In this document: piece by piece, positions 1 through 40,318 of the stretch
Numbering within the stretch: position 1 is the stretch's first letter
Layout of the letters: the number at the start of each line of letters is the position of its first letter
Assembly (NCBI GenBank): GCA_017546585.1
Contig: JAFYWC010000131.1
Coordinates: forward strand, 1 to 40,318
Source of the DNA: Bacteroidales bacterium
GTDB taxonomy: Bacteria > Bacteroidota > Bacteroidia > Bacteroidales > UBA932
Reading direction: 5' to 3'
DNA length: 40,318 nt
Made by a program: the position numbers and the translations under genes
The notes under the pieces: generated by a model
Told to the model about the DNA's origin: nothing
Databases searched by the model: none
What the model saw: the letters and a program-made list of their open reading frames with translations, nothing else

Positions 1-362
1 CATAATATCCATTGTATAACTTACAATAATCTGACTTTCAGTAAGCGTTCGCACAAAGGGTGCAACCCAGATATCCCAGTGCTAGATTTGACTATAGTTA
101 CTGTAAAGTTAAAGTTTACCGTAAGTCACATCTGCGATTTTATTATTGTTTAGGTTTTAGTATTTTATGGCTATAAATATAGGACTTTTTTATGAAAGTG
201 TATCAAATTACTAATCTTGGTAGACGGGTGTTTTCATTATCCATCTGCCACACTTTTACTGAAAAACCGTGGCAGATACCCACTTTGATGACGGTATCTG
301 CCACGGTTTCCTGTATATTTCGTGCCTGATGTTTGCGACGCGTTGGTCACACAGGGGTATAT
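1..362. other. Noncoding left flank
   Basis: No convincing gene is seen here. The stretch is AT-rich. It holds a 9+9 dyad at 98-124 (TTAC-t-GTAAA and TTTAC-c-GTAA around a 7-nt centre) and a strong inverted repeat at 264-309. Frames open to the left edge exist on both strands (+ to about 150, - from about 85) but are too short to call. Confidence 0.5.
264..309. terminator. Perfect 17-bp inverted repeat, likely bidirectional terminator
   Basis: AAACCGTGGCAGATACC (264-280) and its exact complement (293-309) flank a 12-nt loop. On the plus strand the stem is preceded by A residues and followed by TTTCCTGTATATTT, which suits termination in either direction. A partial direct repeat (ATCTGCCAC) lies just left at 243-251. 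No gene within the window obviously needs it, so it may end a gene beyond the left edge or be a relic of a mobile element. Confidence 0.55.
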
Positions 363-404
363 AAAACAAAATGAGACATCGTCGCTCACGCGAAGAGGCC
401 TCAT
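363..404 (-). terminator. Terminator of small-RNA copy 1
   Basis: The arms at 390-404 and 371-385 form a 15-position stem with mismatches at positions 8 and 11 and a GNRA loop (GTGA). A T-rich run follows on the minus strand. Copy 2 has the same fold, with mismatches at the same two positions and one compensatory change at stem position 12 (T-A here, C-G there). Confidence 0.7.
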
Positions 405-441
405 ACTAACCACATAATTAATAACACTAAAACTAATAACC
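366..441 (-). ncRNA. Small-RNA-like gene, copy 1 (about 75 nt)
   Basis: On the minus strand a promoter (-7 TACCTTTG at 447-454, -33 TTGC at 473-476) would start a transcript near 441. The next 44 nt (441-398) are identical to copy 2 at 26589-26632. They run into a stem-loop with a 15-position stem and GTGA tetraloop (371-404), then a T-rich tail (363-370 on the plus strand reads A-rich). A 4-codon ORF, ATG TGG TTA GTA TGA (MWLV, 415-401), ends exactly where the stem begins. No gene lies downstream on this strand within the window, which argues for an independent RNA and against an attenuator. The family is not recognised. Confidence 0.6.
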
Positions 442-446
442 GGGCG

Positions 447-505
447 CAAAGGTACTGCTTTTCAGCAAATTAGCAATACCTTGACAACAGAAATCCGACG
501 AACTG
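447..505 (-). promoter_or_regulatory. Conserved promoter plus upstream box, copy 1
   Basis: Reading the minus strand: CAGTTCGTCGG (505-495), 10 nt, TCAAGGTATTGC (484-473), 18 nt, TACCTTTG (454-447). Copy 2 has the same blocks at exactly the same spacing. The -33/-7 pair is a good Bacteroidetes promoter. The 11-bp block further upstream is a candidate activator or UP-like site. Confidence 0.6.
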
Positions 506-547
506 AACGATTTGGAGGATGAACTGTAAAATTTGGGTACTGAATTG

Positions 548-579
548 TTTTTGACTTTGAGAAAATTGCAATATCTTTA
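548..579 (+). promoter_or_regulatory. Promoter of the acyltransferase gene
   Basis: TTTTTG (548-553) and TATCTTTA (572-579), 18 nt apart, resemble the Bacteroidetes -33/-7 pair. They would place the start site about 20 nt before the ATG at 605. Confidence 0.45.
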
Positions 580-604
580 CGGAGTTTAACGTATACTTCG
601 ATCT

Positions 605-1771
605 ATGAAACTACTATCAAATATCATAAGACCGGCATATTTTGCTGACACAAAGCCTCATTATGAACTACTTGACGGCCTGAGAGGTGTCGCAGCGTTG
701 CTGGTGGTCATATATCATATCTTTGAAGGACTTGCTTTTGCCGAAGCGACTGACGGAGTCGGCAGCGGTCTGATTACGACGCTTAACCACGGCCACATAG
801 CTGTAGACTTCTTCTTCATACTCTCTGGATTCGTGATCAGTTATGCTTATGACGACCGTTGGAGCAAGATGTCTCTCGGAGGCTTCTTCAAACGTCGCCT
901 CATCCGACTTCACCCTATGCTGATTATAGGAGCGATAATAGGTGCAGCATCATTCTTTGCGACAGGATGTGAAAGATGGGACGGTAGCGTAACACCAACC
1001 AGTTGGGTTATGGTTGCCCTTATGCTTACAATGTGTATGATCCCAGCTGTCCCTGGAGTACCTTACGAAGTCCGCGGCAATGGTGAAATGTTCCCGCTGA
1101 ACGGACCGGGATGGTCGCTTTTCTTTGAATACATCGGCAATGTATGCTATGCCTTGTTCATTCGCCGTATGTCCACTAAAGTGCTGGCATTCTTCACATT
1201 ACTGCTTGGAATTGCGCACGCCTGGTTCTTCGTGGGAGACGTATCCGGATACGATATGATCGGTGTCGGCTGGACCATAGATGCGGTCAACTTCTGGGGA
1301 GGATTCATCAGGATGCTCTTCCCTTTCAGCATTGGAATGCTGCTTGCACGTACATTCAGACCTAGGAAGATCAAAGGAGCATTCTGGATCTGCACAGCAG
1401 CTCTTATTGTACTTTTTGCAGTACCTTATATCCCATCTGCCAATGGCGTAAGTCTCAACAGTTTATATGAGTTCGTATGTATAGCTTTCATCTTCCCTGC
1501 CCTCGTTTGGATTGCAGCTTGCGGCACAGCATCCGGAGTCACAGGCAAGGCAAACACTTTCCTTGGAGAACTTTCATATCCGCTCTACATAGTACATTAT
1601 CCGATAATGTATATCTTCTATAAGTGGTTGATTCAGAATGACATCTACACATTGAAAGGCTGCTGGCCGGTTGCGCTTCTTGTAGTCGCTTCAAGCATAG
1701 CACTTGCCTACCTTTGCCTCAAGTTTTATGACGAGCCAGTCCGCCGCTGGCTGTCCAAAAGGCTCAGATAA
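605..1771 (+). CDS. Acyltransferase family 3 integral membrane protein (OafA/YrhL-like)
   Basis: A 388-aa polytopic membrane protein with roughly ten hydrophobic segments. The family signature is clear: LLDGLRGVAALLVVIYH near residues 22-38, including the conserved Arg27 and His38, then GHIAVDFFFILSGF around 63-76 and a basic RRLIRLHP loop. Acyltransferase-3 proteins move acetyl or other acyl groups onto sugars of surface polysaccharides or other carbohydrates. The acceptor cannot be read from the sequence and no glycan gene cluster adjoins. It is a single-gene unit with its own promoter and a strong terminator downstream. ATG 605 is the only sensible start. Confidence 0.88.
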   Translation: MKLLSNIIRPAYFADTKPHYELLDGLRGVAALLVVIYHIFEGLAFAEATDGVGSGLITTLNHGHIAVDFFFILSGFVISYAYDDRWSKMSLGGFFKRRLIRLHPMLIIGAIIGAASFFATGCERWDGSVTPTSWVMVALMLTMCMIPAVPGVPYEVRGNGEMFPLNGPGWSLFFEYIGNVCYALFIRRMSTKVLAFFTLLLGIAHAWFFVGDVSGYDMIGVGWTIDAVNFWGGFIRMLFPFSIGMLLARTFRPRKIKGAFWICTAALIVLFAVPYIPSANGVSLNSLYEFVCIAFIFPALVWIAACGTASGVTGKANTFLGELSYPLYIVHYPIMYIFYKWLIQNDIYTLKGCWPVALLVVASSIALAYLCLKFYDEPVRRWLSKRLR

Positions 1772-1803
1772 ATCGGGATTTGTCAGTGAGGCATAGTCTT
1801 ACA

Positions 1804-1846
1804 ATAGTCAATTTGTTCGTATTATCGAATAAATTGACTATTTTTG
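1804..1846 (+). terminator. Rho-independent terminator after the acyltransferase, overlapping the rlmD promoter
   Basis: A 16-bp stem (ATAGTCAATTT... paired with ...AAATTGACTAT, one G-T pair) closes a 6-nt loop and runs into TTTTTG. The end of the stem plus the T run reads TATTTTTG (1839-1846), a perfect -7 box for the next gene, so terminator and promoter are merged. Confidence 0.75.
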
Positions 1847-1883
1847 TGCGCCTTTGTATGAGGCGTATTAAATTATCAAGGTT

Positions 1884-3290
1884 ATGGCAAGAAAGAAACA
1901 GGAAATCATATTGGAAAACGTTGTCATCGAGGCTGTTGCAGCAGAAGGCAAGGCTCTGGCAAGAATCGACGGAACAGTGCTTTTCGTACAGTTCGCTGTA
2001 CCTGGAGACATTGTGGACGTCAAGGTCACTAAAAAGAAGAAGAACTATATGGAAGGATTCATTCTCCGTATGGTAAAGCCTTCAGAGCACCGTCTCGAGC
2101 CTTTCTGCAAGCATTTCGGCGTATGCGGAGGTTGCAAATGGCAGCCGCTTCCATACGAAATGCAGCTTCAGGCAAAGCAGCAGCAGGTATATGACCAGCT
2201 GGTGCGCATCGGCCATCTTGATGTGCCTGAGATTTCCCCTATCGTACCTTCAGACGAGACTACATATTACCGTAACAAGCTGGAATTCACCTTCTCACAG
2301 CGTCGTTGGATCTTCGATCACGAGAATGCCGACGTACTCAGCGAGCAGGAGAAATATGGTCTCGGCTTCCACGTAGGACGTTTCTTCGACAAGGTTCTTG
2401 ACATCGATCACTGCTATCTGCAGCCGGAGCCTTCAAATGCCATCAGACTCTTCATCAGAAACTATGCTCTTGAGCACGGTCTCTCTTTCTTCAACATCAG
2501 AGAGCACGTCGGTTTCCTCAGAAATATGTTCATCAGAACCACTGAGGAAGGCAATGTGATGCTAATCGTATGCTTCTATCACGAAGATACAGAGGCTCGA
2601 ACTGCCCTTCTTGACGCTGTAGCTGCACAGTTCCCGCAGATCACATCACTTTATTATGTGATCAACGGAAAGCCTAACGACTCGATTTCAGACCAGGAGT
2701 GCCACCTCTACAAGGGTGAGGACGCCATCTACGAGTATATGGAAGGCCTCAAGTTCAAGATCGGTCCTAAGTCATTCTACCAGACCAACACAAAGCAGGC
2801 ATATAAGCTTTACAGCGTGACACGCGAATATGCACAGCTTACAGGCTCTGAGGTTGTTTATGACCTTTACACAGGTACAGGTACAATCGCTCAGTTCGTA
2901 TCGCGTCAGGCATCGAAAGTGATTGGTATTGAATACGTTCCTGAGGCAATCGAGGATGCAAAGATCAATGCGGAGAACAACAATATCACCAACTGCGACT
3001 TCTACGCAGGCGATATGAAGGACATCCTCACAGATGCATTTGTAGCAGAACACGGACGTCCTGACGTCATCATCCTCGACCCGCCAAGAGCAGGTATCCA
3101 CCCGGATGTTGCACAGGTTATCCTCAATGCTGCACCAAACAGAATGGTTTACGTAAGCTGCAACCCTGCATCACAGGCACGTGACCTCGAGATCCTCTGC
3201 AAGGACTACGTGATCACAGCTGTGCGTCCAGTGGATATGTTCCCGCACACTCACCACGTAGAGAACGTGGTTGCGCTCAAGCGTAAGTAA
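1884..3290 (+). CDS. rlmD: 23S rRNA (uracil-5-)-methyltransferase, RlmD/RumA family
   Basis: A 468-aa protein with an N-terminal TRAM-type OB fold (about residues 5-65). The iron-sulfur cysteines C75, C81, C84 (CKHFGVCGGC) and C177 match the family's 4Fe-4S set. The C-terminal SAM methyltransferase domain has YDLYTGTGTIAQF, IGIEYV, IILDPPRAG and the catalytic VSCNPASQ near the end. It makes m5U in 23S rRNA using SAM. Bacteroidetes carry RumA-like paralogues, so the exact target uridine (U1939 or U747) is inferred from overall family similarity only. The stop lies one base from the stop of the convergent NfeD gene. Confidence 0.9.
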   Translation: MARKKQEIILENVVIEAVAAEGKALARIDGTVLFVQFAVPGDIVDVKVTKKKKNYMEGFILRMVKPSEHRLEPFCKHFGVCGGCKWQPLPYEMQLQAKQQQVYDQLVRIGHLDVPEISPIVPSDETTYYRNKLEFTFSQRRWIFDHENADVLSEQEKYGLGFHVGRFFDKVLDIDHCYLQPEPSNAIRLFIRNYALEHGLSFFNIREHVGFLRNMFIRTTEEGNVMLIVCFYHEDTEARTALLDAVAAQFPQITSLYYVINGKPNDSISDQECHLYKGEDAIYEYMEGLKFKIGPKSFYQTNTKQAYKLYSVTREYAQLTGSEVVYDLYTGTGTIAQFVSRQASKVIGIEYVPEAIEDAKINAENNNITNCDFYAGDMKDILTDAFVAEHGRPDVIILDPPRAGIHPDVAQVILNAAPNRMVYVSCNPASQARDLEILCKDYVITAVRPVDMFPHTHHVENVVALKRK

Positions 3291-3291
3291 A

Positions 3292-4617
3292 CTACTGCTT
3301 ATCGCAATACAATCTACCCTGCTCTGCGCCTAGAACAGTAAGTTTCTCACCTTTGGAGGCAAAACCTCCAAATTTCAGTGTGGCTTCGACTATGCGACCG
3401 TCGCTCGTCCTGACCTTACCGCCAGGGCGCAGATCAGTGAATACTTCCACAGTCTCGCCGATAAATCCCTCAAGGCCAGAGACTACTCCTGTAAATCCTT
3501 CTGAAGCCTTCATCTCCTGCCTCAGCGCGATATGGTCAAACGAACGTGTCTCGTACAATCTTCTTACTAGCCATACAGAACCGAACACAGCTGCTGTCGC
3601 AGACAGGATGACTATACCCAAAGGCATTATAATCGGTTGAAGATCAAGGGTTCCGTCCCATCTATGAAACTCGATGTTGTCAACCATAGAAAGGGCAAGA
3701 GACAACACTACGAGTACTATTCCAGAGATACCGCAGACTCCGAATCCAGGTATAACGAAAACCTCAAGAGCGATCAGCACAAGACCTACAACAAACATAA
3801 GTATCTCCCAGTGCTCAGCAAGATGGCCAACATAGGCCGGAGCGAAATACAGCAATGCTCCGACTATTGCTGTAACAAGAGGAAGACCGATGCCAGGAGT
3901 ACGTATCTCGACGAAGATTCCTCCGATGATCATCATCATAAATATAGACTGAAGAAGCGGATTCAGAAGGAACTGGATAAGACGGTCAATCCAAGTGAGA
4001 TCGTCTTCCATATTCTTGATTACAAACTCGTTATCACCTGCCACTGCAGTTGCCACTTCAACTTCAGATTCGTAGATTCCCTCACAATATCCGACTTTGA
4101 TCGCCTCCTCAGGAGTAAGGCTGAGTACGTTTGCCGTGTCTACCATCGACTCTGCGATATGAGGATCTCTGCCGGTAGCCTGAGCTGTCGAACGCATCAT
4201 ACCACGCATAAACGACTGATACTTGTCCGGCATAACATTTCCAGACTGGTCGACCACCGTAGCAGCACCTATTGAACTTCCGGTTTTCATATATATGGAG
4301 TCACAGGCAATGCTGATAAGCGCTCCCGCAGACGCCGCCTGCATATTGACATAGGCAACAACCGGACGATCATATCTCAACAGCGCTGCTCTGATGCTGT
4401 CTGCAGCATCGACGGCACCACCGTAAGTGTCAAGATCCAGCAGGACATAATCAGCCTCGGCCTCTTCTGCCTTCTCGAGGCCGAGTACCACCAAACGCTG
4501 CGCGGCCTTGTCTATATCCTGATCAAGTCTTATGCGGTAAAACACTTTAAGTGAATCACTTCCGTAGCATACCAGCGAGAGAATCGCTGCAGCAAGAATC
4601 AAAATCGAACGCTTCAT
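3292..4617 (-). CDS. NfeD-type membrane serine protease (ClpP class)
   Basis: A 441-aa protein. It starts with a signal peptide (about 1-18), followed by a ClpP-fold protease domain with Ser96 in QAASAGA and a candidate catalytic Lys132 (MPDKYQ). Four or so membrane helices follow (about 215-345), then a C-terminal soluble OB-fold NfeD domain. This is the full-length nodulation-efficiency-D architecture. Archaeal homologues cleave the hydrophobic tail of stomatin, but no stomatin/flotillin gene lies next door here, which is unusual since the two are often paired. It is convergent with rlmD and divergent from the cation exchanger. The minus-strand TATATTTG (4640-4647) is a plausible -7 box. 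Confidence 0.88.
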   Translation of the reverse strand: MKRSILILAAAILSLVCYGSDSLKVFYRIRLDQDIDKAAQRLVVLGLEKAEEAEADYVLLDLDTYGGAVDAADSIRAALLRYDRPVVAYVNMQAASAGALISIACDSIYMKTGSSIGAATVVDQSGNVMPDKYQSFMRGMMRSTAQATGRDPHIAESMVDTANVLSLTPEEAIKVGYCEGIYESEVEVATAVAGDNEFVIKNMEDDLTWIDRLIQFLLNPLLQSIFMMMIIGGIFVEIRTPGIGLPLVTAIVGALLYFAPAYVGHLAEHWEILMFVVGLVLIALEVFVIPGFGVCGISGIVLVVLSLALSMVDNIEFHRWDGTLDLQPIIMPLGIVILSATAAVFGSVWLVRRLYETRSFDHIALRQEMKASEGFTGVVSGLEGFIGETVEVFTDLRPGGKVRTSDGRIVEATLKFGGFASKGEKLTVLGAEQGRLYCDKQ

Positions 4618-4639
4618 ATATACAGGTATTGTGCAAAAA

Positions 4640-4677
4640 CAAATATAGCCATTTTATGATATTTATTCCTATCTTTG
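4640..4677. promoter_or_regulatory. Divergent promoters: nfeD-like (-) and cation antiporter (+)
   Basis: The minus strand has TATATTTG at 4647-4640, about 23 nt before the nfeD ATG. The plus strand has TATCTTTG at 4670-4677, about 32 nt before the antiporter ATG. Both match the Bacteroidetes -7 consensus. No clear -33 element is seen for either. Confidence 0.5.
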
Positions 4678-4708
4678 CAGCCGTTTGTTTTCAGAGAAAA
4701 TATAGAAT

Positions 4709-5668
4709 ATGCTAATACAGGTTTTATTGCTTTTGGCAGGTCTCCTGCTCATCCTTTTCGGAGCCAACTGGCTGGTGGACGGTTCTTCAAGCATCGCTAA
4801 AAAGACAGGACTCAGCGAGTTTGTGATCGGACTTACAATCGTAGGAATCGGAACTTCATCTCCTGAGATGGTAGTCAGCTTCATTTCATCCATTCAGGGC
4901 AGGGCTGATATGGCGATCGGAAACATCGTCGGCTCGAACATTTTCAACACGATGGCCATCCTCGGCATCACTGCATTGATCAGCCCGCTGATCATCACCA
5001 AGGATAATCTCAAGAGGGATATACCTTTGAATATTATAGTGACTGCCCTTCTGATCATTCTCGGACTCAACCGTACATTCTTCGGAATAGGCGGAGACGT
5101 GGTATCACGCATTGACGGTGTATTGATGCTCCTGATCTTTGCCTGGTATATGTGGATGTCCTTCAAGAACGGTAGCGCAGAGGAATCTGAAGAAGAAGGC
5201 GGCATCAAGATGTATTCTAACGGAATGGCAATACTTCTTGTGGTTCTCGGCCTCGGTTCCCTCATCGCCGGAGGAAAGATGTTCGTCAACTCGACTACTG
5301 CAATCGCCGAGCACTTCCATCTTTCAGAGAAATTCATCGCAATCACAGTTATGGCAGCAGGAACATCCCTTCCTGAACTTGCAACCTGCATAGTGGCAGC
5401 TCTCAAGGGACGCGGTCAGCTCGCCCTCGGAAACATCCTCGGATCCAACATCTCAAACATCCTCCTCATCCTTGGAGGCGCCTCACTCATCAATCCTCTG
5501 TCTTTCGGCGGAATGAGCCCAGTAGACCTCGGAGCTGTTATGATCTCTGCTATCTTCATCCTTGCAAGCGCCTACACCTTCAAAACCAAGAAGCTTGACA
5601 GATTTGAAGGAGCCATCCTCGTGGCAATGTTCGCAGCATACTTCACCTGGCTGATACTTGGTATATAG
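4709..5668 (+). CDS. Calcium/sodium antiporter, CaxA/YrbG family
   Basis: A 319-aa membrane protein built of two inverted Na_Ca_ex repeats. The ion-binding alpha motifs are GIGTSSPE (47-54) with GNIVGSNIFN (71-80), and AAGTSLPE (216-223) with GNILGSNISN (241-250). About ten hydrophobic helices are split by a short acidic cytoplasmic linker (about 157-164). The family exchanges Na+ or H+ for Ca2+ across the inner membrane, and the ion pair cannot be settled from sequence. It is monocistronic with its own promoter and a strong terminator. Confidence 0.9.
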   Translation: MLIQVLLLLAGLLLILFGANWLVDGSSSIAKKTGLSEFVIGLTIVGIGTSSPEMVVSFISSIQGRADMAIGNIVGSNIFNTMAILGITALISPLIITKDNLKRDIPLNIIVTALLIILGLNRTFFGIGGDVVSRIDGVLMLLIFAWYMWMSFKNGSAEESEEEGGIKMYSNGMAILLVVLGLGSLIAGGKMFVNSTTAIAEHFHLSEKFIAITVMAAGTSLPELATCIVAALKGRGQLALGNILGSNISNILLILGGASLINPLSFGGMSPVDLGAVMISAIFILASAYTFKTKKLDRFEGAILVAMFAAYFTWLILGI

Positions 5669-5687
5669 TCCAGAGACATATGGATAC

Positions 5688-5721
5688 AAAATATCCCGGC
5701 CGGTATCGGTCGGGATATTTT
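5688..5721. terminator. Bidirectional terminator between convergent genes
   Basis: AAAATATCCCG (5688-5698) pairs with CGGGATATTTT (5711-5721). The inner GCCG/CGGT extends the stem to 15 bp around a GTAT loop. A- and T-rich flanks make it usable from both sides. Confidence 0.8.
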
Positions 5722-5733
5722 ATGTATAGATCT

Positions 5734-6906
5734 TTAAAGTAGAATCGCTCCTGTAGCCCTCTCCTTCTCGAGAAGTTCTTTCGAAACAACAGGGTTTGCA
5801 TAGATGTCCAGGAAGACACGTCTGAGATCCTCTTGATTGAGTTCCGGCTCGACCTTCTTGAGCTGGCCCTCCATATATGCTACGAAATTCTCTACATCAG
5901 CAGCCTCATACTTATCTGCATACTTGCTTGACTCGTTCACTATGTCGTAAGCGATGTAGTTGTTCTTCCAAAGCTTGTATCCTTCGATGACTCTCACGTC
6001 GACAGCGTGTCTGATAAGCTGGTAACGGTCATTCTTGTCGCACTGTGCTGCTGCTGCAATCTCTTCTGCCGTAAGAGGTTTGCCGATATTGAGGTGAATG
6101 TTGCCCTTCTGGTTCATTATGCCTTCCATAATGCTCTTGAAGTCCTCACCCTCAGCCTTAACATATTTGTGTTTGCGTGAAATCACCACCTCGCGTGCCT
6201 TGAGGATATCACAAGGCTCATACTCATAAGATATGCTCAAAGGAGTGATGTTGAGTTCTTCGAAGTTCTTCTGGAAATCATTTCCGCCGCTCATATCGAG
6301 CATCTTGAGGAGGCCCTGCTCTGTAACGTCAAGACCGTTCTTGGTTCTTCCCTGTCTCTGTGCAAGCCAGATCGAATTTCTCTGCTCAGTGATGTTGAGT
6401 CTGATGTATCTTGAAAGAAGCTGAGAAGAAAGATAAAGCTCTCTTGCTGAGACTCCGCGCACAACCTTGATCATTCTGTTGGAACGGATCAGATACTCGA
6501 TCATCTCATTTGTGATAAGATTGTCTCCAACAGCGATTTCAGTCAACGGAATTCCGTTATCGTGAAGAACGAGCTGAGTAATCGCTGGATCAAGGATGAT
6601 GTCCCTGTGGTTTGACAACGCAAGGAACTTCTTTGAAGGGTCGATATTTGAAATGCCGTCGTATGAGAAATTCTTCGCTGTGTTCTCGAGAACCCAACGT
6701 ACAAATCTCTGCATAACAAGCGTCTGGAACTGGTCGATTGTCTTTATGCTCTTGAGAACATTCTTAAGAAAATCAGGAGCCTCTGCAGGGAAGAACTGCT
6801 GTGAGATATGTGGGAGGAAAGGCACTTCCGCCAACTTGCTCAACGCCTCAGCAGCTTCAGCATCTGTATAGGGACTGATGCTCTTAAATTCTGATAGGTC
6901 TACCAT
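5734..6906 (-). CDS. Glycerophosphate/lysophospholipid acyltransferase-like protein
   Basis: A 390-aa protein starting MVDLSEFKSI. The frame stays open 46 codons further upstream, but that would run into queA and past a clear promoter, so ATG 6904-6906 is chosen. An acyltransferase block I motif, NHRDIILD, sits at 99-106 (the Asp is six residues after His100, where the usual HX4D has five). A block III-like WLAQRQGRTK follows. No membrane segment is evident beyond weak N-terminal hydrophobicity. It probably transfers a fatty acyl group to a glycerolipid (PlsC/PlsB superfamily) or to another lipid; the substrate is not determined by sequence. It lies downstream of queA with its own promoter. 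Confidence 0.75.
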   Translation of the reverse strand: MVDLSEFKSISPYTDAEAAEALSKLAEVPFLPHISQQFFPAEAPDFLKNVLKSIKTIDQFQTLVMQRFVRWVLENTAKNFSYDGISNIDPSKKFLALSNHRDIILDPAITQLVLHDNGIPLTEIAVGDNLITNEMIEYLIRSNRMIKVVRGVSARELYLSSQLLSRYIRLNITEQRNSIWLAQRQGRTKNGLDVTEQGLLKMLDMSGGNDFQKNFEELNITPLSISYEYEPCDILKAREVVISRKHKYVKAEGEDFKSIMEGIMNQKGNIHLNIGKPLTAEEIAAAAQCDKNDRYQLIRHAVDVRVIEGYKLWKNNYIAYDIVNESSKYADKYEAADVENFVAYMEGQLKKVEPELNQEDLRRVFLDIYANPVVSKELLEKERATGAILL

Positions 6907-6930
6907 AGGTATAATTTTAAGTCCAATATG

Positions 6931-6961
6931 CAAATATAGGAAAAGATAGGTAGAATTCCAA
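6931..6961 (-). promoter_or_regulatory. Promoter of the acyltransferase-like gene
   Basis: On the minus strand TTGG (6961-6958), 19 nt, TATATTTG (6938-6931) is a near-ideal Bacteroidetes promoter. It overlaps the last codons of queA and starts transcription about 20 nt before ATG 6906. It is the main reason for preferring that start. Confidence 0.65.
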
Positions 6962-8188
6962 CTACCTGAGCTGAGCGTCTTTTCTTCTGAAAAGAACAGA
7001 ACTGTCGCCATAGCTGAGGAATCTGAATCCGTTGGCCAGAGCAAAGTCGTATATATTCTTCCAATCTCCTGCTACAAAAGCAGATATGAGCAACAGAAGC
7101 GTACTCTGAGGCTGATGGAAATTGGTCACCAATATATCCACAATACGGAATCCGAATCCCGGGAGAATGATGATCCTTGTACCCACCTGGATACTCTCAA
7201 GCGAGTTTGCCTCAAGATAAGAGACAAGTGCCTTGATTGCTTCCGCTGTCGAGTATGTGTACTCTCTTGAATACGGTGCCCACTGGTCCACATCTACAGG
7301 ATGACCGGTCTCGATGCAACTTACTCCGATATAGTAGAGCGACTCGAGGGTACGAACAGACGTTGTGCCTACAGCGATGACCTTTCCAAGGTTGGCAAGG
7401 AGACGCTTGAGGAACTTTAGAGTGACCACGAACGGCTCTCTATGCATAGTATGCTCTGAGACGAGCGAACTCTTCACCGGAAGGAAGGTACCTGCGCCCA
7501 CGTGGAGGCATACAGTCTCCATCTCGATGCCTTTGGCCTTGAGTCCGTCCATAACGGCCTCAGTAAAGTGAAGGCCGGCTGTAGGAGCTGCGACAGAACC
7601 TCTGTATTTCGCATAAAGGGTCTGATATCTCTCGAGGTCGATATCCTCAGTACCTCTGTTGAGATATGGTGGAATAGGAATGCTTCCGCAGATTTCAAGC
7701 ACTCTTGAGAACGGTGCGCCATCTGCCCAGCTGAACTCCACAATGGAAGTCTCGCCGTCACGCTGGATCAGGTCTGCCTTAAGGCCCATCTCCTCGATTA
7801 CAGCATCATTCTCAGGATTATAGAGGTGAAGCGTATCCTGTTTCCATCTCTTTACGTTACCTACGATACATTTCCATCTGCATCTGTCGGTAACGGCAAA
7901 CATAGATACATACTCCTCAGGGAGAACCGGTTCAAGACAGAAGATCTCTATATGCGCTCCTGTACTTCTCTGAAAATGCAGTCTTGCAGGCACAACCTTG
8001 GTGTCGTTGAAGACGATCATATGGTTTTTAGGGAGGAGATTAGGGAGATCCTTGAATGCTTGCTTTGTTATCTGACCATTATCGTATTTAAGAAGACTTG
8101 ATGAATCTCTCTCGGATAGGGGATATTTTGCAATCCTCTCGTCAGGGAGCTCATATGTGTAGTCTTCAATCCTAATTTCAGGTATCAT
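6962..8188 (-). CDS. queA: tRNA preQ1(34) S-adenosylmethionine ribosyltransferase-isomerase
   Basis: A 408-aa cytoplasmic enzyme that transfers and isomerises the ribosyl part of SAM onto preQ1-modified tRNA, giving epoxyqueuosine. Family signatures are present along the length: YELPDERIAKYPLSERD at the N-terminus, NDTKVVPARL, GSVAAPTAGLHFT, LHVGAGTFLPVK, AVGTTSVRTLES and TNFHQPQSTLLLL. It is about 60 residues longer than the E. coli enzyme, mainly in an insertion in the first half, as I recall for other Bacteroidetes QueA. No other queuosine gene is in the window. Confidence 0.95.
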   Translation of the reverse strand: MIPEIRIEDYTYELPDERIAKYPLSERDSSSLLKYDNGQITKQAFKDLPNLLPKNHMIVFNDTKVVPARLHFQRSTGAHIEIFCLEPVLPEEYVSMFAVTDRCRWKCIVGNVKRWKQDTLHLYNPENDAVIEEMGLKADLIQRDGETSIVEFSWADGAPFSRVLEICGSIPIPPYLNRGTEDIDLERYQTLYAKYRGSVAAPTAGLHFTEAVMDGLKAKGIEMETVCLHVGAGTFLPVKSSLVSEHTMHREPFVVTLKFLKRLLANLGKVIAVGTTSVRTLESLYYIGVSCIETGHPVDVDQWAPYSREYTYSTAEAIKALVSYLEANSLESIQVGTRIIILPGFGFRIVDILVTNFHQPQSTLLLLISAFVAGDWKNIYDFALANGFRFLSYGDSSVLFRRKDAQLR

Positions 8189-8225
8189 TGAGAATCTAAT
8201 ATTTCATTTAACATCTATGAATGCA

Positions 8226-8233
8226 CAAAAATA
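8226..8233 (-). promoter_or_regulatory. -7 box of queA
   Basis: The minus strand reads TATTTTTG, matching TAnnTTTG, about 37 nt before the queA ATG. The -33 element is unclear. Confidence 0.4.
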
Positions 8234-8655
8234 CACAAATCTCACGGATTTTGAAAATCTGTCGAATTAACATAAGTGAATTACAAATGTTAATCTAAAT
8301 TTGTAAAGATGTCTTATATATTTGTAAATTTTGATCGCTATTTATTCAGTTCTGCAACCTTGTTTATAACCATTAAATTATGTAATATAATAATTTCTTA
8401 TTGTTGTTTTATATAACACGATAGTACCTCTAAATCAGTTAGTTATATACTCTCATCTATATAGATGCACTATGTAATACATCTAAACAAGGCTGTTTTA
8501 AGGGTTTTTAGGGTACATTTGGTCCCACAACGTGAGTTTTAATACATCTATATGTGTAATACTCATATATTTAGGCCCAATTATATGATTTATCACTTAA
8601 ATACTGAATCCCCTATTTTTGCTGTCCTGTTTACAAATTTAACCACTCAAACATC

Positions 8656-8705
8656 TTGTCCATTTACATATTTTTCTTTAATTTTGTAACATCAATGATT
8701 ACAAA
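8656..8705 (+). promoter_or_regulatory. Promoter and candidate autoregulatory operator of the XRE gene
   Basis: TTG (8656-8658), 20 nt, TAATTTTG (8679-8686) is a good promoter with a start near 8693. Overlapping it is a dyad, TTTGTAA (8683-8689), 9 nt, TTACAAA (8699-8705), that covers the -7 box, the start site and the initiation region. This is where a self-repressing regulator would be expected to bind. Confidence 0.5.
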
Positions 8706-8706
8706 T

Positions 8707-9138
8707 ATGAACGATAGGTTAAAGCAGTTTCTGGCAGCAGAAAACATCTCACAGGCACAGTTTGCGGACTCGATCAACGTAGTACGCGCAAGCGTCTCAC
8801 ACGTACTCTCGGGAAGGAACAATCCTAGCTATGATTTCATCAAGGCCATAATGGACAACTACCCCACCCTTAATATCGAATGGCTGATGCTCGGCAAGGG
8901 AAAGATGTACAAGGGTGCACAAAAGGAAGAGCCGGCTGTGCTGTTCAACGACCTTTTCGAGGAGACAGAATCTGTCCAGGAATCGCAAATTCCCGAGCCA
9001 CAGGTAACCGTTGAGGAAAATACGCAATTCTCAGCGCTGTCAGAAACTATTGAAAACATTGTAAATCAGCCTGTAAAGCAGCGAAAAGTAAGTAAGATCA
9101 TAGTCTTGTTTGACGACGGCACATTTCAAGAAATGTAA
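8707..9138 (+). CDS. Small XRE-family HTH transcriptional regulator
   Basis: A 143-aa protein with an N-terminal helix-turn-helix (about residues 3-62: DRLKQFLAAENISQAQFADS, then ASVSHVLSGRNNPS). The tail is acidic and probably disordered (about 72-110), and a short C-terminal block ends KIIVLFDDGTFQEM. The HTH is of the phage-repressor/Cro type. No sensor or protease domain is seen. ATG 8707 is chosen because an in-frame ATG at 8695 would be almost at the predicted transcription start. It is followed by pyrD, which has its own -7 box. The target is unknown; repeated TTACAAAT motifs upstream suggest self-control. Similar small XRE proteins are common in Bacteroidales chromosomes. Confidence 0.8.
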   Translation: MNDRLKQFLAAENISQAQFADSINVVRASVSHVLSGRNNPSYDFIKAIMDNYPTLNIEWLMLGKGKMYKGAQKEEPAVLFNDLFEETESVQESQIPEPQVTVEENTQFSALSETIENIVNQPVKQRKVSKIIVLFDDGTFQEM

Positions 9139-9147
9139 TATTTTTAT

Positions 9148-9155
9148 TATATTTG
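9148..9155 (+). promoter_or_regulatory. -7 box of pyrD
   Basis: TATATTTG lies 22 nt before the pyrD ATG. No clear -33 element is visible. Confidence 0.5.
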
Positions 9156-9176
9156 TGTGTTTTAGCATCATAGACT

Positions 9177-10232
9177 ATGTACAAGCATTTCATCAAACCT
9201 ATTCTTTTCCGTTTCAACCCTGAAACTGCCCACAACTTTACATTCTCGGCTCTGTCATTCCTCAGACACGTACCTTTTGCAAGATCCATCATCCGTTCCA
9301 TCTACAAGAAGGAATCACCTAAGCTTGCAAGAGAGGTATTCGGAATCAACTTCCCTAACCCTGTAGGACTTGCAGGAGGTCTTGACAAGAACGGTGAATT
9401 CTATAACGATATGGCAAATTTCGGCTTTGGTTTCGTAGAGATCGGTTCTCTCACACCTAAGCCACAGGACGGAAATCCTAAGCCAAGATGCTTCAGAGTG
9501 CCTGCAGACAAGGCTATCATCAACCGCTTCGGAATCAACAACAAGGGAGTAAGAAATGCTGTAGAACACCTCAAGAAGGTGCGCCCGGAAGTCATTGTTG
9601 CAGCCAACATCTCAAAGAACACAACCAGCATCAACGATGATGCAGCCAAGGACTACGAGAGCTCATTCGCTCTCCTCTACGACTTCGTAGATATGTTCGT
9701 ACTCAACGTATCTTGTCCTAATGTGGTGGGACTCACCTCTTTACAGGACATTTCATTTCTTTCAGACATCGTTGACAGACTCCTCGAACTCAGACGTTAC
9801 TACGACACATACAGACCTATCCTTCTCAAGGTGTCACCAGACCTTTCTACAGAGCAGCTTGACGACATCGTAGACTACTGTCTCAGATCAGGAATCGACG
9901 GAATCGTTGCAGGAAACACTACAAGAAGCCGCGAGGGCCTCACTCTCGACGAGAAGAAGATCGAGAAGATCGGCAACGGAGGTATGTCAGGCAAGCCTGT
10001 ACACAAGAAGAACGTAGAACTCGTAAAATATATCAGCAAGAGATCAGGAGGTAAACTTCCTATCGTGGGCGTAGGAGGCATTATGTCAGGCGAAGACGCC
10101 AAGAGAATGCTTGACGCAGGTGCATCTCTCGTGGAGATCTACTCAGGATTCATTTTTGAAGGTCCTGGCCTTGTAAAGCAGATCCTCACATATCTTGAAA
10201 CAGAACAGGAAACAACTGTAAACGAGGCTTGA
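9177..10232 (+). CDS. pyrD: Dihydroorotate dehydrogenase, class 2-like (quinone-linked)
   Basis: A 351-aa flavoprotein oxidising dihydroorotate to orotate in pyrimidine synthesis. The roughly 45-residue amphipathic N-terminal extension (MYKHFIKPILFRFNPE...) is typical of class 2 enzymes, which dock to the inner membrane and feed quinones. FMN and substrate motifs: NPVGLAGGLDKNGE (61-74), GSLTPKPQDGNPKPR (90-104), RFGINNKG and GVGGI. The catalytic-base loop reads NVSCPNVVGL with Cys180, where class 2 enzymes such as E. coli normally carry Ser and class 1 carry Cys. There is no pyrK next to it. It is followed one base later by cinA, so the two are likely cotranscribed. Confidence 0.92.
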   Translation: MYKHFIKPILFRFNPETAHNFTFSALSFLRHVPFARSIIRSIYKKESPKLAREVFGINFPNPVGLAGGLDKNGEFYNDMANFGFGFVEIGSLTPKPQDGNPKPRCFRVPADKAIINRFGINNKGVRNAVEHLKKVRPEVIVAANISKNTTSINDDAAKDYESSFALLYDFVDMFVLNVSCPNVVGLTSLQDISFLSDIVDRLLELRRYYDTYRPILLKVSPDLSTEQLDDIVDYCLRSGIDGIVAGNTTRSREGLTLDEKKIEKIGNGGMSGKPVHKKNVELVKYISKRSGGKLPIVGVGGIMSGEDAKRMLDAGASLVEIYSGFIFEGPGLVKQILTYLETEQETTVNEA

Positions 10233-10233
10233 T

Positions 10234-11508
10234 ATGACACAGGCCTCCATCTGCACAATCGGAGATGAGATCCTCATAGGACAGATCGTCGACACAAATT
10301 CATCACATATATCAAGAGCGCTTAACTCATTGGGAGTCAAGGTGACACGTATGGTTTCCATCGGAGACGACCAGGATACCATCATATCCTCGCTCACCCA
10401 GGAACTCAAGCAGAACGACATCGTGATCGTCACTGGAGGACTTGGTCCGACAAAGGACGACATCACCAAGACTGCGCTGGCAAAACTGTCTGGCTCAGAG
10501 GCATACAAGACCGATGAGAGACAGTTGGAAATCATACATAGAATATTGAGTTCCAGAGGTTTGGATGTCCTTGATATCAATAAGGCCCAGGCTTCTGTAC
10601 CAGATACCTGCGAAGTTATTCCAAACAAGCTTGGAACTGCACCTATTATGGTATTCCGCTTCGATGAAGCAGTATTGGGGCATAAATCCACTCTATATTC
10701 GCTTCCTGGAGTGCCCTTTGAGGCAATTGGAGCCTTGAATGACGTCCTTGCAGACATCAAGGAGCATAATTCGCTCTCTGACATATACCACAAGACTGTG
10801 ATGACATTCGGCATCGCCGAGTCAGCCCTATCGAATATGATCGAGGAATGGGAGGATTCTCTGCCTGAAGATATGCATCTCGCATACCTTCCTAATCCGC
10901 TCACTGGAGTGCGTCTCAGACTATCTATATATGGAGGTGTAAAGGAGGAGCAGGAGGCACGAATTGACGCTGAATTGGCCAAACTGAAGCCTATACTGGG
11001 CCATTCACTCTACTCATTCGAGGATGATACCCTGGAGTCCTGCATCGGAAAGATGCTCAAGGAGCACGGAAAGACCATTTCAGCGGCTGAATCCTGCACA
11101 GGAGGAACTATTGCGGCCCTGCTTACATCGGTTGCAGGATCATCGGAATACTTTTTGGGTTCTGTGACCTCCTATGCGAACAGTGTAAAGACAAGAGTAT
11201 TGGGAGTACCTGAGAAAATAATCGCCGAACACGGAGCTGTCAGCAGCGAATGCGTAGCTGCAATGGCGGAGGGAGTACGCAGGCTGAACGGAAGCGACTA
11301 TGCAGTCGCGACGTCAGGCATTGCGGGTCCCGGAGGCGGAAGCGAAGCGAAGCCGGTGGGCCTTGTATGGATAGGAATCAGCACTCCGAACGGTACAGAG
11401 ACCCACAAAATGCTCTTCAAAGGAGACCGCAAGCGTAACATCGAGAGATTTGCCGCAAATGCTCTCAATATTTTGAGGGTTAAACTTGTAAATGAACTAA
11501 ACCACTAA
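10234..11508 (+). CDS. cinA: CinA-like protein: pyrophosphatase domain plus nicotinamide-nucleotide amidase
   Basis: A 424-aa two-domain protein. The N-terminal MoCF/COG1058 domain (about 1-170) has IGDEILIGQIVDTNS and VTGGLGPTKDD, linked in the family to ADP-ribose/NAD breakdown. The C-terminal PncC domain (about 265-424) has AESCTGG (285-291), SYANSVK and TSGIAGPGGG, which deamidates NMN to NaMN in pyridine nucleotide salvage. The length is usual for the fused form. The ATG starts one base after the pyrD stop (TGATATG), so translation is probably coupled. Confidence 0.92.
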   Translation: MTQASICTIGDEILIGQIVDTNSSHISRALNSLGVKVTRMVSIGDDQDTIISSLTQELKQNDIVIVTGGLGPTKDDITKTALAKLSGSEAYKTDERQLEIIHRILSSRGLDVLDINKAQASVPDTCEVIPNKLGTAPIMVFRFDEAVLGHKSTLYSLPGVPFEAIGALNDVLADIKEHNSLSDIYHKTVMTFGIAESALSNMIEEWEDSLPEDMHLAYLPNPLTGVRLRLSIYGGVKEEQEARIDAELAKLKPILGHSLYSFEDDTLESCIGKMLKEHGKTISAAESCTGGTIAALLTSVAGSSEYFLGSVTSYANSVKTRVLGVPEKIIAEHGAVSSECVAAMAEGVRRLNGSDYAVATSGIAGPGGGSEAKPVGLVWIGISTPNGTETHKMLFKGDRKRNIERFAANALNILRVKLVNELNH

Positions 11509-11522
11509 TAATCAACATATAC

Positions 11523-11557
11523 AACAAGTTTGTTTTTATTAATAACATTTTTGTTAT
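11523..11557. promoter_or_regulatory. AT-rich double palindrome before the EamA gene
   Basis: AACAAGTTTGTTTTTATTA (11523-11541) is followed by TAACATTTTTGTTAT (11543-11557). Both are short AACA/TGTT dyads. A 14-bp part of the first and the reverse complement of the whole second recur between valS and the thioesterase gene at 18586-18626. Function unknown. Confidence 0.35.
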
Positions 11558-11587
11558 ATGTATAAATGTTAACCATAGGCAAAAATT

Positions 11588-12523
11588 ATGACCACTTCAG
11601 CACGCAAAAAGAAGAGACTTTCAAGGATCAAGGGCATTTTCTATGCTGTACTGTCCTCTGCCTCATTCGGATTCTCACCGCTGTTCAGCGTTGACCTTAT
11701 GCGTGCCGGATTGTCCAATTGTGAGGTACTCACCTACCGTTGGCTCACTGCCGCAATCGGACTTTTTGCCTTCGCAATGTACAAGAAAAGATCTCTCAAG
11801 ATAGCATCTGCTGAAGAGTTCTGGAAGATAGTTCTCCTCAGTGCTCTCCGCTCGATAACTGCTATAACTCTCCTCATCGGATTCGCCAACATCTCAAGCG
11901 GTGTGGCTTCGACGATCAACTTTATGTATCCGGTTGTAGTGGCAGCCTGTATGATGCTCTTCTTTGGAGAAAGGAAATCCCCTATCACCATAGGTGCCAT
12001 CCTTGTCGCGATCTTCGGAGTCTACCTCCTTGCTTCCGGTCACGGACTTATCATCCCAGGAGGAAACACAAAACTCGGACTTATCTGCTCAATCATATCT
12101 GCATTCTCATTCGCTGCATATTATATATGTCTGCAGAAGACAAAGGCCGACAAGATAGAGTCTACTAAATTTACATCCTGGATGTCGCTCTTCAGCGCAT
12201 TCTACTTCTTTGCAGGCTCGTTGATATTCGACGGCCAGATGGTCAGATTCGTAACTGAAGGCAGACTTTGGATCTACATCCTCGGACTCGGACTCTGGGC
12301 AACTATGATTTCCAACTTCGCAGGAGTAAAGGCTGTAAGACGCATCGGCCCTACCCTCACCTCTATTTTAGGTGCACTTCAGCCGCTGACAGCAGTCCTC
12401 CTCGGAATCCTGTTCCTCGGTGAGCATATCGGCATCAAGACGATTGTAGGTATCATTCTGATACTTGTGGCAGTAATCGTGATTGTCGTGCACCAGCAGA
12501 AGATGCACGCAAATGAGCATTAG
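11588..12523 (+). CDS. EamA/DMT-family transporter
   Basis: A 311-aa inner-membrane protein with ten predicted hydrophobic helices in two EamA repeats. GIFYAVLSSASFGFSPLFSV opens repeat 1, and a second repeat starts near residue 157 (LGLICSIISAFSFAAYYIC). The end of the second repeat has the typical PLTAVLLGILFLGE. Drug/metabolite transporters of this type export small metabolites or amino acids; the substrate is unknown. The stop codon overlaps the stop of the convergent dipeptidase gene by two bases, so there is no room for a terminator between them. Confidence 0.88.
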   Translation: MTTSARKKKRLSRIKGIFYAVLSSASFGFSPLFSVDLMRAGLSNCEVLTYRWLTAAIGLFAFAMYKKRSLKIASAEEFWKIVLLSALRSITAITLLIGFANISSGVASTINFMYPVVVAACMMLFFGERKSPITIGAILVAIFGVYLLASGHGLIIPGGNTKLGLICSIISAFSFAAYYICLQKTKADKIESTKFTSWMSLFSAFYFFAGSLIFDGQMVRFVTEGRLWIYILGLGLWATMISNFAGVKAVRRIGPTLTSILGALQPLTAVLLGILFLGEHIGIKTIVGIILILVAVIVIVVHQQKMHANEH

Positions 12524-13587
12524 GATGCCGACAGCACCCTGAAGAAGTTTGCTCCGGCTATCTTTCTCAAATCCTCTTCGGTATATCCCCTCAAAGCCAG
12601 TTCCTCAAACAGAACAGGCATCATAGATATATCCTCAAGTCCTTCAGGTACCACTTCGATTCCGTCGAAATCAGATCCGATTCCTACGTGATCAATGCCG
12701 ACAAGTTCGACAACGTGATCTATGTGGTCAGCTATCAGCTTGAATGAAGGGCGTTTGAGAGCAAGCAACTGGCTCTGGACATCATTCCAGGCCTTTCTCT
12801 TGTCAGGATCAGCAGGGTCCTTTATGAACTCCGCCTCCACCTGTTCTCCATATTCCGCTATTCCGGACGCATTCAGCACTTTGCCGAACTCTGCATCAAG
12901 AAACAGCGGATAGAAGTTCACCTGCACGACTCCACCGTTCTGAGCAAGAGCCTTGATCATATCATCCGTCATATTTCTCGGATGAGAAGACAGTGCTCTG
13001 CAGCAGGAATGGGTAGCGACGACAGGCTTTGATGAATACTTCAGGACATCATAGAATGACGCATCAGATATGTGGGACACATCTATGAGCATTCCCATCC
13101 TGTTCATTTCCGCTATGACTTCCCTTCCGAATGGACTGACTCCGTTCCATCTTTTGGCTGAAGCACAGGAATCACAGATTTCATTGTCCTTGGAATGGCA
13201 TAATGTCATATAGCGGACGCCTGCATCGTAGAAATGATGCAGACGGTCGATGGATTTTCCGAGCGGAGAACCGTTCTCCAGTCCCAGAAATACAGAAAAA
13301 AGTCCATTCTCCTTGTTTGTATACGCATCCTTCTCTGAAACTGCCAGAGCAGCCTTGTCCGGATGTGCCTTCAACACCTGCTGTACGGCTTCAAGCAGCC
13401 TTCCTGCATACTCGAACGCAGCCTCACCCTCTAAAGAAGCTGGAGTGTAAAGGGCAAAAAAAGCACCGTCGACTCCCCCTTTCTTAAGTTTGGGGAAGTC
13501 GACCTGTGCATATTCATTATCCAGATTCAGATCCCTCAAACGAAGAATCTGAGATGGCGTATCGCAATGAGAATCAAGGACAAACAT
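12520..13587 (-). CDS. Membrane dipeptidase family protein (peptidase M19)
   Basis: A 355-aa metal-dependent dipeptidase. Zinc ligands are recognisable: DSHCDT at residues 5-10 (HxD), a Glu in LGLENGS, and the His pair in DVSHISDASF and VVATHSCCRAL. The C-terminal GIDHVGIGSDFDGI is the M19 signature. There is no signal peptide, so it is probably cytoplasmic, hydrolysing dipeptides, perhaps from peptidoglycan or imported peptides. Its ATG overlaps the stop of the upstream DUF2807 gene by one base (TAATG), indicating coupled translation. This is the last gene of the long minus-strand run. Confidence 0.92.
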   Translation of the reverse strand: MFVLDSHCDTPSQILRLRDLNLDNEYAQVDFPKLKKGGVDGAFFALYTPASLEGEAAFEYAGRLLEAVQQVLKAHPDKAALAVSEKDAYTNKENGLFSVFLGLENGSPLGKSIDRLHHFYDAGVRYMTLCHSKDNEICDSCASAKRWNGVSPFGREVIAEMNRMGMLIDVSHISDASFYDVLKYSSKPVVATHSCCRALSSHPRNMTDDMIKALAQNGGVVQVNFYPLFLDAEFGKVLNASGIAEYGEQVEAEFIKDPADPDKRKAWNDVQSQLLALKRPSFKLIADHIDHVVELVGIDHVGIGSDFDGIEVVPEGLEDISMMPVLFEELALRGYTEEDLRKIAGANFFRVLSAS

Positions 13588-14504
13588 TATTTTCTCTTAG
13601 GATCGTCAGCCTTGATGAGAGTTGAGTTGACGATTCTGTCAACCTCGATATAAGGAGCTCTCTTGAATGTGAGCATTGAACCGCCTGTAAGGTTCACCTT
13701 GATCTTCTCTGTCACGTTGAAGTGGCACTTTGCAGAACCTGAGAGAACAGCCTCTCCGTCCTGAGCCTCGAGAAGCTCTGCGTCAGTTCTTGACATTCCC
13801 GCTGCTGTAACCTTCACAAGAGAAGCTACACCTGAAATGTGAGACTCTGATCCAGAAGCTGCGTTGACCTCCAAAGTCTGAAGGTCAGCCTTCATATCAA
13901 CGAGTGCATTTCCAGACACGTTGAGGAATGCGTTACCGCCCTTCTGTGTAAGAGACACCTTTGAAGCATTTGAAGCGTTGAGATAAAGCTTGCTTGCAAC
14001 ATTGAATGTACCTGTGAACTGTACTCCCTTTGAAACGTTCACCTCTGCAGTCGAGCAGCTTACGTTGATCTGAGATACGACCACGCTGCCGTCCATAGTC
14101 AAAGTGAAGTTCTCTGAATAGATGTCATCAGAACCTACCAACTTAACCTTCTCGGTCAGTATCAAATGGTTAAGTTCAGGCATATAAATCTCTGCTTCAA
14201 GCACTGGCTCTGCAGCGCCCTTCTGCTTGAGTTCCTTCTTAAGCTCTGGAGTATAACCTTTCTCATCAAGAGCGAGATAGAGAGTACCGTTCTTCACGTA
14301 AGACTGAACGTGTGCAGCGATTCTCTCGTCAGTGATCAGTTTCACACCATAGTGCTCAGCCTTCACGAGTCTGATGATGAACTTATCCTCTACCTTCACA
14401 GTAGAGAACTTCTCAAAATCCTTGTCCTGCACAAGCTGCGGCTGTGCAAAGGCAGCAACGCAGCTGAAAAGCATAGCCACTGCAAGAATCATTGACTTCT
14501 TCAT
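13587..14504 (-). CDS. Secreted GIN-domain protein (DUF2807)
   Basis: A 305-aa protein with a signal peptide (about 1-20, ending AFAQ). The rest is a repetitive beta-helix in which short strands alternate (FSTVKVEDKFIIRL, then LYLNASNASKVSL, FLNVSGNALVDM, VNAASGSESHISG). This is the putative auto-transporter adhesin head GIN domain common in Bacteroidetes. Location is periplasmic or outer surface. It has no enzyme motif and its role is unknown. It lies 17 nt after rlmB and overlaps the dipeptidase start. Confidence 0.82.
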   Translation of the reverse strand: MKKSMILAVAMLFSCVAAFAQPQLVQDKDFEKFSTVKVEDKFIIRLVKAEHYGVKLITDERIAAHVQSYVKNGTLYLALDEKGYTPELKKELKQKGAAEPVLEAEIYMPELNHLILTEKVKLVGSDDIYSENFTLTMDGSVVVSQINVSCSTAEVNVSKGVQFTGTFNVASKLYLNASNASKVSLTQKGGNAFLNVSGNALVDMKADLQTLEVNAASGSESHISGVASLVKVTAAGMSRTDAELLEAQDGEAVLSGSAKCHFNVTEKIKVNLTGGSMLTFKRAPYIEVDRIVNSTLIKADDPKRK

Positions 14505-14521
14505 AACGATATAGTTTAATA

Positions 14522-15268
14522 TTATTTTCTAATTCTCTGTCTTACAGCCTCATACATAAGGACAGCTGAAGCGACTGACACATTGAGCGAAGTGATCTCG
14601 CCTGCCATTGGGATAGCAGCCTTCTCATCAGCGAGGTCAAGCATAGCCTGTGAGATACCTTTGCCCTCTGAACCCATAATGATTGCGCAAGGACCTGTCA
14701 TATCCACATCGTAGATAAGGTTCTCTGTCTTCTCTGTAGCAGCGATGAGCTTGAATCCGCTCTGCTGGAGATAGTAAGCAGCAACTCTGAGGTTAGGAAC
14801 CTTGCAGGTATCCATTCTCATAAGTGCGCCGGCCGATGCCTTCACTGCGTCTGCATTGATGGCTGCACCACCCTTTGCCGGTACGATGATACCCTGACCG
14901 CCTGCACACTCGAGGCTTCTTGCGATCGCTCCAAGGTTTCTCACATCGCTTACTCCGTCAAGAATCACGAGGAGAGGATTCTGGCTTGATCCGAGAGCAT
15001 TGTTCACAAGCTGCTCAATATCAACGTAGTCGATCTGAGAGATGTATGCGAGTACACCCTGATGAGCGCCTCTGACTGCTCTGTTCAATCTTTCTCCAGG
15101 TACGAACTGGAAAGGAATCTCGTTATTCTTCAAAAGTTCCATCAGCTCACGGAACTGAGGACCCTCAAGACCCTGCTTAAGCAAAACCTTGTCGAACTTT
15201 CTGCCCGCCTTTACTGCCTCCAGTACCGGATGCATACCAAACAGATACTGCATTTTTTTCTCTTCCAT
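14522..15268 (-). CDS. rlmB: 23S rRNA (guanosine-2'-O-)-methyltransferase RlmB-like (SpoU/TrmH)
   Basis: A 248-aa SPOUT methyltransferase. It has an N-terminal L30e-like substrate-binding domain (YLFGMHPVLEAVKAGR..., AHQGVLAYI) and a C-terminal knotted SAM domain. Motif 1 is DVRNLGAIARSLECAG, motif 2 IIMGSEGKGIS and motif 3 SLNVSVASAVLMYE. The family methylates the 2'-OH of G2251 in the 23S P loop. A second start at Met6 (MQYLFG) is possible. The start lies two bases after the ABC-F stop. Confidence 0.9.
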   Translation of the reverse strand: MEEKKMQYLFGMHPVLEAVKAGRKFDKVLLKQGLEGPQFRELMELLKNNEIPFQFVPGERLNRAVRGAHQGVLAYISQIDYVDIEQLVNNALGSSQNPLLVILDGVSDVRNLGAIARSLECAGGQGIIVPAKGGAAINADAVKASAGALMRMDTCKVPNLRVAAYYLQQSGFKLIAATEKTENLIYDVDMTGPCAIIMGSEGKGISQAMLDLADEKAAIPMAGEITSLNVSVASAVLMYEAVRQRIRK

Positions 15269-15270
15269 AT

Positions 15271-17208
15271 TTATTGTTCTAATTTTTCGTTCAATTCAGA
15301 CCACTCTTCCATCTTGTAGTCCAACTCTCTCTTATTCTCGAGGTACTCTCTGGTCAAGTCCATAACATCATCACCCGGACCTGGACTCATAAGCTTCGCC
15401 TCGATCTCCGCCATCTTGGTTTCATACTCCTCTATCTTCTTCTCCAAGAATGAGATACGGTTCTTTATCTTCTTTTCTTCTTTAGATACATATTTCTTAG
15501 CCTGATACTCCTGCTTGGCCTCTTCCTTCTTCTGGATCACCTCTGCAGGCTTCTCTTCAGCAACAGGCTTGTAATGTCTCTCCAACTCGTTCAGGCTTTC
15601 CATCTTCCTTCTTTCAAGGAATTCCTGCACTCCTCCGAGATGTTCCTTTACTTTTCCGTCTCTGAACTCATAAAGTTTGTCCACGAGTCCGTCAAGGAAG
15701 TCTCGGTCGTGGGATACGATGATCAATGTACCGTCGTACGACTTGAGCGCCTGTTTCAGGATATCCTTCGAGCGGATATCCATATGGTTGGTAGGCTCGT
15801 CGAGCGCGAGAAGGTTATACGGCTTGAGTATAAGCTTCGCCATAGCGAGACGTGCTCTCTCACCGCCGCTGAGCACAGCCACCTTCTTGTCGATGTCCTC
15901 TCCCTTGAAAAGGAACGCTCCGAGTATATCCCTGAGCTTCAGTCTGATATCTCCTACTGCGATTCTGTCCAACGTACCGAATACAGTATCCTCCTTATCA
16001 AGGATATCTTCCTGATTCTGAGCATAGTATCCGATATTTACATTGTATCCTGGCCTTGACTCGCCCTCCATTGGATCAAGTTCACCCATAATCACACGCA
16101 TAAGAGTAGTCTTACCCTCACCGTTTCTTCCGACAAGAGCGACCTTCTCACCGCGTCTCACCTCGATCTGGGCATCCGAGAATACCACCTTCGAGCCGTA
16201 ACCCACCTTCATATCCACCGACTTGTAGGCGATGTCGCCGGAACGTGGTGCAGGCGGGAATTTCACAGCGAGTGCAGACTTGTCCTCGAGATCGACCTCG
16301 ATCCTTTCGAGTTTCTCAAGCTGCTTCACTCTTGACTGAACCTGATTTGATTTCGTTGGCTTGTATCTGAACTTCTCGATGAACTCCTCTGTCTTCTCGA
16401 TCATCTTCTGCTGATTCTCGAAGGCAGCACGCTGCTGCTCAAGGCGTTCGCGTCTGAGTTCCAAATACTTGCTATAAGGAACCTTATAGTCGTGGATACG
16501 TCCCAACATTATCTCTACAGTCCTGTTGGTTACGTTGTCAAGGAATTTTCTGTCGTGTGAGATGAGTACGAGAGATCCTCTGTAATCCTTCAGATAACAC
16601 TCAAGCCACTCGATAGACTCGATGTCAAGGTGGTTTGTAGGCTCGTCAAGCAAAAGCACATCCGGCTTCGAGAGGAGGATCTTCGCGAGTTCGATACGCA
16701 TATTCCATCCCTGGCTGAAGGTCTCGGTTGGACGCGAGAGTTCTTCATACTTGAATCCAAGTCCGATCAGAGTCTTCTCCGCCTGGACCTGAGGATTGTC
16801 GGAACGCGTATATGAAAGAGCATCGTTGACCTCGTTCATTCTGACGATAAGGTCGTGATACTCAACGGATTCATAGTCAGTTCTTTCTGCAAGTTCCTGC
16901 GATATACGCTCCAGTTCATCCTCCAGTCCGAACATCTCTGAAAACGCTGTCATAGCCTCATCGATGACGCTGCGACCGCGGTGATGCTCCATAATCTGAG
17001 GAAGATATCCGATCTTTATGCCGCCAGGAACAGCAACCTTACCATTGGTCGGACTCTGAATGCCGCAGATCAGCTTCAGAATCGTTGACTTACCAGCACC
17101 GTTCTTTCCCACAAGGCCAATCTTGTCACTCTCGCTGATATGGAAGTTGATCTCATTCAGCAAGGTGAAGCCTCCGTAAGCTACGGTAAGATTGTTAATT
17201 GAAATCAT
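15271..17208 (-). CDS. ABC-F family ATPase (Uup/EttA type)
   Basis: A 645-aa soluble protein with two ABC domains and no membrane part. Walker A1 is GKNGAGKST (34-42), with signature FSQGW and Walker B LLLDEPTNHLD (185-195). The linker is charged (about 245-310). Walker A2 is GRNGEGKTT (360-368), with signature LSGGERARLA and LLALDEPTNHMD. The C-terminal coiled coil (about 570-645) is Lys/Glu-rich, as in Uup. ABC-F proteins bind the ribosomal E site and ease stalled or slow translation; a few give antibiotic resistance. Here, between tatC and rlmB, a housekeeping ribosome role is more likely. It overlaps tatC by four bases (ATGA). Confidence 0.92.
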   Translation of the reverse strand: MISINNLTVAYGGFTLLNEINFHISESDKIGLVGKNGAGKSTILKLICGIQSPTNGKVAVPGGIKIGYLPQIMEHHRGRSVIDEAMTAFSEMFGLEDELERISQELAERTDYESVEYHDLIVRMNEVNDALSYTRSDNPQVQAEKTLIGLGFKYEELSRPTETFSQGWNMRIELAKILLSKPDVLLLDEPTNHLDIESIEWLECYLKDYRGSLVLISHDRKFLDNVTNRTVEIMLGRIHDYKVPYSKYLELRRERLEQQRAAFENQQKMIEKTEEFIEKFRYKPTKSNQVQSRVKQLEKLERIEVDLEDKSALAVKFPPAPRSGDIAYKSVDMKVGYGSKVVFSDAQIEVRRGEKVALVGRNGEGKTTLMRVIMGELDPMEGESRPGYNVNIGYYAQNQEDILDKEDTVFGTLDRIAVGDIRLKLRDILGAFLFKGEDIDKKVAVLSGGERARLAMAKLILKPYNLLALDEPTNHMDIRSKDILKQALKSYDGTLIIVSHDRDFLDGLVDKLYEFRDGKVKEHLGGVQEFLERRKMESLNELERHYKPVAEEKPAEVIQKKEEAKQEYQAKKYVSKEEKKIKNRISFLEKKIEEYETKMAEIEAKLMSPGPGDDVMDLTREYLENKRELDYKMEEWSELNEKLEQ

Positions 17209-17966
17209 ATATCGTTATCGGTTTTTCTATTTCTGCACAGCAGTATGCTGAATTCATACAGAATATAAAGAGGTACTGACACCACCATAAGCGAAAACGG
17301 GTCGCCGGATGGCGTGATGACAGCTGCAAGTATCAGTACAGCACAGATTGCGTGCTTTCTGAATGCCTTCAAGGTGTCCTTGGTCAGCAGTCCGAGTGTA
17401 GACAATGCCAATGCCACTGTAGGAAACTCGAACACGATGCCGAAGATCAGCACCATCGACGTGAACATCGAGATGTAGGATGTCAGCGAGAATGTATTCG
17501 GAATGTCCGGACTGACCTGATAACCTGCGAAGAAGTTGAGCATCAGCGGGAAAACCACTGCATATCCGACTGCAACACCTATATAGAACAGGACTGACGC
17601 GAATATGAAAGCTCCTTTGACTGCCTTCTTTTCCTTTTCGTAAAGCGCCGGAGCGATGAAACGCCACAACTCGAACACCAGATACGGAAAGGTGACGATC
17701 AGCGCACAGATGAAAGTGATCTTCATATGTATAAGGAACTGCGCAGCCACCTCAATATTGACCAATGTCATCGAGAAATCGGCTCCCAACAGCTTATACA
17801 GAAAGAAATCAGACTTGGACGGCCCAAGAATCAACCCATCGAACAGGCAATTCTTGAAGAAGAACAATGCAATCACGGCTGCCAGATATACGCCCAGCAT
17901 CCTGAAAATGCATTTCCTCAGGTCCTCCAAGTGATCCCAGAAGGTCATTTCACCGGTCTGCGTCAT
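17205..17966 (-). CDS. tatC: Sec-independent (Tat) protein translocase subunit TatC
   Basis: A 253-aa protein with six membrane helices. Signature elements are MTFWDHLEDLRKCIFR near the N-terminus, FPYLVFELWRFIAPALYEKE in the first half, and FGIVFEFPTV later. TatC recognises twin-arginine signal peptides and with TatA forms the pore for folded proteins. It follows tatA by two bases, and its last bases overlap the ABC-F start. No obvious Tat substrate is in the window. Confidence 0.94.
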   Translation of the reverse strand: MTQTGEMTFWDHLEDLRKCIFRMLGVYLAAVIALFFFKNCLFDGLILGPSKSDFFLYKLLGADFSMTLVNIEVAAQFLIHMKITFICALIVTFPYLVFELWRFIAPALYEKEKKAVKGAFIFASVLFYIGVAVGYAVVFPLMLNFFAGYQVSPDIPNTFSLTSYISMFTSMVLIFGIVFEFPTVALALSTLGLLTKDTLKAFRKHAICAVLILAAVITPSGDPFSLMVVSVPLYILYEFSILLCRNRKTDNDI

Positions 17967-17968
17967 TA

Positions 17969-18172
17969 TTATTTCTCAGACTCAATATCCTTCTTGATCT
18001 CTTTGACGTCGCTTTCGACATCCTTCATTCCCTCCTTGAAGTTCTTGACACCCTTGCCAAGACCGCGCATCAGTTCAGGAATCTTCTTTCCACCGAAGAG
18101 AAGGAGTACAACAAGAGCAATGATGGTTATTTCCCAGAAACCAAGACTGCCAAATAAAAGCGGTGTAATCAT
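17969..18172 (-). CDS. tatA: Tat translocase subunit TatA/E
   Basis: A 67-aa protein beginning [15 protein letters not shown]. An N-terminal membrane helix carries the FG-hinge ([14 protein letters not shown]), followed by an amphipathic helix ([18 protein letters not shown]) and a charged tail. A further in-frame start nine codons upstream would overlap the thioesterase stop, and the shorter form has the normal TatA length before the helix. It is placed directly before tatC. Confidence 0.93.
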
Positions 18173-18176
18173 AGTA

Positions 18177-18587
18177 TTAGTCTTTAATGTATTCAGCAAA
18201 TATGTTCAGGAGACTTTCCGGACATCTCATCGGACGTCTTGTAGCAGAGTCGATGAATCCCATAGACACCGAGCCGTCCGCGAGGAGTCTTCCGTCCTGG
18301 TTATAGACTTCAGACATCACCTTGAATCTTGCCCTTGGGAGTTCCTCAAAGAATGAGACGATCTTCAGTTTGTCTCCAAGCTTCGCAGGCCACTTGTATC
18401 TGCAGTCGACAGAGATAATCGGAAGCATAACACCGGTCTCTTCTATCTTGTGCATCGGCAAGCCAACCTCTTCCAGCATAGCCATTCGTCCACACTCAAA
18501 GTATCTGATGTAGTTTGAGTGGTGGACGATGCCCATCTGGTCGGTTTCGTAGTATCTTACATCCAGAAAATGCTCGAATTTACGCAT
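18177..18587 (-). CDS. Acyl-CoA thioesterase, YbgC/FadM-type hotdog fold
   Basis: A 136-aa single hotdog domain. The family motif is [20 protein letters not shown], with the catalytic Asp16 in TDQMG. It probably hydrolyses acyl-CoA or acyl-ACP; substrate length is unknown. In Proteobacteria ybgC sits with tol-pal, while here it is between valS and tatA. The start codon lies in a palindrome (18586-18600) shared with the EamA upstream region. Confidence 0.85.
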
Positions 18588-18626
18588 AACAAAAATGTTA
18601 GTAGTATTAACAAGTTTGTTTTATTA
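18586..18626. promoter_or_regulatory. AT-rich double palindrome between valS and the thioesterase gene
   Basis: ATAACAAAAATGTTA (18586-18600) is the exact complement of the 15-mer at 11543-11557. AACAAGTTTGTTTTATTA (18609-18626) shares its first 14 bases with 11523-11536 and reaches the valS stop codon. No TAnnTTTG box is seen here, so the run from valS onward may be one transcript. Confidence 0.35.
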
Positions 18627-21269
18627 GTTATTCTTAAGCGCATTGAGTGAAGCAGTGATACTTTCGATCTTTGAAAGCGAATCTGCCTCTTTCTTACGCT
18701 CAACAGCCACCACAGCCTCAGGTGCATTGGCAACGAAACGCTCGTTTGAGAGCTTCTTGCGAACGCTGTCGAGGAACTTCTGCTGGTATGCGAGCTCAGC
18801 CTCGAGCTTTGCAACCTCCTCTTCAACATTGATGAGGCCAGTGAGAGGAACGAACATCTCGACTGTTCTCACCATAAATCTCTGAGCTGCCGAAAGGTCA
18901 CCCTCAGCCTCTGCGATGTTCACGTTTGCGAGCTTTGTCACAACCGGAAGAACCTCTGCAGGGAATGCACCCTTCACCTTGAGGTCGAGAGCCTCACGTG
19001 GAGAAAGGTTCTTGCTCTGACGGATGTTACGTACGCCGGCAACAGCCTCTGTAGCCATCTCGAATGCTGTGATGAACTCAGCATCGTATGCCTTAGCCTG
19101 TGGATAACGCTGGTTCATAATGGTCTCGCCTGGCTTGCGCTCAGCCATATTCTGCCAAAGTTCCTCAGTGATGAACGGCATAATAGGATGAATCATCTTG
19201 AGAAGAGCATCGAAGAATCCGATTGTAGCCTCGTAAGTAGTCTTGTCGATTCCGGCACCGTATGCTGGCTTCACTGCCTCGAGGTACCAAGCGCAGAAGT
19301 CATCCCAGAAGAACTTGTAGATGGCCATAAGCGCGTCTGAGATACGGAACTTGCTGAAGTGGTCCTCTACGATCTCAACCACCTGGCTGAGCTTGTTGTC
19401 AAACCACTTCACAGCCACAGCTGAAGCCTCAGGCTGCTGTGCTGCCTCGTCCACATTCCATCCTGTTACGAGACGGAAAGCGTTCCATACCTTGTTGTTG
19501 AAGTTACGTCCCTGCTCGATCTGCGACTCATCGTAAAGGATGTCGTTACCTGCAGAACTGCAGAGAAGCATACCGAGACGCACTGCGTCAGCACCGTACT
19601 TCGCGATGAGGTCGAGCGGATCCGGAGAGTTTCCGAGAGTCTTCGACATCTTGCGTCCGAGCTTGTCACGAACGATACCTGTGAGGTATACGTTGCGGAA
19701 CGGTACATCGTTCATAAACTCGTTTCCGGCCATAATCATACGTGCCACCCAGAAGAAAAGGATGTCCGGACCAGTCACGAGGTCATTTGTCGGATAATAG
19801 TATGCGAGATCCTTGTTAGGCTCAGCCTCAGGATGACCTGCCTTGTTTGTATCGAAGACAGAGATCGGCCAAAGCCAAGATGAGAACCAGGTGTCGAGCA
19901 CATCCTCGTCCTGACGGAGGTCTGCTGCTGTAACTGAAGCATCGATAGCCTGAGCAGCCTCGAGTGCCTTCTCTGCTGTCTCTGCTACAACCACCTGTCC
20001 ATCAGGGAGATAGTATGCAGGGATGCGCTGACCCCACCAGAGCTGGCGTGAAATACACCAGTCGCGTACGTTCTCCATCCAGTGACGGTATGTATTGCGG
20101 TATTTGTCTGGAATAAGCTTTACGTTTCCGCTCTCTACAGACTCGAGAGCGTCCTTTGCGAGAGCCTCCATCTTGAGGAACCACTGCATAGAGAGTCTTG
20201 GCTCGATTACAGCGTTTGTTCTCTCCGAGTAACCTACAGGAGATGTGTAGTCCTCCATCTTCTCGAGGTTTCCTGCCTCCTGGAGCATAGCGACGATCTT
20301 CTTGCGTGCCTCGAAGCGGTCCTCGCCTACGAGGATCTGCGCCTTCTCGTTGAGACGGCCGTGATCGTCGATGATATCAAGTACAGGGAGGTTGTGACGC
20401 ATACCGATCTCGTAGTCGTTCACGTCGTGAGCCGGAGTCACCTTAAGACATCCTGTACCGAAGTCCATAGCCACATAGCTATCCTCGATGATAGGAATCT
20501 CCTTGTTGATCAATGGGATAAGGACCTTCTTGCCCTTGAGCCACTGATATCTCTCGTCCTCAGGGTTTACGCAGACAGCAGCGTCCGCCATAATTGTCTC
20601 AGGACGTGTAGTAGCGATGATGATATACTGATCTGTAGGATTTCCGTTTCCGTCAGAGATGAAATATCTCATATGATAGAACTTGCTGACAGTATCCTTA
20701 TGGATCACCTCCTCGTCAGATACGGCTGTAAGTCCGATAGGGTCCCAGTTAACCATACGGACACCTCTGTAGATATATCCCTTGTTGTAGAAATATACGA
20801 ATGTGTTGATCACTGCATCGCTGAGCTCAGGATCCATAGTGAACTTTGTCCTGTCCCAGTCGCAGGATGCACCGAGCTTGCGAAGCTGGCCGAGGATGAT
20901 ACCTCCGTGCTTCTCCTTCCACTCCCAAGCGTGCTTTAGGAACTCCTCACGGGTAAGATCCTCCTTCTTGATGCCCTCGGCAGCAAGTTTCTGCACCACC
21001 TTGTTCTCGGTAGCGATCGACGCGTGGTCAGTACCAGGCACCCAGCAAGCGTTCTTGCCGTCCATTCTTGCCTTGCGGACAAGCACGTCGTTCAATGTGT
21101 TGTTCAACACGTGACCCATATGAAGAATACCTGTCACGTTAGGTGGCGGGATTACGATTGTATAAGACTCCCTTTCATCCGGCTCCGAATGAAAAAACTT
21201 GTTCTCAAGCCAATAGGCATACCATTTATCCTCCGTCAAGGCAGGATCGTACTTTGCTGGCAGTTCCAT
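18624..21269 (-). CDS. valS: Valyl-tRNA synthetase
   Basis: A full-length 881-aa class I enzyme charging tRNA-Val. It has [13 protein letters not shown] (41-53, HIGH motif), a CP1 editing domain around 190-340 ([24 protein letters not shown]), and [11 protein letters not shown] (538-547). The KMSKS box ends in Thr, a conservative change. The C-terminal coiled-coil arm (about 815-881) is present. It appears to be the first gene of the long minus-strand run. A -7 box, TATCTTTG, lies about 70 nt upstream. Confidence 0.97.
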
Positions 21270-21339
21270 AAATATCTATCTATTAAATTATTAATCAATT
21301 TATTAGCGCACGGAGCACTCGCAAATGCGCACAATTATG

Positions 21340-21369
21340 CAAAGATAGCAAAAAAAATCAGTATCTTTG
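21340..21369. promoter_or_regulatory. Back-to-back promoters of valS (-) and DUF3467 (+)
   Basis: The minus strand has TATCTTTG at 21347-21340 and the plus strand has TATCTTTG at 21362-21369. Only 14 bp separate the two boxes, so each -33 region would lie on or near the other's -7 box. The two promoters may compete for polymerase. Confidence 0.55.
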
Positions 21370-21401
21370 TAAGGTAATCTAATTATATAATATATAATAT
21401 T

Positions 21402-21710
21402 ATGGCAAACGAAAAGGAATTCAGCATCGAGCTGAAACAGGATGTAGCAAAGGGATCATATTCAAACCTCGCCATCATCACACACTCACGCAGCGAATTC
21501 ATCATCGACTTCGCTTCAATGCTTCCAGGTCTTCCAAAACCTGAGGTACACAACCGCATCATTATGAACCCTGAGCACGCCAAGAGACTCTTCCTCGCGC
21601 TCCAGGACAACATCAACAAATACGAGAGCCAGCACGGACAGATCACAGTAGGCGTGGAGCAGAAGCCGACATTCCCTATGGGAGGCTTCGGCGGCGGCGC
21701 CAAGTCATAA
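21402..21710 (+). CDS. DUF3467 family protein
   Basis: A 102-aa cytoplasmic protein matching DUF3467 from end to end: DVAKGSYSNLAIITHSRSEF, then IDFASMLPGLPKPEVHNRII and MNPEHAKRLFLALQDNINKY. The tail is Gly-rich (MGGFGGGAKS). The function of the family is unknown; it is nearly universal in Bacteroidetes. It precedes the KdsC-like gene by 5 nt and probably shares its transcript. Confidence 0.85.
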   Translation: MANEKEFSIELKQDVAKGSYSNLAIITHSRSEFIIDFASMLPGLPKPEVHNRIIMNPEHAKRLFLALQDNINKYESQHGQITVGVEQKPTFPMGGFGGGAKS

Positions 21711-21715
21711 CCGAT

Positions 21716-22243
21716 ATGGAAAACAGACTGAGGAAAATAAAGGCGTTTGCGTTTGACGTGGACGGCGTCTTCACTGACGGAGGCATACTTGCAGACACCA
21801 CTGGCGAACTTTACAGAACCTTCGACGCGAAGGATGCTATGGCTGTCAGGATGGCTGCAATGAAAGAATACGGCCTCTGCATCATCACAGGCGGACGTTC
21901 GGAAAGCATCACAAAACGCTTCACCACTGTAGGCGTGAAACTCGAGGACATCTACCTCGGATCACGCGCCAAGATCGAGGACTTCGAAGATTTCTGCAGC
22001 CGCCACGGATACAGCGCCGACGAGGTTATGTACTTCGGTGACGACCTGCCTGACATCCCGGTTATGGTGGAGTGCGGATGCGGAGTCTGCCCTTGCGATG
22101 CAGTGGACGAAGTGAAGGCCATTGCCGACTACATCACCACCAGGCCCGGAGGCAAAGGAAGCGTCAGGGAAACACTGGAACTTGTGATGAAGCTTCAGGG
22201 CAAATGGGCGCTTGATGTGCAGGAATACAAGAAAAAGTTCTAG
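21716..22243 (+). CDS. HAD phosphatase, KdsC-like (KDO-8-phosphate phosphatase)
   Basis: A 175-aa HAD-superfamily C0 phosphatase. The nucleophile motif is FAFDVDGVFTDG with Asp14 and Asp16, followed by IITGGRSESI (motif II region) and GDDLPDIPVM (motif IV). The short capless form and DGVFTDGG are typical of KdsC, which dephosphorylates KDO-8-P in LPS core synthesis and works as a tetramer. No other kds gene is nearby, so the assignment rests on family similarity; a related sugar phosphatase (YrbI group) is the alternative. Confidence 0.82.
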   Translation: MENRLRKIKAFAFDVDGVFTDGGILADTTGELYRTFDAKDAMAVRMAAMKEYGLCIITGGRSESITKRFTTVGVKLEDIYLGSRAKIEDFEDFCSRHGYSADEVMYFGDDLPDIPVMVECGCGVCPCDAVDEVKAIADYITTRPGGKGSVRETLELVMKLQGKWALDVQEYKKKF

Positions 22244-22317
22244 AATTTCGCCACACCCGCCGGAAATTTCACCACAAATCGCAGACATTTACAACCAATC
22301 GGTACGTTTCGCGACAT

Positions 22318-22347
22318 TGCCGCCAGCAGATAGCAGGCGGCATTTTT
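22318..22347 (+). terminator. Rho-independent terminator after the KdsC-like gene
   Basis: TGCCGCC (22318-22324) pairs with GGCGGCA (22336-22342), followed by TTTTT. The next gene's -7 box (TACCTTTG) begins only 8 nt later. Confidence 0.75.
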
Positions 22348-22354
22348 ATTGTCA

Positions 22355-22362
22355 TACCTTTG
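22355..22362 (+). promoter_or_regulatory. -7 box of the SDR gene
   Basis: TACCTTTG (followed by C) gives a start near 22369, 21 nt before ATG 22390. This rules out an in-frame TTG at 22360 as the start codon. Confidence 0.5.
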
Positions 22363-22389
22363 CCGCCCGAAAAAAACAATGACGTGGTT

Positions 22390-23226
22390 ATGAAATTTGA
22401 AAACGCAAACGTATTGATTACCGGAGGAGCATCCGGAATCGGCAAGATTATGGGCCGTATGGCTCTTGAGAAAGGAGCAAAGTGCTTCATCATATGGGAC
22501 ATCAACCTCAGCGGCATCGAGCAGACACGACAGGAGCTCAGCCAGTACGGCAAGGTAAAAGGATATATCGTAGACGTGGCCAACAATGACATCGTGAAGG
22601 CCGCATATGCAAAGACAGTCGCCGACTGCGGACAGATCGACATCCTGATCAACTGCGCAGGCATCGTGACAGGCAACAAGACATTCGACCAGCAGACTCC
22701 TGAAGAGATCGTGCGCACGATGAACATCAACGCAGTGGCACCTATGTTCGTGGCACTCGCAGCTCTTCCAGATATGATCAAGCGCAACTCAGGACACATC
22801 TGCAACATCACATCTGCGGGCGGTATGCTTTCAAACCCTAAGATGTCAGTATATGCAGCCAGCAAATGGGCAGCTACAGGCTGGTCTGACTCGGTACGCA
22901 TCGAGCTCGAGGAAATGAAGAGCAACGTGCACGTGACCACAGTCACCCCATACTACATCAACACAGGAATGTTCAATGGCGTAAAGTCGCCGCTCATCCC
23001 TATCCTCAAGCCTGAGTATGTGTGCAAGAGAGTCATCCGTGCGATCGAGAAGAACACAAGATTCCGCGGCATTCCGTTCGGTTTCCACTTCATCAGATTC
23101 TGGCAGGCATTTCTCCCTACAGCAATTTTCGACTTCTTCTTCGGAAACGTAGTAGGACTTTACCACGCAATGGACCACTTCACAGGACGCCAGAACCCTA
23201 AAGCAACAGCCACAAAGGCATCATAA
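22390..23226 (+). CDS. Short-chain dehydrogenase/reductase (SDR16C/17beta-HSD11-like)
   Basis: A 278-aa classical SDR. It has the NAD(P) motif TGGASGIG (11-18), NCAG at 88-91, and catalytic Ser142, Tyr155 and Lys159 (YAASK). A hydrophobic stretch near the C-terminus (FLPTAIFDFFFGNVVGLYHA) suggests membrane association, as in the eukaryotic SDR16C group acting on retinol, steroids and long-chain alcohols. The next gene is an ALDH3-type aldehyde dehydrogenase, so an alcohol -> aldehyde -> acid route for lipophilic substrates is plausible. ATG 22390 overlaps the stop of a 4-codon ORF (22379-22393, MTWL). Confidence 0.85.
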   Translation: MKFENANVLITGGASGIGKIMGRMALEKGAKCFIIWDINLSGIEQTRQELSQYGKVKGYIVDVANNDIVKAAYAKTVADCGQIDILINCAGIVTGNKTFDQQTPEEIVRTMNINAVAPMFVALAALPDMIKRNSGHICNITSAGGMLSNPKMSVYAASKWAATGWSDSVRIELEEMKSNVHVTTVTPYYINTGMFNGVKSPLIPILKPEYVCKRVIRAIEKNTRFRGIPFGFHFIRFWQAFLPTAIFDFFFGNVVGLYHAMDHFTGRQNPKATATKAS

Positions 23227-23251
23227 GTCAAATAAAATCCGTATTTTTGAC

Positions 23252-23293
23252 CCACTCTGTCATTTCGACTGAGCAAAGCGAATGGAGAAATCT
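23252..23293. repeat. REP-like dispersed repeat, copy 1
   Basis: CCACTCTGTCATTTCGA begins the element, which goes on with an AGCAAAGCGAATGGAGAAATCT-type tail cut by the next gene's start. It resembles the TGTCATTTCGA...AGTGGAGAAATCT repeats scattered through many Bacteroidetes genomes. It ends two bases before the ALDH ATG. Confidence 0.65.
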
Positions 23294-23295
23294 AT

Positions 23296-24687
23296 ATGGA
23301 GAACACATCTACAGAAAAAATCATAGCGATATCAGAGGCGCAGAAGAAGTATTTCCACACAGGAGAGACTTTGAGCATCGCATTCAGAAAGGAAATGCTG
23401 AAGAAGCTCCTTTCCGCAATGGAAAAATGGGAGCAGAAGCTCGCAGATGCACTCTGGACCGACCTTCATAAGTCATACGAGGAAGCATATCTCACCGAGA
23501 TAAGCATCGTCAAGGGTGAAATCAAGACCCACATCAAGAAAGTAGGCAGATGGGCACGCAAGAAGAGAGTACACACCCCTATCAAGCTCTTCCCTTCTAT
23601 CACTCACGTAGTGAAGGAGCCGCTCGGATGCTCACTGATCATCTCTCCTTGGAACTACCCTGTGCAGCTTCTGCTGAATCCTCTCGTGGGAGCGATCTCT
23701 GCAGGATGTACAGCAGTACTGAAGCCTTCACCATATGTCCCTAACGTATCCAAGGTCATCGAGGATATGATTGCTGACACATTTGACGAGAAGTATATCG
23801 CTGTAGTTCAAGGCAATAGAGTTGTGAACGCCGCCCTCCTCGACCTCCGTTGGGACCAGATTTTCTTCACCGGAAGCCCCGCTCTCGCCAAGACAGTGAT
23901 GGCAGCAGCGGCAAAGAACCTCACTCCGGTCGTGCTTGAACTCGGTGGAAAAAGCCCTTGCATCATCGACAGAAAGGCGGACATCGCAGTGGCGGCAAAG
24001 AGACTTGCCTGGGGCAAGACTCTCAACAGCGGCCAGACCTGCATCGCGCCGGACTACATCCTTATCCACAAGGACGTGAAGGATGCATTCGTAAAGGCGT
24101 TTGCAGCAGAGGTGAAAAATCTCCACGGAGAGGACATCCAGGCTGACAGACACTATGTAAGAATGGTAAACGACAAGGCATTCGAAAGAGTGACAGGATA
24201 CTTCAAGGACGGTGATATAATCTATGGAGGAAGATGCGATGCCGCAACCCGTTTCATCGAGCCTACACTGATGGAGAATGTGCAGCTTGACTCCCCTCTT
24301 ATGACAGAGGAAATCTTCGGTCCGGTATTCCCAATCATCACTTTAGATGACAACGGTAAGCCATTCATTGAAAAGGTTATAGACTTTGTAACCTCACGTG
24401 AGAAACCGCTTGCTTTCTACTACTTCGGAAAGGAGTCGGACGGATGGAAAGTTATCGGCAGAACATCATCTGGAGGAGGCTGCATCAACGATGTGATTAT
24501 GCATATCGCGAACGAGAATGCACCTTTCGGAGGAGTAGGAAATTCTGGTATGGGACGCTACCACGACAAGGACAGTTTCGATGCTTTCAGCCACACCAGA
24601 ACAATCGTATCGACAGGCAACTGGATAGACCTCCCGTTCCGCTATATGCCATACAAGATGTTCGGCCTTGTCAAAAAAATACTATAG
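23296..24687 (+). CDS. Aldehyde dehydrogenase, ALDH3-like (fatty aldehyde type)
   Basis: A 463-aa NAD(P)-dependent aldehyde dehydrogenase of the short class 3 type. Key residues: Asn120 in SPWNYP, FTGSP at 191-195, general base Glu215 in LELGGKSP, and catalytic Cys249 in NSGQTCIAPDY. The C-terminus is hydrophobic and basic (LPFRYMPYKMFGLVKKIL), reminiscent of the membrane-anchoring tail of fatty aldehyde dehydrogenases. It probably oxidises medium or long aliphatic aldehydes to acids. It lies 69 nt after the SDR, and one REP-like element abuts each end of the gene. Confidence 0.92.
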   Translation: MENTSTEKIIAISEAQKKYFHTGETLSIAFRKEMLKKLLSAMEKWEQKLADALWTDLHKSYEEAYLTEISIVKGEIKTHIKKVGRWARKKRVHTPIKLFPSITHVVKEPLGCSLIISPWNYPVQLLLNPLVGAISAGCTAVLKPSPYVPNVSKVIEDMIADTFDEKYIAVVQGNRVVNAALLDLRWDQIFFTGSPALAKTVMAAAAKNLTPVVLELGGKSPCIIDRKADIAVAAKRLAWGKTLNSGQTCIAPDYILIHKDVKDAFVKAFAAEVKNLHGEDIQADRHYVRMVNDKAFERVTGYFKDGDIIYGGRCDAATRFIEPTLMENVQLDSPLMTEEIFGPVFPIITLDDNGKPFIEKVIDFVTSREKPLAFYYFGKESDGWKVIGRTSSGGGCINDVIMHIANENAPFGGVGNSGMGRYHDKDSFDAFSHTRTIVSTGNWIDLPFRYMPYKMFGLVKKIL

Positions 24688-24691
24688 AACT

Positions 24692-24735
24692 CCACTCTGT
24701 CATATCGAGCGACCGAAGGGAGACGAGATATCCAC
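24692..24735. repeat. REP-like dispersed repeat, copy 2
   Basis: CCACTCTGTCATATCGA (24692-24708) matches copy 1 with one change, followed by GCGACCGAAGGGAGACGAGA and TATCCAC. The ends TCATATCGA and ACGAGATAT are partly palindromic. It starts 4 nt after the ALDH stop. Confidence 0.65.
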
Positions 24736-24743
24736 AATAAATG

Positions 24744-24773
24744 AATGCAGAAGGCCCAACCTTCTGCATTTTT
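24744..24773 (+). terminator. Rho-independent terminator after ALDH
   Basis: AATGCAGAAGG (24744-24754) pairs perfectly with CCTTCTGCATT (24760-24770) around a CCCAA loop and runs into TTTTTG. Confidence 0.85.
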
Positions 24774-24813
24774 GTTTATATTCGCGTTGTTTTGATCAAA
24801 ACCAGACATACAG

Positions 24814-25395
24814 ATGGATTTAAAGGGCAAGAAAATCATCCTGGGCAGCAATTCACCGCGAAGGAAGGAGCTGATCGCAGGACTCGATATTGAATTTACA
24901 GTAGACACAGGCAATACATTCGAGGAAGTATACGGACCGGAGACACCGCACGAGCAGATTCCGGAAGTTCTTTCAGAAGGAAAGTCATACGGTTTCCACA
25001 GACCACTTGAAAATGACGAGATCCTCATCACCTCAGACACCCTCGTACTCTGCGAGGACAGAGTGATGGGCAAGCCTCAGTCCCGCGAAGACGCCGTCGA
25101 TATGATCCGTTTCCTTTCAGGACGCAGCCATAAGGTCATCACTGCCGTCACACTGCGCGACAGCCAGAAGTGCCACACTTCAAGCGACACTGCAATTGTG
25201 CATTTCAAAGAATTGACTGACAACGAGATAGAATACTATATAGACACCTACAAACCATTCGACAAAGCAGGTGCATACGGCATCCAGGAATGGATCGGCT
25301 ACATAGGAATCGGCAAGATCGAAGGCTCTTATTTCACCATTATGGGCCTCCCTGTACACCTCGTTTATCAGGAACTTCTCAAATTCATCGGATAA
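24814..25395 (+). CDS. maf: Maf/YhdE nucleotide pyrophosphatase
   Basis: A 193-aa enzyme hydrolysing non-canonical or dTTP/UTP-type nucleoside triphosphates. It has the phosphate-binding loop LGSNSPRR (10-17), TSDT with catalytic Asp75, GKPQSREDA, and KPFDKAGAYGIQEW with the Gln typical of the dTTP/UTP (YhdE) subgroup. A house-cleaning or cell-division-linked role is known in the family. Its stop overlaps the start of the PHP gene by one base (TAATG). Confidence 0.93.
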   Translation: MDLKGKKIILGSNSPRRKELIAGLDIEFTVDTGNTFEEVYGPETPHEQIPEVLSEGKSYGFHRPLENDEILITSDTLVLCEDRVMGKPQSREDAVDMIRFLSGRSHKVITAVTLRDSQKCHTSSDTAIVHFKELTDNEIEYYIDTYKPFDKAGAYGIQEWIGYIGIGKIEGSYFTIMGLPVHLVYQELLKFIG

Positions 25396-26054
25396 TGAAA
25401 CTCGACTTCCATAGCCATATCCTCCCTGGCCTTGATGACGGCGCGACCGACCTTGCAAATGCAGTTGAACTGGCTTCTGCAATGACGGAATGGGGATTCG
25501 AAAGAATCACCTGCACACCTCATATCAACGCTCTCTACAGGAACACTCCGGAAACAATCAGACCTGCGTTCGAAAGCCTGCAGGAGGCATTGTATGTGAA
25601 GGGTGTAGATGTGGAGCTCAAGATGTCGGCAGAATACCGACTCGTTCCCGAGACCTGGCCGGAAGTGCTTGACAAGAAGTGGATTATGCCGATCGAGGAC
25701 AAATACATCCTCACAGAACTCCCTATAAGCAAACCTGAAGAAATGGGCTGGGTAAAGCCTGTGGAGGAGTTCAAACGACTTAAGGCAATGGGACTCACCC
25801 CTATCCTGCCACATCCTGAGCGCTATTTCTACCTGTCGCGCCAGGAACTTATGAGCTTCGTTGAAGCAGGAGCAGTCATCCAGTGCAACTATGGTTCTCT
25901 CGGCGGTCTCTACGGTCCGGAGTCACAGAAGATTGCAGAAGATCTCGTCAGAGAGGGACTCGTGACATTCTTCGGAACAGATATGCATAACCTACGTTAT
26001 GTAAAGGTAATGGGAGACTGGTTCGCCCAGGGTAACCCAATAGCAGAATTCTAA
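25395..26054 (+). CDS. PHP-domain phosphatase, CpsB/YwqE-like
   Basis: A 219-aa metal-dependent protein. It has the PHP motif DFHSHILPGLDDGA at the N-terminus, CTPHI, LPHPERY in the middle and FGTDMH near the end, giving the His/Asp cluster for two or three metal ions. Close relatives are tyrosine-protein phosphatases that act on the BY-kinase controlling capsule export. No BY-kinase or capsule locus is in the window, so the substrate is open. It is translationally coupled to maf. ATG 25395 is chosen because the frame upstream is maf sequence. Confidence 0.82.
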   Translation: MKLDFHSHILPGLDDGATDLANAVELASAMTEWGFERITCTPHINALYRNTPETIRPAFESLQEALYVKGVDVELKMSAEYRLVPETWPEVLDKKWIMPIEDKYILTELPISKPEEMGWVKPVEEFKRLKAMGLTPILPHPERYFYLSRQELMSFVEAGAVIQCNYGSLGGLYGPESQKIAEDLVREGLVTFFGTDMHNLRYVKVMGDWFAQGNPIAEF

Positions 26055-26080
26055 AGAAAATAACTAATAATCAACTTATT

Positions 26081-26545
26081 ATGAGCAACGTAGCATTAAA
26101 ACAGATCAAGTTTGGCGGAGTTGGTCTTGCGATTCCTGAAGTATGGAACGCAGTGACAGAGTCTTATACAGAGCCAGACGGCAGAGAGTGTGCAATGATT
26201 GAAATCACAGGCGAAGAAGGAGATCCAAGATCTATCGTCATCAGTTACGGACCTATGCCTGAAGGTTCAGACTCGTTCATCGAGGCAAGCGACACATATG
26301 AGGAGCTCATCGGCGAAAGCGGAGCTGCAGCTGAGGATGATCCTATCTGCGAATATGACTTCCTTGGAACTGTGGGATTCGGCTTTGAGGTACCTACAGA
26401 AGACAACCTTGCGTGCAATTTCATCTGTGCGGAAATCGGTTCAGAAGACAAGAGCCATCTCTTCACCATCCTTACTACAGCAGGTTCGTACGAGGACATC
26501 GACGACCTTCTCGATCTCGTAGAGGAAAATATCGTGTTTGAATAG
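26081..26545 (+). CDS. Acidic protein of unknown function
   Basis: A 154-aa protein not recognised. It is strongly acidic with no signal peptide, membrane segment or known motif. It opens MSNVALKQIKFGGVGLAIPE and seems to be one alpha/beta domain ending in acidic LDDIDD-type segments (EDIDDLLDLVEENIVFE). It follows the PHP gene by 26 nt without a clear promoter, so it may be cotranscribed. The terminator of small-RNA copy 2, on the opposite strand, ends about 10 nt after its stop, so a read-through transcript would be antisense to that RNA. Confidence 0.7.
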   Translation: MSNVALKQIKFGGVGLAIPEVWNAVTESYTEPDGRECAMIEITGEEGDPRSIVISYGPMPEGSDSFIEASDTYEELIGESGAAAEDDPICEYDFLGTVGFGFEVPTEDNLACNFICAEIGSEDKSHLFTILTTAGSYEDIDDLLDLVEENIVFE

Positions 26546-26554
26546 TGGTATATA

Positions 26555-26595
26555 CAAAAAAATGAGACTTCGCCGCTCTCGCGGGGACGCCTCAT
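26555..26595 (-). terminator. Terminator of small-RNA copy 2
   Basis: The stem arms 26581-26595 and 26562-26576 enclose a GAGA loop (minus strand), followed by TTTTTTTG. The stem is the same length as in copy 1, with mismatches at the same two positions and a compensating C-G for T-A change at stem position 12. Confidence 0.8.
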
Positions 26596-26672
26596 ACTAA
26601 CCACATAATTAATAACACTAAAACTAATAACCAATAAGTTGGGAGAGCTTCAGAACAACTCTCTGATCAACT
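26556..26672 (-). ncRNA. Small-RNA-like gene, copy 2 (about 117 nt)
   Basis: Same design as copy 1, on the minus strand. The promoter (-7 TACCTTTG at 26686-26679) leads to an extra 40-nt 5' part not present in copy 1, which can fold (GTTG..GAGAG..CTCTC..CAAC). Then comes the 44-nt core identical to copy 1 (26632-26589) and a GAGA-tetraloop hairpin ending in seven T. The MWLV mini-ORF (26606-26592) is unchanged. No gene on this strand lies downstream; the next is the 3' end of the opposite-strand unknown gene. Confidence 0.6.
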
Positions 26673-26678
26673 CGGGTG

Positions 26679-26737
26679 CAAAGGTACTGCTTTTTTTAAC
26701 ACCTGCAACACCCTGAAATGCGTTTCCCGACGAACTG
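26679..26737 (-). promoter_or_regulatory. Conserved promoter plus upstream box, copy 2
   Basis: Reading the minus strand: CAGTTCGTCGG (26737-26727), 10 nt, TCAGGGTGTTGC (26716-26705), 18 nt, TACCTTTG (26686-26679). Spacing is identical to copy 1 although the sequence between the blocks differs. Confidence 0.6.
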
Positions 26738-26909
26738 CAAAAATGAGTATACGAACGGTTTTCGAGGTCTATTACAATCATTAATCCCATAGACCCCAAG
26801 ACTTATAGAGTATAAAATAAAGACACTTGATTTTTACAATACGTAAATTTCAAGTGTCTTAAATTTATAGTATGTAAGAATTTAAGTTTCGCGACGAATG
26901 AAAACCGGG
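26738..26909. other. Rest of the intergenic region between the small RNA and glsA
   Basis: There is no gene. It contains a weak inverted repeat, GGTCTAT / ATAGACC (about 26767-26796), and the glsA terminator at 26820-26860. Otherwise it is AT-rich without recognisable sites. Confidence 0.5.
26820..26860 (-). terminator. Terminator of glsA
   Basis: AAGACACTTGA (26820-26830) pairs with TCAAGTGTCTT (26850-26860). After two mismatches an inner TTTAC/GTAAA continues the stem around a 5-nt loop. On the minus strand it is followed by TTTATTTTATAC. Confidence 0.7.
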
Positions 26910-27821
26910 TTAGAAGATAGACTCCTCAGTGTAGGTTGTAAGGAGCTCAAGTGCCTTCATTCCCATCACTGAATTACCCTTGGAATTGAGTCGAGGACTC
27001 CATACTGCCACCGAGTATCTGTGCGGATATACGGCGATGATTCCACCTCCAACTCCACTCTTTCCTGGAAGTCCCACAAGATACGAGAACTCTCCTGCCT
27101 CATCATAGAAACCACAAGTCTGCATCACTGCATTAAGTCGCTTGATCCTTGACTTGCTGAGTTTGTAGCCTGCATACTCGAAAGGACTGTGGTTGGTGAA
27201 TGCGAGAGAAGCCTTAGCCAACTCCCTGCAGCTCATCTCCACTGAACACATCTTGAAATAGAACATCAGCACGCGCTCAATGTCATTGTCGATTGTACCG
27301 TGGTATTTGAGCATATTTGCGATCGCAGCATTGAGATATCCCTTCTCGCGTTCAGACAATGCGACTTCCATATTGTAGTCGATCTCATCATTGCCGCAAA
27401 GCGCACGGACGAACGACAGGAACTCCTCCTCAGGATTCTCCAGCTCTGAAATGAGAATGTCCGAGAGGACAATGGCGCCGGCATTGATGAAAGGATTACG
27501 AGGAATACCCTTCTCCACCTCAAGCTGGACCAGCGAATTGAATGCAGTACCAGACGGCTCCTTACCCACTCGTTTCCACAATGCTTCCCCCTTGATAGAC
27601 AAGCACATAGCCAAAGTAAACACCTTAGTGATACTCTGGATTGAAAACCTTGTGTCAGCCTGTTTGTGAGTAAAGATCTCGCCTGTCACAGTCTCAAGAC
27701 ACATTCCGAACTGATCCGGATTGACCTTTGCGAGAGCAGGGATATAGTCCGCCTGCTTTCCATCTTTGGAGTAAGGAAGAATCTCCTGATATATATCCTC
27801 TAAAATCTTCTGATAGTCCAT
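26910..27821 (-). CDS. glsA: Glutaminase A
   Basis: A 303-aa enzyme of the serine beta-lactamase-like fold, hydrolysing glutamine to glutamate and ammonia. It has the nucleophile motif FSIQSITK with Ser63 and Lys66, NPFINAGAIV, and a C-terminal LPGKSGVGGGII. The length is normal. In E. coli and some gut Bacteroidetes the acid-activated glutaminase works with GadC and GadB: the ammonia consumes protons and the glutamate feeds GadB. gadB-gadC lie about 5.5 kb away on the other strand, so a shared role is plausible though the genes are not one operon. Confidence 0.94.
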   Translation of the reverse strand: MDYQKILEDIYQEILPYSKDGKQADYIPALAKVNPDQFGMCLETVTGEIFTHKQADTRFSIQSITKVFTLAMCLSIKGEALWKRVGKEPSGTAFNSLVQLEVEKGIPRNPFINAGAIVLSDILISELENPEEEFLSFVRALCGNDEIDYNMEVALSEREKGYLNAAIANMLKYHGTIDNDIERVLMFYFKMCSVEMSCRELAKASLAFTNHSPFEYAGYKLSKSRIKRLNAVMQTCGFYDEAGEFSYLVGLPGKSGVGGGIIAVYPHRYSVAVWSPRLNSKGNSVMGMKALELLTTYTEESIF

Positions 27822-27823
27822 AT

Positions 27824-27864
27824 AAAAAAATGTTCTGCCGTTTGAAGTCGGCAGAACAAAGTTA
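27824..27864 (-). promoter_or_regulatory. glsA promoter merged with the rubrerythrin terminator
   Basis: The minus strand reads TAACTTTG (27864-27857), a -7 box, running directly into GTTCTGCCG (27857-27849), an 8-nt loop and CGGCAGAAC (27840-27832), then a run of seven T. For rubrerythrin transcripts this is a textbook terminator. A transcript starting from the box would begin inside the left arm and escape it. Confidence 0.6.
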
Positions 27865-27883
27865 GCATTATTTTAAATGAATC

Positions 27884-28459
27884 CTAATAATTCTCCTTCA
27901 TAGGCTCGAAATAAGCCTGTGGGAAAAGGCAAGCTGCGCAGGTCTTAGGAGCATCCTGAGCCTCTACGATGTAACCGCAGTTACGGCACTGCCACCAGAT
28001 CTTTCCGTCGCGGTGGAAGAAGTCACCGTCAGTGAGGCGGCTGAGGAGCTTGAGATAACGACGCTCGTGCTCTGCTTCAACCTTTGCGATGTTCTTGAAT
28101 GCTGCAGCCACTGCAGGGAATCCTTCCTCAGAAGCGATCTCAGCGAACTCCTTGTAGAGAACATCCCACTCCTCATTCTCACCCATTGCTGCTGCGAGAA
28201 GGTTCTCCTGAGTTGTTCCTACCTTGCCAGCAGGATAAGTAGCTGTAATCTCAAGATCTCCGCCCTCGAGGAAGTTGAAGAAACGCTTAGCGTGCTCTCT
28301 CTCCTGCTCTGCAGTCTCGATGAATACACCTGCGATCTGCTCGTAACCTTCCTTCTTGGCTACCTCTGCAAAGAATGTATATCTGTTGCGTGCCTGGCTC
28401 TCGCCTGCGAATGCCTTGAGCAAGTTCTGCTCAGTTCTTGTACCTTTGATGCTTTTCAT
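27884..28459 (-). CDS. rbr: Rubrerythrin (NADH peroxidase component)
   Basis: A 191-aa protein with an N-terminal ferritin-like diiron domain (about 1-145). Ligand candidates are Glu20 (AFAGES), Glu53 and His56 (EQEREH), Glu94/Glu97 and Glu128/His131. The C-terminal rubredoxin domain has Cys158, Cys161, Cys174 and Cys177 (CRNCGYI...CAAC). It reduces hydrogen peroxide in the cytoplasm of anaerobes. It stands alone with its own promoter, and a large dyad resembling a PerR box covers the -33 region. Confidence 0.95.
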   Translation of the reverse strand: MKSIKGTRTEQNLLKAFAGESQARNRYTFFAEVAKKEGYEQIAGVFIETAEQEREHAKRFFNFLEGGDLEITATYPAGKVGTTQENLLAAAMGENEEWDVLYKEFAEIASEEGFPAVAAAFKNIAKVEAEHERRYLKLLSRLTDGDFFHRDGKIWWQCRNCGYIVEAQDAPKTCAACLFPQAYFEPMKENY

Positions 28460-28495
28460 ATCTTTAATTTTTTATTTGTTTCAATTATTGTACTG

Positions 28496-28547
28496 CAAAG
28501 ATAGACAAATATTTTTAATTTGGAATAATTCTAAATTAAAAATTGTC
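28496..28547 (-). promoter_or_regulatory. rbr promoter with PerR-like operator
   Basis: The -7 box TATCTTTG is at 28503-28496 on the minus strand. Upstream a 33-bp dyad (28511-28543, centre 28527) has 11-bp perfect outer arms (ATTTTTAATTT / AAATTAAAAAT) and inner GAAT-a-ATTC. The centre, TTAGAATTATTCCAA on the minus strand, matches the 7-1-7 PerR consensus TTATAATnATTATAA at 11 of 14 positions. It lies on the -33 region, a repressing position. Confidence 0.5.
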
Positions 28548-28577
28548 GTTTTTTTGAAAAAAATTACAATTTATATG

Positions 28578-29456
28578 CTAATACAGCCACGGAATGATCA
28601 CAGCAGTATATGCATAAAAGTATGGAGCATTCGGATAATAGCCGTCGGCAGGAACCTTGTCGGTAACGTCAACGAATTGAAAATCAATATATAAGTCAGG
28701 ATAATCGTAGGATTTCGTCTGAACAGGAATATCCTGGATGTTCATATAGCGTATCATATCCTCTACTGATTCGAACGCTACATTATAATATGTAGAAATC
28801 CTGAATTTCTTCTTTATAATTGTACCGTCTTCATCCGGATAGCCGTATTCGTCAGCCGGGAAAGCGATCTCGAAGTACAACGAACCCTTCTGCTCGACAA
28901 AAGCATATGTTCCATCAATTACCGAATGGAACTCGCCGGTTTCAAGATTTCCTTTGCAGATCTTCAGTACATCATCAGATCCACCGCACCTGAAACACAG
29001 GATCGTCTGTGCTTCCAGACAGCAATCCGAATTGTATATCTTCAAGGCCTTGTAAGCCTCACGGATCTTGACTTTTATGGTAATCGACTCCCCTGTATCC
29101 GCCTCAGTGATTGTCACTGATGTCTCACCCAACTTCTTCGGCTTGAGCACAACACCCACAGGTATGAAATCAGGAGCATCGAACGCTTCATTCACGACAT
29201 CTCCCTTGGTGATTTCATAATCCAGATATTCAGGATCCTCGATCTGCACATAATGATTCTTGCCCAGACCTCCCAACAGATTAATAGAGAACGGCTTTTC
29301 TGTTACCAGAGGTATATTTACGACAGCTCCGTCCTCCTCAACCAAACCGCAGGACCTATGATACAGACGAAACTTCTGTCCGTCATAGTACGGATGGTAT
29401 TCACATCCGCTCAATATCATCATAGCTGCCAACACAGCATACACAAGCCTCTTCAT
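28578..29456 (-). CDS. Lipoprotein of the TonB/DUF4249 operon, unknown function
   Basis: A 292-aa protein with a lipoprotein signal peptide ending LSGC (lipidated Cys near residue 18). An Ig-like beta region follows (VVLKPKKLGETSVTITE), then a cysteine cluster in the middle (DCC...CFRCGG...IC). The family is not recognised. It starts either at ATG 29456 or at ATG 29462, which overlaps the DUF4249 stop as ATGA. It is the last gene of the operon. Position and lipidation suggest an outer-membrane accessory to the receptor. Confidence 0.75.
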   Translation of the reverse strand: MKRLVYAVLAAMMILSGCEYHPYYDGQKFRLYHRSCGLVEEDGAVVNIPLVTEKPFSINLLGGLGKNHYVQIEDPEYLDYEITKGDVVNEAFDAPDFIPVGVVLKPKKLGETSVTITEADTGESITIKVKIREAYKALKIYNSDCCLEAQTILCFRCGGSDDVLKICKGNLETGEFHSVIDGTYAFVEQKGSLYFEIAFPADEYGYPDEDGTIIKKKFRISTYYNVAFESVEDMIRYMNIQDIPVQTKSYDYPDLYIDFQFVDVTDKVPADGYYPNAPYFYAYTAVIIPWLY

Positions 29457-29458
29457 AA

Positions 29459-30439
29459 TCATCTGTTGTTTTCGATGAACTCCTTTGTGATCCAATCTGT
29501 CTCCACTGCTGTAAGTCCAGCAAATGCGCCATATCCGCCCTTTACATTCGAATAGCAGAAGTTCGAAGGGGCAAGTCCCGCAACAAACCCCGCATTGCTG
29601 TCTATAAGTTCCTGGGCCACAATGTATTTATAGAACTCCTCAGATAAAGTATAGAGCAACAGCTTGTTACGGGAGGTCAATGTGTAATCTTGACGATCTT
29701 CCACATTAACAAAGAATGACTCATATACAGCCTCCGGATCATATGAATATCCGTTTATGACCATCTGAAGCTGATCTACATCCGATTTCCAGACAGCCAT
29801 TTTCTTGCCTCCGAATTCCACCTCCATTCCTTCCATCGACTCTGGTGCCATATCATAGAAATCCGAAATCTGACCACCTATATATATAGATGGATATACA
29901 GCCACGCTGTCTGTGAAATCAACCACTGACTCATTGTAAATCTGAAGGGCATAGCCATACTGCTTACCGGCATTGTCAGGCTTCACATAAAGTATGTTCA
30001 TACGATACTCGCCTACTGTCTCTGTCCTGAAATCCACCCTTCTCTGAGGGAACGGCTCCGGAATGACAGTCTCGGCATATACACTATCAAAACCTTCAGA
30101 AGACACTTCTACCCTCATTTTGTCACCAGGAACAGCCTTGTAATCAGCAATATAATAACTTTCAGCGTACCTCTCCGAGACGCAATGTCCGGTATTCCTG
30201 ACAACCGGCACTTCCCTGCCGTTTACAGTAAAGACTATCTCAGGTCTGAACTCAGGCTTCAATGCGGAATTGGAAACGGAATATGCCGGAAGAATCTCAA
30301 ACACCACCATCTCATCCACTCCCGGGAACGACTCGATGAAGATCACCGGGTCATCAGAGATCTGCATATCGAACGCCCTCGTGCAGGAAAGCACGAGCAA
30401 CGACCACAGAAGTATACCTATATATTTAATGAATCTCAT
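29459..30439 (-). CDS. DUF4249 lipoprotein
   Basis: A 326-aa protein with a lipoprotein signal (LLVLSC, lipidated Cys19). An N-terminal Ig-like half (IFIESFPGVDEMVVFEILPA, PEIVFTVNGREVPV, KMRVEVSSEGFDSVYAETVIPE) and a C-terminal half ending GLAPSNFCYSNVKGGYGAFAG match DUF4249, a Bacteroidetes family regularly encoded directly after a TonB-dependent receptor. It probably sits at the outer membrane and helps bind or pass the ligand of that receptor. Four bases separate it from the receptor stop. Confidence 0.85.
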   Translation of the reverse strand: MRFIKYIGILLWSLLVLSCTRAFDMQISDDPVIFIESFPGVDEMVVFEILPAYSVSNSALKPEFRPEIVFTVNGREVPVVRNTGHCVSERYAESYYIADYKAVPGDKMRVEVSSEGFDSVYAETVIPEPFPQRRVDFRTETVGEYRMNILYVKPDNAGKQYGYALQIYNESVVDFTDSVAVYPSIYIGGQISDFYDMAPESMEGMEVEFGGKKMAVWKSDVDQLQMVINGYSYDPEAVYESFFVNVEDRQDYTLTSRNKLLLYTLSEEFYKYIVAQELIDSNAGFVAGLAPSNFCYSNVKGGYGAFAGLTAVETDWITKEFIENNR

Positions 30440-30443
30440 CTCG

Positions 30444-32651
30444 TCAGAATTTAAGCGTATAACTGAAGGTCGGAATTATAGGAATGATGCCGAGCGACGC
30501 ACCATAATACGCAATCCTCACGTCATCCATATATTCATAATCCGAATAGGCTGTGATAGGATTTACACGGCAATAGGCATTGTAAATACTTAAATTCCAA
30601 ATACTTAAGTTTCCTCTCTTGGTATTCTTTATGAAATTGAATCCAAGATCCAGCCTATGGTAGTCAGGAAGTTTCACATTGTTCGGCTCTCTGTAGACAT
30701 CCTTCATCCCGTGGTTTCCTTCCACCTTGACTTCGTGCGTCGCCAGAGTTATCCTGTTGCCGCTATGGTAGTTCCACGCACCGTAAAGTTCGAACCTTTT
30801 GCCGAACTTGTGCTTTGCCATCAGAGTAAGCTTATGACGGTTATCGTTCCTGTCCCTATACCAGCTGTGATAGAAATCATCGAACTTTCGCTGAGACCAA
30901 GCAAGCGTATAATACACATTGGCCTGTGTCTTTCCGTTGTCGAATCCAAAGTCAAGCTCCGCTCCCCAAGAGCGTCCGTCGCCTGTCCTGAAACTGCTCT
31001 CCCAATTGGTCAAAGGAGGCATAAGACTGTATGAACCGGCATATTCCAGCAGATTGTACATATACTTGAACCATCCTTCCACGTTCAGGTGTAGATAGTG
31101 TGAAAGGTTCATATAAACTCCACCGGCCACCTCTCGCGAGCGAGATGGACGTATCCTTGCTGTGGACGGCAGCCAGGCATTTGTCGGAAGATCCAGATAA
31201 AGCGACGACACGAGATGTGAAGGCTGGCTCATTTCCGTGTACGATGCCTTGGCCGTAAGCATTTCATTGAATGTGTATTTCATAGCCAGACGTGGCTCAA
31301 GCGAATGCCATACCTTCCCTGCCGCTGAATAAAGCGTATAGCGGAGGCCCGCATTAATGGAGAATGCATCCGTGAACGCCACCTCGTCCTCCGCATAGAG
31401 CGAAGCCTCTATCGTATTGTATCTCAACGAATCAGCATATGCCACATTCGTCAGGCTTATGCCGTCCATAACGATATCAGTCTTGGCCGTAGCGTCCGGA
31501 CAATATATATGATACTGGAGAGTACCGCCGTATCTGAGCTTCTGCTTCGGAGTCACTGTATGGAACCAGTCCGACTTCAGACCCATATTATGCACATCAG
31601 AAGTATAGTACTCGCCACTTTTTATGCTGTTCTTATTGTAGTCGATAGTCTCATACGAGAATGATAGCGACGAGCGCGAGCCGCTATAGTATGCAATGTT
31701 TCTAACTGACAGACAGTCGTTTATCTCATAATTCCAATTCAACGACCCCAATATGTTGCCCCAGGAAAGTGAAATATCTGAAATATCCCTTTCAGTATAA
31801 TATTGACCGTCATCACCCCTGGTCGTATAGAAAATGTCATTATAGAATCTTGGCGCATCATTGCCTATGTAGAAATTGGCAGTCAGACGGTTGGAGTCGC
31901 TGAACTTATGGGTGACCTTCGCATTGAGGTCTGTAAATGCATAGCCCGCACGCACTCTGTCAGGCTTGTTGTATCTGTTGACGATAGCCAACACCGGAAC
32001 TGTAAGGGTCTCGGTCCAGGTCCTTCTTATACCTACATTGAAGGAAGTCCTGTCTTTCCATATAGGGCCCTCGAACTGAAGACGTCCGTCGATGAGTCCG
32101 AGTGCAAATGTTCCGTGGTAACCGCTGAAATCCCCGTCTTTCGTAGTCACATCCACAACCGAGGACATCTTTGAACCGTATCGAGCAGGGAAACCGCTCT
32201 TGTAGAAATCAAGACTTTCGATCACATCCGTGTTGAACGATGAAAACATACCCACAAGATGGCTGATCTGATAGATAGGAACGCCGTCAAGAAGAAAGAG
32301 ATTGTCGCTGCCGTCACCTCCGTGTACATAGAAACCCGAAAGAAGTTCAGTTCCGGAAGACACACCCGGCAGCATCTGGAGAGTCTTGATGACATCTGGA
32401 GTGCTGAAAAGGGCAAAACCCGAGTTAAGATCCTTGCTGTCAATGCGTTTCAGACCTGTCTGAGTGGCGTTCCTCTTCTGGTCCACCAAAGCGGTCACGA
32501 TGGATTCCTCCAATGTATCTCGCCTTTCTTCAACCAGAACAGTGTAATCCTTCGCCTTCTTCACCACCTTGACAGTACGGGTCTGAGGCTGCGCAACAGC
32601 CGAAATGACCGTACACAGCAAAACCGCAAGAGATAGTATCAAGTTCTTCAT
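30444..32651 (-). CDS. TonB-dependent outer-membrane receptor
   Basis: A 735-aa protein starting MKNLILSLAVLL with a signal peptide to about residue 21 (VAQ). An open frame 21 codons further upstream lacks a signal and overlaps the SDR, so it is rejected. A plug domain (about 70-190: TPDVIKTLQMLPGVSS, GGDGSDNLFLLDGVPI, GFPARYGSKMSSVVDVTTKDG) precedes a 22-strand-type barrel ending in an aromatic TFSYTLKF. The carboxypeptidase-like N-terminal domain of SusC proteins is absent and there is no SusD, so this is the DUF4249-partnered type. The ligand is unknown. Confidence 0.92.
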   Translation of the reverse strand: MKNLILSLAVLLCTVISAVAQPQTRTVKVVKKAKDYTVLVEERRDTLEESIVTALVDQKRNATQTGLKRIDSKDLNSGFALFSTPDVIKTLQMLPGVSSGTELLSGFYVHGGDGSDNLFLLDGVPIYQISHLVGMFSSFNTDVIESLDFYKSGFPARYGSKMSSVVDVTTKDGDFSGYHGTFALGLIDGRLQFEGPIWKDRTSFNVGIRRTWTETLTVPVLAIVNRYNKPDRVRAGYAFTDLNAKVTHKFSDSNRLTANFYIGNDAPRFYNDIFYTTRGDDGQYYTERDISDISLSWGNILGSLNWNYEINDCLSVRNIAYYSGSRSSLSFSYETIDYNKNSIKSGEYYTSDVHNMGLKSDWFHTVTPKQKLRYGGTLQYHIYCPDATAKTDIVMDGISLTNVAYADSLRYNTIEASLYAEDEVAFTDAFSINAGLRYTLYSAAGKVWHSLEPRLAMKYTFNEMLTAKASYTEMSQPSHLVSSLYLDLPTNAWLPSTARIRPSRSREVAGGVYMNLSHYLHLNVEGWFKYMYNLLEYAGSYSLMPPLTNWESSFRTGDGRSWGAELDFGFDNGKTQANVYYTLAWSQRKFDDFYHSWYRDRNDNRHKLTLMAKHKFGKRFELYGAWNYHSGNRITLATHEVKVEGNHGMKDVYREPNNVKLPDYHRLDLGFNFIKNTKRGNLSIWNLSIYNAYCRVNPITAYSDYEYMDDVRIAYYGASLGIIPIIPTFSYTLKF

Positions 32652-32670
32652 TGTCAAGATGATATAGGAG

Positions 32671-33318
32671 TTACTCCGGCCAGATGAAGCGGGAGTTGAT
32701 GGATTCTCCGCCATCGACTACGATGCTCTGACCTGTACAGAAGCGGTTGTCGACAGTGAGGAAGTATGCCCACTGGGCGATCTCTTCAGCTGTAGCCCAT
32801 CGCTTAAGAGGAGTCTCAGCCATAATCTGATCCCAGAGAGCAGGATCATTCACCACGCAGTCGTTAAGAGGGGTCAGGACTCCGCCCGGATCAAGGCTAT
32901 TGCAGACTGCGCCGAACTGAGCTACTCTAAGAGCCACATTCTTCGTATAGGCGATCACGCCGCCCTTGCTGGCGCAGTATTCGGGAAATTCAGCTCCGGT
33001 ATGTCCACTGGCCGAGCCAATATTGAGTACTGAAACGATACCTTTCCTTACGCCGTACTTCTCTGTAACTCTGATCAGAGACTTCAGATTGATGTCTATA
33101 TCATCCTCATTCTGGGTACCTGCGTTATTGACAAGTATCTCTACATCAGGGATTTCCGGCAGTTCATTCCTCACATCGCACACGATATGCGAATAATTTT
33201 CACCGACTATGGTCGCCTCTTCCCTATCCATTCCGACCACGCAATGACCCTTCTGGAGGAAGAGTTCCGCAATTGCCTTTCCTATGCCCTGCGATGTTCC
33301 AGTAATCAATACCTTCAT
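32671..33318 (-). CDS. Short-chain dehydrogenase/reductase, FabG-like
   Basis: A 215-aa classical SDR starting MKVLITGTSQGIG (NAD(P) motif, 6-13). NNAG is at about 64-67, Ser near SASG, and the catalytic YCASK follows. The C-terminal TGQSIVVDGGESINSRFIWP is typical of 3-oxoacyl-ACP-reductase-like enzymes. It is shorter than usual FabG (about 245 aa); the missing part lies between the cofactor loop and NNAG. It precedes the TonB receptor by 19 nt and may be its first operon gene, although a metabolic link is not evident. Confidence 0.82.
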   Translation of the reverse strand: MKVLITGTSQGIGKAIAELFLQKGHCVVGMDREEATIVGENYSHIVCDVRNELPEIPDVEILVNNAGTQNEDDIDINLKSLIRVTEKYGVRKGIVSVLNIGSASGHTGAEFPEYCASKGGVIAYTKNVALRVAQFGAVCNSLDPGGVLTPLNDCVVNDPALWDQIMAETPLKRWATAEEIAQWAYFLTVDNRFCTGQSIVVDGGESINSRFIWPE

Positions 33319-33342
33319 ATATATACTATTTCTTTCGAACCT

Positions 33343-33350
33343 CAAATGTA
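33343..33350 (-). promoter_or_regulatory. -7 box of the SDR-TonB operon
   Basis: The minus strand reads TACATTTG, 25 nt before ATG 33318. The plus strand carries a possible gadB promoter just to the right (TTTG 33368-33371, 20 nt, TAATATTT 33392-33399), which would start transcription almost at the gadB ATG. Confidence 0.4.
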
Positions 33351-33405
33351 CTAAAATATTGGCACACTTTGTGACTCGCAGGGCGTGGACTTAATATTTT
33401 ATTAT

Positions 33406-34815
33406 ATGAACTGGAAAGATAACAAAGAAGGTGCGGCCAATATATTTGGCTCTCACCAGATGCGTGAACCGGCTCCTGCGGAATTCATTCCGAAACACAA
33501 GACGCCGGCCCCTATCGCATATCAGATGGTCAAGGATGAGACTTTTCCCCAGACTCAGCCAAGACTCAACCTCGCGACATTCGTGACTACATATATGGAT
33601 GACTACGGTACAAACCTTATGAACGAGGCCGTGGGAATCAACTATATAGACGAGACAGAATATCCACGCGTCGCAGTAATGTGCGGCCGATGCATCAATA
33701 TGGTCGCCAATATGTGGAACACACCGGAGGAAGGCGACTGGAAGACCGGTGCCGTAGGCATCGGATCGTCCGAAGCCTGTATGTTGGGCGGAGTAGCGGC
33801 GTGGCTGCGCTGGCGCGAGCGCCGAAAAGCAGCCGGCAAGCCGTACGACAAGCCTAACCTTGTAATGAGCACCGCATACCAGGTCGTCTGGGAGAAGTTC
33901 TGCCAGCTCTGGCAGATCGAGATGAGGACAGTTCCATTGACTCACGAACACCCTACTCTCGACATAGACGAAGCGATAAAGATGTGCGACGAAAACACCA
34001 TCTGCATCGTCCCTATCGCCGGTGTCACCTGGACAGGAATGAACGACGACATCGAATCCCTCAATGACGCCCTCGAAGAGTACAACACAAGGACAGGATA
34101 TGACGTGCCTATCCACGTGGACGCCGCCTCAGGAGGCTTCATACTTCCGTTCCTCAATCCGTCCAAGAGATGGGACTTCCGCTTGAAATGGGTGCTCTCC
34201 ATCTCCACATCAGGACATAAGTACGGCCTCGTATATCCGGGCCTCGGCTGGGTAGTCTGGAGAGACAGAAGATATCTCCCTAACGAAATGGCCTTCAGTG
34301 TCAATTACTTGGGAGCCAACATCACACAGGTCGGACTTAACTTCTCAAGACCTGCAGCACAGATTCTTGGCCAATACTACAACTTCATCCACCTCGGAAT
34401 GGAAGGATACAAGGAGGTACATTCCAACTCTATGGCCATTGCGGAATACTGCCACGATGAGATCGGCAAGATGAGCTGCTTCAGGAACTACTCGAAAAAG
34501 CTTGAGAATCCTCTCTTCATCTGGACAATGGATCCGATATATGACGAGACAGCCAAATGGACCCTCTTCGACCTTCAGGACAAACTGATGCAGAGCGGCT
34601 GGATGGTTCCGGCATACACGATGCCTAAGAACATCGAAGATATGGTAGTGATGAGAGTCGTGATCCGTCAGGGTATGTCACGCGATATGGCGGATATGCT
34701 CATCAACGACATCAAAAACGCAGTAGAGGAGTTCGAGAAACTCGAATACCCTACTCAGTCACGCCTGACATTCGAGAGGAAAGAGGCACAGAAAGGCAAG
34801 GTATACACCCACTGA
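33406..34815 (+). CDS. gadB: Glutamate decarboxylase
   Basis: A 469-aa PLP enzyme converting glutamate to GABA and CO2 with uptake of a proton. Domain features: NLATFVTTYMDD, GSSEACMLGG, and HVDAASGGF with the PLP Asp (about 239). The Schiff-base lysine is Lys272 in SISTSGHKYG (E. coli Lys276). The protein ends in ...KVYTH. In E. coli GadB a His next to the C-terminus (GFKHT) plugs the active site at neutral pH, and the terminal His here could do the same. ATG 33406 is preferred over a GTG seven codons upstream. gadC follows 21 nt downstream. Confidence 0.95.
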   Translation: MNWKDNKEGAANIFGSHQMREPAPAEFIPKHKTPAPIAYQMVKDETFPQTQPRLNLATFVTTYMDDYGTNLMNEAVGINYIDETEYPRVAVMCGRCINMVANMWNTPEEGDWKTGAVGIGSSEACMLGGVAAWLRWRERRKAAGKPYDKPNLVMSTAYQVVWEKFCQLWQIEMRTVPLTHEHPTLDIDEAIKMCDENTICIVPIAGVTWTGMNDDIESLNDALEEYNTRTGYDVPIHVDAASGGFILPFLNPSKRWDFRLKWVLSISTSGHKYGLVYPGLGWVVWRDRRYLPNEMAFSVNYLGANITQVGLNFSRPAAQILGQYYNFIHLGMEGYKEVHSNSMAIAEYCHDEIGKMSCFRNYSKKLENPLFIWTMDPIYDETAKWTLFDLQDKLMQSGWMVPAYTMPKNIEDMVVMRVVIRQGMSRDMADMLINDIKNAVEEFEKLEYPTQSRLTFERKEAQKGKVYTH

Positions 34816-34836
34816 CGCATTTAAAACGAACTGGAT

Positions 34837-36303
34837 ATGGACACAAAGAACAGCGGTGCCGGCAAGGCATTCAAACTGAGTGTTGCGACACTCGCGATAA
34901 TGAACATCACTGCAGTAGTAAGCCTGAGAGGACTGCCGTCTGAGGCAATATATGGTCCTTCATCTGCGTTCTACTACCTTTTTGCCGCAATCGTATTCCT
35001 TATCCCTACGGCTATGGTTGCAGCGGAACTCGCGGCTATGTTTTCGGACAAGCAAGGAGGAGTGTTCCGCTGGGTCGGAGAAGCATTCGGCCCACGAACA
35101 GGCTTCCTTGCCATATGGCTGCAATGGATCGAATCCACCATCTGGTATCCTACCGTCCTCACCTTCGGAGCGGTTTCCATCGCTTACATAGGTATGAGCG
35201 GAGCATCAGATGCAGCATTGGCATCCAACAAGATCTTCACCTTGGTGACTGTCCTGGCGATATACTGGGTAGCGACCGTCATCGCACTCAAAGGACTCAG
35301 CTGGGTCGGCAAGATCAGCAAATGGGGCGGTATGATCGGAACGATCATTCCGGCCGGACTGCTGATCGTACTGGGCATCATCTATATCGCGTCCGGCGGA
35401 CACAACAATATGGATATGTCACAGGGCTTCTTCCCTGATCTCACCAAGCTCGACAACCTTGTACTGGCCAGCAGTATCTTCCTTTTCTATGCCGGAATGG
35501 AGATGATGGGCGTACACGTGATGGATGTGAACAATCCTTCGAAGAACTACCCTAAGGCAATCATAATCGGCTCACTTGCAACCGTTTTAATATTTGTGTT
35601 AGGTACATTTGCACTTGGATTCATCATCCCTGCGAAGGACATAAACCTCACACAGTCGCTGCTGATAGGCTTTGACAACTACTTCGGCCACTTCCACATC
35701 TCGTGGGCCGGTCCGATCATCGCGATCGCCCTGATGTTCGGTGTGCTGGCCAGCGTCCTCACCTGGGTTGCAGGTCCGTCGAAAGGTATCTTCACTGTAG
35801 GAAAAGCCGGCTACCTGCCTCCGTTCTTCCAGAAGACCAACAGCCACGGAGTACAGAGAAACATCCTCCTCGTACAGGGAGGCATCGTCACTCTCCTCTC
35901 GCTTCTGTTTGTCGTGATGCCTTCGGTACAGTCCTTCTACCAGATCCTGTCACAGCTGACCATCCTCCTCTACCTCATAATGTATATGCTGATGTTCGCA
36001 GCAGCGATAGTTCTGAGATACAGGATGAAGGACACGCCGCGTCCTTTCAGACTCGGCAAGGGCAACGGCCTTATGTGGGTACTTGGAATTGTAGGATTCG
36101 CAGGCTCTCTGCTTGCATTCGTGCTCAGTTTCATCCCTCCGGGACAGATCGCTACAGGAAGCAATGCAGTATGGTACTCGGTCCTTATAATCGGATGTGT
36201 CGTGATGGTGGTGATTCCATTCATCATATACGCCCTCAGAAAACCGTCTTGGCGTGATCCGAACGCAGAGTTCGCACCATTCCATTGGGAAAAGAACAAA
36301 TAA
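34837..36303 (+). CDS. gadC: Glutamate/GABA antiporter GadC
   Basis: A 488-aa APC-superfamily transporter with about 12 helices. The first is broken by GLPSEAIYGPSS, as in GadC, and the C-terminal tail (RKPSWRDPNAEFAPFHWEKNK) is of the size of the pH-sensitive C-plug. It exchanges external glutamate (or glutamine) for internal GABA, exporting the proton-consuming product of GadB. It forms an operon with gadB upstream and desulfoferrodoxin 11 nt downstream. Confidence 0.93.
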   Translation: MDTKNSGAGKAFKLSVATLAIMNITAVVSLRGLPSEAIYGPSSAFYYLFAAIVFLIPTAMVAAELAAMFSDKQGGVFRWVGEAFGPRTGFLAIWLQWIESTIWYPTVLTFGAVSIAYIGMSGASDAALASNKIFTLVTVLAIYWVATVIALKGLSWVGKISKWGGMIGTIIPAGLLIVLGIIYIASGGHNNMDMSQGFFPDLTKLDNLVLASSIFLFYAGMEMMGVHVMDVNNPSKNYPKAIIIGSLATVLIFVLGTFALGFIIPAKDINLTQSLLIGFDNYFGHFHISWAGPIIAIALMFGVLASVLTWVAGPSKGIFTVGKAGYLPPFFQKTNSHGVQRNILLVQGGIVTLLSLLFVVMPSVQSFYQILSQLTILLYLIMYMLMFAAAIVLRYRMKDTPRPFRLGKGNGLMWVLGIVGFAGSLLAFVLSFIPPGQIATGSNAVWYSVLIIGCVVMVVIPFIIYALRKPSWRDPNAEFAPFHWEKNK

Positions 36304-36314
36304 AACAGAATAAT

Positions 36315-36689
36315 ATGGCAACAAGATTCTATAAATGCCGCCATTGCGGCAACGTGATCCACAAGGTTGTGGACTCCGGAGTGAATGTCGTATGCTGCGA
36401 AGAGCAGATGCGCGTACTCATTCCTAATATCGTGGACGCCAGCAACGAAAAGCACGTCCCTGTAGTGACACGCATCAACGACTGCACCATCAAGGTACAG
36501 ATCGGCAGCATCGCCCACCCGATGACCCCTGAACACCACATAGCATTCATCTATGTAGAGACAGAAAACGGAGGCATCAGAGTTGACCTCAAAGACAAGC
36601 CAGAAGCAGTATTCTGCACCTGCCACGGCAAGCCGACGGCAGTCTACGCATACTGCAACCTCCACGGTCTCTGGAAGACAGAACTCTAA
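36315..36689 (+). CDS. dfx: Desulfoferrodoxin (superoxide reductase)
   Basis: A 124-aa two-iron superoxide reductase. The desulforedoxin domain binds Fe through Cys8, Cys11, Cys27 and Cys28 (CRHCG...VCCEE). The SOR domain ligands are His47 (KHVPV), His68 and His74/75 (AHPMTPEHH), Cys114 and His117 (CNLHG). It reduces superoxide to peroxide without releasing oxygen, so it suits strict anaerobes; rubrerythrin in this window could remove the peroxide. It starts 11 nt after gadC, so it probably shares the gad transcript, and a terminator follows at once. The frame extends 10 codons upstream into gadC, but ATG 36315 fits the family. Confidence 0.95.
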   Translation: MATRFYKCRHCGNVIHKVVDSGVNVVCCEEQMRVLIPNIVDASNEKHVPVVTRINDCTIKVQIGSIAHPMTPEHHIAFIYVETENGGIRVDLKDKPEAVFCTCHGKPTAVYAYCNLHGLWKTEL

Positions 36690-36693
36690 ATGA

Positions 36694-36727
36694 AAAGGCG
36701 TCATAACCGATTGGTTATGACGCCTTT
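36694..36727. terminator. Bidirectional terminator between dfx and aspA
   Basis: AAAGGCGTCATAACC (36694-36708) pairs perfectly with GGTTATGACGCCTTT (36713-36727) around a GATT loop. The stem has 15 bp, with A and T runs at its base. Confidence 0.85.
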
Positions 36728-36746
36728 GAATATTTTACTTGAAATA

Positions 36747-38159
36747 TTACTTCAAAGGTTTGATGTCGAGCTTCACAGGCTTGATCATATTCTCTGGAGC
36801 GAGAATAGTGTCAAGGTCTTCCTTAGTGAGGATACCGTGCTCGAGAACGAGATCGTAGACGCTCTTTCCTGTAGCCATAGCCTCCTTCGCGATCTTTGTA
36901 GAGTTCTTATAACCGATGACAGGGTTGAGTGCTGTAACTACACCGAAGCTGTCGTGGATATACTGACGGCACTGCTCAGGATTTGCAGTGATGCCCTCAA
37001 CGCAGTTTACGCGGAGAGTATCGAAACCGTTCATCATAATGTCAGCAGACTCGAAGCAGCACTGTGCCATTACCGGCTCCATTGCGTTGAGCTCCATCTG
37101 AGCCTCCTCTGAAGACATCGCCACTGTGAGGTCGTTACCGATCACCTTGTAGCAGATCTGGTTCATCACCTCCGGAATAACAGGATTGACCTTACCCGGC
37201 ATAATTGAAGAACCTGGCTGACGTGCAGGAAGATCGAACTCGTGGAAACCGCAACGAGGACCTGAAGCAAGAAGACGAAGGTCGTTGCAGATCTTGTTCA
37301 GCTTGGTAGCGATACGGCGGAGAGCCGAAGAGTAACCTACCATACAAGATGTGTCAGAAGTAGCTGCAACAAGGTTTTCAGCCAACTTGATGTCCCAACC
37401 TGTAACATCTCTGAGAGCAGCGACGCACTTCTCTGCATAACCAGGCTCAGAACAGATACCTGTACCGATCGCAGTTGCACCCATATTCACTGTAAGGAAC
37501 TCCTCGGCAGCGAAGTTGATGTTGCGGACCTCATCCTTGAGGATGGAAGCGAATGCACCGAAAGTCTGACCGAGAGTCATAGGCACTGCATCTTCGAGCT
37601 GAGTACGTCCCATCTTGAGGATGTCAGCGAAAGCTACAGCCTTAGCCTCGAAAGCGGCGATAAGCTGCTTGTAGTGCTCCATAAACTTCAAGTGAGTAGC
37701 ATAGAGACCGAGGTGGATAGCTGTCGGATATGCGTCGTTTGTTGACTGTGAGCAGTTTACGTGGTCGTTAGGTGAGCAGTGCTGATAGTCTCCGAGCTCG
37801 TGGCCCATAATCTGGAGCGCTCTGTTTGCGATCACCTCATTGGCATTCATATTAGTTGTTGTACCTGCACCGCCCTGGATCATATCCACAGGGAACTGGT
37901 CGTGGTGCTGGCCGGCGAGAATCTCCTTGCAAGCCTGTGAGATAGCCTCGAACTGAGCGTCAGTGAGAAGGCCAAGCTGATGGTTTGCGATGGCAGCACC
38001 CAACTTTGTGTATGCCAAACCGTTGATAAAGAGAGGATAGTCAGAAAGATGAAAACAACTGATCGGGAAATTTTCAATTCCTCGAAGAGTCTGAACTCCG
38101 TAGAGGGCCTCTGCAGGGACCTCCATCGAACCAATCAAATCACTTTCAATTCTTTTCAT
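36747..38159 (-). CDS. aspA: Aspartate ammonia-lyase
   Basis: A 470-aa member of the fumarase/aspartase superfamily, converting aspartate to fumarate and ammonia. It has GGAGTTTNMNANEVIANRAL, SPNDHVNCSQSTND and the superfamily signature GSSIMPGKVNPVIPEV. KVIGNDLTVAMSSEEAQMELN agrees with aspartase rather than class II fumarase. In gut Bacteroidales it feeds the fumarate-succinate pathway, and its ammonia release is mildly alkalinising. It is monocistronic and divergent from DUF4250. Confidence 0.93.
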   Translation of the reverse strand: MKRIESDLIGSMEVPAEALYGVQTLRGIENFPISCFHLSDYPLFINGLAYTKLGAAIANHQLGLLTDAQFEAISQACKEILAGQHHDQFPVDMIQGGAGTTTNMNANEVIANRALQIMGHELGDYQHCSPNDHVNCSQSTNDAYPTAIHLGLYATHLKFMEHYKQLIAAFEAKAVAFADILKMGRTQLEDAVPMTLGQTFGAFASILKDEVRNINFAAEEFLTVNMGATAIGTGICSEPGYAEKCVAALRDVTGWDIKLAENLVAATSDTSCMVGYSSALRRIATKLNKICNDLRLLASGPRCGFHEFDLPARQPGSSIMPGKVNPVIPEVMNQICYKVIGNDLTVAMSSEEAQMELNAMEPVMAQCCFESADIMMNGFDTLRVNCVEGITANPEQCRQYIHDSFGVVTALNPVIGYKNSTKIAKEAMATGKSVYDLVLEHGILTKEDLDTILAPENMIKPVKLDIKPLK

Positions 38160-38214
38160 ATCAGAATATTTAATCTTGGTTGTTATTTTTAGGTAAATGT
38201 TTTATGATATCCTC

Positions 38215-38272
38215 CAAAGGTAGATATTGCCCTTCAACAAAGCAATTATTTTGTTGAAAATCTATAAATTTG
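38215..38272. promoter_or_regulatory. Divergent aspA / DUF4250 promoters with a central operator-like dyad
   Basis: aspA (-): TTG at 38245-38243, 20 nt, TACCTTTG at 38222-38215. DUF4250 (+): -7 box TAAATTTG at 38265-38272. Between them lies a perfect 9-bp inverted repeat, TTCAACAAA (38233-38241), 8 nt, TTTGTTGAA (38250-38258), whose centre lies on the aspA -33 element and on the expected -33 region of the other promoter. Confidence 0.5.
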
Positions 38273-38291
38273 CGGCCCAAAACATTGATTT

Positions 38292-38468
38292 ATGACATTA
38301 CCACAGGACCCGATGATGCTTATGAGCGTCATAAATATGAAATTGAGAGACTTTTATCCAGACCTTGATGCTTTATGCGAAGATCTGGACATCGACCGCA
38401 AAGCGCTCGAGTCCAGACTTGCAGAGTTCGGATTTGAGTATAGTCCTGAAAACAATAAATTCTGGTAG
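38292..38468 (+). CDS. DUF4250 small protein
   Basis: A 58-aa protein: MTLPQDPMMLMSVINMKLRD at the start, a helical Asp/Leu-rich middle (YPDLDALCEDLDIDRKALES), and GFEYSPENNKFW at the end. It matches the small DUF4250 family found in Bacteroidales and Firmicutes, with the conserved DPMML start and the Tyr/Trp-containing end. The function is unknown. It has its own promoter and shares a divergent control region with aspA. The stop is 5 nt from the stop of the convergent kinase gene. Confidence 0.88.
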   Translation: MTLPQDPMMLMSVINMKLRDFYPDLDALCEDLDIDRKALESRLAEFGFEYSPENNKFW

Positions 38469-38473
38469 GCCTT

Positions 38474-40144
38474 TTACAGGCTGCTGCCTCCGATGAAGCT
38501 TCTGAGCATCGAAGTCGCAGGCACGTCCTTGTCAGATACTGGAGTGAAATAGCTGAGGAACTTCTTCAGCCTGTGCACCTCGCCGTATTCCGGACAATTC
38601 TTCGGAACTGTCATAAGTATACGTTCCGCGTATGGTCTGATCACAGGGAACTCCACGATGTAAGTCGAGTTGAACAGCACATCGGCATTCTCCTGATAAG
38701 GATAGATCCACTGAACCTCCGAACGGCGCACATTGTTCCAGTTCATAATAGACTCGCGCGCAGAAAACGCTCCCTTGTTGAAATCTCGGAGGATTCTTCT
38801 GATGAGTCTGTTGTCGCTGGTAGGGATACAGTTATGATCGTCAAGTGAGATACTTGTCACGGTATTGATGAAGATCCTGTACTTTGCAGCCTCAGGCACC
38901 TGATCTGTCAAGCGAGGGTTAAGCGCGTGGATACCCTCGATGAGGAGCACCATACCCGCCTCGAGCTTCAGTTTCTTTCCATTGAATTCACGAAGGCCTG
39001 TAACGAAGTTGAATTCAGGCACTTCCACAGTCTCCCCCGCAAGCAGTTTCATCACATCGCTCTGGAGATAATTGTGGTCTACAGTATCGAAATTGTCGAA
39101 ATCGAACGATCCGTCCGGAAGGCGCGGAGTGTCAAGACGGTTCACGAAATAATCATCTGTAGAGAAGGAAATCGGCTTAAGACCGCAGGCCTTGAGCTGG
39201 ATGCTGAGCCTCTTGCAGAATGTCGACTTTCCGCTGCTTGAAGGTCCGGTGATGAGTACGATCTTTACAGGATCATCCATACGTACTCTTCTGTCGATTT
39301 CCTCGGCGATCTGGACGATCTTCTTTTCCTGAAGAGCCTCCGCAATCTTGATGAGGTCACCGGCCTCCCCTCTCAGACAGGCCATATTCACGTCTCCGAC
39401 GTTGTCCAGGCCCATAATCTTGTTCCATCTGACGTTCTCGCTGAACACCTCGAATGTCTTCGGCTGCTCAGTGAACGGAGCGAGTTCCTCAGGCTTATGC
39501 CTGTTCGGCACCCTGAGAAGCATTCCGCCACGATAGAGGGAAAGATCCCATACCTTTAGATATCCTGTGCTTGAAAGAAGCGCCTCGTAATAATAGTCAG
39601 CGGTATCCTCAAGAGTATAATAATTCACATACACATCTGCTGAAGTCTTGAGAAGACGTACCTTGTCCTCATAACCCATCTCAGAGAAAAGCTGGATAGC
39701 CTCTTCCAGACGCACTTCGTGACGACGGAAAGGCATATCAGCCTCCACGATCTCCTTCATCCTTGCAACGATTCTGTCCACATCCTCCTGAGTCAGAGTC
39801 GTGCCGTCATTCTTTTCCAGAGCACAATAGTATCCTTTTGAAATCGGGCGGCGAAGCGAGATCTTGCTTTCAGGGAAGACATCGCGGGCTGCCTTGCACA
39901 GAAGGAAGCAGAGCGAACTGCAATATACGCTGCGTCCTGTATAGGTCGTATAATCAACGAACTCCACCTGCCTGCTGTTGAAGGCACGATACTTAAGTCC
40001 CTGACACACATTGTTTACCTTGGCTGCAAGAATCGGATATGGAGTCTCGAATTCCTCGGCGAAAGCCGGAAGCATTTCCATTAGAGTCGTACCTTCAGTG
40101 AAGGTCTTGCTTGTCTGTGTATTGACGCAGAATATCTTTACCAT
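38474..40144 (-). CDS. Nucleoside (uridine-type) kinase fused to TGS and ThrRS-like domains
   Basis: A 556-aa fusion. Residues 1-65 are TGS-like and about 66-250 resemble the threonyl-tRNA synthetase second (editing/SAD) domain (TGRSVYCSSLCFLL...ISKGYYC). Residues 293-500 form a uridine kinase/phosphoribulokinase domain with Walker A GPSSSGKST (300-308), STDDYFVNR and LLIEGIHALNP. The kinase probably phosphorylates uridine or another nucleoside; the synthetase-like half may regulate it or bind RNA. I know this arrangement from other Bacteroidetes, Firmicutes and Thermotogae, so it is a family trait and not a local accident. Confidence 0.88.
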   Translation of the reverse strand: MVKIFCVNTQTSKTFTEGTTLMEMLPAFAEEFETPYPILAAKVNNVCQGLKYRAFNSRQVEFVDYTTYTGRSVYCSSLCFLLCKAARDVFPESKISLRRPISKGYYCALEKNDGTTLTQEDVDRIVARMKEIVEADMPFRRHEVRLEEAIQLFSEMGYEDKVRLLKTSADVYVNYYTLEDTADYYYEALLSSTGYLKVWDLSLYRGGMLLRVPNRHKPEELAPFTEQPKTFEVFSENVRWNKIMGLDNVGDVNMACLRGEAGDLIKIAEALQEKKIVQIAEEIDRRVRMDDPVKIVLITGPSSSGKSTFCKRLSIQLKACGLKPISFSTDDYFVNRLDTPRLPDGSFDFDNFDTVDHNYLQSDVMKLLAGETVEVPEFNFVTGLREFNGKKLKLEAGMVLLIEGIHALNPRLTDQVPEAAKYRIFINTVTSISLDDHNCIPTSDNRLIRRILRDFNKGAFSARESIMNWNNVRRSEVQWIYPYQENADVLFNSTYIVEFPVIRPYAERILMTVPKNCPEYGEVHRLKKFLSYFTPVSDKDVPATSMLRSFIGGSSL

Positions 40145-40189
40145 CTGTATAACTTTTATTCAATTCAGCGAATATACAAATTAAATTGC

Positions 40190-40197
40190 TAATTTTG
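40190..40197 (+). promoter_or_regulatory. -7 box of the right-edge gene
   Basis: TAATTTTG matches the consensus 30 nt before ATG 40227. The divergent kinase gene may use the minus-strand TATATTCG near 40177-40170. Confidence 0.4.
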
Positions 40198-40226
40198 TCA
40201 GACACGAATGATTTTGAAATCAGATA

Positions 40227-40318
40227 ATGAAAAAGGTATTCTTATTAAGCATTGCTCTTATTATCGGAGTCGCAGTTTCAGCCCAGGACTGGGCGAACTT
40301 CGGAAAGTACGGAAAGGC
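40227..40318 (+). CDS. Secreted protein, 5' part only (possible GDSL/SGNH hydrolase)
   Basis: Only 30 codons are in the window. They give a clear signal peptide (MKKVFLLSIALIIGVAVSAQ) and the mature start DWANFGKYGKA. That opening resembles secreted Bacteroidetes SGNH/GDSL hydrolases, which often begin DWANxxRY, but the catalytic part lies outside, so the assignment is a guess. Confidence 0.6.
   Translation, partial: MKKVFLLSIALIIGVAVSAQDWANFGKYGK

Follow-up and report, generated by a model that had tools for sequence, protein, structure and literature searches.

The window, the whole 40,318-nt stretch of DNA analyzed here, contains two copies of a short element on the minus strand, copy 1 at 363 to 505 and copy 2 at approximately 26555 to 26737 (Table 1). 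The blocks described for these copies in an earlier note, which was made from the letters alone, are present in both and in the same order. In each copy, the 11-bp upstream box is located 40 nt from TACCTTTG, and a −33-type element, which reads TATTG in copy 1 and TGTTG in copy 2, is located 19 nt before TACCTTTG. The 44-nt core is identical between the two copies. Both terminators have a 15+4+15 layout with GNRA loops (GTGA and GAGA in copies 1 and 2, respectively); their arms differ in sequence, the mismatches at positions 8 and 11 are kept in both, and one compensatory pair, T-A to C-G, is found at position 12.

Table 1. Coordinates of the features of the two window copies
Feature	Copy	Position	Strand	Basis or remark
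Upstream box CAGTTCGTCGG, putative activator site	1	495..505	-	Sequence
−33-type element TATTG	1	474..478	-	19 nt before −7 element
−7 element TACCTTTG	1	447..454	-	TAnnTTTG type
Predicted transcript, ~80 nt, without 5' hairpin	1	362..442	-	Start predicted from promoter, end from U-run
36-nt core, predicted antisense seed	1	406..441	-	Conservation and SusC-leader complementarity
Terminator hairpin, GTGA loop	1	371..404	-	U-run 362-370
Upstream box CAGTTCGTCGG	2	26727..26737	-	Sequence
−33-type element TGTTG	2	26706..26710	-	19 nt before −7 element
−7 element TACCTTTG	2	26679..26686	-	Sequence
Predicted transcript, ~120 nt, with 5' hairpin	2	26555..26674	-	Predicted boundaries
5' hairpin, GUUCUGA loop	2	26633..26673	-	Pairing by eye; hairpin class in relatives
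36-nt core, predicted antisense seed	2	26597..26632	-	Sequence, conservation
Terminator hairpin, GAGA loop	2	26562..26595	-	U-run 26555-26561

Two claims of the earlier note hold in part. It placed the core at the predicted start site, which applies to copy 1 only, because approximately 41 nt with a hairpin-like sequence (26633 to 26673) intervene between promoter and core in copy 2. It also stated that no gene lies downstream of either copy. For copy 1, we found no open reading frame (ORF) of ≥80 amino acids before position 605; at copy 2, a plus-strand ORF (26081 to 26545) converges on the element, and there is no credible gene in the same direction. A minus-strand frame with a TTG start (26245 to 26634) that overlaps the copy 2 core is antisense to this ORF and was not taken for a gene. 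The string ATG TGG TTA within the core could be read as the beginning of a short leader peptide or attenuator (ATGTGGTTA...). We regard this as extremely unlikely, because, by eye, the frame after this string differs between members, with stops that vary or a frame that runs on, and because neither window copy is followed by a credible gene that such a leader could serve. In minimum free energy (MFE) folds, the core of copy 1 partly pairs with itself, and the core of a slightly truncated copy 2 pairs with the 5' part, the 5' hairpin not being shown.

Promoters

The Bacteroidetes promoter consensus is given as TTTG/TAnnTTTG in PMC7366714. Compared to this consensus, the copy 1 element TATTG is one letter off, and exact TTTG is absent from the −33 element of both window copies. 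Judged by their sequence, the promoters of the window copies are of the Bacteroidetes σABfr type (TATTG, 19 nt, and TACCTTTG, with TGTTG in copy 2). Of 144 family members, 128, among them both window copies, have TAnnTTTG, the canonical σABfr motif, no more than 85 nt upstream. The remaining 16 members comprise 8 that are linked to tRNA-Cys, 6 with the string TTGGCACG...TTG, and 2 with a degenerate −7 box. The six carriers of TTGGCACG...TTG (L098, L100, L124, L160, L166, and L185) lack a σABfr −7 box, and their string resembles the σ54 promoter consensus. A TTCGTCG-type upstream box was present in 16 of 149 rows, of which 3 are re-fetched loci of the own genome, and its distance of 40 nt from TACCTTTG was seen in the four loci checked by eye (L001, L003, L006, and L079).

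Distribution

Using the 143 bases of copy 1 in a BLAST search of the whole genome, we recovered copy 2 at an E value of 1.1e-24 and a third copy (G000:C161:39014-39156) that is 94% identical over all 143 bases (E value, 2.6e-59). Based on these E values, the likeness between copies 1 and 2 is not due to chance. By sequence, the third copy has the core at its predicted 5' end, as in copy 1. The same query matched 34 of 61 genomes, namely 32 of 37 from the genus, including the own genome, and 2 of 24 from other families. A usable core is present in 30 of the 37 genus genomes, as G005 has a truncated core and G025 only the promoter, beside a stretch read as N. No BLAST match was found in G007, G010, G020, G032, and G035 among the 37 genus genomes; G032 is 91% complete and the other four are ≤80% complete. 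The own genome has three copies. Of the 31 other genus genomes with a match, 27 gave a single one, G009, G012, and G015 gave two each, and G021 gave three; draft assemblies (MAGs) may conceal further copies. Three matches were found in G061 using the covariance model of the family.

The matches in the two other-family genomes are not sRNA genes. In G056, the promoter part matches before another sequence. In G039, the match is the leader of a gene for a ribosome hibernation factor and resembles the reverse complement of the core; this leader, before a Ribosomal_S30AE gene (L308, G039:C52), resembles it closely, and no hibernation factor leader of this kind was found by eye in six Cryptobacteroides genomes. 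A regular expression for the starts of hibernation factors gave no match.

The exact 35-nt core is present in at least 120 stretches in GTDB genomes. Among the matches listed (80 titles), 8 rows name Candidatus Cryptobacteroides species, with seven species names, and the other records are unplaced Bacteroidales, Bacteroidia, or Rikenellaceae. The listed records are MAGs or assemblies of uncultured isolates, and many were obtained from rumen or hindgut samples of goats, deer, yak, buffalo, horses, and other animals. From these titles, we infer that the host genus of the window is Candidatus Cryptobacteroides, a group of uncultured bacteria of the gut.

Conservation and architecture of the family

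In an alignment of 28 members, which were found by core similarity so that conserved ones are favored, 34 core columns out of 36 show no variation and the remaining two are conserved at ≥90%, while the terminator varies. Across the genus, the promoter spacer, the 5' hairpin, and the terminator arms vary, with pairing largely kept. Sorting 152 exact-core occurrences, some places being counted twice, by regular expression gave 11 without a 5' hairpin, 9 behind tRNA-Cys, and 4 that are cut, the remaining 128 being assigned to the hairpin class by default. Members with the core at their 5' end are in the minority.

Of 123 distinct upstream sequences, 107 show pairing of the outer 5' stem, and several types of pair occur at each position; this count is biased because the stems were picked by pairing. 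The commonest folded 5' loop is GUUCU (51 of the 123 sequences). In alignment A3, two of the six pairs of the 5' stem changed on both sides, and 12 of 500 shuffles scored as high, which indicates modest covariation. The 14 stem positions that were counted in 133 distinct terminators all have more than one standard pair type, although these counts come from individual MFE folds and are, therefore, biased to pairing; a T4 run follows in 125 of the 133. A covariance model with an RNAalifold structure (R1) was dropped because it placed pairs in the invariant core, and model R2 has only the outer 5' stem as structure.

These patterns, a nearly invariant core and arms that vary with pairing kept, agree with the proposal of the earlier note of a genuine RNA gene family under selection, and we consider it very probable that the element is a true small-RNA gene conserved across Cryptobacteroides. 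A functionless repeat or fragment of a mobile element could likewise yield one to three matches per genome and copies in different surroundings, as is the case for copies 1 and 2 in the window. This reading has next to nothing to commend it, given that promoter, core, and terminator are kept together with paired changes in the arms and that the BLAST matches are spread over most genus genomes, mostly as a single match in each (32 of 37 genomes and 27 of 31, as above).

Nine loci have the core and terminator directly after tRNA-Cys(GCA) (L009, L080, L091, L094, L108, L114, L144, L176, and L178). Using ARAGORN, the tRNA was confirmed in five of six loci scanned, the sixth (L080) being cut. The tRNA-Cys-linked sRNA is possibly released as the 3' trailer of the tRNA. 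Both the 5' hairpin and the tRNA-Cys that replaces it in some species are probably interchangeable 5' modules for protection or processing.

Two further features of the 3' end stand by themselves. A C-C mismatch at terminator position 11 is kept in 28 of 29 terminators with the 15+4+15 layout (e.g., 26562 to 26595), the exception being window copy 1 with T-C. A few members (L011, L012, L016, L118, and L142) lack a U-run after the first 3' hairpin; three of them, L011, L012, and L016, have another hairpin downstream that does carry one, giving a longer 3' end.

Comparison with known RNA families

In line with the earlier note, in which the element was not recognized as a known family, no Rfam model reached its gathering score in the window, and lax Rfam scans of the element gave only matches at chance level. 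The best-scoring Rfam model on a relative, L023, is BTnc201 (RF04177), which was rejected as chance-level (20.9 bits at a threshold of 105; E value, 0.09 to 0.12; many mismatched pairs). On the same relative, RF04319 (FopS) scored 20.2 bits, compared to its gathering threshold of 56, and its cut-off was reached nowhere in 31 genus genomes. GibS (RF04182) stayed below its gathering score and had no match to the element in these scans. We found no paper on this sRNA family in the literature on Bacteroidales sRNAs and SusC control. If the function proposed below is right, Rfam would gain a well-defined family that is not yet among its models.

In PMC11697453, FopS is described as paralogous sRNAs (RF04319) of Bacteroides thetaiotaomicron with 12 to 15 copies per genome that are bound by RbpB, that repress SusC translation in tests, and whose predicted targets are enriched in SusC-like transporters. 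The element shares with FopS, as far as its sequence tells, a short sRNA, a σABfr promoter, a conserved and putatively single-stranded seed, and an intrinsic terminator, as well as complementarity of the seed to SusC translation initiation regions, which for the element is a computed property. The element differs from FopS in having a different core, which is matched to the SusC leaders of its own genus and not to those of FopS hosts; in being present in 1 to 3 rather than 12 to 15 copies per genome; and in that its seed is often preceded by a 5' hairpin or tRNA-Cys. The FopS-like order, seed and then terminator, is that of copy 1; the commoner form has the hairpin first, and the MFE folds partly pair the core. 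One of 31 genus genomes yielded a protein with an RRM. This does not distinguish the genus genomes from FopS hosts, as the FopS-bearing genomes G319, G277, and G199 also lack RRM.

GibS, a trans-acting Bacteroides sRNA, has a conserved single-stranded 5' seed that pairs with translation initiation regions (PMC7366714). The element is likewise predicted to be trans-acting with a conserved seed directed at initiation regions, whereas GibS is 145 nt long and has other targets, a PM2 promoter, and a second seed, R2.

A further case of RNA control of a susC-type gene is DonS of Bacteroides fragilis, an antisense RNA within one polysaccharide locus; the predicted targets of the element, by contrast, are many unlinked genes.

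Predicted pairing of the core with SusC leaders

To calculate duplex energies between the core and mRNA leaders, SusC genes were identified by their TIGR04056 HMM score and not by their leader, gene starts were taken as the first ATG of the longest frame, and mRNA structure was ignored. We note that the SusC genes within the genus are related and not independent. In the own genome, the median duplex energy was −15.7 kcal/mol for 23 SusC leaders, which range from −8.6 to −23.1, and −12.7 kcal/mol for 86 others (Mann-Whitney p = 1.4e-4); the result for the SusC leaders was equaled or bettered by 1 of 100 shuffled cores, and that for the control leaders by 61 of 100. From four other genus genomes, 30 SusC leaders were used out of 82 matches; for these, no shuffled core did as well (0 of 40 and 0 of 200), and five of the 30 were weaker than −13 kcal/mol.

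The signal depends on position. For the region from −40 to −1, we obtained a z score of −2.47 for the 23 own-genome leaders, with 1 of 300 shuffled cores as good, and of −4.07 (0 of 300) for the 30 leaders from the four other genus genomes. For 27 SusC leaders from FopS-bearing genera, z was +0.37 with 198 of 300 shuffled cores as good, and for 30 SusC leaders from five other families, it was −1.21 (33 of 300). The reversed core gave a signal in none of the four leader sets. In the wider window from −60 to +20, the own-genome signal was weaker (z = −1.68 and −1.76; 8 of 200 each). When the 53 leaders were scanned in nine windows from −160 to +120, −40 to 0 stood out (z = −3.46; 0 of 60), while two windows that overlap it were marginal (4 of 60 and 2 of 60) and the other six were null.

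The signal also depends on the class of gene. Among the 573 genes called in 800 kb of genome G016, the 8 SusC genes had a z score of −4.27 (0 of 60), and for 298 other genes, 51 of 60 shuffles were as good, such that ordinary genes carry no such signal. The result was marginal for genes with a hydrophobic N-terminus (n = 190; 4 of 60), and for lipoprotein-like genes (n = 77), 15 of 60 shuffles were as good. Considering all 573 genes, strong sites were mildly enriched (16 compared to 8.3 at −20 kcal/mol, a number reached in 3 of 40 shuffles), and SusC genes ranked between 10 and 139 by predicted pairing.

As a positive control, the FopS seed (f67 genome) gave a z score of −3.05 (1 of 200) on the SusC leaders of FopS-bearing genomes and of −1.57 to −1.93 on the other three leader sets. 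In the same comparison, the Cryptobacteroides core gave z scores of −4.85 for the four genus genomes, −1.76 for the own genome, and +0.76 for FopS hosts. Based on these scores, each sRNA fits the leaders of its own hosts best, the FopS seed less exclusively so. The complementarity of the core to SusC leaders is specific with respect to position, gene class, and genus.

A base-pairing sRNA that acts mainly on other mRNAs, such as those for outer-membrane lipoproteins or single metabolic genes, with the match to SusC reflecting leader composition, appears unlikely to us. Such a target range would fit the leaders of lipoproteins or secreted proteins that are among the strongest single predicted sites (C2_146096, C1_219894, and C1_346610), the marginal result with hydrophobic N-terminus genes, and the fact that SusC leaders are richer in A than the controls (0.406 compared to 0.314). 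However, dinucleotide-shuffled and reversed cores give no such signal, and lipoprotein-like genes show little as a group.

Relationship to FopS

The covariance model of the family, which the earlier note had called for, was run over 294 Bacteroidales genomes and matched 8, two from the genus and six outside it. Of the six outside matches, three exceed the Rfam gathering score for FopS, and two of these three belong to a single genus; Rfam does not identify the remaining three as FopS. The own genome also has a separate FopS-like RNA, L033 (G000:C101:17383-17460, minus strand), with a promoter-like box and a terminator, which scored 32.8 bits with RF04319 and is below the cut-off. Nine of 31 genus genomes have weak matches of this kind to RF04319 (E value of 0.01 or better), all of them below the cut-off. 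L033 alone was read as an sRNA gene, as the FopS-like loci L344 to L346 failed the regular expression for promoter plus motif. On SusC leaders, the L033 seed gave z scores of −0.56 in the own genome, −1.6 in the other genus genomes, and −2.29 in FopS hosts.

That the element is a true FopS member that diverged by common descent is a serious possibility, which we nevertheless lean against and which would not exclude the function proposed below. The family-only model matched three above-threshold FopS and aligned them through core and terminator, and the ungapped similarity of the core to the FopS consensus was reached by 40 and 56 of 5,000 shuffles. These two comparisons are, however, in different registers, the terminator contributes to the model matches, and those matches come mainly from one genus, with as many outside matches that are not FopS. 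Moreover, RF04319 scores far below its threshold on L023, and the presence of the higher-scoring L033 in the same genome argues against the element being the FopS orthologue. Because RF04319 rejects the element and L033 is separate, we describe the element as probably working like FopS but do not file it as FopS.

Proposed function

We consider it likely that the element encodes a trans-acting antisense sRNA that pairs with susC leaders and represses the importers. According to this proposal, an sRNA of approximately 80 to 120 nt would be transcribed from its own promoter, end at an intrinsic terminator, and expose the AU-rich 36-nt core, which would pair with the 5' leaders of susC mRNAs within approximately 40 nt before the start codon. 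Pairing would block ribosome loading and the synthesis of SusC, a TonB-dependent glycan importer, presumably when importers are not wanted. The direction of regulation is probably repression, by analogy with FopS.

The near-invariance of the core goes beyond what a seed would need, and GUUCU is the commonest folded loop; both would suit a 6S- or CsrB-like decoy in which the core or the GUUCU loop binds and sequesters a protein. Nevertheless, such a decoy is improbable, more so than a pairing RNA with other targets, since the hairpin is absent from copy 1 and other members, the core is single and unstructured with no repeated motif, and the specificity for SusC leaders would be left unexplained.

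Starting from an antisense sRNA against susC leaders, a broader reading, which we hold tentatively at slightly short of an even chance, is that of a genus-wide silencer of glycan import, in which a frozen 36-nt antisense has co-evolved with many susC leaders as one regulon and is combined with a modular 5' cap (hairpin, tRNA-Cys, or none) and promoter (σABfr-like or σ54-like). With 5' caps and promoters being modular, species could rewire when the same seed is made. If correct, this would be a genus-wide RNA controller of glycan importers; together with FopS, it would suggest that each of the different clades of Bacteroidales has an sRNA with a seed that follows the SusC leaders of that clade, and the co-evolution of seed and regulon would be open to direct testing.

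Additional observations

At one contig end (L020), two copies point toward each other and have one hairpin in common, an arrangement that may be an assembly artifact. In the window, a long near-perfect inverted repeat (264 to 309), located past the 3' end of copy 1, would form a strong hairpin and is possibly a terminator or a small repeat element.
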